Shown here piece by piece: positions 1-64,000 of a stretch of 64,000 nt of DNA. Within the stretch, counting starts at the first letter, position 1; the number at the start of each line of letters is the position of its first letter. Source of the stretch: Pseudomonas sp. R4-35-07 (GTDB taxonomy: Bacteria; Pseudomonadota; Gammaproteobacteria; Pseudomonadales; Pseudomonadaceae); assembly GCF_003852235.1 (NCBI RefSeq), contig NZ_CP027732.1:1426001-1490000 (forward strand). The letters are read 5' to 3'. A program made the translations under genes and the position numbers. Under the pieces are notes generated by a model. The model ran no database searches. It saw only the letters and a list, made by a program, of their open reading frames with translations, and was not told the DNA's origin.

Positions 1-929
1 GGCGAAGGCGAGCACCTGTGGTTGTGGGTGGAGAAGCGCGGCCTGAATACCGAGGAAGCAGCGCGGCGTATCGCCAAGGCGGCTGGCGTGCCCTTGCGCA
101 CCGTCAGCTATGCCGGGCTCAAGGATCGCCAGGCATTGACCCGCCAGTGGTTCAGCGTGCAGTTGCCCGGCAAGGCCGACCCAAACATGAGTGCCGCCGA
201 GAACGACACCCTGAGGATCCTGAAAACTGCGCGGCACAAACGCAAGCTGCAGCGCGGCGCCCATGCGGCCAACGGCTTTACCTTGCGCCTGACGCAGTTG
301 AACGGTGATACCGCCGCCATCGACGCGCGTCTGCAACAGATTGCCCAGCACGGTATTCCCAACTATTTCGGTGCCCAGCGCTTTGGCCATAATGGCGGCA
401 ATGTCGTCGATGCCCGTGACTGGGCGGCTCGCAAGGCCCTTCCGGAACAGCGCAATGTACGTTCGCGGTTGCTGTCCACCGCCCGTAGCTTGCTGTTCAA
501 CAAAGTGTTGGCGGCGCGTGTCGCCGACGGCTCCTGGCAGCGCGCCCAAGTCGGCGACTTGCTGGCCTTCACCGACAGCCGCAGCTTTTTCCCGGCCGGT
601 GAGGCTGAATGCAGCGACCCGCGCCTGGCGATCCTCGACTTGCATCCCACCGGCCCGCAGTGGGGGGAGGGCGAGTCTCCGGCGAAAGGTCTTACCTATG
701 AATTGGAACAATCTGTCGCCGCCGCAGAAGCTGATCTGCGTGATTGGCTGGTGAATGCGGGAATGAGCCAAGAACGTCGCATTCTGCGGCTGCCCATTGG
801 CGGGTTGACGTGGCATTATCCCGGGCCTGACATTCTGCAATTGGAATTCGTCCTGCCGGCTGGATGCTTCGCCACTGTATTGGTGCGCGAACTCGTTGAT
901 CTAGTGCCGGTGGGGCCGACGGACAACCC

Positions 930-942
<13 letters not shown>
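1..942 (+). CDS. truD: tRNA pseudouridine(13) synthase TruD, 5' end outside window
   Basis: TruD converts U13 of tRNA-Glu to pseudouridine. The reading frame is open from base 1 and continues from outside the window; the visible part reads [20 protein letters not shown] and then the family's GLKDR motif ([16 protein letters not shown]), which carries the catalytic Asp. The later NYFGAQRFG motif is also present. The first 40 or so residues are missing. The 3' end overlaps the surE start by 13 bp, so the two are probably cotranscribed and translationally coupled. Identification is secure. Confidence 0.95.
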
Positions 943-2356
<1,414 letters not shown>

Positions 2357-2564
2357 CATTTATTCCCTGATAGTGAATTCCATAGACGCGGATGTGTCTT
2401 ACAGCGGGGTCTATAGATTCAACAATGGTGAGAGCCAGCATTAAACACGATGAATTTTTCGTTTCAGTCGTGTGCCGGTAAAAAGCCAATGCCCAGTTAT
2501 ACTTGCGTCATCTTTCAAGCCTGATACAGGCGTTAACGTTCAGCCACCACAAAGGGAGCGGCGG

Positions 2565-3401
2565 GTGAGTCTCACAGGTCCTGCGCAGCGAATGAGTAAA
2601 ACAAGCTTTCAGCGACTGGTGCTTGGCCTTGTCTTGAGTTCCTTACTGGCAGCCTGCTCGAGCACGCCATCCGGCGGTGCGCGGGTGGTTGACCGCACCA
2701 ATGCGGCACCGCAGAAGCCGACGGTGACCACCGGCCAATACGTCGTGCGCAAGGGCGATACGCTGTTCTCGATTGCCTTCCGTTATGGTTGGGATTACAA
2801 GGCCCTCGCAGCTCGTAACAACATTCCCGTGCCCTATACGATTCATCCGGGGCAGACAATTCGTTTCGATGGCCGCGCCGGTTCGGCGCCCACGGCAGTT
2901 GTGACAAAGTCGGGATCTTCGGCTTCTTCTTCGAGCAAAACCACGGTTATCACCAGGCCTGCAGGTACCGCCGCACCTTCGGTGGCGAGCAAGCCGGCAC
3001 CCGCGCCGTTGCCACCTGCAGGGCCGGCGCCGACCGGTTGGGGATGGCCTTCAAACGGCGTGTTAATTGGAAAATTCTCTTCAAACGGCAGTTTGAATAA
3101 AGGCATTGATATCGCCGGGGATTTGGGACAGCCTGTTTTGGCTGCGTCTGATGGGACAGTGGTGTACGCCGGGAGTGGTCTACGGGGCTACGGCGAGCTG
3201 GTCATCATCAAACACAGCGATACCTACGTCAGTGCCTACGGTCATAACCGCAGGTTGTTGGTTCGGGAGGGGCAGCAGGTCAAGGTCGGACAGACAATTG
3301 CCGAAATGGGTTCAACGGGTACAGACCGGGTGAAACTGCACTTTGAGATTCGCCGTCAAGGGAAACCTGTAGACCCACTGCAATTCCTACCCCGTCGTTG
3401 A
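2565..3401 (+). CDS. nlpD: Lipoprotein NlpD, LysM plus degenerate LytM (M23) domain
   Basis: NlpD-type proteins activate septal amidases (AmiC type) during daughter-cell separation. A GTG start at 2565 is chosen because it follows a GGGAGCGG ribosome site and gives VSLTGPAQRM, close to annotated homologues; an ATG at 2592 is possible. The product has a lipoprotein signal ending LLAAC, a LysM domain (TGQYVVRKGDTLFSIAFRYGW), a low-complexity Pro/Ala/Ser linker and a C-terminal M23 fold. The zinc ligands of active LytM enzymes are missing (NKGIDIA and VKLHFEIR where catalytic enzymes have H..D and HxH), which fits an activator rather than an enzyme. In pseudomonads a main rpoS promoter lies within nlpD. 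Confidence 0.93.
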   Translation: MSLTGPAQRMSKTSFQRLVLGLVLSSLLAACSSTPSGGARVVDRTNAAPQKPTVTTGQYVVRKGDTLFSIAFRYGWDYKALAARNNIPVPYTIHPGQTIRFDGRAGSAPTAVVTKSGSSASSSSKTTVITRPAGTAAPSVASKPAPAPLPPAGPAPTGWGWPSNGVLIGKFSSNGSLNKGIDIAGDLGQPVLAASDGTVVYAGSGLRGYGELVIIKHSDTYVSAYGHNRRLLVREGQQVKVGQTIAEMGSTGTDRVKLHFEIRRQGKPVDPLQFLPRR

Positions 3402-3410
3402 TGTGTTGCC

Positions 3411-3441
3411 AGCCTGTTCCCTCACGTAGAAGGAACAGGCT
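3411..3441 (+). promoter_or_regulatory. Hairpin in the nlpD-rpoS spacer
   Basis: AGCCTGTTCC (3411-3420) pairs perfectly with GGAACAGGCT (3432-3441) around an 11-nt loop. No T-run follows, so it is not a standard terminator. It lies in the rpoS 5' leader, about 65 nt before the start codon, and could affect rpoS mRNA stability or translation. The function is inferred from position only. Confidence 0.5.
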
Positions 3442-3506
3442 CCAGCGTTGCCAAGGATAAAGGCGTCGCTTGAGCTTGAGGTCGAACTCACCAAAGGACT
3501 ATAACA

Positions 3507-4514
3507 ATGGCTCTCAGTAAAGAAGCGCCGGAGTTTGACATCGACGATGAGGTTCTCCTTATGGAGACCGGTATCGCTACGGAACCGATGTCAGATAATG
3601 AGGGGGCATCACCACCCTCAGTTCGCACCAAATCCAAAAACTCCTCCGCGTTAAAGCAACACAAGTATATTGATTACACACGGGCGCTCGACGCGACCCA
3701 GTTGTACCTCAATGAAATCGGCTTTTCCCCTCTGCTCACCCCCGAAGAAGAAGTTCATTTTGCGCGTCTGTCGCAGAAGGGCGATCCGGCTGGGCGCAAA
3801 CGCATGATTGAAAGCAACCTGCGCCTGGTGGTTAAAATCGCCCGACGCTACGTCAATCGCGGATTGTCGCTGCTGGACTTGATCGAGGAGGGCAACCTGG
3901 GCTTGATCCGGGCGGTGGAGAAGTTCGACCCTGAGCGGGGCTTTCGCTTCTCGACTTATGCCACCTGGTGGATTCGCCAGACCATCGAACGGGCGATCAT
4001 GAATCAGACCCGCACGATCCGGTTGCCGATCCATGTGGTCAAGGAGCTCAACGTGTACCTGCGGGCAGCGCGTGAGCTGACACAAAAACTCGATCATGAA
4101 CCTTCGCCTGAAGAAATCGCCAACCTGCTGGAAAAACCGGTAGGGGAGGTCAAGCGCATGCTTGGCTTGAATGAGCGGGTGTCTTCGGTCGATGTCTCGC
4201 TGGGTCCGGATTCGGATAAAACCCTGCTGGACACCCTGACAGATGATCGCCCGACAGATCCGTGCGAGCTGTTGCAGGATGATGATCTGTCTCAAAGCAT
4301 CGACCAGTGGCTGTCGGAGCTCACCGATAAGCAGCGCGAGGTGGTGATCCGCCGCTTCGGCCTGCGCGGCCATGAGAGCAGCACCCTGGAGGACGTAGGC
4401 CTGGAGATCGGCCTGACCCGTGAGCGGGTGCGGCAGATTCAGGTAGAGGGGCTCAAGCGCTTGCGCGAGATCCTCGAGAAGAATGGCTTGTCGAGTGAGT
4501 CGTTGTTTCAATAA
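3507..4514 (+). CDS. rpoS: RNA polymerase sigma factor RpoS (sigma-38)
   Basis: RpoS directs transcription of stationary-phase and general stress genes. The 335-aa protein has a variable acidic N-terminus, region 1.2 ([20 protein letters not shown]), region 2 ([30 protein letters not shown], then [19 protein letters not shown]), region 3 and the region 4 helix-turn-helix ([20 protein letters not shown]). The ATG has an AAAGGACT ribosome site. It lies 105 bp after nlpD in the conserved order. The 3' side is followed directly by a palindrome plus T-run that can terminate transcription. Confidence 0.98.
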
Positions 4515-4534
4515 ACGACGCTGCTTGAATGCCG

Positions 4535-4572
4535 AATGTGGGAGGGGGTATAAGCCCCCTCCCACATTTTTT
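4535..4572 (+). terminator. REP-type palindrome acting as rpoS terminator
   Basis: AATGTGGGAGGGGG and CCCCCTCCCACATT form a long stem around TATAAG and are followed by six T. It is a shortened member of the TGTGGGAGGGGGC repeat family placed 20 bp after the rpoS stop, so the repeat probably doubles as the terminator. Confidence 0.75.
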
Positions 4573-4588
4573 ATGCCGATCGTTTGCT

Positions 4589-4696
4589 GATCGTTCCCAC
4601 GCTCTGCGTGGGAATGCAGCACCAGGACGCTCTGCGTCCCATGGCGTGACGCAGAGCGTCACAAGAGTCATTTCCACGCAAAGCGTGGGAACGATC
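4589..4696. repeat. Compound palindrome GATCGTTCCCACGC...GCGTGGGAACGATC, copy 1
   Basis: The 108-bp unit begins GATCGTTCCCACGCTCTGCG and ends with the reverse complement. It encloses a second inverted pair (GACGCTCTGCGTC against GACGCAGAGCGTC). Two more copies lie at 16715-16851 and 57695-57816. It is a family distinct from the TGTGGGAGGGGGC repeats. It holds no gene. Confidence 0.85.
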
Positions 4697-4710
4697 GGTT
4701 TCAGGCATAA

Positions 4711-4742
4711 AAAAACCCCGCTTTTGAGGGCGGGGTCTTTTC
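4711..4742 (-). terminator. Rho-independent terminator of the cold-shock gene
   Basis: On the minus strand ACCCCGC and GCGGGGT form a stem followed by seven T. It lies 18 bp beyond the csp stop codon. Confidence 0.88.
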
Positions 4743-4759
4743 GACTAAGTCAGTACAAG

Positions 4760-4969
4760 TTAGATAACTTGAACTTCTTCAGCTTGCATGCCTTTCTGAC
4801 CGCGGGTAGCGATGAAAGAAACCTGTTGGCCTTCTTTCAGGCTTTTGAAGCCGTCGGATTGGATAGCTTTGAAGTGAACGAACAGGTCGTCACCGGATTG
4901 TGGAGTGATGAAGCCGAAGCCTTTTTCATCGTTGAACCACTTAACGGTACCAGTTTGGCGATTAGACAT
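4760..4969 (-). CDS. Cold-shock protein, CspA family
   Basis: A 69-aa single cold-shock domain protein that binds single-stranded nucleic acid and acts as an RNA chaperone. It has RNP1 (KGFGFI) and RNP2 (LFVHF) and the family start [16 protein letters not shown]. Length is typical. The gene is monocistronic, with its own terminator and a long upstream region (4970 to about 5130) that would be the kind of extended 5' leader seen in csp genes. Which paralogue it is, and whether it is truly cold-inducible, cannot be told from sequence. Confidence 0.96.
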
Positions 4970-5356
4970 GGTGTAACTCCTTGAACAAAGTTAACTGCGA
5001 CTCAGGAAAAGCCCTGGCCGAGACTGAGTGCAAAGAGCAGGAAAAATTCTTGGAGATGGTTGGATCGAAATTCAACATATCGTGTAGAGATTCTCAGTGA
5101 CACAAGCAACACAGTGACGCCACCTTAACCCTTTTTCCGGAACGTGCCAATGGTATTTCCGAAGGTTTCTCTATTTTCGTGACTGGCGGTGGTATTTATC
5201 GTCGTCGAAAGTCGCGCCAGGAGCCCCGGCCCCGTTGGCTGCGGGTAATGGAGGCGGGTGCATTCGTCATTAAAAGTCCTGCGCCCTTTGAACCCCACAG
5301 CCGGCCCCGGTAAGATGCCCCACAGAATTTTTTCACCTCGCATTCAGGACACCGCC
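4970..5356. promoter_or_regulatory. Divergent csp/dcd intergenic region
   Basis: This 387-bp stretch holds no convincing gene. It must contain the csp promoter and leader (reading left) and the dcd promoter (reading right). The csp ribosome site (AAGGAGTTACACC before the ATG) is clear. I could not assign promoter boxes with confidence. Confidence 0.6.
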
Positions 5357-5923
5357 ATGAGCATCAAATCGGACAAGTGGATTCGCCGCATGGCGCAGGA
5401 ACACGGCATGATCGAACCGTTCGTCGAGCGCCAGATCCGTGGCGAAGGCGACGCGCGCGTGATTTCGTACGGGGTTTCCAGCTATGGCTACGACGTGCGT
5501 TGCGCCGATGAATTCAAGGTGTTCACCAATATCAACTCGGCGATTGTCGATCCGAAGAACTTCGACGAAAAAAGCTTCGTCGACGTCAAGAGCGATGTCT
5601 GCATCATCCCGCCAAACTCCTTCGCCCTGGCCCGCACCGTGGAGTTCTTCCGTATCCCGCGTGACGTATTGACCATCTGCCTGGGTAAAAGCACCTACGC
5701 CCGTTGCGGCATCATCGTCAACGTGACCCCGCTGGAACCCGAGTGGGAAGGCCATGTGACCCTGGAGTTCTCCAACACCACCACCTTGCCGGCGAAAATC
5801 TACGCCAACGAAGGCGTCGCGCAAATGCTCTTCCTGCAGTCGGACGAGGCGTGTGAAGTGTCCTATAAGGACCGTGCCGGCAAGTATCAGGGCCAGCGTG
5901 GCGTCACGCTCCCACGCGCTTGA
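5357..5923 (+). CDS. dcd: dCTP deaminase
   Basis: Dcd deaminates dCTP to dUTP in thymidylate supply. The 188-aa protein has the length and motifs of the trimeric family: [18 protein letters not shown]-like [24 protein letters not shown] with the arginine, and [18 protein letters not shown] containing the catalytic glutamate. The ATG at 5357 ([13 protein letters not shown]) is chosen over upstream in-frame codons because it matches family N-termini. It stands alone. Confidence 0.96.
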
Positions 5924-6031
5924 TCGAAAGCTCCTACGCTCCAAGGGAATTAGTCTGCAGAAAGTGACTCTATCTAGGTGTACTGCCTCGGCGCGTGTAA
6001 AACGCGTCGAGCCACGCTTGAGGAGTGCCCT

Positions 6032-6229
6032 ATGAAGATCAACCCGCGAATCAGCGCAGAACTTGCCCGGCTTGAACCCAACCAGATTGGTGTTCTGGCC
6101 TGGTCCCTGATGGCCGACCCTGCTTATGCGGGCGGCATTCCCGGCCAACCTGAACCGGACTATCCGCAGCCTACCGAACCGGGTGAGCCCACCTTGCCGG
6201 ATGAGCCGCCTCCCGCACCTGTTGCCTGA
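6032..6229 (+). CDS. Small Pro-rich hypothetical protein
   Basis: A 65-aa protein beginning MKINPRISAELARLEPNQIG with a strong ribosome site (TTGAGGAG). The first half is predicted helical and the second half is a disordered, acidic Pro-rich tail (PGQPEPDYPQPTEPGEPTLP and on). No domain recognised. It is convergent with pdeM, whose stop is 21 bp away. The coding case rests on start signal and codon use. Confidence 0.65.
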   Translation: MKINPRISAELARLEPNQIGVLAWSLMADPAYAGGIPGQPEPDYPQPTEPGEPTLPDEPPPAPVA

Positions 6230-6250
6230 CCCTGCACGCACGCCTGTGCG

Positions 6251-6904
6251 TCACTGAACCGGCCAGACCTCATGATCGCCGATCACAAAGATTCGGCGCT
6301 CATCGTCCAGTTCCACTGCGTAACCGCCGGTAAAGGCGCCAAACGCCGGCAGCAGGCTGACGCGTTTGCCAATCTGGAAGCACGGCAGGCGCAGGCTCTG
6401 CCGGCCCTTGCCGCGCAAGCGATACACCGGATGGACATGCCCCGCCAGCACGTGATGGCTGGGATGGGCGTCCGGTTCGTGCTGTAGCGCGAATGGCCCT
6501 ATCAATAGTGGCTCCGTCACCACCTCTATGTTCAGATCGGCAGGCGGATCGCCTGCGCGTTGATCGTGATTGCCGCGAATCAACGTGATCGGCAACTCAG
6601 CGTAACGCGCTCGCCAGGCCCTGAGTGCGCCCAGGGTGCCGCTGGCGTGGGAGCCTGGGCCGTGGAGGAAATCTCCGAGGAAGATCACCCGAGCGCAGGC
6701 AAAGGCCGCCAGCAACCGATCCAGGCGCTGCAGGTTTTCGCTCGTAGTGCCCTGGGGTACGGGTTGCCCGAGGCTGCGGTAGGCCGAGGCCTTGCCGAAG
6801 TGAGCGTCGGCGATCAGCAGGTATTGGCGCGCCGGCCAGTACACCGCCTTGTCCGCCAGCAGCCACAATTGCTCACCCTCAATCGTTACCGAACACACCA
6901 TCAA
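6251..6904 (-). CDS. pdeM: Ligase-associated DNA damage response metallophosphoesterase
   Basis: A 217-aa calcineurin-like phosphoesterase. The di-metal motifs are all present: DAHFGK (Asp33, His35), GDFLHG (Asp78), GNHDQ (Asn112-His113) and GHVHP. In Pseudomonas putida the homologous MPE of the Lhr-Core/ligase/exonuclease cluster is a Mn-dependent DNA nuclease. The start overlaps the lhr stop by 4 bp, so the two are translationally coupled. The partner ligase and exonuclease lie 7 kb away at 13928-16563. Confidence 0.9.
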
Positions 6905-9381
6905 GCGTTCCCTCTGTCCGCGACTTTTTCCAGGTCCTTGACCATCCGCGCAATGCGCTCCGAGAGTTTTTCCGAACTCAGGCTTTCGCGCATCCGCTCC
7001 ACCAGCAGCGGAAAGGCCAGGGGGGTTGGCCGCTGGATCATATGCAGGTCCAGTTGCAGCGCCGACAAGCGAAGCAATGTCTCTTCCAGGCGCTGAATGT
7101 CCAGTTCGTTGCGCAGGACTTCTTCCCCTGCCTGGGTCAGCAGCAGATTGTGCGGATCATATTGTTTGAACACTTCGAAGAACAGGCCACTGGAGGCCTG
7201 CACCTGCCGGGTGCTTTTCGGTGCACCGGGGTAACCGGCGAACACCAGCCCGGCGATGCGTGCGATTTCGCGAAAACGCCGCAACGCCAGTTCACCGGCG
7301 TTAAGGCTGGCTGCCACGTCCGTGAGCAAATCCTGTGGGCTGAGCAGCGCCTCGGTCAACACGTCGGGCCAGTGCACCTCGGTGGCGCTCAGCAATTCCA
7401 ACCCATAATCATTGACTGCAATGGAAAAGGTCACGGGTTGCTGCCGGCTGACTCGCCACGCCAGCAGACTCGCCAGCCCCAGATGCACCTGACGCCCGGC
7501 GAAGGGGTAGAGAAACAGGTGCCAGCCTTCGCGCGACTTGAGAAACTCCGCCAGCAAGTGATCACGGGTCGGCAGGCCGGACCAACGCAGTTGTGTCAGC
7601 AGCAATGGCTGCACCGCCTGCATCTCCGGGCCGTCGAAGCGACCCTGGGCCGCCGCGTCGAAGCGCTCGATCACCGCCTGCGCCAGCTCATTGGAAAGCG
7701 GCATGCGCCCGCCATTCCAGCGCGGCACGGCGGCTTTTTTCGCGGTGCTGCGGCGCACGTAGGCGGTCATGTTTTCCACGCGCACCAACTCCAGCAGGCG
7801 TCCGGCGAACAGAAAACCGTCGCCCGGCTTGAGTCGCGCAATAAAACCTTCCTCGACACTGCCGAGGTTTTTGCCGCCACCGCCCTTGCTCCAGTACTTC
7901 AGATGCATACTCGCATCGCTGACAATCGTGCCCACGCTCATGCGATGGCGGCGCGCCAGTCGGGCATCGGGAACGCGCCAGATGCCCTGTTCGTCGGGCT
8001 CTACGCGACGGTAATCCGGATAAGCGGTGAGCGACAGCCCGCCATGGCGCACAAAGGCCAGGGCCCAGGTCCAATCGGCGTCGGTAAGATCGCGATAGGC
8101 CCAGGCCCCGCGGACCTCCGCCAGCAGCGCATCCGGAGTAAACCCGCCGCCCAGGGCCATGCTGACCAGATGTTGCACCAGCACATCCAAGGGTTTGTGG
8201 GGCGATTCGCGGGCTTCGATGCGTCGCTGGGCAATCGCATCCTTTGCGGCGGCGGCTTCCACCAGCTCCAGGCTGTGGGTTGGCACCAGGGTCACCCGTG
8301 ATGGCCGCCCCGGTGCATGCCCCGAGCGGCCGGCACGTTGCATCAGGCGCGCCACACCTTTGGCCGAGCCGATCTGCAACACCCGCTCCACCGGCAGGAA
8401 ATCCACGCCCAGGTCCAGGCTGGAGGTGCACACCACCGCCTTGAGTTGGCCGTCTTTGAGCGCACGTTCCACCCAGTCCCGGGTCTCGCGCGACAGCGAA
8501 CCGTGATGCAGCGCAATCAGGCCGGCCCACTCCGGCCTGGCCTCCAGCAGCGCCTGGTACCAGATTTCCGACTGCGCCCGGGTATTGGTGAACACCAGGC
8601 AACTGCTGCTGGCGTCTACTTCGGCCACCACTTGCGGCAGCATTTTCAAACCGATATGGCCGGCCCAGGGAAAGCGTTCGGCGATGGGCGGCAGCAGTGT
8701 GTCAACCAGCAACTGTTTGGGCGATTGCCCCTGCACATTGACGCCGCCACCCTGTGGGACCAATACATCCAGCGCGTGGGCCTGATTGCCCAAGGTCGCC
8801 GAAATACCCCACACCAGCAAGTCGGGATGCCAGCGTCGCAGCCGTGCCAACGCCAGTTGCAGTTGCACACCGCGCTTATTGCCGATCAGTTCATGCCATT
8901 CGTCCACCACCACCATGCGCAGATGCGCCAGGCTGACCTCACTGTCGGCGCGCGCAAGCATCAGCGTCAGGCTTTCCGGGGTGGTAATCAGCGCTGTGGG
9001 CTGGCGGCGGGTCTGACGGGCGCGTTCGCCGCTGCTGGTGTCGCCCGTGCGCAGGCCAACGCTCCAGGGGATCTGCAAGGCCGCCAGCGGCGCCTCAAGC
9101 GCGCGTGCGGTGTCGGCGGCCAAGGCGCGCATCGGTGTGATCCACAATACGGTCAGTGGTTCGGCCGGCGCCTTGCGCTTGCCGGTAGCGGGCGGGCGCG
9201 TGATGGCGAAACGATTGAGGGCAGCGAACCACAGCGCGTAGGTTTTACCCGCGCCGGTACTCGCATGCAGCAAGCCGGATTGGCCGTCCTTGACGGCCTT
9301 CCACACTTCTTTCTGGAATGCGAACGCACGCCAGCCACGGGTGGCAAACCATTGTTTTGCGAAGTGGACGGGTTTTGCCAT
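6901..9381 (-). CDS. Ligase-associated Lhr-Core DEXH-box DNA helicase
   Basis: An 826-aa superfamily 2 helicase, the length of Lhr-Core (3'-5' ATP-dependent DNA translocase). Visible motifs: Walker A STGAGKT (41-47), DEWH box (160-163), the SAT-like motif III (GISATLGN), and motif [17 protein letters not shown]. The C-terminal part matches the winged-helix and DUF4011-type Lhr core. It overlaps pdeM by 4 bp. It presumably works with the cluster's ligase and nucleases in repair of nucleic-acid damage; the exact lesion is unknown. Confidence 0.92.
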
Positions 9382-9438
9382 GCGGCAGCTGACGCTCTGG
9401 AGGCTCTATTGCACAGACCCTCCAGGCGGCACAAAGGT

Positions 9439-10203
9439 TTACTTCAAGTTGCCGCTCAAAAACTGCTGCAGGCGCTCGCTCTTCGGATTGCCCAGCACGT
9501 CCGCCGGCGCACCTTGCTCTTCCACCCGGCCTTGATGCAGGAACAGCACCTGGCTGGAAACCTTGCGCGCAAAGCTCATTTCGTGGGTCACCATGATCAT
9601 GGTGCGGCCTTCTTCTGCCAGGCCCTGAATCACCTTCAACACTTCACCGACCAACTCCGGGTCCAGTGCCGAGGTGGGTTCGTCGAACAGCATCACCTCG
9701 GGCTCCATCGCCAATGCGCGGGCAATCGCTACCCGTTGCTGCTGGCCGCCAGACAGGAATGCCGGGTATTGATCGGCCACCCGCGCGGGTAGGCCGACTT
9801 TGTCCAGGTAGCGCCGGGCGCGGTCTTCGGCGCCTTTCTTGCTGCACCCCAGCACCCGGCGCGGGGCCATGGTGATGTTTTCCAGCACGCTCATATGGCT
9901 CCACAGGTTGAAGTGCTGGAAGACCATCGCCAGCCGCGTGCGCAAGCGCTGCAACTCGGCATCGTCGGCCACGCGCATGCCGTGGCGGTCGCTGACCATG
10001 CGGATGGTTTGTCCGTCCAGGGTCATGGCGCCGTCGTTGGGCGTTTCCAGGAAGTTGATGCAGCGCAGGAAGGTGCTCTTGCCCGAGCCGCTGGCGCCGA
10101 TCAGGCTGATCACGTCACCGGTCTTGGCCTTGAGCGAGACACCTTTGAGCACTTCATTGTCGCCATAGCTTTTATGCAGGCCTTCAACGGTCAATTTGTA
10201 CAT
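9439..10203 (-). CDS. Basic-amino-acid ABC transporter ATPase, HisP/AotP type
   Basis: A 254-aa cytoplasmic ABC ATPase. Walker A is GASGSGKST, the Q-loop lies in MVFQHFNLWSHM, the signature is LSGGQQQR and Walker B is VMLFDEPTSALD followed by the H-loop VTHEM. The FNLWSHM stretch is characteristic of polar/basic amino-acid importers (HisP, AotP). ATG at 10203 (MYKLTVEGLHKSYG) is preferred to upstream codons and has a GAGGA ribosome site. It is the last gene of the transporter operon. Confidence 0.92.
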   Translation of the reverse strand: MYKLTVEGLHKSYGDNEVLKGVSLKAKTGDVISLIGASGSGKSTFLRCINFLETPNDGAMTLDGQTIRMVSDRHGMRVADDAELQRLRTRLAMVFQHFNLWSHMSVLENITMAPRRVLGCSKKGAEDRARRYLDKVGLPARVADQYPAFLSGGQQQRVAIARALAMEPEVMLFDEPTSALDPELVGEVLKVIQGLAEEGRTMIMVTHEMSFARKVSSQVLFLHQGRVEEQGAPADVLGNPKSERLQQFLSGNLK

Positions 10204-10216
10204 GGGGCGTGCATCC

Positions 10217-11335
10217 TCAAGGCGAAAGTAAGTAGCCGCTACGGTAGGCCTCAGTGCCGGCGACATGGCTGATCACCATCCCGGCAGTGGCCATGCGGCG
10301 TAGCGAGCGGGCGTAAAGCAGGCCGGCATGTTGGCAGTGCACGGGCGTTACGCGGTCAGTGATGGGGTCGATGATTTCTGCGATCAGTTGCCCGGCTTCC
10401 AGGTATTCCCCCGGCAAGGCACTGAACACCAGCAAGCCGCCCACCGGTGTGGTCACCGGCTCCACCCCCGCCAATGGCGTGGCCGGGTAGGGCAGCGGGG
10501 GCAGGGGCGCCGCGTCGCCTTCAATCGCGCCGAAGTGGATCAGGTAATCGATGATCGCCTGGCAGTCCAGGGCCGCCAGGCCGTGGTTGACGTCGCCTTG
10601 GCCGCGCAATTCGACGGTCACGGAAAAGCTGCCCAGGGGGATCGGGAAGCGCGCGCCGAAGCGTTGCCGCAACTGCCACCACACCAGGGTGAAACATTCA
10701 TCAAAGGACTGCCCGCCGGAGTCGGTGGCCAGCAGGTTGGCCTCCGAGCCCAGGTAACGCGCCAACGGTTCCACCTGTGGCCAGGCCTCAGGCGTGGTGT
10801 AGAGGTGCGCCACGGCTTCGAAATCGCAATGCAGGTCCAGCACCATGTCGGCATCGCACGCCAGGCGTTGCAGCACCAGGCGTTGGGATTGCAGTTGCGT
10901 CGACGCGGTTTGCCTGGCGAGGGCGTCGGATAACGCGGCGCGGATCAATCGGGCGTTGTGCTGGGGGGCATCGCTCAGCGAGTCTTCAACCTGATCACCG
11001 ACTGCGTCGCTGAGGTCGACGAACAGGCGATTGAAATTCTGCCCGCTTTCCAGCTCGTAGCGGCCCAGGGGGATGTCCATCAACACCTGTTCCAGCCCCA
11101 CCGGATTGGCGACCGGCACCACCACGATTTTGCTGCGCAAGCGCCCGGCGGCCTCCAGCTGCGCCAGGCGCACCTTCAGGTGCCAGGCCACCAGCATGCC
11201 CGGCAGTTCATCGGCATGCAGGGACGATTGGATGTAAATCTTGCGGTCGGCCTGTTCCGGGCCGAAATGGAAACTGTGAATCTGCCGCGCCGTGCCAGGC
11301 ACTGGCGCAATCAGGTCATGTTGCTGATGACGCAT
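10217..11335 (-). CDS. M14-type succinylglutamate desuccinylase/aspartoacylase family protein
   Basis: A 372-aa zinc hydrolase of the AstE/AspA family, which removes acyl groups from N-acylated amino acids. The zinc motif HADE (in SSLHADELPG) and the later DLHCD are visible, as is the NFNR segment. Start has AAGGAG. It sits between the permease and ATPase genes of the ABC operon with 9 and 13 bp gaps, so the imported ligand is probably a derivatised amino acid or one entering a related catabolic step. The actual substrate is not evident. Confidence 0.85.
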   Translation of the reverse strand: MRHQQHDLIAPVPGTARQIHSFHFGPEQADRKIYIQSSLHADELPGMLVAWHLKVRLAQLEAAGRLRSKIVVVPVANPVGLEQVLMDIPLGRYELESGQNFNRLFVDLSDAVGDQVEDSLSDAPQHNARLIRAALSDALARQTASTQLQSQRLVLQRLACDADMVLDLHCDFEAVAHLYTTPEAWPQVEPLARYLGSEANLLATDSGGQSFDECFTLVWWQLRQRFGARFPIPLGSFSVTVELRGQGDVNHGLAALDCQAIIDYLIHFGAIEGDAAPLPPLPYPATPLAGVEPVTTPVGGLLVFSALPGEYLEAGQLIAEIIDPITDRVTPVHCQHAGLLYARSLRRMATAGMVISHVAGTEAYRSGYLLSP

Positions 11336-11344
11336 GAAAGCTCC

Positions 11345-12055
11345 TTAATGGCTCGGCCCGAGGAAGGCCAGCCAGCGGCGTTCGGCCAATCGGAACAGAC
11401 CGACCAGAGCGAAGGTCACGGCCAGGTAGATCAAGGCGGCGATGCCGAACGATTGAAAGGTCATGAAGGTGGCCGAGTTGGCGTCCCTGGCGACTTTGAG
11501 GATGTCCGGGATGGTGGCGGTGAACGCCACGGTGGTCGAATGCAGCATCAGGATCACTTCGTTGCTGTAGTAGGGCAACGAACGGCGCAGCGCCGACGGC
11601 ATGATCACATAGGCATACAACTTCCAACCGCTCAACCCGTAGGCCTTGGCCGCTTCGACTTCGCCGTGGGCCATGCTGCGGATTGCCCCGGCGAAAATTT
11701 CTGTGGTGTAGGCGCAGGTGTTGAGGGCGAAGGCCAGGATCGTGCAGTTCATCGCATCGCGAAAGAACGCATCGAGCACCGGTTGCGCACGCACGGCGGC
11801 GATGCTGTAGATGCCGGTGTAGCAAATCAGCAACTGAATGTAGAGCGGCGTGCCGCGAAACAGGTAGGTGTAGAACTGCACCGGCCAGCGCACCAGGCGC
11901 CTGCGCGAGACACGGGCGATAGACAGTGGAATCGACACCACAAACCCAATCACCAGGGCCGCGCTGAGCAGCCACATAGTCATGGCCAGGCCGGTGATGT
12001 GCTGGCCGTCGCTATAAAGGAAGGGGCGCCAGTATTCCTGCAAAAGCTCGATCAT
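11345..12055 (-). CDS. Amino-acid ABC transporter permease, HisM/AotM type
   Basis: A 236-aa inner-membrane permease with about five transmembrane segments. It has the EAA loop (GEVEAAKAYGLSGWKLYAYV) that docks the ATPase, and the FRGTPLYIQLL motif common in basic-amino-acid permeases. Overlaps the upstream permease gene by 4 bp, implying coupled translation of the two membrane subunits. Confidence 0.92.
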   Translation of the reverse strand: MIELLQEYWRPFLYSDGQHITGLAMTMWLLSAALVIGFVVSIPLSIARVSRRRLVRWPVQFYTYLFRGTPLYIQLLICYTGIYSIAAVRAQPVLDAFFRDAMNCTILAFALNTCAYTTEIFAGAIRSMAHGEVEAAKAYGLSGWKLYAYVIMPSALRRSLPYYSNEVILMLHSTTVAFTATIPDILKVARDANSATFMTFQSFGIAALIYLAVTFALVGLFRLAERRWLAFLGPSH

Positions 12056-12780
12056 CGCACGGCCTCCCGTGAGCCTGCGGCGTAGCGCCGTTCAAGACGA
12101 CGCAGGACGAAGTTGGACGCGCTGGTGATCAACAGGTAGATCAGCGCGGCGAGCACCAGGAAGTAGAACAGTTGGTAGGTGCTCTTGCCGGCATCCTGGG
12201 CGGCTTTCACCAGGTCGGCCAGGCCGATGATCGACACCAGGGCGGTGGCCTTGAGCATCACCATCCAGTTATTGCCGATGCCCGGCAGGGCGAAGCGCAT
12301 CATCTGCGGGAAGGTCACGTAGCGAAACCGTTGCCCGCGCTTGAGCCCGTAGGCGGTGGCGGCTTCCAGCTGGCCGCGGGGCACGGCGAGAATCGCGCCC
12401 CGAAAAGTCTCGGTGAAATAAGCACCGTAGATAAAGCCCAGGGTGATGACCCCGGCGCTGAATGGGTCTATCTCGATGTACTCCCATTCCATAACGTCGG
12501 TCAGGCCGGTCAGCCAGGTTTGCAGGCTGTAGAAAATCAATAGCATCAACACCAGGTCGGGTACGCCGCGAATCAAGGTGGTGTAGAGCTGGGCGGGGAT
12601 ACGCAGGAAGGGGAGGCTGGAGAGTTTCGCGCTGGCGCCGAGCAGGCCCAGCAACACGCTGACGGCCAGGGACAGCACCGACAATTTAAGGGTCATCCAG
12701 GTGCCTTGCAGCAACAGCGGGCCGAAACCCTTCAAGCTGAACGCGCTCAGCCCGAGGGTTTGCAACAGATCTTCGAACAT
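12052..12780 (-). CDS. Amino-acid ABC transporter permease, HisQ/AotQ type
   Basis: A 242-aa inner-membrane permease, five or so hydrophobic segments, with TLIRGVPDLVLMLLIFY and the EAA loop GQLEAATAYGLKRGQRFRYV. First of the downstream genes in the operon: it lies beyond a hairpin terminator that separates it from the binding-protein gene. Confidence 0.92.
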   Translation of the reverse strand: MFEDLLQTLGLSAFSLKGFGPLLLQGTWMTLKLSVLSLAVSVLLGLLGASAKLSSLPFLRIPAQLYTTLIRGVPDLVLMLLIFYSLQTWLTGLTDVMEWEYIEIDPFSAGVITLGFIYGAYFTETFRGAILAVPRGQLEAATAYGLKRGQRFRYVTFPQMMRFALPGIGNNWMVMLKATALVSIIGLADLVKAAQDAGKSTYQLFYFLVLAALIYLLITSASNFVLRRLERRYAAGSREAVR

Positions 12781-12800
12781 AAATCAGGACCTATGGCGAT

Positions 12801-12834
12801 AAAAAAGCGCCCCTTCAAAAAAGGGGCGCCCCAG
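12801..12834 (-). terminator. Internal terminator/attenuator after the binding-protein gene
   Basis: On the minus strand GCGCCCC and GGGGCGC form a stem (loop TTTTTTGAA) followed by six T. It lies 4 bp past the binding-protein stop and about 20 bp before the first permease gene. Partial termination here would give an excess of periplasmic binding protein over membrane subunits. Confidence 0.8.
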
Positions 12835-12837
12835 GCA

Positions 12838-13617
12838 TTATTTGCCGCTGTACAGGTTCAGATCGCCAAAGTGTTTCTTCTGAATAGTGGCGTAGGTGCC
12901 ATCATCGTGTAACGCTTTGATACCTTTATCCAAAAGAGCCTTGAGCTCAGTGTTACCTTTTTTGATACCGATCGCGGTTTTCGACGGCAGCAGCGGGTCA
13001 TCGATTGCTGCGCTGACTTCGTATCCAGCACCGGCTGGGGACTTCAGAAAACCCAGTTCAGCCTGCAGCATATCCTGCACTGAGGCATCGAGACGGCCGG
13101 ACGTCAGGTCCGCATATACCTGATCCTGGTTGGCGTAGGCCTTGGTGGTCACGCCGGCCTTGTCCAGCACAGCCTTGGCGTAGGCTTCCTGGATGGTGCC
13201 CTGCTCGTAGCCCACGGATTTGCCCTTGAGCGACTCAGGCGTCGAGTACCCGGCGCCTTTCTTGAACACCAGCGAGGTTGGCCCCGAGAACAGCTCGTTG
13301 GAGAAGTCGATCGCCTTCTCACGTACCGGGGTCACGGTCATGGACGAAATCACACCGTCGAACTTGTTGGCTTTCAGGCCCGGAATCATGCCGTCGAAAT
13401 CGCTTTCAACCCATTTGCACTTGACCTTCAGCTCTGCACAAATCGCATTGCCCAGATCGATGTCGAAGCCCACCAGGCTGCCGTCGGCGGCTTTGGATTC
13501 GAACGGCGCGTAGGAGGGATCGACACCGAAACGCAATTCCTTGTATTCCTTGGCGGTTGCAACACCTGCAGCCATGCACAGAGCCAGTGCAGAAAGGGTC
13601 AGCAATGCTTTTTTCAT
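12838..13617 (-). CDS. Periplasmic lysine/arginine/ornithine/histidine-type binding protein
   Basis: A 259-aa substrate-binding protein of the HisJ/ArgT/AotJ family. Signal peptide MKKALLTLSALALCMAAGVATA, then the family start LRFGVDPSYAPFESK, GFDIDLGNAICAELKVKC and TPVREKAIDFS. ATG at 13617 is used because it begins the signal peptide and follows AGGGAAT. The specificity within basic amino acids cannot be read from sequence; the operon's AstE-like hydrolase hints at a derivatised ligand. Confidence 0.93.
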   Translation of the reverse strand: MKKALLTLSALALCMAAGVATAKEYKELRFGVDPSYAPFESKAADGSLVGFDIDLGNAICAELKVKCKWVESDFDGMIPGLKANKFDGVISSMTVTPVREKAIDFSNELFSGPTSLVFKKGAGYSTPESLKGKSVGYEQGTIQEAYAKAVLDKAGVTTKAYANQDQVYADLTSGRLDASVQDMLQAELGFLKSPAGAGYEVSAAIDDPLLPSKTAIGIKKGNTELKALLDKGIKALHDDGTYATIQKKHFGDLNLYSGK

Positions 13618-13824
13618 TATGTATTCCCTGGAAACCAAGATAAGCGCTTGTGGCGCATTTAGGACTGTTACTGAACGGTGTCAGACGGATCCCAAGTAGC
13701 AATTTCTGCACCATAGTTCCGAATGATCGTTTTAAAAGGTGGGATGAGGGATTTCTGAGCGTAGGAAATGCCCATTAGCGGGCACTGATAGAGTAGTGCA
13801 CCATTTAGGATCGAACGGAAATCC

Positions 13825-13919
13825 AAATGTGGGAGGGGGCTTGCCCCCGATGGGGGTGTGTCAGTCACAGCATCTGCGTCTGACCCACTGCTATCGGGAG
13901 CAAGCCCCCTCCCACATTT
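13825..13919. repeat. REP pair (TGTGGGAGGGGGC family), head-to-head
   Basis: AAATGTGGGAGGGGGCTTGC and its reverse complement bracket about 45 bp containing the shared half-sites GATGG...GTGTCAG and CTGACCCACTGCTATCGGGAGC. The pair forms a long imperfect hairpin. Not coding. Between this and the binding-protein gene nothing else is recognisable. Confidence 0.9.
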
Positions 13920-13927
13920 GAACTGGG

Positions 13928-15562
13928 TCAGGCCAGTAAGTCCTGCAGCGTCGCGAGATTGTCGGCTTCCTCCACCGGTTTGTCCTGGCGCCAACGCAAC
14001 ATCCGTGGGAACCGCACCGCAATTCCGCTTTTATGCCGCTTGGACAGGGCGATGCCTTCGAAACCCAACTCAAACACCATGCTCGGCGTAACGCTGCTGA
14101 CCGGGCCGAATTTTTCCACCGTGGTTTTGCGCACAATCGCGTCGACCTTGCGCATTTCTTCGTCAGTCAGCCCGGAATAGGCCTTGGCGAACGGCACCAG
14201 GGTGCGCTCGCTGCCCGGCGGGCCGTCCCACACCGCGAAGGTGTAATCGCTGTACAGGCTGGCGCGTCGGCCATGGCCGCGCTGAGCGTAGATCAACACC
14301 GCGTCGACGCTGAACGGGTCGACCTTCCACTTCCACCACAGGCCCATATCCTTGGTGCGGCCCACGCCGTAGAGGCCTTTGCGGTCCTTGAGCATCATGC
14401 CTTCCACACCCAGGCTGCGGGAGGCTTCGCGCTGCTCGGCCAACGCCTGCCAGGTTGGCCCCTCAAGCAGCGGCGAGGGCAATAACACCGGTTGGTTACA
14501 CGCTGCGATCACGCTTTCGAGCTGCGCACGCCGTTCAGCCAGAGTGTGGTTGCGCCAGTCGTCGCCTTGAAACTCCAGCAGGTCATAGGCAAGCACCGCC
14601 ACCGGCGCATCCTCCAGTACCTTTTTACTCAGGGTTTTGCGGCCGATGCGCTGCTGCAGTAGGGCGAAGGGTTGCACCGCGTCCTTCCAGACCAAGATCT
14701 CACCGTCGATCACCGTGCCATCCGGCAAGCCACTGACCAGGCTGTGCAGCTCGGGGAAACGCTCGGTCACCAATTCTTCACCGCGCGACCACACCCACAG
14801 GCGCCCCTCACGCTTGACCAGTTGCGCGCGTATGCCATCAAACTTCCATTCCACCTGCCAGTCGGCGGGGGAGCCGAGCAGGGCATCGAACTGCTCCACT
14901 GGTTGCGCCAAGCCATGGGCGAGAAAAAACGGATAGGGCTGACCTCCACGTTGCGCATGTTCGTCGGACGATTCGGCAGCGATCAACTTGAGGTAGCCCG
15001 CAGCCGTAGGGCGATTGGACAAGTCGGTGTAGCCCACCAGCCGTTGCGCCACGCGCTTGCTGTCGAGCCCGGCCATGGCGGCAAGCGCGCGGGTCACCAG
15101 CAGCTTGGACACGCCCACGCGAAAGCTGCCGGTGATCAACTTGATGCACACCATCAGGCTCGGTTGATCCAGCTGCGCCCACAGCGCAGGCAGGCGTTCG
15201 GCCAGTTCAGCAGGCGCAAGGCCGCGCAGCGGCAGCAGTTTTTCTTCCAGCCACACCGCCAGGCCGTCTTCGGAGGTGTAGGTCGATTCGGGTAGCAGCA
15301 GGGAAATCGTCTCGGCCAGGTCGCCGACGGACTGGTAACTCTCTTCGAACAACCACGGCTCGATGCTCGCCGCTTGGGTCGCCATATCCCTCAGCAGACG
15401 GGTCGGTACCAGTTGCCGCGGCCGCCCGCCGGAGAGGAAGTACACCGCCCATGCCGCATCCTCCGGCGGTGCCTGCTGAAAGTAGTCTTGCAGCGCCGCG
15501 AGCTTGGCGTTGCTGGAGGTCGTCGCGTCGAGGTTGGCGTACAGCTCGGCGAAGGCTTTCAT
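13928..15562 (-). CDS. ATP-dependent DNA ligase, ligase-associated repair cluster
   Basis: A 544-aa ligase that seals nicks with ATP. The nucleotidyltransferase motif I is EWKFDG with Lys240 as the adenylated residue; motif III region (LWVWSRGEELVTERFPE), motif IV (DGEILVW), and motif V (GLWWKWK) follow. The N-terminal 220 residues are a DNA-binding domain as in ligase I-like enzymes. The stop end overlaps nothing; the start overlaps the exonuclease stop by 4 bp. NCBI-type families call this a cisplatin/ligase-associated cluster enzyme. Confidence 0.94.
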   Translation of the reverse strand: MKAFAELYANLDATTSSNAKLAALQDYFQQAPPEDAAWAVYFLSGGRPRQLVPTRLLRDMATQAASIEPWLFEESYQSVGDLAETISLLLPESTYTSEDGLAVWLEEKLLPLRGLAPAELAERLPALWAQLDQPSLMVCIKLITGSFRVGVSKLLVTRALAAMAGLDSKRVAQRLVGYTDLSNRPTAAGYLKLIAAESSDEHAQRGGQPYPFFLAHGLAQPVEQFDALLGSPADWQVEWKFDGIRAQLVKREGRLWVWSRGEELVTERFPELHSLVSGLPDGTVIDGEILVWKDAVQPFALLQQRIGRKTLSKKVLEDAPVAVLAYDLLEFQGDDWRNHTLAERRAQLESVIAACNQPVLLPSPLLEGPTWQALAEQREASRSLGVEGMMLKDRKGLYGVGRTKDMGLWWKWKVDPFSVDAVLIYAQRGHGRRASLYSDYTFAVWDGPPGSERTLVPFAKAYSGLTDEEMRKVDAIVRKTTVEKFGPVSSVTPSMVFELGFEGIALSKRHKSGIAVRFPRMLRWRQDKPVEEADNLATLQDLLA

Positions 15563-16563
15563 GCGCTGGCCTCCTCTTCGTCATCGCCATATTCGGTGCT
15601 GAAACCCTGGGCATCCAGGCCTTTTTCGCGCAGATGGCGCACCAGTACGCCGACCGAGCCGTGGGTGACCATCACCCGTTCGGCGCCGGTCTGTTCGATG
15701 GCCCACAACAGTCCGGGCCAATCGGCGTGGTCCGACAGCACAAAGCCACGGTCGACCCCGCGCCGCCGCCGAGTCCCGCGCAGGCGCATCCAGCCGCTGG
15801 CGAACGCGTCGCTGTAATCGCCAAAGCGGCGTATCCAAGTGCTGCCGCTGGTGGAGGGCGGGGCGATGATCAAGGCCTGGCGCAGCAGCGGGTCGTTTTT
15901 TTTGAAGTCGCCGACGTACAGCGTTTCCGGAATGTACACCCCGGCTTCGCGGTACACCCGGTTCAACGGCTCGACGGCGCCATGGCTGAGGATCGGGCCG
16001 ATGCTGGCATCGATGCCATGCAGAATGCGCTGGGCCTTGCCGAAGGAATAGCAGAACAGCACGCTGGCTTTGCCGGCGGCGATATTGGCCTGCCACCAGT
16101 CATTAATGCCGGCAAAAATCTGCGCCTGCGGCTGCCAGCGGTAGATCGGCAGGCCAAAGGTTGATTCGGTAATGAAGGTGTGGCAGCGCACCGGTTCGAA
16201 CGGCGCGCACGTGCCGTCGGGTTCGACCTTGTAGTCGCCGGACGCGACCCAGACTTCGCCCTGGTATTCCAGGCGCACCTGGGCTGAGCCCAACACATGC
16301 CCGGCCGGATGAAAACTCAACGTCACACCGTGGTGCACCAACTGTTCGCCGTAGGCCAGGGTTTGCAGGTTGATGTCCTGGCCCAGGCGCGAACGCAGGA
16401 TGCCTTCGCCGGGGGCGGCGGCCAGATAATGTTGATTGCCGGTGCGGGCGTGGTCGCCGTGGGCATGGGTGATGACGGAGCGTTCCACCGGGCGCCAGGG
16501 GTCGATGTAGAAATCCCCGGCGGGACAATAGAGGCCTTCGGGTCGGGCAATGACAAGGTCCAT
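15559..16563 (-). CDS. Ligase-associated MBL-fold DNA exonuclease
   Basis: A 334-aa metallo-beta-lactamase fold nuclease of the SNM1/beta-CASP-like group. The metal motif HAHGDH lies at 33-38, with GHVLGSAQV and SGDY further on, then a C-terminal SDHADW motif. In the Pseudomonas putida cluster the homologue is a Mn-dependent exonuclease. Coupled to the ligase gene (4-bp overlap). Confidence 0.93.
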   Translation of the reverse strand: MDLVIARPEGLYCPAGDFYIDPWRPVERSVITHAHGDHARTGNQHYLAAAPGEGILRSRLGQDINLQTLAYGEQLVHHGVTLSFHPAGHVLGSAQVRLEYQGEVWVASGDYKVEPDGTCAPFEPVRCHTFITESTFGLPIYRWQPQAQIFAGINDWWQANIAAGKASVLFCYSFGKAQRILHGIDASIGPILSHGAVEPLNRVYREAGVYIPETLYVGDFKKNDPLLRQALIIAPPSTSGSTWIRRFGDYSDAFASGWMRLRGTRRRRGVDRGFVLSDHADWPGLLWAIEQTGAERVMVTHGSVGVLVRHLREKGLDAQGFSTEYGDDEEEASA

Positions 16564-16640
16564 GGGGTGACCGAGGAGGTGGGCTTATCATTTAGGAGGA
16601 TATGACGGTGGGAGAAGTTCTATCTGAATGCATGGGGTCC

Positions 16641-16701
16641 AAATGTGGGAGGGGGCTTGCTCCCGATGGCAGGGTGTCAGCCACTGATGTAGTGGCTGAT
16701 C
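16641..16701. repeat. Single REP unit followed by a 9-bp inverted repeat
   Basis: AAATGTGGGAGGGGGCTTGC is followed by GTGTCAGCC-ACT and its partner AGTGGCTGA, forming a short hairpin. There is no second REP half nearby, so this is an isolated unit rather than a pair. Confidence 0.75.
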
Positions 16702-16714
16702 TATCGCTTTCAAG

Positions 16715-16851
16715 GATCGTTCCCACGCTCCCGCGTGGGAATGCAACCCGTGACGCTCTGCGTCACCTGTGCACGGTAGCTGAAACTTAGCTCGGTTCGC
16801 GCGACGCGGAGCGTCGCAAAAGGCATTCCCACGCAGAGCGTGGGAACGATC
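16715..16851. repeat. Compound palindrome GATCGTTCCCACGC...GCGTGGGAACGATC, copy 2
   Basis: A 137-bp copy of the element also found at 4589 and 57695. Outer arms begin GATCGTTCCCACGC; the inner pair is TGACGCTCTGCGTCA against GCGACGCGGAGCGTCGC, which has drifted. The right arm ends 11 bp before the quiP stop codon, so it could serve as transcription terminator or 3' stabiliser for quiP. Confidence 0.85.
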
Positions 16852-16862
16852 AGAGCGCCGGG

Positions 16863-19304
16863 TTACTTGCTAGGTGTCAGGGTCAACCTGGTCTTGCCAT
16901 ACACCTTGTCAAAGTTCTGCGGCTGCATCGGGAAACTCAGGTATTGCGCCTTGAGCGACGGGTCGATGCCGTTGGCATAGTTCGGGCTGGCCGGGTTGCC
17001 GGACTGGCCGGTGCCGCCCTGGCCCATCATCGGTTCCGGCTGGCCGAAGTCGACAATCATGCGCAACGCCGACGTCTGGGCCGCATTGAAGTCCTGCCCC
17101 CAGCGGTACGGTGCCGGGTTCAGGGTGTTGTGGTCGCCACCACTGGCCAACGGGCCACGGATCACCTGGCCGCTGGTGGTTTTCCAGGTGGTGGTGTGCA
17201 GCTTGCCCCATTGCCAGGCCTTGTGATCAGCGCCCAGCAAGCTGTCGCCGGTGCTGATCGTGGCGGCCAGGGTGCGTGCGAGGATCGCCGGCTTGTCTTC
17301 TTTGTGCGGCGTGCGCGTGTCATCCCACAGCGGGCTGTCTTCGCGGCCCAGCAAATGGTCTGCGGTGGCTGAGTAGGACAGGCTGGCGTTGCTGACAAAG
17401 GCTTTCCAGCTGGCGCTCTGCTCCGGACCGAGTTTGTCGAGGAAGATCTGTCTGGCGCTCTCTTGCAGGAACAGCTCGTAGAGCGCCGCGTCGGCGGACG
17501 TTGGCGCAAGGCGACCATCGAAGGCCATCAGGCGGCCCAGTGCTTCGCGCGCCTTGGCCTGTTCGGCCGCAGGCAGCGCATCGATTGCCTGTTTCAGCGG
17601 CTGAGCCATGCCCGGCGCCTGAAACATGCCTTTGAGTTTGGCGGCAAAGAGGGTGGTCTGGTCGTATTGCATGGCGATCAGACTGCGGCTGTCATGCTTG
17701 CCAGCATTGGCCAGTTGCGCCAGGCGCTCGCTGCGCTCCGGCGCATCCCAGGAATTGGACAGCTGCATGCCATAGCCACGCGGTGCAGTGCGCTGGTTGG
17801 CGGTGCCGATCCAGCCTTGCGCCGGGTCCTGGTCATAGGGATGCAGCATGGCGTCGGCGTAACCGTCCCAGTCAAAGCGCGTATCCCAGCCCGGCGAGGG
17901 CAGCAGGCCTTCGCCTTCGCGGCGGTTGGGGAAGCGGCCGGTGACTTGCCAGCCGATGTTGCTGGCGTCGGCGAAGATCATGTTCAACGCAATGGCGCGA
18001 ATTTCTCGGGTCGCGTCCGAGGCCTTACCGGCGTTTTGCGCGCGGGACAGGTCGAAGAACGCATCCAGGCTCTTGTCGTCCTTCAAGTCGGCGGTTTGCA
18101 GGGCCAGGCCATAACCACTGGTGAGGGCCTGGCTGCTGTTGAGCAAGGCGCCGTGGCGGGTTTCGTACACCACTTCGCGAATCGAGCGTTGACCTTTGAT
18201 GAAGAAGGTCTCGTTACGCACACCGGCCGGTAGCCATTTTCCGTTGTTCTCGTAGTACAACGCGTTGCCCTGGCGTTTGACCTTCTCCAGGAACAGGTCC
18301 TGGGTATCACCCTTGACCGCGCTCATGCTCCACGCGACCTTGCCGTTGAAGCCCGACAGCAGGGTCGGCAGGCCGGCAATCGACGCGCCGGCCGCCTGAT
18401 ATTTCGGGGCACGGATCTGCACATAGCTCCAAGGTGACGGCGCTTGCGGCTGGGCGGCGAGGTCGTTGGCCAGCAGGCTTTTGCCGCTGCGGCTGCGTTG
18501 CGGCCCGATGGCCCAGTTGCTGGACGTGGTCACGCCCAGGGCATTGAGGCTGTTGAGTTGCTGGCTGACCGTGTCCAACCCGGCGAGGCCGGTGATCTGG
18601 CTCAGGTTCACGCCCTTGAACTTATCGGCTTCGGCCAGCGGGATCGCCTCGTCCGGCGCGCTTGGGATAAGCCAGGCGAGCTTGTCGACACCGACTTTCT
18701 GCGCCAGCACCAGCGACGAAATTTCTTCCTGCAGGTTGCTCGACTCGCTGAAATTCAGCAGGCAGAACAGCAGCGCCGAATCTTCCGGTTTCCAGTACTC
18801 AGGCTTGTAGCCGGTCTGGGCCAGGTCTGTCGGCAGCTTGTCGCGGTAGCGGAATAGGTAGGCGTTAACGCCTCGTGCGTAGACTTCAAAGAACCGCTTG
18901 AGCCGTGGCGATGAGGCGTTGTACAGCTCGCCGGCGCTCTTTTTAAGGTTGACCGCGCGCATGAAACGGTCGACATCGAGTACCTCAGGGCCGGACATTT
19001 CCGCCAGACGGCCTTGGGCCAGCAGCCGCAGGGTGACCATCTGCGTGATCCGGTCGCTGGCGTGCACATAACCGAGACTGAACAGCGCGTCGTGGAAGGT
19101 GTTGCTTTCAATCAGCGGCATGCCCTGGGCATTACGGCGTATCGACACGTTTTGCGCCAAGCCCTTGATCGGCTGTACGCCGGCGGCGGGGGGCAGGGTG
19201 TCCTGGGTGCTCTGGAGCTGGCAACCGGCCAGGCTTAACGCACTGGCCACTGCCGCGGCAACGCCGAACCGGGGAAGAAAATGTGTAAGGGCTGGCGAGG
19301 CCAT
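16863..19304 (-). CDS. quiP: Penicillin-acylase-family acyl-homoserine lactone acylase, QuiP-like
   Basis: An 813-aa Ntn hydrolase expected to be autocleaved into alpha and beta chains. A signal peptide ends in LSLAGC (Cys28, lipobox). The nucleophile Ser262 lies in TSSNWAIGP. The N-terminus and alpha chain closely resemble Pseudomonas QuiP ([32 protein letters not shown]), which hydrolyses long-chain AHL signals. The start has AGGAG. Ntn acylases can also process other acyl amides, for example siderophore precursors, so substrate is inferred. Confidence 0.88.
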
Positions 19305-19418
19305 GGCAAAGCTCCTGCGGGGGGTAGCGTCATTAAAGGCGCTACGTTAGTGAGCGCGGCGAAACGACGCAAGCGGGAGTTTTGTAATTACGTGAGTACT
19401 CAGGCTTATGCGCAAATC

Positions 19419-19512
19419 AATGTGGGAGGGGGCTTGCTCCCGATAGCGGTGTATCAGTCGACATAGGCATCGACTGGATGACCGCTATCGGGAGCAAGCC
19501 CCCTCCCACATT
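19419..19512. repeat. REP pair (TGTGGGAGGGGGC family), head-to-head
   Basis: AATGTGGGAGGGGGCTTGC and its complement enclose GATAGCGGTGTATCAGTCGA and ACCGCTATCGGGAGC half-sites. Between quiP (divergent direction) and the His-rich SEC-C gene. Confidence 0.9.
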
Positions 19513-19526
19513 GGATATTGGGTAGC

Positions 19527-19733
19527 TTAAGCGCCGTGGCACTTCTTGAATTTTTTCTCGCTGCCGCAGGGGCAAGGGTCGTTGCGACCAACGTCTTTCA
19601 AGGCGTTGCGCACCGGCTCCTGGTGAGCGTGGCCGCAGTTCGGGCCGTGGACATGGCCGTGGTCGTGATCATGGTGATCGTGAGCATGATCGTGGTTGCA
19701 GTCAGGACCATGGACATGGGGTTGCTGAGTCAT
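19527..19733 (-). CDS. His-rich SEC-C metal-binding mini-protein
   Basis: A 68-aa protein made of a His/Asp-rich N-terminus ([20 protein letters not shown] and on) and a C-terminal SEC-C zinc motif [14 protein letters not shown]. The His-rich part could bind Zn, Ni or Cu. It overlaps the upstream LEA-type lipoprotein gene by 4 bp and is therefore probably its operon partner. Function not known. Confidence 0.85.
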
Positions 19734-20212
19734 CGATGTCGCTCCGGAATAAAATCGCCGGGGATTATCTCGCCATTGTGGGCCACCTGCACGTCATTAC
19801 CGATGAATAATCCGGTTTTCAGCTCGCCTTCCAGGCGATAGGGCACGGGGCGGTCGGGATTCTTCAGCATCTGCACTACATCGCGTATGCGTGGCCACAG
19901 GTTGGTGCGCACCGACACCCGGAAGAATTTATGACTGCGCGGCGGCACGGTCAGCCATTCGTTGGACTCACCTTCGGTCAGCACCAGATCGCCAAGGGTG
20001 ACCTTGTAGATCAGGCCACGCACGGTCAGGTCAGCGTCGTCGCGGTTGTCCACGCGAAAGTAGAGCTTGAACTTCTGCTCCAGCAGCTTGGCCCGCACCA
20101 CTTCGACATTCACCAGGGAGACGTGGGGCGGCGGCGAATCGTCTTCGAACCACGAGGCGCAGCCGGTCAGGCCCAAGGTTAACGCCAGCATCAAGCTGAA
20201 GGTGCGAAGCAT
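19730..20212 (-). CDS. LEA14/WHy-type lipoprotein
   Basis: A 160-aa lipoprotein: signal [18 protein letters not shown], then a beta-sandwich WHy (water stress and hypersensitive response) domain with [29 protein letters not shown] strands. The ATG at 20212 is chosen because it begins the lipoprotein signal; longer in-frame starts have no signal. It is cotranscribed with the His-rich SEC-C gene downstream (4-bp overlap). The WHy family is usually linked to desiccation or stress; the exact role in pseudomonads is not established. Confidence 0.82.
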
Positions 20213-20234
20213 TGGCGTTATCCCTGTCAGGTCG

Positions 20235-20705
20235 TTAAAAGTAGCTGGAACAGCACTTCTTGAATTTCTGTCCGCTGCCACACAAACATACATTATTACG
20301 CCCGGCCTTCACCTCCACCGTCGGATCGATGAAGTACCAGTGCCCCTCGTTCTGTACGAAAGAAGAGCGTTCACGGTGGCTGTGTTCACCAGCACTGTCG
20401 TGCCAGCGCGCCGTGAACGTGACGAAGGCGTGCTCCGGCTGGCCACCGAACACCTCTGAGCTTTCCACCTCAAGGCCGAGCCAGGTGCTTTGAGCGCTCC
20501 AGGCGGCAATCGCGTTGCGATCGAGGCCCGCTTGTTGCGCCGGCAGGGTGGTGTTCACCAGATAGTCCACCAGGCCCAGCACGTAGGCGCTGTAACGCGA
20601 ACGCATCAGCGCCTCGGCAGAGGGCGCCGGGTGGCCGGCGTGGTAATGGCCGCAGCAGGCGTCCAGCAGATTGCCACTGCCGCAGGGGCAAATGGATGTA
20701 CTCAT
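20235..20705 (-). CDS. YchJ-family SEC-C protein
   Basis: A 156-aa protein with a SEC-C motif at each end ([14 protein letters not shown] at the N-terminus; [13 protein letters not shown] at the C-terminus) around a central NTF2-like region with [10 protein letters not shown], the YchJ signature. Function of YchJ is not established. Start [11 protein letters not shown] at 20705 follows the family. It lies 22 bp from the next gene downstream and 4 bp after the upstream one, so the four small genes 19527-21207 look like one operon. Confidence 0.88.
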
Positions 20706-20709
20706 CGTG

Positions 20710-21207
20710 TTACCACCAATACTTTCCAAAATTTTCCGGATTGGCCCAGAAGCGAGCGTTGAGCCAGTCCGGCACTTGTTTATAGTCAAGCAGATCGTAG
20801 GTAAACAGCGTCAGCACTTGCTCATCACGCTGGAAACGCTCACTGGCTTGCAACGCCAGGGAGAAAAAGTCGGTTTCCTTCCAGGCGCAGGCATCCATGT
20901 CCACCAGCACCGCGATGCGGCTGGCATTGAGGTTACGGATACCGCCCAATAACCTCAGACCCAGGGGTTTGGGCAGGTATTCAAGGCAATCGACCACCAG
21001 CGCCAGGTCAAAACGCTGCGCCGCCAGGTCGGCAGGCAGTGGCCCGGGCTGCGCAACACTGACGAGCACATCGGGGTGCGCTGTTTTAAACGCATCCAGT
21101 GCCGGGAAGTGGCTGGCGCCCAACAGCAGCAGGCGTTTGGGAGCGTGCAGGTCCAACAGCGCAGCCAACGCTTGCTGGGGCGTACGGGCAGAAATTCCAG
21201 CGGTCAT
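20710..21207 (-). CDS. DUF6231-like protein with SAM-methyltransferase-like fold
   Basis: A 165-aa protein resembling pseudomonad proteins of the DUF6231 type. The [16 protein letters not shown] and [14 protein letters not shown] segments look like the first and fourth strands of a Rossmann methyltransferase, but the glycine-rich SAM loop is incomplete (LGASHF instead of GxGxG), so catalytic activity is doubtful. First gene of the SEC-C/LEA operon. Confidence 0.7.
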
Positions 21208-21391
21208 CGCAGATCCTCACATCAGGACCGTAGAGACTAGCGCGCCTGGGCGTGCGGGCCTAGAGCATCCGGGTAATACCGCCGGCACTTGAGTCGTTGC
21301 GTGCGAAGTTTTTTGATCCTTCACTGGCAAAGCGCCTGCAGAAGTCGTTACTGTGCGTCCAAAGAAAAATTTGAAAACACTCGGGAGCCCC

Positions 21392-22153
21392 ATGATGCGT
21401 AAGGTTTTTCTGCTGGCCCTGTTGGTCAGCCCCGTTGCCCTGGCCCAGAGTGTCAGTGTCGAAACCAACTCGTTGATGCGCCTGCCCAGCAGCACCAGCG
21501 TGTTGCAACTGGAGCGCCTGGACGTGGCGGACTACGGCACCCTGCTGATTCCGGCCACCATCAGTCAGATCGCGGTGGAGCAACTGCATCTGGGGCGTGA
21601 CGCGCGCATCGCCATTGTTCCTGGCAATACTGCGCTGCAGTTGCAGGTGCGCCAGGCTCAACTGGAGCACGGCAGCCAGATCACCTCCCGCGGCGCACCC
21701 GGCACTCATGAAAAACCGGCCAAAGCCGGGCGTGACCTGACCTTGCGTATTAATTCACTGACGGCCGAAGAACTGTCGGTGGATGCCCGTGGTGGCGCCG
21801 GCGCCCAAGGGTACGCGGGCCTGGATGGTGCCAATGGCGTCGACCCGGGTTGCACCTGGGGTTCGGCCGGACGCGGGTTCAATGGCGATAACGGCGGCGA
21901 TGGGTTGCCGGGGGCGTCGGGGGCGGCGGTGCGTATTGAGCTGGCTCAGGATTTCCCAGGCGACAAGATCAAGGTCTTGGTGGACGGCGGCGCCGGTGGT
22001 TTGGCCGGTGTAGCGGGCAAACCTGGCAAGGGCGGGCAGTCCAAGGGCTGCCTGGTGTACCGCGCCGATGGCGGCGACAAGGGCCGGCCTGGGTTGGAAG
22101 GGCAGCCGGGGCCGGCTGGGCCTGCGGGGTCTGTGACCATTCAACGGCTCTGA
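21392..22153 (+). CDS. Secreted collagen-like (Gly-X-Y) protein
   Basis: A 253-aa exported protein with a signal peptide (MMRKVFLLALLVSPVALA) and a beta-helix-like N-terminal half that gives way to glycine-rich collagen-like runs (GAQGYAGLDGANG, GDNGGDGLPGASG, GDKGRPGLEGQPGPAGPAG). GGGAGCCCC precedes the tandem ATGs (21392, 21395). Such proteins are surface or extracellular structural proteins in other bacteria; its function here is unknown. It stands alone, divergent from the DUF6231 operon. Confidence 0.8.
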   Translation: MMRKVFLLALLVSPVALAQSVSVETNSLMRLPSSTSVLQLERLDVADYGTLLIPATISQIAVEQLHLGRDARIAIVPGNTALQLQVRQAQLEHGSQITSRGAPGTHEKPAKAGRDLTLRINSLTAEELSVDARGGAGAQGYAGLDGANGVDPGCTWGSAGRGFNGDNGGDGLPGASGAAVRIELAQDFPGDKIKVLVDGGAGGLAGVAGKPGKGGQSKGCLVYRADGGDKGRPGLEGQPGPAGPAGSVTIQRL

Positions 22154-22161
22154 AGCGCCGT

Positions 22162-22230
22162 AGCTTCAAGCTTCAAGCTTCAAGTTCAAAGCTGCAAGTT
22201 CAAAGCTTGCAGCTTCAGGCTTGAAGCTTG
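22162..22230. repeat. Heptamer repeat AGCTTCA with palindromic flank
   Basis: AGCTTCA is repeated in tandem, then as variants (AAGCTGCAAG, AAGCTTGCAGCTTCAGGC, TTGAAGCTTG). The whole can fold on itself. It sits between the convergent stop codons of the collagen-like gene and the CopD-like gene and may act as a bidirectional terminator, but I see no T-run. Confidence 0.8.
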
Positions 22231-22239
22231 GCGCTGTGC

Positions 22240-22704
22240 TTAGAACATTGGCCGAGCCGAAGCAATCGCCACCACCACCAACCCCACGATCAGATTGATC
22301 CCCACCAATTTGCGGATCTGCCCCAGCGCCGCCGCGCCCGCCGGCCAGTCCTCAGCCGCCACCGCCGCCTTCAACGCCGGAAACTTCAACGCCTGGATGC
22401 GAATAAACAGCGCCGTCATTACCAGGTACAAGCCCATCATCACTTGCACATAACGCGGTGCGGTTTCAAAGCCGTTGAAGCGCAGGTGCATCAGGCCGAC
22501 GCCGCTGATCGGCAAAATCAGCACCGCCACCCACACCCATACAAAAAAACGTTGAAACACATTTGCCCACAGCTTCAGCCGGGCAGGGCCCTCAAGGGCC
22601 GCCATGGCGGCGGGGCGCAGGATCATCCAGGCGAAAAACATACCGCCGACCCAGATCAGGGCGGCCAATACATGCAGGGTGTAAGCGAGGCTAAACGCGG
22701 TCAT
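22240..22704 (-). CDS. CopD-family integral membrane protein
   Basis: A 154-aa inner-membrane protein with four transmembrane segments. The start (MTAFSLAYTLHVLAALIWVGGMFFAWMIL) carries a His before the first-segment Trp-Val-Gly-Gly, the pattern of CopD-domain proteins, with a second His in GLMHLRF. GGAG precedes the ATG. CopD proteins are linked to copper or haem handling; that link is by family only. Confidence 0.85.
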   Translation of the reverse strand: MTAFSLAYTLHVLAALIWVGGMFFAWMILRPAAMAALEGPARLKLWANVFQRFFVWVWVAVLILPISGVGLMHLRFNGFETAPRYVQVMMGLYLVMTALFIRIQALKFPALKAAVAAEDWPAGAAALGQIRKLVGINLIVGLVVVAIASARPMF

Positions 22705-22803
22705 TGTGGTACTCCGTTCTGCGCGGGATTAATTAGCGGGGTATGATAGCGGCCGATCCGAACCACTGAAAATTTATCCAGCGTTTTTTGCGCCCGACTA
22801 TCC

Positions 22804-24948
22804 ATGATCAGCACTGAACTCAAAACTACGATCCAGGGCGCCTATACGCGTTTTCTCGAAGCCAAGAGCTTGAAACCGCGCTACGGCCAACGCCTGATGA
22901 TCGCCGAAGTGGCGAAAGTCCTCGGGGATATCGACACTGACGACGAGGGCCGCCGTGCGGGCGAACCGGCGGTCGTGGCCGTCGAGGCCGGCACCGGCAC
23001 CGGCAAGACCGTGGCCTACAGCCTGGCTGCGATCCCCACCGCCAAGGCCGCAGGCAAGCGCCTGGTGATCGCTACGGCGACCGTCGCACTGCAGGAGCAG
23101 ATTGTCTACAAAGACCTGCCTGACCTGATGCGCAATAGCGGCTTGAGTTTTACCTTTGCCCTGGCCAAGGGGCGTGGCCGCTACATGTGCCTGTCCAAGC
23201 TCGATGTGTTGCTGCAGGAAGGCCACGCGCAGACCGCTACGGCCTCGCTGTTCGAAGAAGAAGGCTTCAAGATCGAGGTCGATGAGGCCAGCCAGAAGCT
23301 GTTCACCAGCATGATCGAGAAACTCGCGGGCAATAAATGGGACGGTGATCGCGACAGCTGGCCCACCGCCCTGGAGGATTCCGACTGGGCGCGCCTGACC
23401 ACCGACCACAGCCAGTGCACCAACCGCCATTGCCCCAACTTCGGCCAGTGCGCCTTCTACAAGGCCCGCGAAGGTATGGGCAAGGTTGATGTGATCGTCA
23501 CCAACCACGATATGGTGCTTGCCGACCTGGCCCTGGGCGGCGGCGCCGTACTGCCGGACCCGCGCGACACCCTGTACGTGTTCGACGAAGGCCATCACCT
23601 GCCGGACAAGGCCATCGGCCACTTCGCCCATTACACGCGCCTGCGCTCTACCGCCGACTGGCTGGAAACCACCGCCAAGAACCTCACCAAGCTGCTGGCC
23701 CAGCATCCGCTGCCCGGTGACCTGGGCAAGCTGATCGAACAGGTGCCCGAGCTGGCTCGGGAGATCAAGACCCAGCAGCAGTTCATGTTCAGCGCCTGCG
23801 AGCAGGTGGCCGACTTCAAGCCCGGCGAAGACGTGGAAGGCCGTGAGCGGCCGCGTCACCGGTTTGTTGGCGGGATGATTCCCGAGCATATGCGCGAAAT
23901 GGGCATTGAACTGAAAAAAGGCTTTTCACGCCTGACCGACCTGTTCACCCGTCTTACGGACTTGCTCAAGGAAGGCATGGATGGCGAGGTCAATATCGGC
24001 ATCGCCAGCAACCAGGCCGAAGAGTGGTACCCGCTGTTCGGTAGCCTGCTGTCCCGCGCCCAGGGCAACTGGGAGTTGTGGACCGCCTTTACCGTCGAAG
24101 ACCCGGAAGACAACCCGCCCATGGCGCGTTGGCTGACCTTGTCGGAAAGCGGTGCGCTGTTCGATATCGAGGTCAATGCCAGCCCGATCCTGGCCGCCGA
24201 AATGCTGCGCCGCAACCTGTGGAACGTGGCCTACGGCTGCCTGGTGACGTCGGCCACGCTGACCGCCCTTGGCACCTTCGACCGCTTCCGCATGCGCGCC
24301 GGCCTGCCGAAAAAGGCCGTCACTGCGGTGGTGCCGAGCCCGTTCCACCACGCCGACGCCGGCGTGCTGCGGGTGCCCGACCTCAAGGCCGACCCAAGGG
24401 ACGCGCCGGCGCACACGGCGGCGATCATCCGCGACCTGCCCGGATTGGTGGAAGGCTCGCGGGGCACCCTGGTGCTGTTTTCGTCGCGCAAGCAGATGCA
24501 GGACGTGTTTGACGGCCTTGATCGCGACTGGCGTAAACAGGTGTTTATCCAGGGCAACCTGTCCAAGCAGGAAACCTTGAACAAGCACAAGGCGCGGGTC
24601 GATGGCGGTGATTCCAGCGTGTTGTTCGGCCTGGCGAGCTTTGCCGAGGGCGTGGACTTGCCCGGCGCCTACTGCGAACACGTGGTGATCGCCAAGATCC
24701 CGTTCTCGGTGCCGGACGATCCGGTTGAGGCCGCGCTGGCCGAATGGATCGAAGCCCGAGGCGGCAACCCATTCATGGAAATTTCGGTACCCGATGCTTC
24801 ACTGAAACTGGTGCAGGCCTGCGGGCGCTTGCTGCGCACCGAGCAGGACCGGGGCACCATCACTTTGCTCGATCGCCGCCTGGTCACCCAGCGCTATGGC
24901 AAGGCCATCCTGAATGCCTTGCCGCCGTTCAGGCGCGAAATTTCTTAA
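22804..24948 (+). CDS. dinG: ATP-dependent DNA helicase DinG
   Basis: A 714-aa XPD/DinG-family 5'-3' helicase that unwinds R-loops and D-loops. Walker A is GTGTGKT, the DEAH box is VFDEGHHL, and four cysteines (CLSK, then CTNRHC and FGQC) make the Fe-S cluster. The C-terminus has the VVIAKIPFSVPDDP and QACGRLLRTEQDRGTI motifs, the latter motif VI. Length is normal. Divergent from the CopD-like gene. Confidence 0.96.
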   Translation: MISTELKTTIQGAYTRFLEAKSLKPRYGQRLMIAEVAKVLGDIDTDDEGRRAGEPAVVAVEAGTGTGKTVAYSLAAIPTAKAAGKRLVIATATVALQEQIVYKDLPDLMRNSGLSFTFALAKGRGRYMCLSKLDVLLQEGHAQTATASLFEEEGFKIEVDEASQKLFTSMIEKLAGNKWDGDRDSWPTALEDSDWARLTTDHSQCTNRHCPNFGQCAFYKAREGMGKVDVIVTNHDMVLADLALGGGAVLPDPRDTLYVFDEGHHLPDKAIGHFAHYTRLRSTADWLETTAKNLTKLLAQHPLPGDLGKLIEQVPELAREIKTQQQFMFSACEQVADFKPGEDVEGRERPRHRFVGGMIPEHMREMGIELKKGFSRLTDLFTRLTDLLKEGMDGEVNIGIASNQAEEWYPLFGSLLSRAQGNWELWTAFTVEDPEDNPPMARWLTLSESGALFDIEVNASPILAAEMLRRNLWNVAYGCLVTSATLTALGTFDRFRMRAGLPKKAVTAVVPSPFHHADAGVLRVPDLKADPRDAPAHTAAIIRDLPGLVEGSRGTLVLFSSRKQMQDVFDGLDRDWRKQVFIQGNLSKQETLNKHKARVDGGDSSVLFGLASFAEGVDLPGAYCEHVVIAKIPFSVPDDPVEAALAEWIEARGGNPFMEISVPDASLKLVQACGRLLRTEQDRGTITLLDRRLVTQRYGKAILNALPPFRREIS

Positions 24949-25037
24949 GCCACCGTGGGCGAATTCGTCCACTGCGTGGTCTATCTCACTGTATGTCATC
25001 AGGCCAGCCATCGGCCGTTTGGGAGAACCTTGTTCGT

Positions 25038-27347
25038 ATGATTCGCACGCTGCCCGCTCTTTTTGCCCTGCTGTTCGCTGCGCCCTTGATGGCCGCACCG
25101 GCCGGGCAACAAACTCTGTTCAACTTCGTCCGGCCCGCCGATGTGGTCAAGGTGGCGACCCAGGACGCCAGCCTGCCGCAATACAACGCCGAACAAACCC
25201 CCGAAGGCGAGGTGCTGCGCCGCATCACCTTCAACCCGGCGGCCGAGCCGAGCCTGGTGCTCAGCCCGCAAACGGGCGTGTGGGACTGGTCGCAATCGGG
25301 CGCCATGAGCCTGCGTATCCAGAGCGCCATGAACTGGGCGTTGACCCTCTACGTAAAGGTACAAAGTGCCGACGGTAAAACCCTGTTCAGCCGCATCGAC
25401 TTGCCGGCCGGCCCGGCCCAGACCTTGCTGGTGCCGCTGCAAGCCCACTCGCCGCTGAGCCAGGGCATGAAGGCCGGCCCGCCGATGCCGATGACGGTGG
25501 ACGGCCAGCGTGTGTTGCTGGCTGCCAGCGCCGGGGACATCGACCGCAGCCAGGTGGTGTCGGTGACGCTGTCGATGATCAAACCGAATGCCGCCCAAAG
25601 CATCCTGCTGGAGCGCTTTGGCGTGCAGGACAGCGAGCCGGTGATGAAAGCTGCCTACAGCGAACTGGTGGACGCTTACGGCCAGTCCACCCGCGCGCGC
25701 TGGCCGGAAAAAGTCAGCAACGACGAGCAGCTCAAGGCTGTGGCGGCCAAGGAGCAACAACAACTGAAGGTGTGGCTTGCCGAGCGGGACAAATCCTCCC
25801 TGGATCAGTACGGCGGCTGGAACAAGGGCCCGGCGTTCGACGCCAGCGGCTTCTTCCGCACTGAAAAGCGCGACGGTCGCTGGTATCTGGTCACACCGCA
25901 AGGCCATCCGTTCTACTCGCTGGGTGTCAACACCGTGGCCCCGGACAACAGCCAGACCTACGTGGCCGGGCGTGAGTGGATGTTTGCGGCGCTGCCCAAG
26001 GCCGGCGAGCCCTTCGACAAGTATTACGGCAGCGGCGATAACCGCACCGGCAACGGCGCGGGCGAGGGGCGTGGTTTTGGCGCAGGGCGTTGGTATGATT
26101 TTTATGGCGCCAATCTGCAGCGCACCTATGGCACTGAAACCGGCACCGACGGTTTCGACCAGAAGCGCTGGGTGACCCACACCCTTGATCGCCTGCAAGC
26201 CTGGGGCTTCAACACCGTCGGCAACTGGAGCGATCCGGACCTGGCCACGGCCGACCGCGTGCCCTACACCTTGCCGCTGTCGATTGTGGGTGACTACGCC
26301 AGCATCAGCACCGGCACCGACTGGTGGGGCGGCATGCCTGACCCGTTCGACCCACGTTTTGCCATGGCCACTGAACGCGCCGTGGCCATTGCCGCTCGCG
26401 ATCATCGCGACGACCCGTGGCTGATCGGCTTCTTTGCCGACAACGAACTGGCCTGGGCCGGCCCTGGCGGCGATGCAAAATCCCGTTACGCCCTGGCCTA
26501 CGGCACCCTGCGCATGACCACCGACGTACCGGCCAAGCGTGCCTTCCTCAAGCAACTGCGCGACAAATACCGCAATGAGGAAGGTCTGTCGAAAGCCTGG
26601 GGCATCCACCTGGCCGGCTGGGAACTGATGGAAGACCCTGGCTTCGAGCCGCCTATGCCTGACCCGGAGCATCCCGAAATCGAGGCTGACTTCAAGTATT
26701 TCCAGAAGACCTTCGCCGACGCTTACTTCAAGACCATTTCCGATTCGCTGAAATGGCACGCGCCCAACCAGTTGCTGCTGGGTGGGCGTTATGCGGTGAG
26801 CACCCCCGAAGCCGTGGCAGCCTGTGCCCAGTACTGCGATGTGCTGAGCTTCAACATGTACACCCTCAAGCCCCAGGACGGTTATGACTTCGCCGCCCTG
26901 CGTGCACTCGACAAGCCGGTACTGATCACCGAATTCAATTTTGGCTCGACCGACCGTGGCCCGTTCTGGGGCGGCGTCACCCAATTGGCCGCCGAAGAAG
27001 AGCGTGGCGCGGCGTACGCGGCCTTCCTCAAGCAAGCCATGGCGGAGCCGTCGATTGTCGGCGTGCACTGGTTCCAGTACCTGGACCAGCCGGTGACCGG
27101 GCGCTTGCTGGACGGTGAAAACGGTCACTTCGGCCTCGTTGGTATTACCGACGTGCCCTTTCAGGGCTTTGTCGACAGCGTGCGCAAAAGCAATCTCGCG
27201 GCGGTCGACCAGTTGGGTAAGGCGGCCGAAAAGGCCAAGGCGGCCGGCGCGGCGCGCGAGAGCGAGGGCGGCCGGGCGGGCCAGGCCGGCAAAGACGCAG
27301 GCCAGGGCGCCGGGCACGCCGGCGGGCACTCCGCAAATGGGCATTGA
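25038..27347 (+). CDS. Secreted GH50-like glycoside hydrolase (beta-agarase type)
   Basis: A 769-aa exported protein: signal peptide MIRTLPALFALLFAAPLMA, an N-terminal beta-sandwich, and a clan GH-A barrel. The acid/base glutamate is Glu470 in FFADNELAW and the nucleophile is Glu632 in VLITEFNFG, the standard GH-A pair. Overall pattern fits GH50-type beta-agarase/galactanase annotations. A low-complexity Ala/Gly tail (residues 720 onward) is unusual. In soil pseudomonads the natural substrate is unlikely to be agar; galactan or exopolysaccharide is possible. ATG at 25038 begins the signal peptide. Confidence 0.82.
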   Translation: MIRTLPALFALLFAAPLMAAPAGQQTLFNFVRPADVVKVATQDASLPQYNAEQTPEGEVLRRITFNPAAEPSLVLSPQTGVWDWSQSGAMSLRIQSAMNWALTLYVKVQSADGKTLFSRIDLPAGPAQTLLVPLQAHSPLSQGMKAGPPMPMTVDGQRVLLAASAGDIDRSQVVSVTLSMIKPNAAQSILLERFGVQDSEPVMKAAYSELVDAYGQSTRARWPEKVSNDEQLKAVAAKEQQQLKVWLAERDKSSLDQYGGWNKGPAFDASGFFRTEKRDGRWYLVTPQGHPFYSLGVNTVAPDNSQTYVAGREWMFAALPKAGEPFDKYYGSGDNRTGNGAGEGRGFGAGRWYDFYGANLQRTYGTETGTDGFDQKRWVTHTLDRLQAWGFNTVGNWSDPDLATADRVPYTLPLSIVGDYASISTGTDWWGGMPDPFDPRFAMATERAVAIAARDHRDDPWLIGFFADNELAWAGPGGDAKSRYALAYGTLRMTTDVPAKRAFLKQLRDKYRNEEGLSKAWGIHLAGWELMEDPGFEPPMPDPEHPEIEADFKYFQKTFADAYFKTISDSLKWHAPNQLLLGGRYAVSTPEAVAACAQYCDVLSFNMYTLKPQDGYDFAALRALDKPVLITEFNFGSTDRGPFWGGVTQLAAEEERGAAYAAFLKQAMAEPSIVGVHWFQYLDQPVTGRLLDGENGHFGLVGITDVPFQGFVDSVRKSNLAAVDQLGKAAEKAKAAGAARESEGGRAGQAGKDAGQGAGHAGGHSANGH

Positions 27348-27429
27348 TTCGTCGTTGATGGGTTCACAAAACCCCTAATGGCTGGAACAATGTCGGCCAC
27401 TTTTCATGATGTTTTTCGAGGTCGCTCAG

Positions 27430-28575
27430 GTGCAGATTCAGGGTCATTACGAGCTCCAGTTCGAAGCGGTACGTGAAGCGTTCGCCGCATTGTTCGATGA
27501 CCCTCAGGAGCGCGGCGCCGGGCTTTGCATCCAGGTCGGCGGCGAGACGGTCGTCGACCTGTGGGCCGGCACCGCCGACAAGGACGGCGCCGAAGCCTGG
27601 CACAGCGACACGATCGTCAACCTGTTCTCTTGCACCAAGACCTTCACTGCGGTCGCTGCGCTGCAACTGGTGGCCGAAGGCAAGCTGAAGCTGGACGCGC
27701 CCGTGGCCGAGTACTGGCCGGAATTCGCGGCGGCGGGCAAGGAATCCATCACCCTGCGCCAGTTGCTCTGCCACCAGGCCGGGTTGCCGGCGATCCGCGA
27801 GATGCTGCCCGCCGAAGCCCTGTACGACTGGCAACTGATGGTCGATACCCTGGCGGCCGAAGCGCCGTGGTGGACACCCGGCCAGGGTCACGGCTACGAG
27901 GCGATCACTTATGGCTGGCTGGTCGGTGAGCTGCTGCGCCGTGCTGACGGGCGCGGGCCCGGAGAGTCCATTGTGGCGCGGGTGGCGCGGCCATTGGGAT
28001 TGGATTTTCACGTCGGCCTGGCGGACGAAGAATTTTATCGTGTCGCCCATATAGCTCGCAGCAAAGGCAATATGGGCGATGCCGCGGCACAACGGTTACT
28101 TCAAGTAATGATGCGTGAACCCACGGCCATGACTACCCGTGCATTTGCCAACCCACCGTCTATTCTGACCAGCACTAATAAACCCGAGTGGCGGCGTATG
28201 CAGCAACCGGCGGCAAATGGTCACGGGAATGCACGGAGCCTGGCCGGGTTTTATAGCGGTTTATTGGACGGTAGTTTGCTCGAAAGCGACATGCTCGAAC
28301 AATTGACCCGTGAACACAGTATTGGCCCGGATAAAACCTTATTGACCCAAACCCGTTTCGGCCTGGGTTGCATGTTGGACCAACCGCAGTTGCCCAATGC
28401 GACATTCGGCCTTGGCCCGCGCGCCTTTGGGCATCCCGGGGCAGGGGGCTCGGTAGGATTTGCCGACCCTGAGCATGATGTAGCGTTCGGTTTCGTGACT
28501 AATACCCTGGGGCCCTATGTACTTATGGACCCACGTGCGCAGAAGTTGGTCGGAATATTGGCCGGTTGTCTATAA
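27430..28575 (+). CDS. Class C beta-lactamase-family serine hydrolase (EstB-like)
   Basis: A 381-aa alpha/beta serine hydrolase. The catalytic SxxK is Ser67-Cys-Thr-Lys70 (LFSCTKTF); the Tyr motif lies in YEAITYGWLVGE. The C-terminal GHPGAGGSVGFAD is the third motif. The GTG at 27430 is chosen because GAGGT lies 7 bp upstream and the protein then begins VQIQGHYELQFEAV, as in homologues. An ATG at 27406 is possible. Likely an esterase or D-Ala-peptidase-like enzyme rather than a lactamase. The last third (from about 28020) uses more TTA and ATA codons than its neighbours. Confidence 0.85.
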   Translation: MQIQGHYELQFEAVREAFAALFDDPQERGAGLCIQVGGETVVDLWAGTADKDGAEAWHSDTIVNLFSCTKTFTAVAALQLVAEGKLKLDAPVAEYWPEFAAAGKESITLRQLLCHQAGLPAIREMLPAEALYDWQLMVDTLAAEAPWWTPGQGHGYEAITYGWLVGELLRRADGRGPGESIVARVARPLGLDFHVGLADEEFYRVAHIARSKGNMGDAAAQRLLQVMMREPTAMTTRAFANPPSILTSTNKPEWRRMQQPAANGHGNARSLAGFYSGLLDGSLLESDMLEQLTREHSIGPDKTLLTQTRFGLGCMLDQPQLPNATFGLGPRAFGHPGAGGSVGFADPEHDVAFGFVTNTLGPYVLMDPRAQKLVGILAGCL

Positions 28576-28718
28576 ACCCCTTGCTGTTTCACAATTTTTT
28601 GTTACAAAGACACGTATAAGAAGACGCTGAACGCAATGATGTAACTTCAATGTTCTTTAAGCGTCGGTTTAACGGGGCACCTGGCCCCCCTGGTTTTTTC
28701 TCATTTTGTGGATATCTC

Positions 28719-29873
28719 ATGTTATCGAACAAGTCCTTGGCACTGGCGCTGTGCCTCACTATTACCGGCTGTGCACAAACACCACAGAATGATGCCGAAG
28801 GTGGGCACTGGTGGTCATTTGGGACCGATAAGGCTGCTACCAAGGACGCAGTGACCCAAACCGACGCCAAGCCGGACGCCAAGCCCGCTGCCGGCGCCAA
28901 GGATGCCGCGCCTGTTGCCACTGCCGCAGCGCCTGCTCCGGCAGCCAAGACTGACACAGGCTCCAGCTGGTGGCCATTCTCCACCAAGAGCGCCGACGAA
29001 AAGGCCGCCGAAGCCAAGGCCGACCTGAAAGCTGACCTCAAGGCCGCAACCCCGGCTCCGGACGGTGCTCCGGTCGTGGCCAAGACCGATACCGAAGCCC
29101 ACTGGTGGTGGCCGTTCGATACCAAGCCAAAGCCGCTGGCCAAGGTCGATGTGACCAACGTGCCGATGCCTGATCCGAAAATCACCCAGGCCTGGTTGGA
29201 CGATTATGAGCCGCGCCTGCGTGCCGCCATCAAGGACAGCAACCTGCAATTGGAACGTCGTGACAACGTGCTGGTAGTGATTGCCCCAGTGGACGGCTCC
29301 TACAACCCGAAACGTCCAGCGATGCTGCTGCCGGTGACCCTGGGCCCGTTCACTCGCGTCGCCAAGGCCGTCGAAGCGGATCCAAAGACCGCCGTACTGG
29401 TGCTGGGCCACGTCGATGCCACCGGTAGCGCGCCGGCCAGCCAGGCGCTGAGCAAGGAGCGTGCGCAGTCGATTGCCTCGATTTTCAGCCTCAGCGGTTT
29501 GAAGCAGGATCGCCTGATGCTGCGTGGCATGGGCGACCTGATGCCGCGTGCCGCCAACGACAGTTCCCAGGGCCGTGCGCTGAATCGTCGCATGGAAATC
29601 ATGTTCACTCAGCGTACAACTATGTTGGCGCTGCTGAACAAGTACAACTCGGGCAAGACCCCGCCTGTGGCGGAAATGGTTGCCGTGCAGGATGTTCCCG
29701 CACCGGCCCCGGCGGTAAAAGCCCCTGCGAAGAAAGCGCCAGCCAAGAAGGCCGCCGCCAAGCCAGCTGCTAAAGCCGCAAAAAAAGCCCCGGCCAAACC
29801 GGCTGCAAAGAAACCGGCTCCGGCCAAGGCCAAGGCTGCTGCACCGGCGAGTAACGACCAGGCGAAAAACTGA
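28719..29873 (+). CDS. OmpA-domain lipoprotein with WW repeats and histone-like tail
   Basis: A 384-aa outer-membrane-type lipoprotein. The lipobox is LTITGC. The N-terminal third has three related Trp repeats (GGHWWSFGTDK, GSSWWPFSTK, EAHWWWPFDTK) separated by Ala/Lys/Asp spacers. An OmpA-like peptidoglycan domain follows (VLGHVDATGSAPASQALSKERAQ, then the NRRMEIMF end). The last 60 or so residues are an Ala/Lys/Pro tail resembling histone H1 or AlgP. ATG at 28719 begins the lipoprotein signal. Role probably envelope anchoring; the purpose of the Trp repeats is unknown. Confidence 0.85.
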   Translation: MLSNKSLALALCLTITGCAQTPQNDAEGGHWWSFGTDKAATKDAVTQTDAKPDAKPAAGAKDAAPVATAAAPAPAAKTDTGSSWWPFSTKSADEKAAEAKADLKADLKAATPAPDGAPVVAKTDTEAHWWWPFDTKPKPLAKVDVTNVPMPDPKITQAWLDDYEPRLRAAIKDSNLQLERRDNVLVVIAPVDGSYNPKRPAMLLPVTLGPFTRVAKAVEADPKTAVLVLGHVDATGSAPASQALSKERAQSIASIFSLSGLKQDRLMLRGMGDLMPRAANDSSQGRALNRRMEIMFTQRTTMLALLNKYNSGKTPPVAEMVAVQDVPAPAPAVKAPAKKAPAKKAAAKPAAKAAKKAPAKPAAKKPAPAKAKAAAPASNDQAKN

Positions 29874-29900
29874 TCCGTTGAACCAGAAGGATAACGCCGC

Positions 29901-30548
29901 ATGACCCAGGCACTGGCCGATATGCGCCGTGACTACACACGGGACGGTTTGAGCGAGGCCCAGGCCCCGGACGAGCCGTTTGCCTTGTTCCACCAATGGT
30001 TCGCCGATGCGGTGAAAACCGAGCAGGCACCGGTGGAGGCCAACGCCATGACCCTGGCCACGGTCGACCAGGAGGGTCGGCCGCACTGTCGCATCCTGTT
30101 GCTCAAGGGCCTGGATGCGCAGGGCTTTACCTTCTTTACCAACTATCAGAGCGCCAAAGGTGAACAACTGGCGGCGCGGCCATTCGCGGCAATGACCTTT
30201 TTCTGGCCGACCCTCGAGCGTCAGGTGCGCATTGAAGGTCGCGTGGTCAAGGTTACGCCTGAAGAATCGGATGCGTATTATCAGGTACGACCTCTGGGCA
30301 GCCGCCTGGGGGCGTGGGCATCGCCGCAGAGCAAGGTCATTGGTGATCGCGAAGAACTGCAGGCGCTGCTCAAGGCGACCGAACAGCGTTTCAGCGACAC
30401 CCAGCCCGACTGCCCCGAGCATTGGGGGGGCTATCGTTTGTTACCCGAGCGCATCGAGTTCTGGCAAGGCCGCGCCAGCCGCCTGCATGACCGTCTTAAC
30501 TATCGGCTGCAAGCGGGCCAATGGACGCGCGAGCGTCTGGCGCCCTGA
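29901..30548 (+). CDS. pdxH: Pyridoxamine 5'-phosphate oxidase
   Basis: PdxH oxidises PNP and PMP to pyridoxal phosphate with FMN. The 215-aa protein has FMN-contact segments ([36 protein letters not shown]) and the C-terminal [13 protein letters not shown] and WTRERLAP. Length is exactly typical. It follows the OmpA-like gene by 27 bp and is ended by a hairpin terminator. Confidence 0.97.
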
Positions 30549-30587
30549 GCGTCCCCTTTCGTCATCTAATTTGAATCATACCCTTTG

Positions 30588-30622
30588 CGCCGAAGTCTTT
30601 ATGCAGGAGACTTCGGCGTTTT
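30588..30622 (+). terminator. Rho-independent terminator of pdxH
   Basis: CGCCGAAGTCT (30588-30598) pairs with AGACTTCGGCG (30608-30618), followed by TTTTC. Confidence 0.85.
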
Positions 30623-30804
30623 CGGCTGTATGGCTACACTGACTAACCACGCTATGGCATGTTTTGGTTAAGCTACCGTTCGTCGAGCTGTGTGGTGCCG
30701 ACAGCCTGTACTCAGGCTGAATGAAAGCACTTTTCTGCCTGGCTCGCCGTGACAGGCGCCAGGCTGCAGCGTTTAATGAATACCTGTCCTTTGGAGTTGA
30801 TGCT

Positions 30805-31269
30805 ATGCGTAAGTCCGTTTTACTAGTTGCCTGCTTTACCACCCTGTCATTGCTGTTGGGTGGCTGCGCCTCGAGTCTGACCGGCGACTCGTACTCCCGT
30901 GACGAGGCGCGTCGTGTACAGACCGTCCGCATGGGTACCATCGAATCCCTGCGTCCGGTCAAAATCGAAGGCACCAAGACCCCAATCGGCGGTGCTGCGG
31001 GTGCGGTCATCGGCGGCGTTGGCGGCAGCGCCATCGGCGGCGGCCGTGGCAGCATCGTTACCGCTGTGATCGGCGCGGTAGCCGGTGGCCTGCTGGGCTC
31101 GGCCACCGAAGAAGGCCTGACCCGTACTCAAGGCGTGGAAATTACCGTTCGTGAAGACGACGGCAGCATGCGTTCCTACGTACAAGCCGTGCAGGAAAAT
31201 GAAATTTTCCGCATTGGCGACCGTGTGCGCATCATGACGGTCGACGGTACCAGCCGCGTTACTCGCTAA
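30805..31269 (+). CDS. Glycine-zipper 2TM outer-membrane lipoprotein, SlyB-like
   Basis: A 154-aa lipoprotein: signal MRKSVLLVACFTTLSLLLGGC, then two glycine-zipper stretches (PIGGAAGAVIGGVGGSAIGG, AVIGAVAGGLLGSATEEG) and a C-terminal beta domain (VEITVREDDGSMRSYVQAVQ). TTGGAG is the ribosome site for the ATG at 30805. SlyB-family proteins stabilise the outer membrane in enterobacteria. Followed by two terminators. Confidence 0.88.
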   Translation: MRKSVLLVACFTTLSLLLGGCASSLTGDSYSRDEARRVQTVRMGTIESLRPVKIEGTKTPIGGAAGAVIGGVGGSAIGGGRGSIVTAVIGAVAGGLLGSATEEGLTRTQGVEITVREDDGSMRSYVQAVQENEIFRIGDRVRIMTVDGTSRVTR

Positions 31270-31285
31270 ACGCGTAGGCAACAGG

Positions 31286-31330
31286 CAAAGAAAAACCCCA
31301 ACCGGGTGACTGGTTGGGGTTTTTCTTTGT
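31286..31330 (+). terminator. Strong terminator after the SlyB-like gene
   Basis: AAAAACCCCAACC pairs with GGTTGGGGTTTTT with a 7-8 nt loop. T-runs lie on both sides, so it can act in both directions. Confidence 0.9.
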
Positions 31331-31372
31331 CTGTTGGCCGGATCTTCCAAAAATGCATAAGTGGCAGGTAAT

Positions 31373-31402
31373 AAAAAACCGCCTTAGTAGGGCGGTTTTT
31401 TA
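31373..31402. terminator. Second bidirectional terminator
   Basis: AAAAAACCGCC and GGCGGTTTTTT flank TTAGTAG. It lies 60 bp after the first and may insulate the following leader RNA from the SlyB transcript. Confidence 0.8.
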
Positions 31403-31639
31403 TCGCAAGGCCATATGAAGCTCGGCTTGCATGCTCACAGAACGCAATGACATGTCGGAATACTACTGTCGGTTGACGTTTCACGCAAGATGCGGCTCTG
31501 AGAGGGACTGTTGCTTCTGCTACTTTTTTTGTCAGAAAAAAATGGCAATAAATATTCCGGGCCACTCTGCGCTTAGTCACACCTTCAACGGGCCGCTCAG
31601 CTAGTATCGAGGCCGTTCTACGTTCGTCACTCTGTGAGT

Positions 31640-31817
31640 CGACGGGGTCAGCAAAAACAAGTTTTCTGGACCAGCCGCCACGGGCTAGTAATCCGTGCCG
31701 GATTGATGCGGAGGGCCCGTCAACCCTGCCGCCTCATGGAACGCAATGACAGCATTCGAAGGCTCACGTGTTCCGGTAAGTGCGCTGGAGGTAGGCCCAA
31801 CTCTAGGAGGGCCGAGT
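31640..31817 (+). other. Structured, GGA-rich leader of the 32-codon gene
   Basis: The stretch before the small ORF carries at least two hairpins: CACGG (31679-31683) with CCGTG (31693-31697), and GCGGAGGG (31708-31715) with CCCTGCCGC (31724-31732, one bulge). Six GGA triplets occur (for example in CTGGACC, CCGGATT, GCGGAGGG, ATGGAAC, CTGGAGG, TAGGAGG). No ORF in it is convincing. The paired stems and the small gene bounded by terminators suggest a regulated transcript or a small RNA carrying an ORF; this is inference. Confidence 0.4.
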
Positions 31818-31916
31818 ATGTCTAAGTTTGCACGACGTACGTGGAACCTCGTGGTGAATGCCCTGCGTTTTTATCACGTATGGGTATTCCTGCGGGACAG
31901 CTTTGATGACCTGTAA
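31818..31916 (+). CDS. 32-codon small protein gene
   Basis: ATG at 31818 follows a strong ribosome site (AGGAGGGCCGAGT) and reads MSKFARRTWNLVVNALRFYH with a mixed basic, hydrophobic and acidic composition ending FLRDSFDDL. A strong terminator begins 15 bp after the stop. Aromatic residues (W, F, Y) and amphipathic character suggest a membrane-associated or protein-binding peptide. No family recognised. Support: ribosome site, terminator and a structured leader. Confidence 0.55.
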   Translation: MSKFARRTWNLVVNALRFYHVWVFLRDSFDDL

Positions 31917-31930
31917 GGTCTGAGAAGTGG

Positions 31931-31963
31931 AGCCGCCTCGATTCAGGTCGAGGCGGCTTTTTG
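31931..31963 (+). terminator. Terminator after the 32-codon gene
   Basis: AGCCGCCTCGA (31931-31941) pairs perfectly with TCGAGGCGGCT (31948-31958), followed by TTTTT. Also positioned to stop nhaA transcription coming from the other side. Confidence 0.92.
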
Positions 31964-31983
31964 GTGTTTGGATGGCACCTCAA

Positions 31984-33168
31984 CTATGAAATAACGGCTT
32001 TCTTGCGACTTGCTATTGCCGTCACCGCATAACCAATAAACGCCGCCACTATCGACCCGGTCAGAATCCCCATGCGATCTTCGCCGGCGAACTCGCTGAC
32101 CCCCGGTACAAATGCCAGTGAGCCGACAAACAGGCTCATGGTAAAGCCGATGCCGCACAGGATCGCCACGCCCAGCACCTGGCCCCAGTTCGCACCGCTG
32201 GGCAGTGAGGCGATGCCGGTCTTGATGGCCAGCCAGGTAAGGCCGAACACACCGATGGTCTTGCCGATCAACAGGCCGGCGGCAATGCCCATGGGCACAG
32301 GGTGGGTGAAACTCTCAAGGCTGACGCCGGTGAGTGACACCCCGGCGTTGGCGAACGCGAACAGCGGCAGGATGGCGTAGGCCACCCACGGGTGCAGCGC
32401 ATGCTCAAGGGTCAGCAGGGGCGAGGTTTCGGCATTTTTGGTGCGCAGTGGAATGCAGAACGCCAGGGTCACCCCAGCGAGGGTGGCGTGGACGCCGCTC
32501 TTGAGTACGCACACCCACAGGATCAGGCCGATGATCAGGTACGGCCCGAGCTTGACCACACCCAGGCGGTTCATCGCGATCAGGGCGACCAGGCAGGCCG
32601 CTGCACCCGCCAGGGATGCGCCGGACAGGTCAGCGGAATAGAACAGCGCAATGACGATGATGGCACCCAGGTCGTCAATGATTGCCAGGGTCATCAGGAA
32701 CAGTTTCAGCGACACCGGCACGCGCTTGCCCAGCAGCGCCAGGACGCCGAGCGCAAAGGCGATATCCGTGGCCATCGGGATCGCCCAGCCGGCGAGGGCT
32801 GCAGGGTTATCCTTGTTCAGCGCCCAGTAGATGAGCGCGGGGACGACCATGCCGCCGATAGCCGCCGCGCCGGGAAGGACGACCTGGGACGGTTTGGACA
32901 GGTGACCATCGAGCAGCTCGCGTTTGACTTCGAGGCCGATCAGCAGGAAGAACAGGGCCATCAGGCCGTCGTTGATCCACAGCAAGGCGGGCTTGGCGAT
33001 TTGCAGCGCGCCAACCTGTGCCACCACCGGGGTGTCGAGAAAGGCGCCATACAGGTGCGACAAAGGTGAGTTGTTGATAATCAGCGCCAACGCGGCAGCA
33101 GCAATCAACAACAGACCGCTGGCGGCTTCCAGCTGGAAAAAACGGGTGAAAGTGCTTCGCAGAGGCAA
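31984..33168 (-). CDS. nhaA: Na+/H+ antiporter NhaA
   Basis: A 394-aa inner-membrane antiporter exporting Na+ or Li+ in exchange for protons, with about 12 hydrophobic segments. The cation-binding aspartates lie in the conserved [12 protein letters not shown] motif, and the helix-IV stretch is [13 protein letters not shown]. The start is TTG at 33168 ([18 protein letters not shown]), inferred from family N-termini and a GGAG 9 bp upstream. The ribosome site lies in the loop of a hairpin (33170-33185), so translation may be controlled. Confidence 0.95.
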
Positions 33169-33169
33169 G

Positions 33170-33215
33170 GGATGCTCTCCAATCCAGGTTCAATAGGTGG
33201 GTACCCTAACCCGTA
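33170..33215 (-). promoter_or_regulatory. nhaA leader with RBS-sequestering hairpin; riboswitch candidate
   Basis: In the mRNA, GGAU and AUCC (33182-33185 and 33170-33173) pair around UGGAGAGC, so the Shine-Dalgarno GGAG sits in the loop. Just upstream is the partly palindromic GGGUUAGGGUACCC. Bacterial nhaA genes are known to carry cation-sensing (lithium) riboswitch classes, nhaA-I and nhaA-II. I cannot match this sequence to either consensus from memory, so assignment is tentative. Confidence 0.4.
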
Positions 33216-33385
33216 CCGTTAGTTGTTAAAACAAAAGTTATATTCTTATTTGTTATAAGCGTCGGTCAGAGCGGGCGCTGTTTCTGAGCCTAGCAATTGT
33301 GTGTCCAATTGAGTCCTCACTGTATCTGTGTGCAGTGTAGGAAACCCCCTAATATCGGGGCTGAAATTCTTAGAGAAACCTCCTC

Positions 33386-34480
33386 ATGAGCGATCACCGT
33401 CCCTGGGCCCGCGAAGCCATTCGTATCATTGAAGCGGATTTCCAGCGCAGCGCAGACACCCATCTGATCCCTTTGCCATTGCCGGGTTTGCCGGGTATCG
33501 AGTTGTATTTCAAGGACGAGTCCAGCCACCCGACCGGCAGCCTGAAACATCGGCTGGCGCGCTCGCTGTTCCTGTACGCGTTGTGCAATGGCTGGCTGAA
33601 GCCGCACGCCCCAGTGATCGAGGCCTCCAGCGGTTCGACGGCGATCTCCGAAGCCTATTTTGCGCGCCTGCTCGGCCTGCCGTTTATCGCCGTGATGCCC
33701 GCCACCACTTCCCAGGAGAAGATCGCCCAAATCGCCTTTTATGGTGGTAAGAGCCATCTGGTGCAGGATCCCACGCAGATCTACGCCGAATCCGAACGCC
33801 TGGCCCAGGAAAGCGGCGGCCACTTCATGGACCAGTTCACCTACGCCGAGCGCGCCACCGACTGGCGCGCAAACAACAACATCGCCGAGTCGATCTTCCA
33901 ACAGTTGCGTTTCGAGCAGCACCCGGAGCCGAGCTGGTTGATTTCCAGCCCCGGAACTGGCGGCACTACTGCGACCCTGGGGCGCTATGTGCGTTATCGC
34001 CAGCATTGCACGCGAGTGCTATGTGCCGATGCCGAACGTTCGGTGTTTTTCGATTATTACCTGAGCGGCGACGCCAGCCTGCGTCTGGACTGCGGCTCAC
34101 GGATCGAAGGGATTGGCCGGCCACGGGTCGAAGCCTCGTTTTTGCCCGCTGTGATCGATGCGATGGTCAAGGTGCCGGATGCGCTGTCTCTGGCAGCCAT
34201 GCATTATCTGGCCGAGCGGTTGGGGCGGCGCGTGGGCGGTTCCAGCGGGACCAACCTGATCGGTGCCCTGGTAGCTGCACAGCAAATGAAAGCAGCGGGG
34301 GAGTCGGGGTCGATCGTGGCGATCTTGTGTGATGGTGGCGAGCGCTATGCCACGACTTATTATGATCAGGCGTGGCTGTCGGCGCAGGGCTATGCGTTGC
34401 AAGGGTTGATTGCGGCCGTTGCGGCGAGTGTCGAGCAGGGTGAGCCACTGCCGGCCAGCATCCTGCGTGCCAATATCTGA
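33386..34480 (+). CDS. PLP-dependent L-cysteine desulfhydrase Cds1-like
   Basis: A 364-aa fold-type II PLP enzyme of the cysteine synthase family. The PLP lysine is Lys54 in [11 protein letters not shown]; the phosphate loop is [14 protein letters not shown]. The C-terminal half has a cysteine-synthase-like [13 protein letters not shown]. Compared with CysK it has the N-terminal [10 protein letters not shown] extension typical of Cds1 proteins, which make H2S, pyruvate and ammonia from cysteine. AAACCTCCTC before the ATG is a weak ribosome site. It is divergent from nhaA. Confidence 0.8.
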
Positions 34481-34492
34481 TACCCCGCAAAC

Positions 34493-34713
34493 CCAATGTG
34501 GGAGGGGCGGTGCGACGATCCGACTTGCGGTGTGTCAGTCAAAAAATTCAGATTGAACCACTGCTATCGGGGCATAGGTATCTACACAGCTTTAGCATGG
34601 CCCTGAACCTGTGACGGCTCTGGAGCCGAAGCCTCTCTAACTGACGTCTCGCGTTCCAAATGTGGGAGGGGGCTTGTCCCCGATGGCGGCCTGACAGCCG
34701 ACCAGGGTGTTGG
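34493..34713. repeat. Broken REP units and a terminal arm of an inserted repeat
   Basis: Two degenerate TGTGGGAGGGG units start at 34497 and 34661; the first is interrupted (GGGGCGGTGCGACGATCC). Between them, CATAGGTATCTACACAGCTTT (34575 onward) is the left arm of a larger unit whose inverted partner lies at 36472-36499. No gene is present in 34481-34773. Confidence 0.65.
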
Positions 34714-34773
34714 ATCAGAGCGAGTACATATCCGTTGCTGCGGTAACGGCGGCTGGCGGTTCCGCTCTTACAG

Positions 34774-36195
34774 CCAGCCCTTTCAAGGTCTTTTGATTTT
34801 AGCGGCCTTGAGCACCCGATCCGTCGACACATGGGCATTCGCGGCTTTGCCTTCCAGCCATTCCTTGGGTTTAGGCACCTTCGGCCCTCGCTTGCTCTTG
34901 ACGACCGCTTTGGGCTGGATATTTCGAGCAAGTGCAAGCAGATATTGAGCCAGCCCCGCTGCGGGGATAGGGATGGATAAATATTCTGGCAAGGCTATTT
35001 GCATTCCCTCGTAACCGCTGCGTACCTGCACCGTCAGGTGGAAAATCGATGCCTCCCAATCGTCGGGCAAAGTCTGGCGATGAGCCTGCTCGACGCTGCG
35101 TTTGAGCACGGCCAGAACGTTGTAAGCCAACACGGCTGATGCAAATCCCAACAGGGCTGCTTTAGGGTTGCCCAAGGTTTCGATTTCACTGTCCAACACC
35201 GCTTCCAGGCGCTGGAACATCCCTTCGATGCTCCAACGACGGCGGTACAAATCGGCGATTTGCTCAGCACTGATAGAGTCGGGCAAGTTGCTCCAGAACA
35301 GCAGCGTGGTGTCGCCGGATTCGGTGGGGTTTTGCAGGCTCAGTTCGACTCGCCGCCACTGGCGTCCACCTTTTACTTCGATGATTTGCTCACGCACGCT
35401 GCCTGCCGCGACCGCAACAGGCAGCTGCCAGTCGCTTTCCTTAAGCAGGCGTGGATGTTTGCTCTGTTCGCGAATGATGAACGAGGCCCCGGTATCTTCG
35501 CAGGCCTCCATGACTGGGAGCGTGCAGTAGAGTCGGTCAGCCATCCACAGTTGTCCCGCACAGGCCTTTTCCAGCAACGGCAGCACGCTGACGCGTTCGC
35601 TGGCATAGGCATCTTCACAAGGCTGAAGATCAACGACCTGGTCCAGATCGGGGTCGTAAACCACAACGGAAAAACCAGGCCGGGCGGCGCCTCGTTCACG
35701 GCGCAAAGCGCCCAGACGCTTTTCGCTGGAAGGCAGGTGGTTACCGTCAACGACCCGTAGTTGCCAACCAGGCAAAATGGCTGTGTGCCCCAGTTCTTTT
35801 ATCGTCGGTGCCAAACGCTCTGCGCTACCGGTGACCAGGGCGCGCAGTAGCGCAGGCTCTGTACGACTGACCTTGTCATACAGCGCCGCCAAGCTGACAG
35901 GAAGATCTTCCATCTGTCGCGCGGCGGCATGCAGCGAAGGTCGCAAACCCAATGAAACAAGGGACATCAGTTCAACGATGGTTGAAAACAAAAGCTCACG
36001 TGGGTACTGCCGCTGACGGTGCTCTTCGAACACCTGATCGACCCATTCAGCAGGAACAGCCTGCTCCAATATCACTCTGGTCATGACACTGGCTGGCGCT
36101 TTTTTCTCAAACCGCGCTAGAACCTCTGCCCACATTGCTTTCGTCACCCTGATCGGAGTTTTGCGGGATTTTATCAAAGACCTTGAAAGGGCTGG
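34774..36195 (-). mobile_element. Complete IS4-family insertion sequence
   Basis: The element is 1422 bp with 20-bp perfect terminal inverted repeats CCAGCCCTTTCAAGGTCTTT (34774-34793, and its complement at 36176-36195). It is flanked on both sides by a 9-bp direct repeat CTCTTACAG (34765-34773 and 36196-36204), the target duplication. It carries one transposase gene. Joining the flanks at one target copy restores the continuous sequence GGTTCCGCTCTTACAGCGGG, a common non-coding pseudomonad repeat. Confidence 0.95.
34783..36177 (-). CDS. IS4-family DDE transposase
   Basis: A 464-aa transposase. The DDE residues are visible in VVDGNHLPSSEKR (first Asp), MADRLYC (second Asp) and the YRRRWSIEGMFQRLE signature carrying the Glu. 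Its stop lies inside the left inverted repeat. The annotated TTG start (MIKSRKTPIRV) lies inside the right inverted repeat, with an unfavourable ribosome site only 3 bp away; a downstream ATG at 36135 (MWAEVLARFEKK) is a plausible alternative. The frame is intact, so the element may be active. Confidence 0.93.
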   Translation of the reverse strand: MIKSRKTPIRVTKAMWAEVLARFEKKAPASVMTRVILEQAVPAEWVDQVFEEHRQRQYPRELLFSTIVELMSLVSLGLRPSLHAAARQMEDLPVSLAALYDKVSRTEPALLRALVTGSAERLAPTIKELGHTAILPGWQLRVVDGNHLPSSEKRLGALRRERGAARPGFSVVVYDPDLDQVVDLQPCEDAYASERVSVLPLLEKACAGQLWMADRLYCTLPVMEACEDTGASFIIREQSKHPRLLKESDWQLPVAVAAGSVREQIIEVKGGRQWRRVELSLQNPTESGDTTLLFWSNLPDSISAEQIADLYRRRWSIEGMFQRLEAVLDSEIETLGNPKAALLGFASAVLAYNVLAVLKRSVEQAHRQTLPDDWEASIFHLTVQVRSGYEGMQIALPEYLSIPIPAAGLAQYLLALARNIQPKAVVKSKRGPKVPKPKEWLEGKAANAHVSTDRVLKAAKIKRP

Positions 36196-36507
36196 CTCTT
36201 ACAGCGGGTCACTTTTGGAAGGACCCAAAAGTAACCAAAAGGTCCTCGCCCCACCACTCGGCACCTCGCCCAGGCTCGGTGTGCCCGTAATCCGACAGTG
36301 ATTTGGGGGGCCGCCGCCACGCGCCATCCATGGCGCGGGGCGGCTAAACCGGCATCCCTGCCGGTTTACCCCCCAAATCACTATCGGATTCCGGCCAGCG
36401 TGGTTTAACGGGGCGACTGAGATCAAGATCAAAAGCAAGAGCGGCTCGCTTCGCATCGTGGTTACCGTAGGCTGCTACAAAGTTGTGTAGATACCTATGA
36501 CCATCGG
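36196..36507. repeat. Non-coding pseudomonad repeat unit, split by the IS
   Basis: Contains GGGTCACTTTTGG-AGGACCCAAAAGTAACC, an internal palindromic stretch (CGACAGTGATTTGGGGGG..., TTTACCCCCCAAATCACTATCGG) and ends with TGCTACAAAGTTGTGTAGATACCTATG, the inverse of the arm at 34575. Within it, CCGGCATCCCTGCCGG and CGCCATCCATGGCG also fold. The 85-codon frame reading leftward (36199-36456) looks spurious. With the IS removed this is a unit of about 500 bp bounded by inverted 25-bp arms. Confidence 0.75.
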
Positions 36508-36531
36508 GAGCAAGCCCCCTCCCACATGTTT
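36503..36531. repeat. Half REP unit
   Basis: GCAAGCCCCCTCCCACATG next to the stop of the FAD oxidoreductase. It is the right half only of a TGTGGGAGGGGGC element. Confidence 0.75.
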
Positions 36532-38145
36532 TCAGGCCTCGATGCCCAGCATATCCCGCGCCAACGCTTCGGCAATCCGGATCCCGTCAACGCCTGCCGA
36601 CAGGATCCCGCCGGCATAACCCGCGCCTTCGCCGGCCGGGAACAAGCCTTTCACGTTGAGGCTCTGCATCGACTCATTGCGGGTAATGCGCAGCGGCGAT
36701 GAGGTGCGCGTCTCGATACCGGTCAAGACCGCATCGTGCAGCGAGTAGCCTTTGATCTGCTTTTCGAACGCCGGCAAGGCTTCACGGATGGCTTCGATGG
36801 CGAAATCCGGCAGGGCCAGGGCCAGGTCACCCAGGGCTACCCCAGGCTTGTAGGACGGTTCTACGCTGCCGATGGCCGTGGACGGCCGGCCTGCGATGAA
36901 ATCGCCGACCAACTGTGCCGGGGCCTCGTAATTACTGCCGCCGAGCACGTAGGCATGGGACTCCAGGCGCTCCTGCAGTTCGATACCGGCGAGCGGGCCG
37001 CCTGGGTAGTCCACCTCAGGCGTGATGCCGACCACGATGCCTGAGTTGGCGTTGCGTTCATTGCGCGAATACTGGCTCATGCCGTTGGTCACGACGCGAT
37101 TGGGCTCCGACGTCGCGGCCACCACGGTGCCGCCAGGGCACATGCAGAAGCTGTAGACCGAGCGACCGTTCTTGGCGTGGTGCACCAACTTGTAATCGGC
37201 GGCGCCGAGTTTCGGGTGCCCGGCGTATTTGCCCAGGCGCGCGGCGTCGATCAGCGACTGTGGGTGCTCGATACGGAAGCCCACCGAGAACGGCTTGGCC
37301 TCCATGTACACGCCACGGCCGTGAAGCATGCGGAAGGTGTCGCGGGCGCTGTGGCCCAGGGCGAGGATCACGTGCCTGGAGAGAATTTGCTCGCCGCCAT
37401 CGATGACCACGCCCTTCAACTGGCCCTCTTCGATCAGGACGTCGGTGACCCGTTGTTCGAAGCGCACTTCACCGCCCAGGGCAATGATTTGCTGGCGCAT
37501 GTTTTCCACCACGCCGGTCAGACGGAACGTGCCGATATGCGGCTTGCTGACGTAGAGAATCTCTTCCGGGGCGCCGGCCTTGACGAACTCATGCAGCACC
37601 TTGCGCCCGTGGAATTTCGGGTCCTTGATCTGGCTGTACAGCTTGCCGTCGGAGAAGGTCCCGGCGCCGCCTTCGCCGAACTGCACGTTGGACTCAGGGT
37701 TGAGTACGCTTTTGCGCCACAGGCCCCAGGTGTCCTTGGTGCGCTGGCGTACTTCCTTGCCACGCTCAAGGATGATCGGCTTGAAGCCCATCTGTGCCAG
37801 CAGCAGCCCGGCGAAGATGCCGCATGGGCCGAAACCGACCACCACCGGCCGTTCGACCAAGCCTTCCGGCGCCTGCCCTACCACGTGGTAACTGACATCC
37901 GGCGCCGGATTGACGTTGCGATCATCGGCGAACTTGAGCAGCAGGGCGGCTTCGCCCTTTACATTCAAGTCGACGGTGTAGATGAAGCACAGCTCCGAGG
38001 ACTTTTTGCGGGCATCATAGCTGCGCTTGAACAGGGTGAAATCGAGCAGGTCATCACTGGCGATGCCCAGGCGCTGCACGATGGCGGGCCGCAGGTCTTC
38101 TTCGGGATGGTCGATGGGCAGCTTGAGTTCGGTGATTCGTAACAT
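36532..38145 (-). CDS. FAD-dependent dehydrogenase, YtfP/COG2509-like
   Basis: A 537-aa FAD-dependent dehydrogenase-like protein. The FAD-binding GFGPCGIFAGLLLAQMG is the Rossmann motif (GxGxxG variant), and the C-terminus has FPAGEGAGYAGGILSAGVDGIRIAEA. The N-terminal 100 residues (DLLDFTLFKRSYDARKK) belong to the family's extra domain. Sequence features place it with uncharacterised flavoproteins; substrate not known. It stands alone on the minus strand. Confidence 0.82.
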   Translation of the reverse strand: MLRITELKLPIDHPEEDLRPAIVQRLGIASDDLLDFTLFKRSYDARKKSSELCFIYTVDLNVKGEAALLLKFADDRNVNPAPDVSYHVVGQAPEGLVERPVVVGFGPCGIFAGLLLAQMGFKPIILERGKEVRQRTKDTWGLWRKSVLNPESNVQFGEGGAGTFSDGKLYSQIKDPKFHGRKVLHEFVKAGAPEEILYVSKPHIGTFRLTGVVENMRQQIIALGGEVRFEQRVTDVLIEEGQLKGVVIDGGEQILSRHVILALGHSARDTFRMLHGRGVYMEAKPFSVGFRIEHPQSLIDAARLGKYAGHPKLGAADYKLVHHAKNGRSVYSFCMCPGGTVVAATSEPNRVVTNGMSQYSRNERNANSGIVVGITPEVDYPGGPLAGIELQERLESHAYVLGGSNYEAPAQLVGDFIAGRPSTAIGSVEPSYKPGVALGDLALALPDFAIEAIREALPAFEKQIKGYSLHDAVLTGIETRTSSPLRITRNESMQSLNVKGLFPAGEGAGYAGGILSAGVDGIRIAEALARDMLGIEA

Positions 38146-38253
38146 GACAGGATCCGGTAGGCGGCGGGCAAGAAGGCCGGCTGTTTTGCAAACCGGCGAT
38201 TATAAGCCCCAATGGCGTCTTTCCGTCAGGTTAAAAAACGGCGCAGGGCGCAA

Positions 38254-38925
38254 TCAGTCGTCCCGCGAGCCACCAAAGGCTGCGCAACCACGCTGGACCT
38301 GGCCGTTGACACGCAATTGGGCGGTCATGTGCTGCAGGCTGCCGCTCACGCTGTCGACGCATCGCTGCGGGGCGACCCACAATTCGATGTGCTGGTTATT
38401 GGCGTCGGTCATCAGGTTGAAGCGCCCGTCACCCAGTTGCTCTTCGACATAAGGCACTGCCAGGGGCGGTTGGCCTTCGCGCTCCAGCACCATGCCCTTG
38501 GCCGTGACGCTCATCGCCCAGGCCGGCTTATGGCCGTTTGCCCGCAGGATCATGCGCTTGAAGTCCGGGTCGCCACAGGCTGAGGTCGAGCGCTCGACGC
38601 GATACAGCTGTTGCAGGTCCACCGAACCCTGGGTGCCGCTGGCAACGCCGGAAAACTTGCCACGCAAATCTGCAAACAACGCGCCCTGCTGACCGGCCAG
38701 CGAGGCGGCTTCCTGCAGGATGCTGGTGCCACCGGTGTCGTTGACCACGTAGTTGCGCTGGTCGTTGCAGGGCTGGAACAACAGCTTGCCGTCCACCGCC
38801 GTCAATTCACCCTGCATGCGGGTCAGCCCGGCGGTAGACAGCTTGGCGGGCTCGCTGTCGAACATCTGGCAAGCGGCGAAGAAGGGGAACAGGGCTAGCA
38901 ACGTTAGGGTCGAGGCGGCACGCAT
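38254..38925 (-). CDS. Lipoprotein of unknown function, COG3650-like
   Basis: A 223-aa lipoprotein, signal MRAASTLTLLALFPFFAAC, then a soluble domain with four cysteines (QPCND, SACGD, QRCVD, RGCAA) and short repeats of beta type. ATG at 38925 begins the signal peptide. Similar to Pseudomonas COG3650-type membrane lipoproteins. Function unknown. Confidence 0.8.
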   Translation of the reverse strand: MRAASTLTLLALFPFFAACQMFDSEPAKLSTAGLTRMQGELTAVDGKLLFQPCNDQRNYVVNDTGGTSILQEAASLAGQQGALFADLRGKFSGVASGTQGSVDLQQLYRVERSTSACGDPDFKRMILRANGHKPAWAMSVTAKGMVLEREGQPPLAVPYVEEQLGDGRFNLMTDANNQHIELWVAPQRCVDSVSGSLQHMTAQLRVNGQVQRGCAAFGGSRDD

Positions 38926-39020
38926 TTTCGGTCTCCAGACAAGTGCCGCCACGTTACGCAGGCTCGCGCCGCATCACAAGCCCGCGGCCCAGCTTCAGGC
39001 GATTCTTACAGACCTGCAAC

Positions 39021-39620
39021 TCAGCTCACGACAAAGGTCTGACCGGTCTGTAAGCCTTCGACACTTTTTGCATAGGCCAAGGCCACTTCAGCGCCAGCAA
39101 CCGGTTTGAATCCACGGAAATACGGCGCATAGCTGCCCATGGCTTCCACCAGCACCGTCGGGCTCACGCAATTAATGCGCAAGCCGCGTGGCAGTTCAAT
39201 TGCTGCTGCTTTGACAAAGGCGTCCAGCGCGCCGTTGACCAGCGCAGCAGAGGCGCCGGTGCGAATCGGATCACGGTTCAAAATGCCGCTGGTAAAGGTA
39301 AACGACGCGCCGTCATTAGCGAACTCCCGGCCGATGAGCAGCAGGTTGACTTGGCCCATCAGCTTGTCCCGCAGGCCCAGTTCGAAGTCGGTTTCGTTCA
39401 TGTCGCCCAGCGCCACGAAGTTCACGCTGCCCGCCGCGCAAACCAGCGCGTCGAACGTGCCGGTCTGCTCGAACAGTGTGCGAATCGAGGCGCTGTCGCT
39501 GATATCGACGTGGAAGTCGCCGCTGTGGCGGCCGATGGCGATCACCTCGTGACGCTTCGCCAGCTCTGCCTTGACCGCTGAACCGATCGTGCCGTTGGCA
39601 CCAATTAAAAGAATTTTCAT
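39021..39620 (-). CDS. Short-chain dehydrogenase/reductase
   Basis: A 199-aa SDR, short for the family. The NAD(P) loop is GANGTIGSAV (TGxxxGxG variant), then the fold reads VCAAGSVNFVAL. The usual YxxxK catalytic tetrad is not obvious: LVNGALDAFVKAAAIEL is where YxxxK would be, with Asn-Gly-Ala-Leu instead of Tyr, so it may be an atypical member or a non-catalytic one. It is divergent from the LysR gene (105-bp spacer), suggesting regulation by it. Confidence 0.85.
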   Translation of the reverse strand: MKILLIGANGTIGSAVKAELAKRHEVIAIGRHSGDFHVDISDSASIRTLFEQTGTFDALVCAAGSVNFVALGDMNETDFELGLRDKLMGQVNLLLIGREFANDGASFTFTSGILNRDPIRTGASAALVNGALDAFVKAAAIELPRGLRINCVSPTVLVEAMGSYAPYFRGFKPVAGAEVALAYAKSVEGLQTGQTFVVS

Positions 39621-39724
39621 CGTGCTGCTCCTTCAGGGGGTGGGTGAAGGTTGAGTCTAGGGTGGCTTTTTCAGCGGATAAACCTGCTAATAGGCAACCT
39701 TTGGTTTTCAGTTGGAAACAATCC

Positions 39725-40642
39725 ATGAGCGAAATGGATGACTTGGCGGCCTTCGCGGTGTTGATCGAAGCCGGCAGTTTCACCGTGGCGTCGGAGCAAC
39801 TGGGGTGCAGCAAGGGCCAATTGTCCAAGCGAATCAGCCAGCTCGAAGCGCAGTACGCCGTGGTGCTGTTGCATCGCACCACGCGCAAGCTGAGCCTGAC
39901 CGCCGCAGGCGCGGCCTTGCTGCCCCAGGCACAGGCGCTGGTGGTGCAAGTGGAGCGTGCGCGTCAGGCTTTGGCCCGACTCAAGGATGATTTGGCCGGG
40001 CCAGTACGTATGACGGTTCCGGTGTCATTGGGAGAAACCTTCTTCGATGGCTTGTTGCTGGAATTTTCCAAGCACTACCCACAGGTGCAGATCGAACTGG
40101 AGCTCAATAACAACTATCGTGATCTGGCGCGGGATGGCTTCGATCTGGGCGTACGCTCGGGTGCCATCGAGAATGAGCGCCTGGTGATCAAGCCGCTGCT
40201 GGCCTGGCACGAGATGACCTGCGCCAGTCCGGCCTATCTGGAACAGCACGGTGAACCGCTGCATCCGGCGGAGCTGGCGGGCCATACCTGTTTGCTCAAC
40301 AGTCACTACAGCGGCCGCGAGGAGTGGCTGTACCACCAGCAGCATGAGCTGTTGCGGGTGCGGGTCAGTGGCACTTTCGCGTCCAATCACTACAACCTCT
40401 TGAAGAAGGCCGCATTGGTGGGCGCCGGTATCGCGCGCCTGCCGTCCTACCTGCTACCGACGGAATTGGCGGAGGGTCGATTGCGCTGGCTGCTGCGCGA
40501 TTATCAAACGCGCAGCCAGCCGATGTACCTGGTGCATCCCTATCAAGGTGGCCTGCCGCGGCGCACCCAGGTACTGGCCGACTATTTGGTGGACTGGTTC
40601 AAGCGCAGCGGCGCGGCCCTGGACCGTCTTCAGCGGGAGTGA
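39725..40642 (+). CDS. LysR-family transcriptional regulator
   Basis: A 305-aa LTTR with an N-terminal winged helix (FAVLIEAGSFTVASEQLGCSKGQLSKRISQLEAQYAVVLLHRTTRKLSLT) and a C-terminal effector domain. ATG at 39725 begins MSEMDDLAAF, as in homologues. The gene probably controls the divergent SDR. Its 3' end overlaps the DoxX gene's 3' end by 13 bp in convergent orientation. Confidence 0.93.
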   Translation: MSEMDDLAAFAVLIEAGSFTVASEQLGCSKGQLSKRISQLEAQYAVVLLHRTTRKLSLTAAGAALLPQAQALVVQVERARQALARLKDDLAGPVRMTVPVSLGETFFDGLLLEFSKHYPQVQIELELNNNYRDLARDGFDLGVRSGAIENERLVIKPLLAWHEMTCASPAYLEQHGEPLHPAELAGHTCLLNSHYSGREEWLYHQQHELLRVRVSGTFASNHYNLLKKAALVGAGIARLPSYLLPTELAEGRLRWLLRDYQTRSQPMYLVHPYQGGLPRRTQVLADYLVDWFKRSGAALDRLQRE

Positions 40643-41115
40643 CGGGCGATCCAGTGGTCGATGGACAGCCGGCCCGGGCCCTTGGCCACCAGCAGCAGTA
40701 ACAGCGCGATCCAGGTGCCATGGGTCGGGTAGGCGTCCGGATAGACAAACAACTGAATGGTCAGGGTCATGCCGATCAAGGCAAGGGCCGAGAATCGCGT
40801 GGCGAATCCCAGCAGGATCAGCACCGGGAAAAAGTGCTCGGCAAACGCTGCCAGGTGCGCGGCGACTTCGGGTGACAACAGCGGCACATGGTATTCGCTG
40901 CGAAATAACGGCAAGGTCGAGGCGGCCAGTTTGGGGGCGCCGAGTTGGAAGGTGCCGCTGATCAGATCAATGGCAAACCCTTCGACTTTGGTTTGTCCGG
41001 ATTTCCAGAACACCGCCGCGATAGAGAAGCGCGCGATAAAGGCGATCAGGCTGTAGGGAATTTTTTCAAAAAGTGCGATGGCCTGTTTCAGCAGGCTGGC
41101 GGCGGAATTGTTCAT
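40630..41115 (-). CDS. DoxX-family membrane protein of the bufferin operon
   Basis: A 161-aa membrane protein with four predicted transmembrane segments (RFSIAAVFWKSGQTKVEG, HFFPVLILLGFATRFSALALIGM and on), the DoxX pattern. The ATG at 41115 ([19 protein letters not shown]) overlaps the previous gene by 4 bp. DoxX proteins are regular companions of DUF2282/DUF692/DUF2063 operons; the role of this one in peptide maturation or electron supply is inferred. Confidence 0.88.
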   Translation of the reverse strand: MNNSAASLLKQAIALFEKIPYSLIAFIARFSIAAVFWKSGQTKVEGFAIDLISGTFQLGAPKLAASTLPLFRSEYHVPLLSPEVAAHLAAFAEHFFPVLILLGFATRFSALALIGMTLTIQLFVYPDAYPTHGTWIALLLLLVAKGPGRLSIDHWIARHSR

Positions 41116-41888
41116 GGCGATACCTTGGGTTCCAGGTGTAAATGAGTAATGGCGTCGTGGCTGATCAACAGCGTCAGGCACCGATGCAGATCGAATTCGG
41201 AGGAGGCCTGCAAGGCATGCTCCACCGCCATCTCCAGTCTCGCGCCTTGGTTCAGGCAGTTGATAAAGGCCACCGAGCCGCTGTCGATGACGAAGACCTT
41301 GACCGCCAACCCGTGGCGCAACACCAGCGCGTTCTGGGCAGGCCACGGGGTCAAGCCAGCGAGGTCGCCGTCCGCCTGGTGCGCGGCCCATACCGTCACG
41401 ACCGCGTAAGCAGAGCTCAAGGTGGCGAGCGATGGATGCAGCGTCAGGCTCAACCGCGCTACGCCTGATTGACCTTGCAGATGCTGGAGAACAGCGTGCT
41501 GGCACAGCGCCGGAATGTCGGGCGCGTGATAAGCACGCACCCGCAGGCGCTCCAGCCGCGCGACATCCGCCAGGTAAGGCACGCTGGCGGCCGGTGCGAA
41601 TGCCTGGATAAACTCGGCCAATGTGCTGCCGTACGCGTTGATCAGCGGGCTGGTGGGCGGGTTGTCGTGGACGAAAACGCCAGCCATGGCGCGGAAAAAC
41701 TCATCGCCCACCAGCTGCAGCGTCACGGGATAACTGGCCGCCAGGGCATTGATCAACGAACTGTGGACGTTATTGCGATACACCGCAAAGCGGCTGGCGG
41801 GGTCGGCGCCGTTACTGCTGAACACCCCCTCCGGGCAGGAACCGTGCGCCGCGAGCAGGGCGTTGGTGAACGCGTCCTGAAGGCTCAT
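41112..41888 (-). CDS. DUF2063 partner protein of the MNIO enzyme (BufC-like)
   Basis: A 258-aa DUF2063 protein. N-terminal half includes [23 protein letters not shown], the family hallmark. DUF2063 proteins form a heterodimer with DUF692 MNIO enzymes and help recognise the precursor peptide's leader. ATG at 41888 ([12 protein letters not shown]) overlaps bufB's end by 4 bp, so the two subunits are translationally coupled. Confidence 0.9.
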
Positions 41889-42763
41889 GACATCACCTGC
41901 GACAAATACCATTCGGCGTGCCTGGCCTCGGCGTGCAGCGTGCTGAAGCTCGGCACCTGGTTATCCCGTTCGATCAGCGTGGCGACCGGCCCCGTGCGTT
42001 TGAGCAACTGTTCGTATAGCTGCCACACCGCAGCATCGATCGGCGCACCGTGATCATCGATAAGCAGTCTGTCGCCCAGGCTGTCGGTGTCTTCGGCAAA
42101 CCCGGCCAGATGTATCTCGCCGACGGCATGCAAAGGTAAGGCATCGATGTAGGCCAGAGGATCGCGCTGATGGTTGATGCACGACACGTAGACGTTATTC
42201 ACGTCCAGCAGCAAACCGCAGCCGGTGCGCCGAATGACTTCGTTGATGAAGTCCGCTTCGTCCAGGGTGGAGCGTTGAAATTGCACATAGGTCGACGGGT
42301 TCTCCAATAGCATCGGCCGCTTGAGCGCGCTTTGCACTTGGTCTATGTGCTCGGCTACGCGCGCCAGGGTTTGTGCATCGTAGGCCAGGGGCAGCAGGTC
42401 ATTGAGAAACACCGCGCCGTGGCTGGACCAGGCTAGGTGTTCGGAAAATGAGTGGGGTTGATAGCGTTCGATCAGCCCGGCCAACCGTGCCAGGTGCTCA
42501 GGGTTGAGCGGACCTTCGCCACCGATGGAGAGGCCCACGCCGTGCAACGACAGTGGGTAGCGTTCGCGGATCAACCCCAGGTAATGGTGAAAAGGGCCGC
42601 CGGCGACCATGTAGTTTTCGGCGTGCACTTCAAAGAAACCAATGTCTGGTGAAGAGCCGAGCACTTCAGTGAAGTGCTGGGTCTTAAGTCCCAATCCGGC
42701 CCGACGCGGCAGGCCGGATGCCTGAGCCTGGGAGACGGCTTGCAGGGATGAAAGGGTCATCAT
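41885..42763 (-). CDS. DUF692 multinuclear non-haem iron oxidase (BufB-like)
   Basis: A 292-aa TIM-barrel MNIO enzyme. Metal-ligand regions are visible: [43 protein letters not shown] and EIHLAGF. MNIO enzymes (MbnB, TglH, BufB) oxidise cysteines in precursor peptides; those paired with DUF2282 peptides have been reported to make thiooxazole-type copper-binding groups. It follows the precursor gene by 23 bp. Tandem ATGs at 42763 and 42760. Confidence 0.93.
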
Positions 42764-42786
42764 CAGTACTCAGGTCGCGCTGGGCT

Positions 42787-43083
42787 TCAGGACTTTGCGG
42801 TGAAAGCGGCTTCCTGGCCGAAACCGGTCGGCGAGGTCGTGCTTGGGGTTTTCAGGCAGGTACCGGCTGGGACCAGTTTCCAGGCGTTGGCCTGGTCCTT
42901 GGTTTTGGACGTACCGGCGCACGAGGTGCCAGCGCCGGCGGCGCAGTCGTTCTTGCCGGCCTCGGCGATACCGAAGCATTTCTGCATGTCGTCGGCAGCA
43001 TGGGCGGTGGTGGTCAGGGCGGACAGGCTCAGGGTCGAACCGAGGGCCAGGAGGAGGGCGGCAGCGGACAGTTTGGTGGTCAT
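42787..43083 (-). CDS. DUF2282 bufferin-type precursor peptide (BufA-like)
   Basis: A 98-aa exported peptide. Signal peptide [16 protein letters not shown]... with predicted cleavage after AHA (residues 27-29), then a four-cysteine core: Cys36, Cys47 (KNDC), Cys55 (GTSC) and Cys76 (AGTC), in the [13 protein letters not shown]...SCAGTSK...WKLVPAGTC pattern of DUF2282. A GGAG ribosome site precedes the ATG at 43083. It is the first gene of the four-gene operon and the likely substrate of the MNIO enzyme; modification and copper link are by family. Confidence 0.92.
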
Positions 43084-43215
43084 GGGGTATCTCCAGCAGT
43101 GGTTGAGTTGGCAAGCTTGATTGCCTGCTTGCACCACTAGAGAGAGGGGGACGAACTTCGTTACAAGCCAGCCGGAAAAAATTTAGAAAACGCGGGTTTA
43201 AGGATCACACAAAGC

Positions 43216-43310
43216 AAATGTGGGAGGGGGCTTGCCCCCGATGGCTGAGTGTCAGTCAATATAGTTATCAACTGACCCACCGCTATCGGGGGCAAGCCCC
43301 CTCCCACATT
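43216..43310. repeat. REP pair (TGTGGGAGGGGGC family), head-to-head
   Basis: AAATGTGGGAGGGGGCTTGC and complement around GATGGCTGAGTGTCAGTC and CTGACCCACCGCTATCGGG. It lies between the bufA promoter region and the livF stop codon. Confidence 0.9.
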
Positions 43311-43336
43311 GAGTACCGGTTCATCCAGCAACCGTT

Positions 43337-44038
43337 TTAACCGCCCAGGTAGGCCTCACGCACCTTCGGATCGGTCAGCAACTGCTCGCCAGTGCCTTGC
43401 ATCACCACCCGGCCGTTTTCCAGCACGTAGGCCCGGTCGGCAATTTTCAGGGCCTGGTTGGCGTTCTGTTCCACCAAAAACACCGTTACCCCGTCCTTGC
43501 GCAGTTGCTCAATGATGTCGAAGATCTGCTGGATGATGATCGGTGCCAGGCCCAGGGACGGCTCGTCCAACAGCAACAGCTTGGGCTTGCTCATCAACGC
43601 CCGCCCGATGGCGAGCATTTGCTGCTCGCCGCCGGACATGGTGCCGCCGCGCTGGCTGAAGCGCTCCTTGAGCCGAGGGAACAGGTGCAGCACCTTGTCC
43701 ATCTGTTCCTGGTAATCGCCCTTGTCGGTAAAGAACCCACCCATGGCCAGGTTCTCTTCCACGGTCAGGCGCGAAAACACGCGACGGCCTTCCGGTACCA
43801 CCGCAATGCTCTTGCGCATGATTTCGGCGGAGTGCTTGCCCACCAGCTCTTCACCCATGTAGCGGATGCTGCCGCTGTGGGCCTGGGGCGAGCCGCACAG
43901 GGTCATCAGCAACGTCGACTTGCCAGCGCCGTTGGCGCCGATCAGGGTCACGATCTCGCCCTGACGCACTTCCACGTTGACGCTGTGCAGGGCCTGGATC
44001 TTGCCGTAGAAAGTGGAAACGTTTTCGAATTGCAGCAT
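43337..44038 (-). CDS. livF: Branched-chain amino-acid ABC transporter ATPase LivF/BraG
   Basis: A 233-aa ATPase, with Walker A GANGAGKST, signature MSGGEQQML and Walker B LLLLDEPSLGL. It energises import with the LivG partner. It ends the five-gene operon, 1 bp after livG. Confidence 0.95.
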   Translation of the reverse strand: MLQFENVSTFYGKIQALHSVNVEVRQGEIVTLIGANGAGKSTLLMTLCGSPQAHSGSIRYMGEELVGKHSAEIMRKSIAVVPEGRRVFSRLTVEENLAMGGFFTDKGDYQEQMDKVLHLFPRLKERFSQRGGTMSGGEQQMLAIGRALMSKPKLLLLDEPSLGLAPIIIQQIFDIIEQLRKDGVTVFLVEQNANQALKIADRAYVLENGRVVMQGTGEQLLTDPKVREAYLGG

Positions 44039-44039
44039 T

Positions 44040-44807
44040 TTACGCTTCCCCCAGATAGGCTTTGATCACTTCGGGATTGTCGCGGATCTGCTCCGGCGTC
44101 CCGTCGGCGAGCGGCGTGCCCTGGTTGATCACCACGATATGGTCGGAAATGCTCATGACCAGTTTCATATCGTGTTCGATCAACAGCACGGTGGCATTGT
44201 TTTCCTCACGCAACACGCCGATAAGCGCCTTGAGGTCTTCGGTTTCCTTGGGGTTCAAGCCCGCTGCCGGTTCGTCGAGCATCAGGATCCGTGGACGGGT
44301 CATCATGCAGCGGGCGATTTCCAGGCGACGTTGCTGACCATAGGCCAGGGTGCCGGCCGGGCGGTTGGCAAACTCGGTGAGATTGACCTTGTCCAGCCAA
44401 TACGCCGCGTACTCCATGGCTTCGCGCTCGCTCTTGCGGAACGCCGGGGTCTTGAACAGGCCTGCGAAGAAGTTGGTGTTCAGGTGACGGTGTTGGGCGA
44501 TCAACAAGTTCTCGACCGCTGTCATGTCCTTGAACAAGCGCACATTCTGGAACGTGCGCACCACGCCCTTGCGGGCGATCTCGTGACCGGCCAGGCCCTG
44601 GATCGGCTGGCCGTCCAGCAGGATACTGCCGCCGCTCGGCTTGTAGAAACCGGTGAGGCAGTTGAACACCGTGGTCTTGCCGGCGCCATTGGGGCCGATC
44701 AGCGCGACGACCTGCTTCTCTTTGACGGTCAGGGCGACGCCGTTGACTGCGAGCAAGCCGCCGAAGCGCATGCTCAGATTTTCGACTTTCAGGATCTCGC
44801 GGCTCAT
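44040..44807 (-). CDS. livG: Branched-chain amino-acid ABC transporter ATPase LivG/BraF
   Basis: A 255-aa ATPase with Walker [10 protein letters not shown], the [13 protein letters not shown] signature and Walker [13 protein letters not shown]. The 4-bp overlap with livM indicates coupling. Confidence 0.95.
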
Positions 44808-46057
44808 TTGCGCAGCTCCATGTGTGGACGTTGCATGGGCAGCAGGCCTTGGGGGCGCCAGATCATCATCAGCACCATCATGGCGCCGAACATCAACATG
44901 CGGTACTCGCTGAACTCTCGCATCATTTCCGGCAGCAGGATCATCACGATCGCGGCCAGAATCACACCCAGCTGCGAGCCCATGCCACCCAGTACCACGA
45001 TGGCGAGGATGATCGCCGACTCGATGAACGTGAACGACTCCGGGGTCACCAGGCCTTGGCGTGCGGCGAAGAAGCTGCCAGCGAAACCGGCGAAGGTTGC
45101 CCCAAGGGTGAAGGCCGAAAGTTTGATGACTGTCGGGTTCATGCCCAGTGCACGGCAGGCGATTTCATCTTCGCGCAGCGCTTCCCACGCGCGGCCAATC
45201 GGCATGCGCAGCAGGCGGTTGATCACGAACAGTGCCGCCAGTGCCAGCAATAGGGCAACCAGGTACAGGAACACCACTTTGCTCACCGGGTTGTAGGCAA
45301 TCCCGAAGTACTCGTGGAAAGTCTGCATGCCCTCTGCGGCGGTGCGGTCGAACGACAGCCCGAAGAACGTTGGCTTGGGGATGCTGCTGATGCCGTTGGG
45401 GCCGCCGGTGATATCGGTGAGGTTACGCAGGAACAGACGGATGATTTCACCGAAGCCCAGGGTCACGATCGCCAGGTAGTCACCGCGCAAACGCAACACC
45501 GGGAAGCCCAGCAGGAAGCCGAACGTGGCCGCCATCAGGCCAGCGAGTGGCAGGCAGACCCAGAAGCTCCAGCCCAGGTAGTGCGACAGCAGCGCGTAGG
45601 TGTAGGCACCCACCGCATAGAAGCCCACATAACCCAGGTCGAGCAGGCCGGCCAGGCCCACCACGATGTTCAGGCCCAGGCCCAGCAACACGTAGATCAG
45701 GATCAGGGTGGCGATGTCGACTGCACCGCGCGAGCCGAAGAACGGCCAGATCAACGCGGCCACGATCAGGCCGATGATGATGTAGCGCTGGGTGCGCGGC
45801 AGGGTCAGGAATTGGCTGACCTTGGGCGACACCAACGGCGCACGGTTGCCCTTGAACAGGGCGCCGACCTGCTGGGTGAACAGCACGCGCAGGAACATCA
45901 GCACCGAGCACAGGGCGATGATGGTTAGGGTCACAGGGCCGGTGCCATGCACTTCCAGGTTGATGCCGACAATGCTCAGCTTGAGGCCGAGTACCGGGAA
46001 GGCCACGGCCCACACCAGCAAGGCGCTGAAAAACGCCGATTTAAGATATCTGCTCAT
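44804..46057 (-). CDS. livM: Branched-chain amino-acid ABC transporter permease LivM/BraE
   Basis: A 417-aa permease with about ten transmembrane segments. It has the [29 protein letters not shown] motif and [16 protein letters not shown]-type loop. The 110-residue N-terminal extension beyond the core (residues 1-110) is normal for pseudomonad BraE-type proteins. Confidence 0.95.
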
Positions 46058-46977
46058 ACTTTCTCAACCTCCGGACGGCCCAGGATGCCGGTCGGACGGA
46101 ACAACAACACCAGGACCAACAAGCCGAACGCCACGACGTCCTTGTACTGGTCACCGAAGATATCGGCGCCAAAGGCTTCGGCCACGCCCAGCACCAGCCC
46201 ACCGAGCATGGCGCCCGGAATACTGCCGATGCCGCCCAGTACCGCTGCGGTAAAGGCCTTGAGCCCCACCAGGAAACCAGCGTTGGGGTTGATCACGCCG
46301 TACTGCATGCTCAGCAACACGGCGGCGACTGCGGCCAGCGCGGCACCGATCACGAAGGTCAGGGCAATAATGTTATTGGTGTTGATGCCCAACAGGTTGG
46401 CCATCTTGATGTCTTCGGCGCAGGCCCGGCAGGCGCGTCCCAGACGAGAGCGGGAAATGAACAGCGTGAGGCCGAGCATCGCCACCAGGGTGACGACAAA
46501 GACCAGGATCTGCATGTAGGAAATCAGCACTTCTTGCGCACCACCTGGGCCGAAGGAGAAGCTCCCTGGGATCAGGTTGGGAATGGACTTGTCCTTGGAG
46601 TCCTGGGACAGCAATACGGTGTTCTGCAGGAAAATCGACATGCCGATGGCGGAAATCAGCGGGATCAACCGGTTGCTGCCGCGCAAGGGGCGGTAGGCAA
46701 CGCGCTCGATACTGTAGCCATAGGCACTGGTCACGACGATCGATGCCAGGAACGCAGCGGTCATCAACAGCGGCAGGGAGTGGATACCCATCATGGCCAG
46801 CCCGGCAAGGGCGATGAAGGCCACGTAGGAACCAATCATGTACACCTCGCCATGGGCGAAGTTGATCATTCCAATGATGCCGTAAACCATTGTGTAGCCA
46901 ATGGCTATCAAGGCGTAGGTGCTGCCAATGGTCAGGCCATTAACCAGCTGTTGGAAAAAATGATAGATCTCAGGCAT
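46054..46977 (-). CDS. livH: Branched-chain amino-acid ABC transporter permease LivH/BraD
   Basis: A 307-aa permease with [36 protein letters not shown], the signature start of LivH, and the [18 protein letters not shown] coupling loop. First membrane gene after the internal hairpin. Confidence 0.96.
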
Positions 46978-47159
46978 TACAGCGCTCCTAAAAACCCGAT
47001 ACGCATTTCACTGGTGGAGTCATGTTCCGGCCCTGCGCTGTGTTCTGCGAGCACATTTGCACAAAGCGTTTGCCAGCGAACCGCTGGTGACGGTTTTAAG
47101 ATTTTCAGGTGAGCCAGCGCCCGGATCGCGGGTGACATGGCCCATAAACCTCGTAAAAC

Positions 47160-47187
47160 AAAGCCCACTGCTCTCACAGTGGGCTTG
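47160..47187 (-). terminator. Hairpin between livK and livH
   Basis: On the minus strand AAGCCCACTG and CAGTGGGCTT form a perfect stem with a TGAGAG loop, followed by TGTTTTA. The weak T-run suggests partial termination, giving more binding protein than membrane complex. Confidence 0.7.
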
Positions 47188-47206
47188 TTGACCAGTAACG
47201 CCTGGC

Positions 47207-48334
47207 TTACTGAGGGGAAACTTCGGTTTTTGGTTTGCCGAAGTGCCATTCGTAGACCACGAATTTGAAGTCCTTCAGATCGCCCTTGGCGTCGAAGCTC
47301 AGCTCGCCGGTCGGGGTCTTGAAGGTACCCGCGTGGATGGCTTCGGCCACCTTGGCGGTGTCTTCGCTCTTGGCAGCCTTGATGCCGCCGGCGATCACTT
47401 CGATGGCCGAGTAGGCCGGGAACACGAACGGACCGGTTGGGTCCTGCTTGTTCTTGGCGAACTCTTCAACGATGGCTTTGTTGGCCGGGTCGGTGTCGAA
47501 GGATTTAGGCAGGGTCACCAGCAGGCCTTCGGAAGCGCCCTGGGCGATTTGCGAGATGGAGTCGTTGCCGACGCCCTCTGGGCCCATGAACTTGGCGTTC
47601 AGGCCTTTTTCCTTGGCTTGGCGCAGGATCAGGCCCAGCTCAGGGTGGTAGCCGCCGTAGTAGACGAAGTCGACGTTGGCTTGCTTGAGTTTCTGGATGA
47701 TCGAGGAGAAGTCCTTGTCGCCGGCGTTCAAGCCTTCGAAGACGGCAACCTTGGTGCCTTTCTTCTCGAGGGTCTGCTTGACGGCGGTGGCGATGCCTTC
47801 ACCGTATTGCTGCTTGTCGTGCAGTACGGCAACGATCTTCGGCTTGACGTGGTCGGCGATGTAGTTGCCGGCCGCCGGGCCCTGGGCGCTGTCCAGGCCG
47901 ATGGTGCGGAAGATCAGCTTGTAGCCACGGGCGGTGATTTCCGGGCTGGTGGCCGCCGGGGTAATCATGATGACGCCTTCGTCTTCATAGATATCCGAGG
48001 CTGGCTGAGTGGAGCTGGAGCAAAGGTGACCGACCACGAACTTGACGCCATCGTTGACCACTTTGTTGGCGACGGCAACGGCTTGCTTCGGATCGCACGC
48101 GTCGTCGTATTCCTTGGCTTCAAGCATTTTGCCGTCGACGCCGCCCTTGGCGTTGATGTCGGCGATGGCCTGCTTGGCACCCATGAATTGCATGTCGCCA
48201 TATTGCGTTACAGGCCCGGTCTTGGGGCCGGCGATGCCGATCTTGATGGTGTCGGCTGCGAACGAATGGCCGGCAACCCCAGCCAGGACCATAGCGGCAA
48301 ACAGTTTGGAAATCTGCTTAGTAGCCTTATTCAT
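47207..48334 (-). CDS. livK: Branched-chain amino-acid binding protein LivK/BraC
   Basis: A 375-aa periplasmic protein. Signal MNKATKQISKLFAAMVLAGVAGHSFA, then IKIGIAGPKTGPVTQYGDMQF and GHLCSSSTQPASDIYEDEGV typical of Leu/Ile/Val-binding proteins, which in pseudomonads also take alanine and threonine. Near the promoter lies a 16-bp perfect palindrome at 48436. Operon order livK-H-M-G-F is standard. Confidence 0.95.
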   Translation of the reverse strand: MNKATKQISKLFAAMVLAGVAGHSFAADTIKIGIAGPKTGPVTQYGDMQFMGAKQAIADINAKGGVDGKMLEAKEYDDACDPKQAVAVANKVVNDGVKFVVGHLCSSSTQPASDIYEDEGVIMITPAATSPEITARGYKLIFRTIGLDSAQGPAAGNYIADHVKPKIVAVLHDKQQYGEGIATAVKQTLEKKGTKVAVFEGLNAGDKDFSSIIQKLKQANVDFVYYGGYHPELGLILRQAKEKGLNAKFMGPEGVGNDSISQIAQGASEGLLVTLPKSFDTDPANKAIVEEFAKNKQDPTGPFVFPAYSAIEVIAGGIKAAKSEDTAKVAEAIHAGTFKTPTGELSFDAKGDLKDFKFVVYEWHFGKPKTEVSPQ

Positions 48335-48674
48335 AGTGCTCCACTCTTACTGTTGTATTTTTTATAGTTCTAGCGGCCTTGTGAGCTGCAGAACCGGATC
48401 AGATATCTCGGATATCCCCCGGCGATGCCCTGGCAACTGTACCGGTACAGTGTAGAGCGCCGGTTGATCGCTTGGAAAGCTGGCTGCTGGGGGCAAAACC
48501 GAGTTGTGTCGCTTAAATGAAAGAAAAAGACAGAATTGCGGCGGGGTAATGCCAGCCTTTCGAGCATTCCTTGGCTTTTCCGACACTTTCAATCGCCAGC
48601 TTATTTGCTACTGGGTTTTTCCAACTGAGACACGACGTTATGATTGCGCCGATTTTTTACTCAGGTGAACTCCC
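48335..48674. promoter_or_regulatory. livK/DUF2288 divergent intergenic region
   Basis: A 340-bp gene-free stretch carrying the livK promoter (reading left) and the DUF2288 promoter (reading right). It contains a perfect palindrome at 48436-48451 (listed separately). I could not assign -35/-10 boxes with confidence. Confidence 0.5.
48436..48451. promoter_or_regulatory. Perfect palindrome ACTGTACCGGTACAGT
   Basis: A 16-bp perfect inverted repeat about 100 bp upstream of the livK start. The TGTAC...GTACA core is the kind of site bound by GntR or MocR-type regulators. The regulator is not known. Confidence 0.55.
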
Positions 48675-48977
48675 ATGACGCAAGAACCTAGCACCCTCTA
48701 TGCCAAGCTGCTCGGTGAAACCGCCGAAATTTCCTGGAAGGAGCTTGAACCGTTCTTTGCCAAGGGTGCCCTATTGTGGGTCGACGCCGGCCTGGATTTG
48801 ATCGAAGCGGCCGAAGCGATGGCCGAAGACAATCGCGAGAAAGTCGCTGCCTGGCTGGCTGCGGGGAGTCTTGGCGAAGTGTCTGCGACGCGGGCGGTGG
48901 ACTTGGTCACGCGTGACCCGAGCCTGTGGGCGGTGGTGGTCTCGCCGTGGATTTTGATCCAGGAAAGGGCAGCGTAA
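48675..48977 (+). CDS. DUF2288 protein
   Basis: A 100-aa conserved small protein with LYAKLLGETAEISWKELEPFFAKG and a C-terminal LWAVVVSPWILIQE. DUF2288 has no known function. Divergent from livK. Good codon use and start context support it. Confidence 0.85.
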   Translation: MTQEPSTLYAKLLGETAEISWKELEPFFAKGALLWVDAGLDLIEAAEAMAEDNREKVAAWLAAGSLGEVSATRAVDLVTRDPSLWAVVVSPWILIQERAA

Positions 48978-49086
48978 GAATTCAGCGAGCCAAATAGGTG
49001 CACGGCTCGCGCCTGCGCAAGTGTGTAGCGGAGTAACCGCTTCCGCCGTGATGGCACGTTGCCGTAGAGAAAGGTCACAGGTGACG

Positions 49087-49102
49087 GTGACGTTAACGTC
49101 AC
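49087..49102. promoter_or_regulatory. Perfect palindrome GTGACGTTAACGTCAC
   Basis: A 16-bp perfect inverted repeat in the 204-bp gap between the DUF2288 and MHYT gene ends. Both genes end here, so a promoter role is unlikely. Its position could reflect a terminator remnant or a DNA-binding site. No T-run follows. Confidence 0.4.
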
Positions 49103-49181
49103 GGGAACAGTTGGAGCGCTGGCGTAACGGCTGGGAAATTGTTTCAAGGTATTGGCGCCTGACTACTGGCAGCCTGCCACG

Positions 49182-51461
49182 TCAGCGGATGGGCCTGACA
49201 ACTGAAGGCGGACTGATGCACGCCGGGGCAGGTTCTTTTGGCGGCGGCGCCTCTTTATTACCGTCTGCGCTGAATGTGTGGAGTGGGTTGCGTATCTGCA
49301 TGCCTTGCATGACGCCAATGATGTCGCTGAGGGCCACCGCCGGGCTCAGCAAATAACCCTGAATGAAATCGCAGCCATGCTGCTGCAACAGCTCGAATTG
49401 CGCCTGGGTTTCCACCCCTTCGGTCACCACCTCCAGGTGCAACGTATGAGCCATGGCAATGATGGCCTGGACAATTTCGCTGTCGGCGGTGGACCTGGGT
49501 ATGTCCTGGATAAACGTCCGGTCGATCTTCAAGGTGTTGAGCGGCAGGCGCTTGAGGTAGGCCAGGGATGAATAGCCGGTGCCGAAGTCATCGATCGCCA
49601 GGGATACGCCCAAGGCGCGGATTTGCCGCAGCAGGGCCAGGGTGCTGCTGATATTGCCCATCAATGCGTTTTCGGTGACTTCCAGCTCCAGGCGATTGGC
49701 GGCAATGCCGGCAAAGCGCAGGGCCGCTTCGATTTCATCCGCCAGTTCATCACGGGCCAGGTTCAGGGCCGAGCAATTCACGGCCATGGTCAACTCGCTA
49801 TAGCCGCGATCAGACAACAGGCTCAAGTCATGACAAGCCTGGCGCAATACCCAGTGGTCCAGTTCGGCAATCAAGCCGTTATTCTCGGCAATCCCGATAA
49901 ACCGGTCCGGCGCCAGCAACCCATGTTGTGGGTGCTGCCAGCGCACCAGGGCCTCCAGGCGCGTGACCTTGCCGAGCTTCATGTCGAAGATCGGCTGATA
50001 AAACAGTACCAACTCATTGCGCCCGCGCAGGGCCGCGCGCAGTTGCTCTTCAAGTTGCAGCTCAAGGAAAGCGCGGGTTTTGAGGTTGGAGCTGAAGAAG
50101 TGCAGGCTATTGCGGCCAGCGTCCTTGGACTGGTAAAGCGCCAGGTCGGCGGTTTTCAGCAGTTCTTCACAGGTTTGGCCATCATCGGGAAACAGGCTGA
50201 TACCGATGCTGGTAGTCATGACCATGCGTCGGCCTGCCAACTCGATGGGTTCTTTCATTTTTTGCATGATGCGCTGGGCCATGTGCCGCGCTTCGTCGCG
50301 ATGATGGATATTGATCAAAATGCAGAATTCATCCCCGCCAAAACGCGCGACCACATCGGCATGGCTGCGTACCGAGCCTTTGATATGGCTGGCCAGCACG
50401 GAGAGCAACTGGTCACCGGCATCATGCCCAAGGCTGTCGTTGATGCGCTTGAAATGATCGATGTCGAGGAAGATCACCGCCATCATGCCGCGGGTCGCGG
50501 TTTTTTCCGCGACCTTTTCCGCGAAGATCTGGTTGAAGCCACGCCGGTTGAGCAAGCTGGTCAGCGCGTCGTAATGGGCCACCTGTTGCAACGAGGCTCG
50601 GGCCTGGTCCAGCTCGCTGAGCAGTGCGTTGACCCGGCGCAAATCGCGTTCCTTGTGCTGCAGCTTTTTGTCGGCCAACGCTGCGCTGATGCTGCTGCCG
50701 ATAACCAGCAAGGTGATCGTCGCCACCGACAGGCTCAGTTGCAGCGGATTGTTATCGACGGGCAACGACAGATCCGCCCCGTCCGGTATCAGCATTTGCA
50801 TGGCCGCCATGCCGGTGAAATGCATGCTCAGGATGCCGGCGCCCAGCACCAGGCTGGCGGCGTACTTGAGCAATTGATGAAACACGCCGGTACCGTCGCG
50901 CAGGTAGCTCGACAGCAACAACGCTGCCAGGCTCGCGCCGATGGCAATCGCGACCGAGGCCATGAGCAGCCCGGAGTCGAAGTAGGCCTGGGCCTGGGAG
51001 CGCATGGCTGACATGCCGACGTAGTGCATCAGCGCGATACCCAGTCCCATCCACACCGAGGCCAGCAGGTATTGATGGAGCCGCAGGTGCGCATGACTGA
51101 GGGTTTGCATGGCGAACAGCGAAGCGATCAGGGCAATCACCAACGAGGCGAAGGTCATCAGCAATTCGTAATGAATGGCGACGGGGGCCTGGAATGCCAG
51201 CATGCTGATGAAGTGGGTCGACCAGATACCGCCCGCCAGGCAACCGGCGCCCAACCAACACCAGCGACGGCGGGCGGTGGGGTCTTCGACATGACCGACG
51301 CGCTCGGCCATGTCCAGCGTGCCAAAGCCGGCCGCGCAGGCGACCAGGTACGCCAGCAGCACCAGAAAGGGGTTATGACTGCAATTGAGTAATAAGTGCC
51401 CGTTGTCTGGAAGGTCGGTGAAAAAGTGCAGTCCCAGCCATTCCATAGCGTGTCCCGTCAT
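49182..51461 (-). CDS. MHYT-GGDEF-EAL bifunctional cyclic-di-GMP protein
   Basis: A 759-aa inner-membrane protein. The N-terminal MHYT sensor (GIWSTHFISM, MHYVGMSAM, MHFTGMAAM; about residues 40-260) may sense O2, CO or NO via copper. The GGDEF domain has an intact RFGGDEF but its I-site RxxD is shifted (RSHAD), so product inhibition is doubtful. The EAL domain has EALVRWQHP and DDFGTGYSSL, so phosphodiesterase activity is likely. Architecture matches MucR (and NbdA) of Pseudomonas. It is transcribed alone. Confidence 0.93.
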   Translation of the reverse strand: MTGHAMEWLGLHFFTDLPDNGHLLLNCSHNPFLVLLAYLVACAAGFGTLDMAERVGHVEDPTARRRWCWLGAGCLAGGIWSTHFISMLAFQAPVAIHYELLMTFASLVIALIASLFAMQTLSHAHLRLHQYLLASVWMGLGIALMHYVGMSAMRSQAQAYFDSGLLMASVAIAIGASLAALLLSSYLRDGTGVFHQLLKYAASLVLGAGILSMHFTGMAAMQMLIPDGADLSLPVDNNPLQLSLSVATITLLVIGSSISAALADKKLQHKERDLRRVNALLSELDQARASLQQVAHYDALTSLLNRRGFNQIFAEKVAEKTATRGMMAVIFLDIDHFKRINDSLGHDAGDQLLSVLASHIKGSVRSHADVVARFGGDEFCILINIHHRDEARHMAQRIMQKMKEPIELAGRRMVMTTSIGISLFPDDGQTCEELLKTADLALYQSKDAGRNSLHFFSSNLKTRAFLELQLEEQLRAALRGRNELVLFYQPIFDMKLGKVTRLEALVRWQHPQHGLLAPDRFIGIAENNGLIAELDHWVLRQACHDLSLLSDRGYSELTMAVNCSALNLARDELADEIEAALRFAGIAANRLELEVTENALMGNISSTLALLRQIRALGVSLAIDDFGTGYSSLAYLKRLPLNTLKIDRTFIQDIPRSTADSEIVQAIIAMAHTLHLEVVTEGVETQAQFELLQQHGCDFIQGYLLSPAVALSDIIGVMQGMQIRNPLHTFSADGNKEAPPPKEPAPACISPPSVVRPIR

Positions 51462-51583
51462 AGTGTCGCGTCATTGCCTCAGGCGATGACCTATGAGGTC
51501 GAGTATAGAAGCCTCGCGGGATTTGCCAGGAATAATGGCACTTTGATACAACTCTTTTTGCATGCCAGTCATAGCGTTTGATG

Positions 51584-51961
51584 CTAAGCGCTGATGGGCA
51601 AATCCAGCTCAAAAAGCGGCTCGTCGAGCGGCGCCAGGCCGAAGGCGGCACGGGCAGCATCGCAATCGGCGTTCTGCACGCCCTGGCTCCAGGAGGCGTC
51701 GAACTCGCGGCAGGGGCTTGAGCGCTGTTCATAAATTGAACAGCGCGTGCCTTTGCCCACTTCACCCACGAGGCTGCAGCAGCGTGCGGGCTTCTGGTCG
51801 GTGCCGATCATCGCCACGCGGGTGGGGTTGATCTGCACCACCAGGTCATCGGGCACGGTGCCGCCCGATGAGGCGCATTCGCCCCAGAAGAAAGACACAC
51901 GAAAGTATGAACAGCAGGCACCGCAATTCAGACACGGACTGGCTTCGGACATGGGCGTCAT
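51584..51961 (-). CDS. YkgJ-family Fe-S/zinc cysteine-cluster protein
   Basis: A 125-aa protein with CLNCGACC near the N-terminus and further cysteines (RCCSL, RCSIYEQRSSPCREF). This is the CxxCxxCC-type metal-cluster pattern of YkgJ proteins. A start at 51952 (MSEASPCLNCG) is also possible. Function not established. Confidence 0.85.
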   Translation of the reverse strand: MTPMSEASPCLNCGACCSYFRVSFFWGECASSGGTVPDDLVVQINPTRVAMIGTDQKPARCCSLVGEVGKGTRCSIYEQRSSPCREFDASWSQGVQNADCDAARAAFGLAPLDEPLFELDLPISA

Positions 51962-52204
51962 CGATTAAGGATAGGTAAGGGGGGACTGCGGGAAGGCTCG
52001 CCATTCTATCCGGGCGCTGGCCATTGGGAAGGGGGGCGCACACATATATTTTTGTAGGGAAAGCCCCGTAATGCCGGGTGAAATCACGTCCTATCAGCTT
52101 TACGAATCATTACAGACAAGCGCCGCCAGCCTGACTATGTTGCAGATACCTGAGCAGGATGCAGTGGGCATCGCAGCTCTCATAACAATAAAAGAGACGG
52201 ACCC

Positions 52205-53548
52205 ATGCAGAACTCGACCCAAGCGGCGAATGCCTGGCGCATTCTGTTCCTGCTGTTCCTCGCCAACCTGTTCAACTTCTTCGACCGAACCATTCCCGCG
52301 ATCATCATCGAGCCGATCCGCATGGAATGGCACCTGAGCGACTTTCAGCTCGGCATCATCGGCACCTCTTTCACCATCGTCTATGCCATCGCCGGGCTAC
52401 CGCTGGGGCGCCTGGCCGATACCGGCTCGCGCAGCAAATTGATGGGCTGGGGCTTGTTTGCCTGGAGCGGACTGACTGCGCTCAATGGCCTGGCCGGCAG
52501 TTTCTGGAGCTTCCTGGTGGTGCGCATGGGCATTGGCATCGGGGAAGCCAGCTATGCCCCCGCCGCCAATTCATTGATTGGCGATCTGTTTCCCGCCCAC
52601 CGCCGCGCGCGCGCCATGGGCATTTTCATGCTGGGCCTGCCGTTGGGCTTGTTGCTGGCGTTCTTCACCATCGGCTGGATGGTCAAGGCGTTCGACAGCT
52701 GGCGGGCGCCGTTCTTCATCGCCGCCGTACCGGGGCTGATCCTCGCGGTATTCATGTTCTATATCAAGGAGCCGAAACGCGGCGCGGCGGAAACGGTGCA
52801 AGTGCCCCAGGAACGCGTCGACCGCCCGATCCGCCGCGTACTCGCGGTGCCGACCTTCCTGTGGCTGGTGCTGGCCGGGCTGTGCTTCAACTTCGCCACC
52901 TATGCGTGCAACTCGTTCCTGGTGCCGATGCTGCAGCGTTACTTCCTGATGCCGTTGCAGGACGCAGCGGTGGCCACCGGTGTCATCGTCGGTGTGACCG
53001 GCCTGGTGGGCCTGACCTTGGGCGGCTGGATTGCCGACAAGATCCATCAGCGGGTCGCCAATGGCCGGCTGCTGTTTGCCGCGTGCAGTCTGATCATCTC
53101 CACGCTCACCACCGCCTGGGCATTGCATGCCGGACGGATCGAGATCGGCGTGTTCGTCGCGCTGTTCAGTGTGGGCTCGTTATTTGCCTATAACTTTTAT
53201 ACCTGCGTGTACACAGCGATCCAGGACGTGGTTGAACCGCGCCTGCGGGCCACGGCCATGGCGTTGTTCTTTGCCGGCTTGTATCTGCTGGGCGGGGGCA
53301 TGGGGCCGATTGTGGTGGGCGGGCTGTCTGATCACTTTGCGCATGCGGCGATGTATGCGGCGGGGGCCGAGCAGATGACCGAGGCCTACAAGGCCGTAGG
53401 TTTGCACGACGCCATGTACCTGATTCCGGTGGCGTTGTTCTTGACCATGCTGTTTCTATTCCAGGCGTCGCGCAGTTTTGTGCGCGATGCCAAGCGGATG
53501 AAAGAGGGGTTAAGCGCGGTGGAGGTGCCGGCGTTGGCTACGGCTTGA
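52205..53548 (+). CDS. Spinster-like MFS transporter
   Basis: A 447-aa major facilitator superfamily transporter with 12 hydrophobic segments, the first FLLFLANLFNFFDRTIPAIIIEPI and GLPLGRLADTGSRSKLMGWG (the A-like motif). Sequence class matches the spinster family, which includes sphingolipid and anion-type transporters. Substrate unknown. Ribosome site AGAGACGG. It stands alone, with a REP pair downstream. Confidence 0.85.
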   Translation: MQNSTQAANAWRILFLLFLANLFNFFDRTIPAIIIEPIRMEWHLSDFQLGIIGTSFTIVYAIAGLPLGRLADTGSRSKLMGWGLFAWSGLTALNGLAGSFWSFLVVRMGIGIGEASYAPAANSLIGDLFPAHRRARAMGIFMLGLPLGLLLAFFTIGWMVKAFDSWRAPFFIAAVPGLILAVFMFYIKEPKRGAAETVQVPQERVDRPIRRVLAVPTFLWLVLAGLCFNFATYACNSFLVPMLQRYFLMPLQDAAVATGVIVGVTGLVGLTLGGWIADKIHQRVANGRLLFAACSLIISTLTTAWALHAGRIEIGVFVALFSVGSLFAYNFYTCVYTAIQDVVEPRLRATAMALFFAGLYLLGGGMGPIVVGGLSDHFAHAAMYAAGAEQMTEAYKAVGLHDAMYLIPVALFLTMLFLFQASRSFVRDAKRMKEGLSAVEVPALATA

Positions 53549-53560
53549 GATCGCGGTGAC

Positions 53561-53634
53561 TCTATCGGGGCAAGCCCCCTCCCACATTTGAACTGTGAAT
53601 ACATTCGAGTGTGGGAGGGGGCTTGCCCCCGATG
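53561..53634. repeat. REP pair in tail-to-tail orientation
   Basis: GCAAGCCCCCTCCCACATTTG and GTGTGGGAGGGGGCTTGC face the opposite way to the other pairs, with the TGTGGG ends inside and about 20 bp between. It lies between the convergent stop codons of the MFS and RapA genes. Confidence 0.88.
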
Positions 53635-53666
53635 AGGCCCTTACAGCCACAGCCATTTGCCAGTGA

Positions 53667-53697
53667 ATAAAAAAGGCCCGCATTGCGCGGGCCTCTC
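53667..53697 (-). terminator. Terminator of rapA
   Basis: On the minus strand GGCCCGC and GCGGGCC form a stem (loop GCAAT) followed by six T. It lies 16 bp after the rapA stop. Confidence 0.88.
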
Positions 53698-53712
53698 TCA
53701 TTCAGCGCAGGA

Positions 53713-56559
53713 TCAACCCGCGACCAACACCCGAATCGCTTCCAGTCGCAACGCCGCCTTGTCGAGCATGGCCAGGCCTTGCTCGCGCTGGTTGCGCAGG
53801 GCGACCAGCTCGCTGTCGCGTACGGTCGGGTTGACCGCTTGCAGCGCCGTCAAGCGCGCCAGCTCTTCGTCAGTGTCTGCCGCCAGGCGACGCTTGGCCT
53901 CGGTCACACGTTCGGCGTGACGCGGGGCGATTTTCTCTTCGCCGGCATTGATGCGCGGCGTCAATTGGTCGCGCTGGGCCTGCACGAATTTGTTGGCGCT
54001 GGCCCGGGGCACGCTTTCCAACTGCTCGTTCAAGGTCACGAACGACACGCGGCCGGACAGGTCATTGCCGTTGGCATCCAGCAGGCAGCGCAGCGCTGCC
54101 GGTGGCAGGTAGCGACCCAGTTGCAGCGAGCGCGGGGCAACCACTTCGCTGACATACAGCAGTTCTAGCAATACGGTGCCCGGCTTGAGCGCCTTGTTCT
54201 TGATCAGCGCCACGGCAGTGTTGCCCATGGAACCGGACAGCACCAGGTCCATGCCGCCTTGCACCATCGGGTGTTCCCAGGTGATGAACTGCATGTCTTC
54301 ACGGGACAGCGCCTGGTTACGGTCGTAGGTGATGGTCACACCTTCGTCGTCGCCCAGGGGGAAGCTGGCGTCGAGCATCTTCTCGCTGGGCTTGAGGATC
54401 AGCGCGTTTTCCGAATGGTCTTCGCTGTCGATGCCGAAAGCGTCGAACAGGGTTTCCATATAGATCGGCAGGGCGAACTGGTCGTCTTGCTCGAGGATGT
54501 CTTCGACCAGCGCATCGCCTTCACCGGCGCCGCCGGAGTTGAGCTCCAGCAAACGATCGCGCCCGGTGTGCAGCTCCTGCTCCAGGCGCTCGCGCTCGGC
54601 ACGGGCTTCGTCGATCAGGGCCTGCCATTCGCCGTCGTCGGCGTTTTCCAGCAGCGGCAGCAGGCGCGGGCCGAACTGATGCTGCAAGGCGTTGCCGGTC
54701 GGGCAGGTGTTGAGGAACGCGTTCAGCGCTTCGTGGTACCACTGGAACAGGCGCTCTTGCGGGCTGGTTTCCAGGTATGGCACGTGCAGTTCGATCACGT
54801 GTTTCTGGCCGATCCGGTCCAGGCGGCCGATGCGCTGTTCCAGCAGGTCGGGGTGCGACGGCAGGTCGAACAGCACCAGGTGGTGGGAGAACTGGAAGTT
54901 ACGGCCTTCACTGCCGATTTCCGAACAGATCAACACCTGGGCGCCGAACTCTTCATCCGCGAAGTAGGCCGCGGCGCGGTCGCGCTCGAGGATATTCATG
55001 CCTTCGTGGAACACCGTGGCCGGAATGCCGGAGCGTACGCGCAGCGCGTCTTCCAGGTCCATGGCGGTTTCGGCGTGGGCGCAGATCACCAGGACCTTGG
55101 TGCGCTTGAGCATTTTCAGCTGGTCGATCAGCCACTCGACGCGCGGGTCGAAGCGCCACCAGCGGTTGTCTTCCTCGATGTCCGGCTGCGACTGGAAGCT
55201 GACTTCCGGATACAGCTCGGCATGTTCGCCCAGGGGCAACTCCATGTATTCATCTGGGTTAGGCAGCGGGTAGGCGTGCAGTTTCCGCTCGGGGAACCCC
55301 TGTACGGCAGCGCGGGTGTTGCGAAACAGCACGCGGCCGGTGCCGTGGCGGTCGAGCAGTTCACGCACCAGGCGCGCGCTGGCCTCGCTGTCGCCATCGT
55401 TGACGGCGGTAAGCAAGGCTTCGCCTTCATTGCCGAGGAAACCCTGGATGGTTTTGTGCGCGGCGGGCGACAAGCGGCCCTTGTCCAGCAGCTCCTGCAC
55501 GGCTTCGGCCACCGGGCGGTAGTTCTCGCTCTCGGCGCGGAAGGCGTGCAGGTCGTGGAAACGGTTCGGGTCGAGCAGGCGCAGGCGCGCGAAGTGGCTG
55601 TCCTGGCCCAGTTGTTCCGGCGTAGCGGTGAGCAGCAACACGCCGGGAATCACTTCGGCGAGTTGCTCGACCAGCGAGTACTCGGCGCTGGCTTTTTCTT
55701 CGTGCCACACCAGGTGGTGGGCTTCGTCGACCACCAGCAGGTCCCAACCGGCCGCGAACAGCGCGTCCTGGGCCTTCTCGTCGTCCACCAGCCATTCCAG
55801 GGCGACCAGCGCCAGCTGAGTGTCTTCGAACGGGTTGGTGGCATCGCTTTCGATAAAGCGCTCTTCGTCGAACAGCGCAACCTGCAGGTTGAAGCGCCGG
55901 CGCATTTCCACCAGCCACTGGTGCTGCAGGTTTTCCGGGACCAGGATCAGCACGCGGCTGGCACGGCCCGACAGCAGCTGGCGATGGATCACCAGGCCGG
56001 CTTCGATGGTCTTGCCCAGGCCCACTTCGTCGGCGAGCAATACCCGTGGCGCGATACGGTCAGCGACTTCACGGGCGATGTGCAGTTGGTGGGCAATCGG
56101 TTGCGCACGCACGCCGCCCAGGCCCCACAGTGCGGACTGCAATTGGCGGCTGGTGTGTTCCAGGGTGTGGTAGCGCAGCGAGAACCAGGCCAGCGGGTCG
56201 ATCTGCCCGGCGAACAGGCGGTCGCTGGCGAGGCGGAACTGGATGAAGTTGGACAGTTGGGTTTCCGGCAGGGTGACCTGTTCGTTCTGCCCGTTGAGGC
56301 CGTGGTACACCAGCAGGCCGTCGACGTCGTCGACTTCCTGCACGGTCATCTTCCAGCCTTCGAAATGGGTGATGCTGTCGCCCGGCGAAAACCTCACGCG
56401 GGTGAGGGGCGCATTCCGTAGCGCATACTGGCGGGTGTCGCCAGTGGCCGGATAGAGCACGGTCAACAAGCGGCCGTCCTGTGCCAGAACGGTGCCTAAC
56501 CCCAGCTCTGCTTCGCTGTCACTAATCCAGCGTTGCCCCGGTTGATACTGCTGCGCCAT
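53713..56559 (-). CDS. rapA: RNA polymerase-associated ATPase RapA (HepA)
   Basis: A 948-aa SWI2/SNF2 ATPase that recycles RNA polymerase. The Tudor-like N-terminal domains are followed by Walker [13 protein letters not shown], the DEAH box VVDEAHHL, and the helicase end [13 protein letters not shown]. The starting [24 protein letters not shown] matches family N-termini. Length is normal. Confidence 0.97.
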
Positions 56560-56793
56560 GCTGCCTGACTCCCGCCGTGAAAAAGCCGACTATCTTAACG
56601 GAACAAGGCTCCACGCCCAAGGACTCTAACAAAAAGTACTCTGACAAAAACTACTGCGTCAGCGTCCAGGCCCGCAGGCCGAATCGACGGGTGGCGGGCA
56701 CTCATAAGTGTCGACTGGGTCACAGCTTGGCCAGCCAATGTTCAAGTCGCCCTGGGGCGCGCCGACAGCCTGTTGACCAGGAGAATCAAGATT

Positions 56794-57135
56794 ATGTTGC
56801 CACCCATGCTGCCCGTCAGCGTTGTGCCGGTCACGTCACAACTCGATCCGGTACGCCAGAAGCCGGATATTCCGCCCGTGGTGCCGGTTCAACAAGGCTC
56901 CAACGAGAGCACCATCGACCTGAAAAAAGGCGATGCCGAGCAATCGACCTTTCTGCTGCGCGAAGAACAGCGCCGTCAGCAAGAGCAGCAAAAGCGTCAG
57001 CGTGAAGCCAGCGAGGATCCCGAGCAGCACCTGCCGATCCCCGGCGATCTGCTCAACGCCGACAATACTGTCCCCGTGGCGCCGCTGATTGAAGACGCGC
57101 CGCGCCAGGGCCTGTGGGTGGATATCGAGGTTTGA
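56794..57135 (+). CDS. Small conserved hypothetical protein
   Basis: A 113-aa pseudomonad protein rich in Pro, Glu and Arg (LLREEQRRQQEQQKRQREASED), ending HLPIPGDLLNADNTVPVAPL. The start MLPPMLPVSVVPV follows GGAG; a downstream ATG at 56806 is also possible. Homologues are often misannotated as aspartate-semialdehyde dehydrogenase, for which there is no evidence here. No recognised domain. Confidence 0.75.
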   Translation: MLPPMLPVSVVPVTSQLDPVRQKPDIPPVVPVQQGSNESTIDLKKGDAEQSTFLLREEQRRQQEQQKRQREASEDPEQHLPIPGDLLNADNTVPVAPLIEDAPRQGLWVDIEV

Positions 57136-57208
57136 TCGCCAGCTGATTTGCGGTCGAGCGGAGGAGGCCGCATTATTGCGACATTCCCGCCATAACGTAA
57201 GCCAAGCC

Positions 57209-57370
57209 ATGAGTGATGATGACAAGCTGATCGACCTGAATGCCGAGCGCGCCAAGCGTGTGCATGATCTCAATGACAAACGCCTGAATGAAGTGCGCCA
57301 GGCGTTTGAACAGGCCATGCCCCTGGGTAAAGCCAAGAAGAAATCGAAGAACAAGCCGAAAAAACGTTGA
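57209..57370 (+). CDS. Short charged hypothetical protein
   Basis: A 53-aa Asp/Lys-rich protein, MSDDDKLIDLNAERAKRVHD with a lysine tail (GKAKKKSKNKPKKR). The basic tail could bind nucleic acid. No obvious ribosome site (a weak AAGCCAAGCC lies before the ATG), so the coding case is moderate. Confidence 0.6.
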   Translation: MSDDDKLIDLNAERAKRVHDLNDKRLNEVRQAFEQAMPLGKAKKKSKNKPKKR

Positions 57371-57513
57371 ATCAACTGGCCTCCGTTGATGCAGGTCAGT
57401 TATTGCCTTTCTTTACGCCCCGTCGAGGGCGACATTGATCCCCGTCAATTTTCCAATCCGCCTTCTCGATTAACTTAGCCCTATCGCAACAGGGCAAGTG
57501 CAGGAGGCCGGTC

Positions 57514-57630
57514 ATGTTTATCGATAATGTGGTATTTGCCGGAGTGCTGACCGTAAGCCTCATGGTGCTGTTTTTTGTAGGGTTTGGCATTTTTATCTGG
57601 AAAGACGCACACAAGCGTAAAAAACCATAA
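57514..57630 (+). CDS. ccoM: Cytochrome cbb3 oxidase subunit CcoM-like peptide
   Basis: A 38-aa single-span membrane protein beginning MFIDNVVFAGVLTVSLMVLFFV with a WKDAHKRKK C-terminal tail. A strong ribosome site (CAGGAGGCCGGTC) precedes the ATG. It closely resembles CcoM, the small subunit that stabilises cbb3 oxidase in Pseudomonas stutzeri. No cbb3 genes are nearby. Terminator follows. Confidence 0.75.
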   Translation: MFIDNVVFAGVLTVSLMVLFFVGFGIFIWKDAHKRKKP

Positions 57631-57665
57631 GTTTTTCCGGGTTACAGGGCACGCAAGGCATTTTG

Positions 57666-57690
57666 GGCGACTTCGGTCGCCTTTTTTTTT
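57666..57690 (+). terminator. Terminator of the CcoM-like gene
   Basis: GGCGAC-TTCG-GTCGCC is a UUCG-type stable hairpin followed by nine T. It lies 36 bp after the stop. Confidence 0.92.
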
Positions 57691-57694
57691 GGCC

Positions 57695-57816
57695 GATCGT
57701 TCCCACGCTCTGCGTGGGAATGCCGCCTCGGACGCTCCGCGTCCGCTGTTGAGGCCTGCGCATGGGTGACGCGGAGCGTCACGGGGCGTATTCCCACGCA
57801 GAGCGTGGGAACGATC
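57695..57816. repeat. Compound palindrome GATCGTTCCCACGC...GCGTGGGAACGATC, copy 3
   Basis: Outer arms as in copies at 4589 and 16715; inner pair is ACGCTCCGCGT and ACGCGGAGCGT. The three copies are 107-137 bp long. Confidence 0.85.
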
Positions 57817-57827
57817 ATCAGGGCCAT

Positions 57828-57861
57828 AAAAAAGGTGCGATTCTCGCGAATCGCACCTTGT
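57828..57861 (-). terminator. Terminator of the pit gene
   Basis: On the minus strand GGTGCGATTC and GAATCGCACC (loop GCGA) are followed by six T. It lies 17 bp after the Pit stop. Confidence 0.9.
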
Positions 57862-57877
57862 TCATTGCCGCCTGCTA

Positions 57878-59353
57878 TCAGCTGCCCAGCGCCTTGGACG
57901 CCAGCCAGAACAACCCGGCCGAGAGACCTACGGTTGCCGGCAGGGTCAGCACCCACGCCATCAGGATGGTCTTGACCGTGCCGCCTTGCAGGCCGCTTTT
58001 GTTGGCGACCATGGTCCCGGCCACGCCAGAAGACAACACGTGGGTGGTGGACACCGGCAGGGCGAAGATATTGGCAAAGCCGATCATGGTGGCGGTAGTG
58101 ATCTGCGCCGACATGCCCTGGGCATAGGTCATGCCTTGCTTGCCGATCTTCTCACCGATGGTCAGTACCACGCGTTTCCAGCCCACCATGGTGCCCAGGC
58201 CCAGGGCCAGTGCGACCGCGAGGATCACCCAGAACGGCGCGTACTCGGTCGTGGCGGTCAGATCTTTGCGCAGCTTGTCGAGGTCGGACTTCTCACGCGC
58301 ATCCAGGCCAGGCAGCTTGCCGACTTTCTTCGCGGTATCGTCCAGGCAGAGCAGATAGCGACGCACTTCAATGCGCTGGTCGGCATTCAACGAGTGGTAG
58401 TCGGATACACCTTTGAGCGTGTCAACGAGCGCGTTGATGGTCGGCTCGGTCTGCTGCGGGTTGCACTGGAACTTGCCCGGCAGGTCGTCCTTCACGCTTT
58501 TGCCCAGTGCCAGGAACTCGCCGAGGGTGGCGTTATTGCGCTGGTAGAACTGGCTCAGATGCACAGTGGCGTCGCGGGTCCGTTCGATCTGGTAGGTGGT
58601 GCTGCCCAGGTCGAGCACGAACTGCGCCGGCACGATACCGATCAGCACCAGCATGATCAGGCCGATACCTTTCTGCCCATCGTTGGAGCCGTGTACGAAG
58701 CTCACGGCCATGGCGGAAATCACCAGGACCAGGCGGTTCCAGAACGGCGGGTGCTTCTTGTCATCAAGCTTGCGGCGTTGGTCCGGGGTCTTGTGCATCT
58801 TCGACAGCGGGCGCCACCACTTCAGGCCGATCAGCACCAGGGCTGCGACCAGGAAACCGGCCATCGGCGAGAACACCAGGGACGCACCGATATCGATCGC
58901 TTTCTGCCAGTTCACACCGTCAGCCAGGGGAATATCGTTGATCAGGGCGTTGGCCAGGCCCACGCCGAGGATCGAGCCGATCAGGGTGTGGGAGCTGGAG
59001 GCCGGGATCCCGAAGTACCAGGTGCCCAGGTTCCAGGTGATTGCCGCCGCCAACAACGAGAAGACCATCGCCAGACCATGGCCGGTGTTCACATTGATCA
59101 GCAACTCCACCGGCAGCAAATGCACGATGGCGTAGGCGACACCCACACCACCGAGCAGCACGCCGAGGAAATTGAACACCCCGGAGAAGAACACCGCCAG
59201 GTGTGGCGGCATGGCTTTGGTATAGATGACTGTGGCCACCGCGTTAGCGGTGTCATGAAAGCCATTGATGAACTCGAAGGCGAGGACAAAGGCCAGGGCG
59301 AGCAACAGGCTCACTAGAACCCAAGCATCCAGTCCGCTGAATAAATCGATCAT
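57878..59353 (-). CDS. Low-affinity inorganic phosphate transporter PitA
   Basis: A 491-aa inner-membrane permease with about 10 hydrophobic segments. The twin PiT signature motifs GFHDTANAVATVIYT and FALPVSTTHVLSSGVAG are present. It imports metal-phosphate (MHPO4) with protons. A central hydrophilic loop (residues 190-390) is typical of the bacterial form. Monocistronic. Confidence 0.94.
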   Translation of the reverse strand: MIDLFSGLDAWVLVSLLLALAFVLAFEFINGFHDTANAVATVIYTKAMPPHLAVFFSGVFNFLGVLLGGVGVAYAIVHLLPVELLINVNTGHGLAMVFSLLAAAITWNLGTWYFGIPASSSHTLIGSILGVGLANALINDIPLADGVNWQKAIDIGASLVFSPMAGFLVAALVLIGLKWWRPLSKMHKTPDQRRKLDDKKHPPFWNRLVLVISAMAVSFVHGSNDGQKGIGLIMLVLIGIVPAQFVLDLGSTTYQIERTRDATVHLSQFYQRNNATLGEFLALGKSVKDDLPGKFQCNPQQTEPTINALVDTLKGVSDYHSLNADQRIEVRRYLLCLDDTAKKVGKLPGLDAREKSDLDKLRKDLTATTEYAPFWVILAVALALGLGTMVGWKRVVLTIGEKIGKQGMTYAQGMSAQITTATMIGFANIFALPVSTTHVLSSGVAGTMVANKSGLQGGTVKTILMAWVLTLPATVGLSAGLFWLASKALGS

Positions 59354-59686
59354 GAAGGTTTTCTGACCCGGTCGTAAGGGGGCGCGATTATGCCAGAAAA
59401 CCTCAGTAATCGATGCATTAGCTGCTCATCGGTAACAATCTACTTGGAAAAAAACCGCTGGAAACGGGCGCATCCCAGGGTTTTCGGGGCTTTGGCAAGT
59501 CTTTGATTTTTAACGCCGGGGCGCGAAAAGACGCGGTTTCGTCACGAAAACGTCATGTGTGAAACATTTGTATGAAAATTCGTTGGCGGCAGTAGGGCGC
59601 CGACCAGCGGCGGCTAATGCGTGCTGCCCTCGTCCGGTGGCGGGCCGGCAGACGCAGCAAAACCCTGGGCCCAACCCAAAGAGCAC
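59354..59686. promoter_or_regulatory. Gap between pit promoter region and the small charged gene
   Basis: This 333-bp stretch contains the pit leader and promoter. It has an A-rich segment (GAAAATTCG) and no recognisable gene. A PHO-box-like CGTCATGTGTG is too degenerate to call. Confidence 0.4.
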
Positions 59687-59887
59687 TCAGGGCTCTTCGG
59701 TCTTGAGTTCCTGCTCGATTTTCTGAATTTCCTGGGCGAATGCCTGGTCCAGCAGGCTGGCGCGCTTGCGCCATGGCTTACGCTCCGGCTCAGGCTGGGC
59801 GGCGTAGGTGGTGACTTCCCCGCCGTAAACATCCTTGTAACGTTGCTCCTGGCGCTCAAGTTCCGCGCGCAGTTCATCTTTCGTCAC
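59687..59887 (-). CDS. 66-aa charged hypothetical protein
   Basis: [23 protein letters not shown] begins with an alpha-helical, Glu/Arg-rich stretch, then [20 protein letters not shown]. Start is GTG. It resembles small conserved pseudomonad proteins of unknown role. AGG lies 9 bp upstream. Moderate support. Confidence 0.65.
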
Positions 59888-60401
59888 AGTTATACCTAAT
59901 TGAGTTGAGTTTAATAAAAGTGCAACGTCATGCCAAAAGGCCGCCTTGGGGTGTACGAACTTGAACAGACGGACTGTCCAAGTTTGAAGTGGGGACCCGA
60001 GGTCGCTTTTTCAATCCAATACTTTAATCGACCCTGCGCTCGAGTATGCGGCGCCGGGCGAGCTCTGATCCCAACAGGTAAATTGGGCTGACCTCTGCAC
60101 AGGCTGCATTATAGCGATGCATGTGAATAACGCTATCGGCATAAAGTTAAAAAGCATCAACTTCATATGCGGGTTTTGTTACATCACAACGTAAGTGTTG
60201 GCTGAACATATCTATCCATGGTCATCTGGTTTTTCTTCCATAAGGCTTTGAAACAGGCTTGGCCGCTGAAAATTGCGATAATCGAATGATCGTCCGATAA
60301 TCGCCCAATGTTGCCGGCCCCGTCTTGTACATCTCTACTGGCGCGGCTAGAAATGACAGCCAGCCCTTCTGTGGTTGAAAACAAGAAAAAGGATCCCTGC
60401 A
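59888..60401. promoter_or_regulatory. Gap before pcaR, with PcaR-type boxes
   Basis: A 514-bp stretch without a gene. The part from 60276 carries two CGATAATCG boxes. Most of the rest is AT-richer; it has an inverted-type GACGGACTGTCC but nothing assignable. Confidence 0.6.
60276..60303. promoter_or_regulatory. PcaR operator boxes upstream of pcaR
   Basis: CGATAATCG occurs at 60276-60284 and 60295-60303, a 19-bp repeat that matches known PcaR sites of the GTTCGATAATCGAAC type. It lies about 100 bp before the pcaR start and is likely autoregulatory. Confidence 0.75.
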
Positions 60402-61244
60402 ATGAACGATCAATTGCGCAATTCTTTCGCGTCCGTGGCGCCGCCGATCGTGGCCTCACCCGCCAAGCGCATCCAAGCCTTCACGGGTGATCCGGACTTC
60501 ATGACCTCCCTGGCCCGTGGCCTGGCCGTGGTGCAGGCGTTTCAGGAGCGCAAGCGTCACCTGACCATCGCCCAGATCAGCCACCGCACCGAAATCCCCC
60601 GCGCCGCCGTGCGCCGTTGCCTGCACACCTTGATCAAACTCGGTTACGCCACCACCGATGGCCGTACCTACTCGTTGCTGCCCAAGGTGCTGACGCTTGG
60701 CCATGCGTATCTGTCATCGACGCCCTTGGCCGTGTCGGCCCAGCCTTATCTGGACCGCATGAGCGAACAACTTCACGAAGCCTGCAACATGGCGACCCTC
60801 GAAGGCGATGACATTCTGTACATCGCCCGTTCCGCCACCACTCAGCGCCTGATTTCCGTGGACCTTTCCGTGGGCGGCCGCTTGCCGGCGTACTGCACCT
60901 CCATGGGCCGTATCCTGCTGGCCGCCCTGGACGATGCCTCGCTGCAGGATTATCTCGACCACGCCGACCTGCAAACCAAGACCAGTCGCACCTTGACCAC
61001 GCCCGAGGCTTTGTTCGAATGCCTGCAACAGGTTCGTCAGCAAGGCTGGTGCATCGTCGATCAGGAACTGGAGCAGGGCCTGCGCTCCATCGCCGTACCG
61101 GTGTACGACGCGTCCGGCCAGGTGTTGGCCGCACTCAATGTGAGTACCCATGCCGGGCGGGTCAGCCGCAGCGAGCTGGAGCAGCGCTTCCTGCCGAGCA
61201 TGCTCAGCGCCAGCCGCGAGCTGAGTACGCAACTGTTTGCCTAA
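60402..61244 (+). CDS. pcaR: IclR-family pca regulator PcaR
   Basis: A 280-aa IclR protein with an N-terminal winged helix (HLTIAQISHRTEIPRAAVRRCLHTLIKLGYATTDGRTYSL) and an effector domain with the LPAYCTSMGRILLAAL motif. PcaR activates 4-hydroxybenzoate/protocatechuate genes with beta-ketoadipate as inducer. ATG at 60402 matches family N-termini. The PcaR boxes at 60276 and 62874 support the identity. Confidence 0.92.
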   Translation: MNDQLRNSFASVAPPIVASPAKRIQAFTGDPDFMTSLARGLAVVQAFQERKRHLTIAQISHRTEIPRAAVRRCLHTLIKLGYATTDGRTYSLLPKVLTLGHAYLSSTPLAVSAQPYLDRMSEQLHEACNMATLEGDDILYIARSATTQRLISVDLSVGGRLPAYCTSMGRILLAALDDASLQDYLDHADLQTKTSRTLTTPEALFECLQQVRQQGWCIVDQELEQGLRSIAVPVYDASGQVLAALNVSTHAGRVSRSELEQRFLPSMLSASRELSTQLFA

Positions 61245-61385
61245 GTGTTCGGTGACCGCACAGATCCCGGCTTGATCGATTGACGCTGTTTCCCCTGGCT
61301 CATTAATGTGCGGCAGCGCTCCCAAGCGCTCCAATAATAACGGCGACCCCGGTCGCTGACCCGCCATCGGTGTGGAATAAAAATA

Positions 61386-62726
61386 ATGAATCAGCCCTCT
61401 GTCGGTACCACCTTGGACGTGCAGTCCTTCATCAACGCCCAGCCGTTGTCGCGTTATCAATGGCGTGTGGTGATCCTGTGTTTCCTGATTGTCTTTCTCG
61501 ACGGCCTCGACACCGCCGCCATGGGTTTTATCGCGCCCGCGCTGTCCCAGGACTGGGGCATCGACCGCGCCAGCCTCGGTCCGGTGATGAGCGCCGCATT
61601 GATCGGCATGGTGTTCGGCGCGCTGGGTTCCGGCCCGCTGGCCGACCGCTTCGGGCGTAAAGGCGTGCTGGTGGGCGCGGTGCTGGTGTTTGGCGCCTTC
61701 AGCCTGGCATCGGCCTACAGCAGCAATGTCGACCAACTGCTGGTGTTGCGTTTCCTGACGGGCCTGGGCCTGGGCGCCGGCATGCCCAACGCCACCACGC
61801 TGCTTTCTGAATACACCCCCGAGCGGCACAAGTCGCTGCTGGTGACCAGCATGTTCTGCGGCTTCAACCTGGGCATGGCCGGTGGCGGGTTTATCTCGGC
61901 CAAGTTGATCCCGGCGTTCGGCTGGCACAGCCTGTTGCTGATCGGCGGCATACTGCCGTTGATCCTGGCCGCCGTGCTGCTGGTGTGGTTGCCGGAATCG
62001 GCGCGTTATCTGGTGGTGCGTAACCGTGGCACCGACAAGGTGCGCAAAACCCTGTCTCCTATTGAGCCCGCTATCGTTGCCCAGGCCAGCGCCTTCAGCG
62101 TGCCGGAGCAGAAGACCGTCAAGACACGCAACGTGCTCGCGGTGATTTTCTCTGGCACCTACAGCGCCGGCACCTTGTTGCTGTGGCTCACCTACTTCAT
62201 GGGCCTGGTGATCGTTTATCTGCTCACCAGTTGGCTGCCAACCCTGATGCGCGACAGTGGCGCCAGCATGGAACAGGCCGCGTTCATCGGCGCCTTGTTC
62301 CAGTTTGGCGGCGTATTGAGCGCAGTGGGCGTGGGCTGGGCGATGGATCGGTTCAACCCGCACAAGGTGATCGGCACCTTCTATCTGCTGGCCGGGGTAT
62401 TTGCCTACGCGGTAGGGCAAAGCCTGGGCAATATCACCTTACTGGCCACCCTGGTGCTGATGGCCGGGATGTGCGTCAACGGTGCGCAATCGGCGATGCC
62501 CTCCCTGGCCGCGCGTTTCTACCCGACCCAAGGCCGCGCCACCGGTGTGTCGTGGATGCTCGGTATTGGCCGTTTCGGTGCAATTCTGGGGGCGTGGATG
62601 GGGGCTACCTTGCTGGGCCTGGGCTGGAATTTCGAGCAGGTGCTGACGGCATTGGTAATTCCGGCTGCGCTGGCCACCGCTGCCGTGGTGATCAAAGGCA
62701 TGGTCAGCCATGCCGATGCGACCTGA
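61386..62726 (+). CDS. pcaK: 4-hydroxybenzoate transporter PcaK (MFS)
   Basis: A 446-aa aromatic acid:H+ symporter with 12 hydrophobic segments. Motif DGLDTAAMGFIAPAL and the GPLADRFGRKG signature are as in PcaK. It begins 141 bp after pcaR; the ribosome site is weak (GGAATAAAAATA). I saw no PcaR box in this gap, so it may be read from the pcaR side. Some pseudomonads have PcaK act in uptake and chemotaxis to 4-hydroxybenzoate. Confidence 0.9.
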   Translation: MNQPSVGTTLDVQSFINAQPLSRYQWRVVILCFLIVFLDGLDTAAMGFIAPALSQDWGIDRASLGPVMSAALIGMVFGALGSGPLADRFGRKGVLVGAVLVFGAFSLASAYSSNVDQLLVLRFLTGLGLGAGMPNATTLLSEYTPERHKSLLVTSMFCGFNLGMAGGGFISAKLIPAFGWHSLLLIGGILPLILAAVLLVWLPESARYLVVRNRGTDKVRKTLSPIEPAIVAQASAFSVPEQKTVKTRNVLAVIFSGTYSAGTLLLWLTYFMGLVIVYLLTSWLPTLMRDSGASMEQAAFIGALFQFGGVLSAVGVGWAMDRFNPHKVIGTFYLLAGVFAYAVGQSLGNITLLATLVLMAGMCVNGAQSAMPSLAARFYPTQGRATGVSWMLGIGRFGAILGAWMGATLLGLGWNFEQVLTALVIPAALATAAVVIKGMVSHADAT

Positions 62727-62741
62727 TCTCTGGCGCGGTTA

Positions 62742-62834
62742 ACTGTGGGAGGGGGCTTGCTCCCGATAGCGGTGGGTCAGTTGACTAATTCCTGACTGAT
62801 ATATCGCTATCGGGGGCAAGCCCCCTCCCACATT
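62742..62834. repeat. REP pair (TGTGGGAGGGGGC family), head-to-head
   Basis: CTGTGGGAGGGGGCTTGC and complement around GATAGCGGTGGGTCAG and CTGATATATCGCTATCGGGGGC. It lies after pcaK and before the PcaR box of pcaI. Confidence 0.9.
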
Positions 62835-62873
62835 GGATCGTGTTCGTTGAGGAGGTTAGGTAGGCAACAATTC

Positions 62874-62906
62874 GTTCGATAATCGAACACTGAGTCGATT
62901 ATCGGA
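62874..62906. promoter_or_regulatory. PcaR operator upstream of pcaIJ
   Basis: GTTCGATAATCGAAC (62874-62888) is a perfect PcaR palindrome. A second, inverted box CGATTATCG lies at 62896-62904. About 105 bp before pcaI. PcaR activation of pcaIJ is known in pseudomonads. Confidence 0.88.
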
Positions 62907-62993
62907 TTGTTCCACCCATTTCCCCGGCTTAATCTTCAAGCACTTCGGCGCCACCTCAGCGCCTTTTTCGATCAACACCGGGAGCCCAACCCC

Positions 62994-63851
62994 ATGGCTG
63001 AAATTCTCACCCTGCGTGATGCGGTCAAGCGTTTCGTGAGCGACGGCGATACCGTCGCGCTCGAAGGCTTTACTCACCTGATCCCTACAGCCGCAGGTCA
63101 TGAAATCATTCGTCAGGGCAAAAAAGACCTGACGCTGGTGCGCATGACGCCTGACCTGATCTACGACCAGTTGATCGGTGCCGGCTGTGCGCGCAAGTTG
63201 ATTTTTTCCTGGGGCGGCAATCCTGGCGTGGGTTCCCTGCATCGCCTGCGCGACGCCGTGGAAAAACGCTGGCCGCAGCCACTGGAGATCGAAGAACACA
63301 GCCATGCCGACCTGGCCAATGCCTACGTTGCCGGCGCCTCCGGCCTGCCGTTTGCGGTGTTGCGTGCCTACGCCGGTTCCGACTTGCCCAAGGTCAACCC
63401 GCTGATCAAGACGGTCACTTGCCCATTCACCGGCGAGGTGCTGGCGGCAGTCCCGTCGGTACGCCCGGATGTCACGGTGATCCATGCGCAGAAGGCCGAC
63501 CGCAAGGGCAACGTTCTGCTCTGGGGCATTCTCGGCGTGCAGAAAGAGGCGGCCCTGGCGGCCAAGCGCTGCATCGTCACCGTCGAGGAAATCGTCGATG
63601 ACCTGAACGCGCCGATGAACAGCTGCGTATTGCCGACCTGGGCCCTTACCGCCGTGTGCCACGTACCCGGTGGCGCGCATCCGTCCTACGCCCACGGCTA
63701 CAACGAGCGGGACAACCGTTTCTACCAGGCGTGGGACCCGATTGCCCGCGACCGTGGGACGTTTACCGCCTGGATCGACGAATACATCCACGGCACCGCC
63801 GACTTCAGTGAATTCCAGGCCAAGCTGGCTGCTGCGCAGGAGGCCAAGTGA
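62994..63851 (+). CDS. pcaI: 3-oxoadipate CoA-transferase subunit A
   Basis: A 285-aa CoA-transferase alpha subunit that activates beta-ketoadipate with succinyl-CoA. It shows EGFTHLIPTAAGHEIIRQGK and FSWGGNPGVGSLHRL. It is of the longer (285-aa) class, as in the Pseudomonas aeruginosa pca cluster, and not of the 231-aa PcaI class. The ATG at 62994 follows GGGAG. The stop overlaps the pcaJ start (TGATG). Confidence 0.92.
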   Translation: MAEILTLRDAVKRFVSDGDTVALEGFTHLIPTAAGHEIIRQGKKDLTLVRMTPDLIYDQLIGAGCARKLIFSWGGNPGVGSLHRLRDAVEKRWPQPLEIEEHSHADLANAYVAGASGLPFAVLRAYAGSDLPKVNPLIKTVTCPFTGEVLAAVPSVRPDVTVIHAQKADRKGNVLLWGILGVQKEAALAAKRCIVTVEEIVDDLNAPMNSCVLPTWALTAVCHVPGGAHPSYAHGYNERDNRFYQAWDPIARDRGTFTAWIDEYIHGTADFSEFQAKLAAAQEAK

Positions 63852-64000
63852 TGGCTTACTCCACCAATGAAATGATGACCGTCGCCGCCGCGCGCCGCCT
63901 CAAGAACGGCTCGGTGTGCTTTGTCGGCATCGGCCTGCCGTCCAAGGCGGCCAACCTGGCGCGCCTGACTTCCTCGCCCGACGTGGTATTGATCTACGAG
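63851..64000 (+). CDS. pcaJ: 3-oxoadipate CoA-transferase subunit B, 3' end outside window
   Basis: The visible 50 residues, MAYSTNEMMTVAAARRLKNG then SVCFVGIGLPSKAANLARL, match the start of the CoA-transferase beta subunit. The gene continues beyond the window. It overlaps pcaI by one base, implying coupled translation. Only the N-terminus is seen, so identity rests on context. Confidence 0.88.
   Translation, partial: MAYSTNEMMTVAAARRLKNGSVCFVGIGLPSKAANLARLTSSPDVVLIYE

Follow-up and report, generated by a model that had tools for sequence, protein, structure and literature searches.

A Buf1-type bufferin operon in a soil-type Pseudomonas

The window analyzed here is a 64-kb stretch of the genome of Pseudomonas sp. 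R4-35-07, a soil-type Pseudomonas, and it carries four consecutive genes, all on the minus strand, at positions 40630-43083 (Table 1). Family models identify these as genes for a DUF2282 precursor, an MNIO enzyme, a DUF2063 partner and a DoxX protein, at the coordinates that a first-pass annotation of the same sequence had given. Translation bears out its account of a 98-residue precursor with exactly four cysteines, and the overlapping or close starts that it described correspond to a gap of 23 nt between the precursor stop and the MNIO start and to 4-nt ATGA overlaps at the DUF2063 and DoxX starts; the latter overlap, at 41115, was read directly from the sequence. For the DUF2063 gene, the most likely start is 41888, where ATGA overlaps the stop codon of the MNIO gene; the mechanical start at 41912 gives a longer, less likely reading. 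The assignment of the locus to the bufferin type also stands, supported as it is by family models, by the order of the genes and by the four cysteines. That annotation did not give the strand, nor did it mention the promoter-like element (43165-43137) or the other bufferin operon, elsewhere in the genome.

Table 1. Features of the operon (window coordinates) and the candidate regulator gene (genome coordinates)
Feature	Position	Strand	Remarks
bufA1-type precursor	42787-43083	-	98 aa; DUF2282, PF10048; Cys36/47/55/76
bufB-type MNIO (DUF692)	41885-42763	-	292 aa; NF050167
bufC-type DUF2063 partner	41112-41888	-	258 aa from the ATGA-coupled start; PF09836
DoxX membrane protein	40630-41115	-	161 aa; PF07681; ATGA overlap
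5' leader	43084-43136	-	possible stem-loop; GGAGA-type ribosome site at its end (by eye)
ECF-type promoter-like element	43137-43165	-	TGTAAC, 17-nt spacer, CTCTAG, then TGG
Candidate ECF sigma	C1:4162795-4163406	-	zf-HC2 anti-sigma gene directly after

The precursor scores 76.1 bits against Pfam DUF2282 (cut-off 22.4), which places it among Buf1 precursors, and BufA2, the sole NCBIfam precursor model that it matches, gives 22.6 bits, under the cut-off of 60. It begins with a putative Sec-type signal peptide, a hydrophobic stretch that by eye ends AHA/A. When 80 named Pseudomonas loci were retrieved via their MNIO, a search pattern yielded the precursor in 79 (L036 being the exception), and the cysteine spacing of 10-7-20 is uniform across these 79 and the precursor of the window, which argues that the precursor is not a chance reading frame. 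Across 203 aligned sequences from close relatives, conservation is 100% for Cys36 and Cys76 and 99.5% for Cys47 and Cys55. Several of the best 120 of 7159 homologues, which by that selection are close relatives, are named 'BufA1 family periplasmic bufferin-type metallophore' (NCBI or UniRef).

The MNIO scores 352.2 bits against Pfam MbnB_TglH_ChrH (cut-off 25) and 387 bits against the NCBIfam model MNIO_BufB, 'bufferin maturase' (cut-off 310), so that a bufferin maturase adjoins the precursor; its PDB relatives are 3bww, 8hci, 7dz9 and 7fc0. The DUF2063 partner (88.9 bits, cut-off 27.2, obtained with the longer, 266-aa version at 41115-41912) and the DoxX protein (53.8 bits, cut-off 23.6) both exceed their Pfam cut-offs, as members of a Buf1 core cluster do; the NCBIfam models for HvfC (34.8 bits, cut-off 142) and the HvfX family (45 bits, cut-off 80) were matched below threshold. 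From these sequence features, the locus is an ordinary Buf1 operon whose closely spaced genes follow a conserved promoter-like element.

An ERD-N motif lies at MNIO residues 265-268. The residue after ERD is N in this enzyme and in 74 pattern-scored MNIOs among the 80 Buf1 loci, D in the BufB2 of this genome and F in an oxazolin-type MNIO, a pattern compatible with the substrate classes described in the accessible part of PMC13097082. This specificity residue is not universal, since a Buf1 operon on E. coli plasmid pYDC637 encodes an MNIO with EWDS in place of ERDN. As far as the accessible text of the two papers goes, 5-thiooxazole on cysteine has been reported for related MNIO-DUF2063 products, with Caulobacter bufferin 1 assigned the same group (PMC13097082), and the central cysteines of bufferins have been assigned as thiooxazoles and the outer ones as a disulphide (PMC12452194).

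The first-pass annotation considered the peptide to be undescribed. We found no published study of the peptide of this species; against this, Pep1, the BufA1 names and the 5-thiooxazole reports already exist, and the annotation was correct in its kind of interpretation and overstated in novelty. Pep1, listed in 2021, unites the same four genes in P. fluorescens, a member of the same genus; it is labelled there a putative bacteriocin BGC, and the accessible text of its description mentions no promoter or regulator (PMC8719888).

A promoter-like element shared with a distant Buf2 operon

Upstream of the precursor lies the element TGTAACG-N16-CTCTAG, with TGTAAC at 43165-43160 and CTCTAG at 43142-43137, followed by TGG. 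It is conserved at fixed spacing in 80 aligned upstream regions, comprising those of the 79 loci and this one. Exact matches number one in the window and two in the whole genome, each before a bufferin precursor, and the second precedes a six-cysteine Buf2 operon at about C1:5794.7-5796.7 kb, whose precursor and MNIO score 97.5 bits (BufA2, cut-off 60) and 377.4 bits (BufB, cut-off 310) against NCBI models. In 298 Pseudomonas genomes, every exact match (110/110) directly precedes a bufferin precursor, 81 of Buf1 and 29 of Buf2 type, and the 26 genomes with two sites have one of each; these 110 sites come from related genomes and are not independent events. Since Buf1 loci of this clade supplied the pattern, the independent evidence in this result comes from the Buf2 sites. 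The element occurs in 84 of the 298 genomes and DUF2282 in 178, so many Buf1 operons lack the exact element.

A reversed-pattern control gave 21 matches in 20 genomes of the same set. CTAG is a rare tetranucleotide and the reversed control does not share that rarity; the argument therefore rests on where the sites lie and not on how many there are. Inexact matches carry no weight, given that TGTAAC-N17-CTCTA with one mismatch has 15 sites in the genome versus 66 for the reversed control.

The GTAAC of the -35 region is common to the ECF16/SigF promoters of bufferin operons, whereas the -10 sequence CTCTAG is unlike their CGAA. We predict that the element is an ECF-type promoter; it gives no hint of copper as the signal. 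The element and its sharing between Buf1 and Buf2 are new here. That the Buf1 operon has its on-switch in common with a distant Buf2 operon suggests that both answer to a single, dedicated regulator that senses stress. As a peptide operon, the locus is unremarkable within a large family that was named only recently; its useful part is the promoter. Among the genomes searched, the exact form of the promoter marked bufferin genes only; it joins two unrelated precursor families in one response and gives access to a regulator that can be tested.

A candidate sigma/anti-sigma pair

The DUF1109 anti-sigma factor of Caulobacter SigF is taken here to be NrsF. A search that matched a Caulobacter positive control found no NrsF gene in this genome, and the -10 sequence is CTCTAG and not CGAA; control by ECF16/SigF-NrsF was therefore rejected. 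The Caulobacter Buf1 operon CC3254-CC3257 and its relatives resemble the present one in the four conserved cysteines, the precursor-MNIO-DUF2063-DoxX order and an ECF-type promoter with GTAAC at -35; unlike the Caulobacter operon, the one studied here is not accompanied by a sigma gene and shares its promoter with a distant Buf2 operon. In the part of the study available, SigF acts through one promoter motif on two DUF2282-MNIO operons and a YedY-type gene (PMC3511200), a precedent for one ECF sigma serving several bufferin operons. The anti-sigma factor of SigF has six TM segments (accessible text of PMC3511200), whereas our candidate is a different ECF sigma with a small zf-HC2 anti-sigma.

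This ECF and zf-HC2 pair, present in the genome of R4-35-07, appears from sequence comparison to be the best regulator candidate for the bufferin promoters. The gene after the sigma scores 40.8 bits for zf-HC2 (cut-off 22.2) and 64.8 for NF052368 (cut-off 50), with weak RsrA and ChrR similarity below cut-offs. Relatives of the candidate are physically linked to MNIO operons in four places. An Azotobacter chroococcum plasmid carries a Buf1 operon, an ECF, a zf-HC2 gene and msrP together, and its ECF shares 41.8% identity with the candidate, as against 28% with the next closest sigma in this genome. On P. aeruginosa plasmid pPALO11, an ECF 71.1% identical to the candidate is followed by a zf-HC2 gene and an oxazolin-type operon, whose precursor differs from the Buf1 and Buf2 types found here. 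In genome G012, MNIO, DUF2063 and DoxX genes lie 2.7 kb from the candidate orthologue, and in G251 a Buf1 operon with TGTAAC-N17-CTCTAA lies about 2.1 kb from an anti-sigma gene and an ECF 67% identical to that of Azotobacter. The promoter of the pPALO11 operon reads TGTAACG-N16-GTCCATTGG; since an ECF 71% identical to the candidate thus adjoins a -10 other than CTCTAG, the -10 preference of the candidate is unproven.

Co-occurrence was scored in 36 genomes hand-picked from the 298. The candidate orthologue (E <= 1e-30) was present in 16/16 motif-bearing genomes, 3/14 DUF2282-negative genomes and 2/6 genomes whose Buf1 operon has an adjacent ECF gene, compared with 15/16, 6/14 and 3/6, and 15/16, 8/14 and 4/6, for two other ECFs; the co-occurrence is confounded by phylogeny, the motif-bearing genomes probably being close relatives. 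The sigma genes C1:227477 and C1:3591096 are weaker regulator candidates.

It is possible, although we would not expect it, that the same operon and shared promoter are served by another sigma factor (SigX, AlgU or a further ECF), or that the element is an activator or repressor site and not a -35/-10 pair. Among the genome's 17 Sigma70_r2 genes, three entered the co-occurrence analysis, SigX and AlgU not being among them, and the upstream 350 nt of the candidate have no match to the element, unlike those of many autoregulated ECFs. Likewise, no MNIO genes lie near the candidate in this genome or in 8 of the 9 orthologue neighbourhoods (G007, G008, G285, G126, G017, G033, G005 and G040). The fixed 17-nt spacing and the GTAAC at -35, as in ECF16/SigF bufferin promoters, and the four cases of linkage argue for the candidate pair instead.

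In PAO1, PA3285 neighbours PA3282-PA3284. Judged from this gene order and the pPALO11 layout, P. aeruginosa PA3285 (ECF293) is probably the orthologous sigma adjoining an MNIO operon. PA3282-PA3284 rise 4.1-5.0-fold on zinc depletion, with no Zur site listed in the accessible part of that study (PMC4542158), and PA3285 is predicted to be under PvdS regulation (accessible text of PMC8999054).

Proposed function and regulation

We consider it reasonably probable that a sigma/anti-sigma pair of the zinc/thiol type controls a bufferin regulon to which the Buf1 operon belongs; the assignment of the sigma is our inference. By analogy with characterized relatives, the DUF2063 protein would act in the cytoplasm to present the precursor to the MNIO, which would oxidize the central Cys47 and Cys55 to 5-thiooxazoles, and Sec would export the peptide, whose outer Cys36 and Cys76 may pair as a disulphide; the periplasmic product would then chelate excess copper or another soft metal. 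Transcription would need the distant candidate ECF sigma, held by its zf-HC2 anti-sigma until zinc loss or oxidation of the latter frees it, and the freed sigma would switch on the Buf1 and six-cysteine Buf2 operons together. The role for copper is extrapolated from relatives; this sequence does not tell copper from another thiophilic metal or an oxidant.

More tentatively, we speculate that Pseudomonas has a dedicated thiooxazole-peptide regulon, in which a single ECF, paired with a zinc/thiol anti-sigma, would control the Buf1 and Buf2 operons of this genome as well as the oxazolin-type ones of relatives. It would respond to cytoplasmic zinc loss or thiol oxidation, as caused by copper mismetallation or hypochlorite, and not copper itself, and a new sigma/anti-sigma class would have replaced SigF/NrsF with the -35 sequence kept. 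Confirmation of the regulator would show which stress bufferins answer in fluorescent pseudomonads, where the labels 'bacteriocin', 'copper' and 'hypochlorite' compete.

A main role of the operon in defence against reactive chlorine or thiol oxidants, to which copper binding would be secondary, seems to us rather unlikely. The msrP gene in the Azotobacter operon and the weakly RsrA-like anti-sigma fit such a role, and a Brucella ECF16 sigma governs hypochlorite resistance genes (accessible text of PMC8315932). A P. aeruginosa DUF692 RiPP iModulon, for which the accessible text gives no locus tags, rises with NaOCl and GlcNAc, but also with metal micronutrients (PMC9023270); in the accessible parts of two further studies, bufferins improve growth during copper stress (PMC12452194) and gold and copper trigger the Legionella GIG promoter (PMC5413113). 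A secreted antimicrobial is very improbable: clusters of this kind receive the label bacteriocin from antiSMASH, and Pep1 is the BGC whose presence correlates most strongly with Streptomyces scabies suppression, but this link is a cross-strain correlation for which the accessible text reports no deletion and calls for further work (PMC8719888), and the relatives characterized in the literature available are described as copper-binding peptides.

Two further observations concern the flanks of the operon. The leader may form a stem-loop: the segment 43084-43141 folds at -18.5 kcal/mol (z -1.92; 6/200 shuffles fold at least as well), and 74 distinct Buf1 leaders have a mean z of about -2.5 with mononucleotide shuffles only; a sequence alignment of 71 leaders gave no consensus structure. 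At the other end, a convergent LysR gene (39644-40642) is placed such that its divergent SDR neighbour is a likelier target than the bufferin operon.

Features of the Buf1 operon, its control region and related loci (window, 64,000-nt stretch; C1, contig coordinates of the same genome; L-numbers, retrieved loci)
Feature	Sequence	Position	Strand	Content
Buf1 operon	window	40630-43083	minus	precursor, MNIO, DUF2063, DoxX
Buf1 precursor	window	42787-43083	minus	98 aa
Shared element	window	43165-43137	minus	TGTAACG-N16-CTCTAG
REP-like pair	window	43220-43330		inverted, GTGGGAGGGGGCTTGCCCCC
IS4-like transposase gene	window	34783-36177	minus
Second genomic site	C1	5796706-5796737		ahead of Buf2 operon
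Candidate ECF sigma gene	C1	4162795-4163406	minus
Buf1 and Buf2-like precursors	L083	4648-8788		Pseudomonas mandelii OWC5
Bufferin four-gene operon	L258	6908-9395		E. coli IncC plasmid pYDC637
P-type metal ATPase-like gene	L002	2739-3779	minus	ahead of Buf2 operon
Two repeat-protein genes	L280	8952-9302; 9668-10210	minus	genome G251
Mercury-operon ECF gene	L285	5914-6654		Stutzerimonas stutzeri plasmid

An ordinary Buf1 operon

The first-pass annotation had proposed a four-gene operon headed by a four-cysteine peptide, and the coordinates, the cysteine positions (36, 47, 55 and 76) and the family scores confirm this: the precursor matches DUF2282 at 76.1 bits (cut-off 22.4), the other three products exceed the cut-offs of MbnB_TglH_ChrH, DUF2063 and DoxX, and the MNIO (the DUF692 oxidase) reaches 387 bits on the NCBI model for bufferin maturases, whose cut-off is 310. 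A 23-nt gap is followed by two 4-nt ATGA overlaps, provided that DUF2063 starts at 41888. The proposed match to a bufferin-type pathway also held at the level of sequence: of the Buf1 features in the retrieved passages of PMC12452194, the four cysteines and the core gene quartet are present, together with a putative signal peptide judged by eye. The cluster is not new, because Pep1 in the retrieved part of PMC8719888 is a cluster of identical make-up and several precursor homologues among the best 120 of 7159 are already named BufA1; the pathway, and even this type of cluster, is already in print. The operon is an ordinary Buf1 member, and its control region is the variant part.

In the host genome (one contig, 5.84 Mb), the operon is flanked by livF and a LysR gene, both retained in 7 of 20 Buf1 loci hand-chosen from other genomes of the genus. 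The nearest loci among named genomes were all from Pseudomonas (80/80), and a DUF2282 gene is present in 178 of 298 sampled Pseudomonas genomes. By eye, an inverted pair of REP-like elements lies directly upstream of the promoter, and a translation read by eye places an IS4-like transposase gene approximately 4.5 kb downstream of the operon.

The residue after the ERD motif of the MNIO is Asn in the window enzyme and in 74 pattern-scored MNIOs among 80 Buf1 loci, Asp in the genome's other MNIO and Phe in an oxazolin-type enzyme; the MNIO of an E. coli plasmid carries EWDS at the motif position. The retrieved passages of PMC13097082 assign Phe to Lys-Cys precursors and Asp to Cys-Lys precursors and report no conservation for DUF2282; with that site equated to ours through our own by-eye alignment on the ERD motif, the residues are compatible with these substrate classes. 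Plasmid carriage was also observed: DUF2282 matches occur in 101 plasmid records, 60 of them from Escherichia, and the operon of pYDC637, a plasmid typed as conjugative, directly follows an IS66 element.

A promoter-like element shared by Buf1 and Buf2 operons

Upstream alignment of 79 of the 80 named loci with the window revealed TGTAACG, a 16-nt gap and CTCTAG(T/A)GG at constant spacing. Allowing at most one mismatch, this extended pattern has two matches in the whole genome, against none for its reversed control. The second site precedes genes for a six-cysteine precursor, an MNIO and a DUF2063 protein, an operon that NCBI models assign to the second bufferin family, Buf2 (BufA2, 97.5 bits, cut-off 60; BufB, 377.4, cut-off 310), and whose DUF2063 gene exceeds the Pfam cut-off. 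The shorter pattern TGTAAC-N17-CTCTA matches exactly at these two sites only; its 13 further one-mismatch matches, against 66 for the control, are noise.

Across the 298 genomes, the exact pattern occurs 110 times in 84 genomes, and we inspected every match (30 loci, 78 regions and the host genome's own two). All 110 sites lie 1-63 nt upstream of an ORF start; the ORF encodes a four-cysteine Buf1 precursor in 74 cases and a six-cysteine Buf2 precursor in 29, and the remaining seven are Buf1 (six with one extra upstream cysteine, one with a reading frame settled by hand), giving 81 Buf1, 29 Buf2 and none elsewhere. Each of the 26 two-site genomes holds one Buf1 and one Buf2 site, and the 58 single-site genomes divide into 55 Buf1 and 3 Buf2. 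The promoter result is clean, and the regulator and its signal are directly testable through the element. Titles and abstract openings contained no description of a promoter shared by the two families, which is weak evidence of absence because only open-licence literature was covered; the word "promoter" is absent from the main text of the MNIO surveys PMC12452194 and PMC13097082. In the P. mandelii locus, a Buf1 precursor and a Buf2-like six-cysteine precursor lie no more than approximately 4 kb apart. In L002, a P-type metal ATPase-like gene, judged by eye and with a haloacid dehalogenase domain, precedes the Buf2 operon on the same strand.

A candidate sigma/anti-sigma pair

The ECF16/SigF promoter is given as GTAAC-N16/17-CGAA in the retrieved passages of PMC8315932 and PMC3511200; its -35 GTAAC is identical to that of our element, whereas its -10 CGAA is unlike ours. 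TGTAACC followed by CGAA does precede several other Pseudomonas Buf1 genes, and an ECF gene adjoins the DUF2282 gene in 10 of 30 loci of approximately 3.1 kb each. No sigma gene lies beside the window operon, and NrsF has no match in the host genome.

Three ECFs among the 17 Sigma70_r2 genes of the host were tested for co-occurrence in 36 hand-picked genomes (16 motif-bearing, 14 DUF2282-negative and 6 ECF-linked). The candidate was present in 16/16, 3/14 and 2/6 of these classes, respectively; the other two gave 15/16, 6/14, 3/6 and 15/16, 8/14, 4/6. Directly after the candidate is a gene for a 77-aa zf-HC2 protein that matches the NCBI anti-sigma factor model and shows weak likeness to RsrA and ChrR, both below cut-off. 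The absence of the element from the candidate's own upstream region counts against the assignment, as does the absence of MNIO genes from 8 of 9 orthologue neighborhoods examined; none lies beside the candidate in the host genome.

Linkage is seen for some relatives of the candidate. An Azotobacter chroococcum plasmid carries a Buf1 operon, an ECF, a zf-HC2 gene and msrP in a row; of the host's sigmas, the candidate matches this ECF best, at 41.8% against 28% for the runner-up. The P. aeruginosa plasmid pPALO11 combines KAS-III, an ECF 71.1% identical to the candidate, zf-HC2, an oxazolin-type precursor, MNIO, DUF2063, DoxX and porin genes, with TGTAACG-N16-GTCCATTGG upstream of the precursor. 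In genome G012, the pair lies 2.7 kb from MNIO, DUF2063 and DoxX genes; in G251, TGTAAC-N17-CTCTAA precedes Buf1, and approximately 2.1 kb away lies an ECF that shares 67% identity with that of Azotobacter, together with an anti-sigma. Between the Buf1 operon and the pair in G251 are two short repeat proteins, one with AEGGSDRLLE repeats and the other, behind a TGTAAC site, with NPCAAK repeats; the latter is possibly a further MNIO substrate. Elsewhere, the mercury-resistance operon of the S. stutzeri plasmid contains, flanked by merA and merD, an ECF 41.8% identical to the candidate; an ECF at this same level of identity is also listed for three P. aeruginosa plasmids. Another plasmid-borne relative stands beside zf-HC2 and an endonuclease-family gene, without an MNIO.

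Inducing signal

PA3285 is probably the candidate's orthologue, judging from the PAO1 gene order around oprO/oprP and the layout of pPALO11. Published data, in the passages retrieved, are consistent with an anti-sigma that senses zinc or thiols, but do not prove it. PA3285 belongs to class ECF293 and is predicted to be PvdS-regulated (PMC8999054); NaOCl, GlcNAc and metal micronutrients all raise a DUF692 RiPP iModulon, for which the passages give no locus tags (PMC9023270); and in P. aeruginosa lacking znuA, PA3282-PA3284 are up 4.1-5.0-fold, with no Zur site listed in the passages (PMC4542158).
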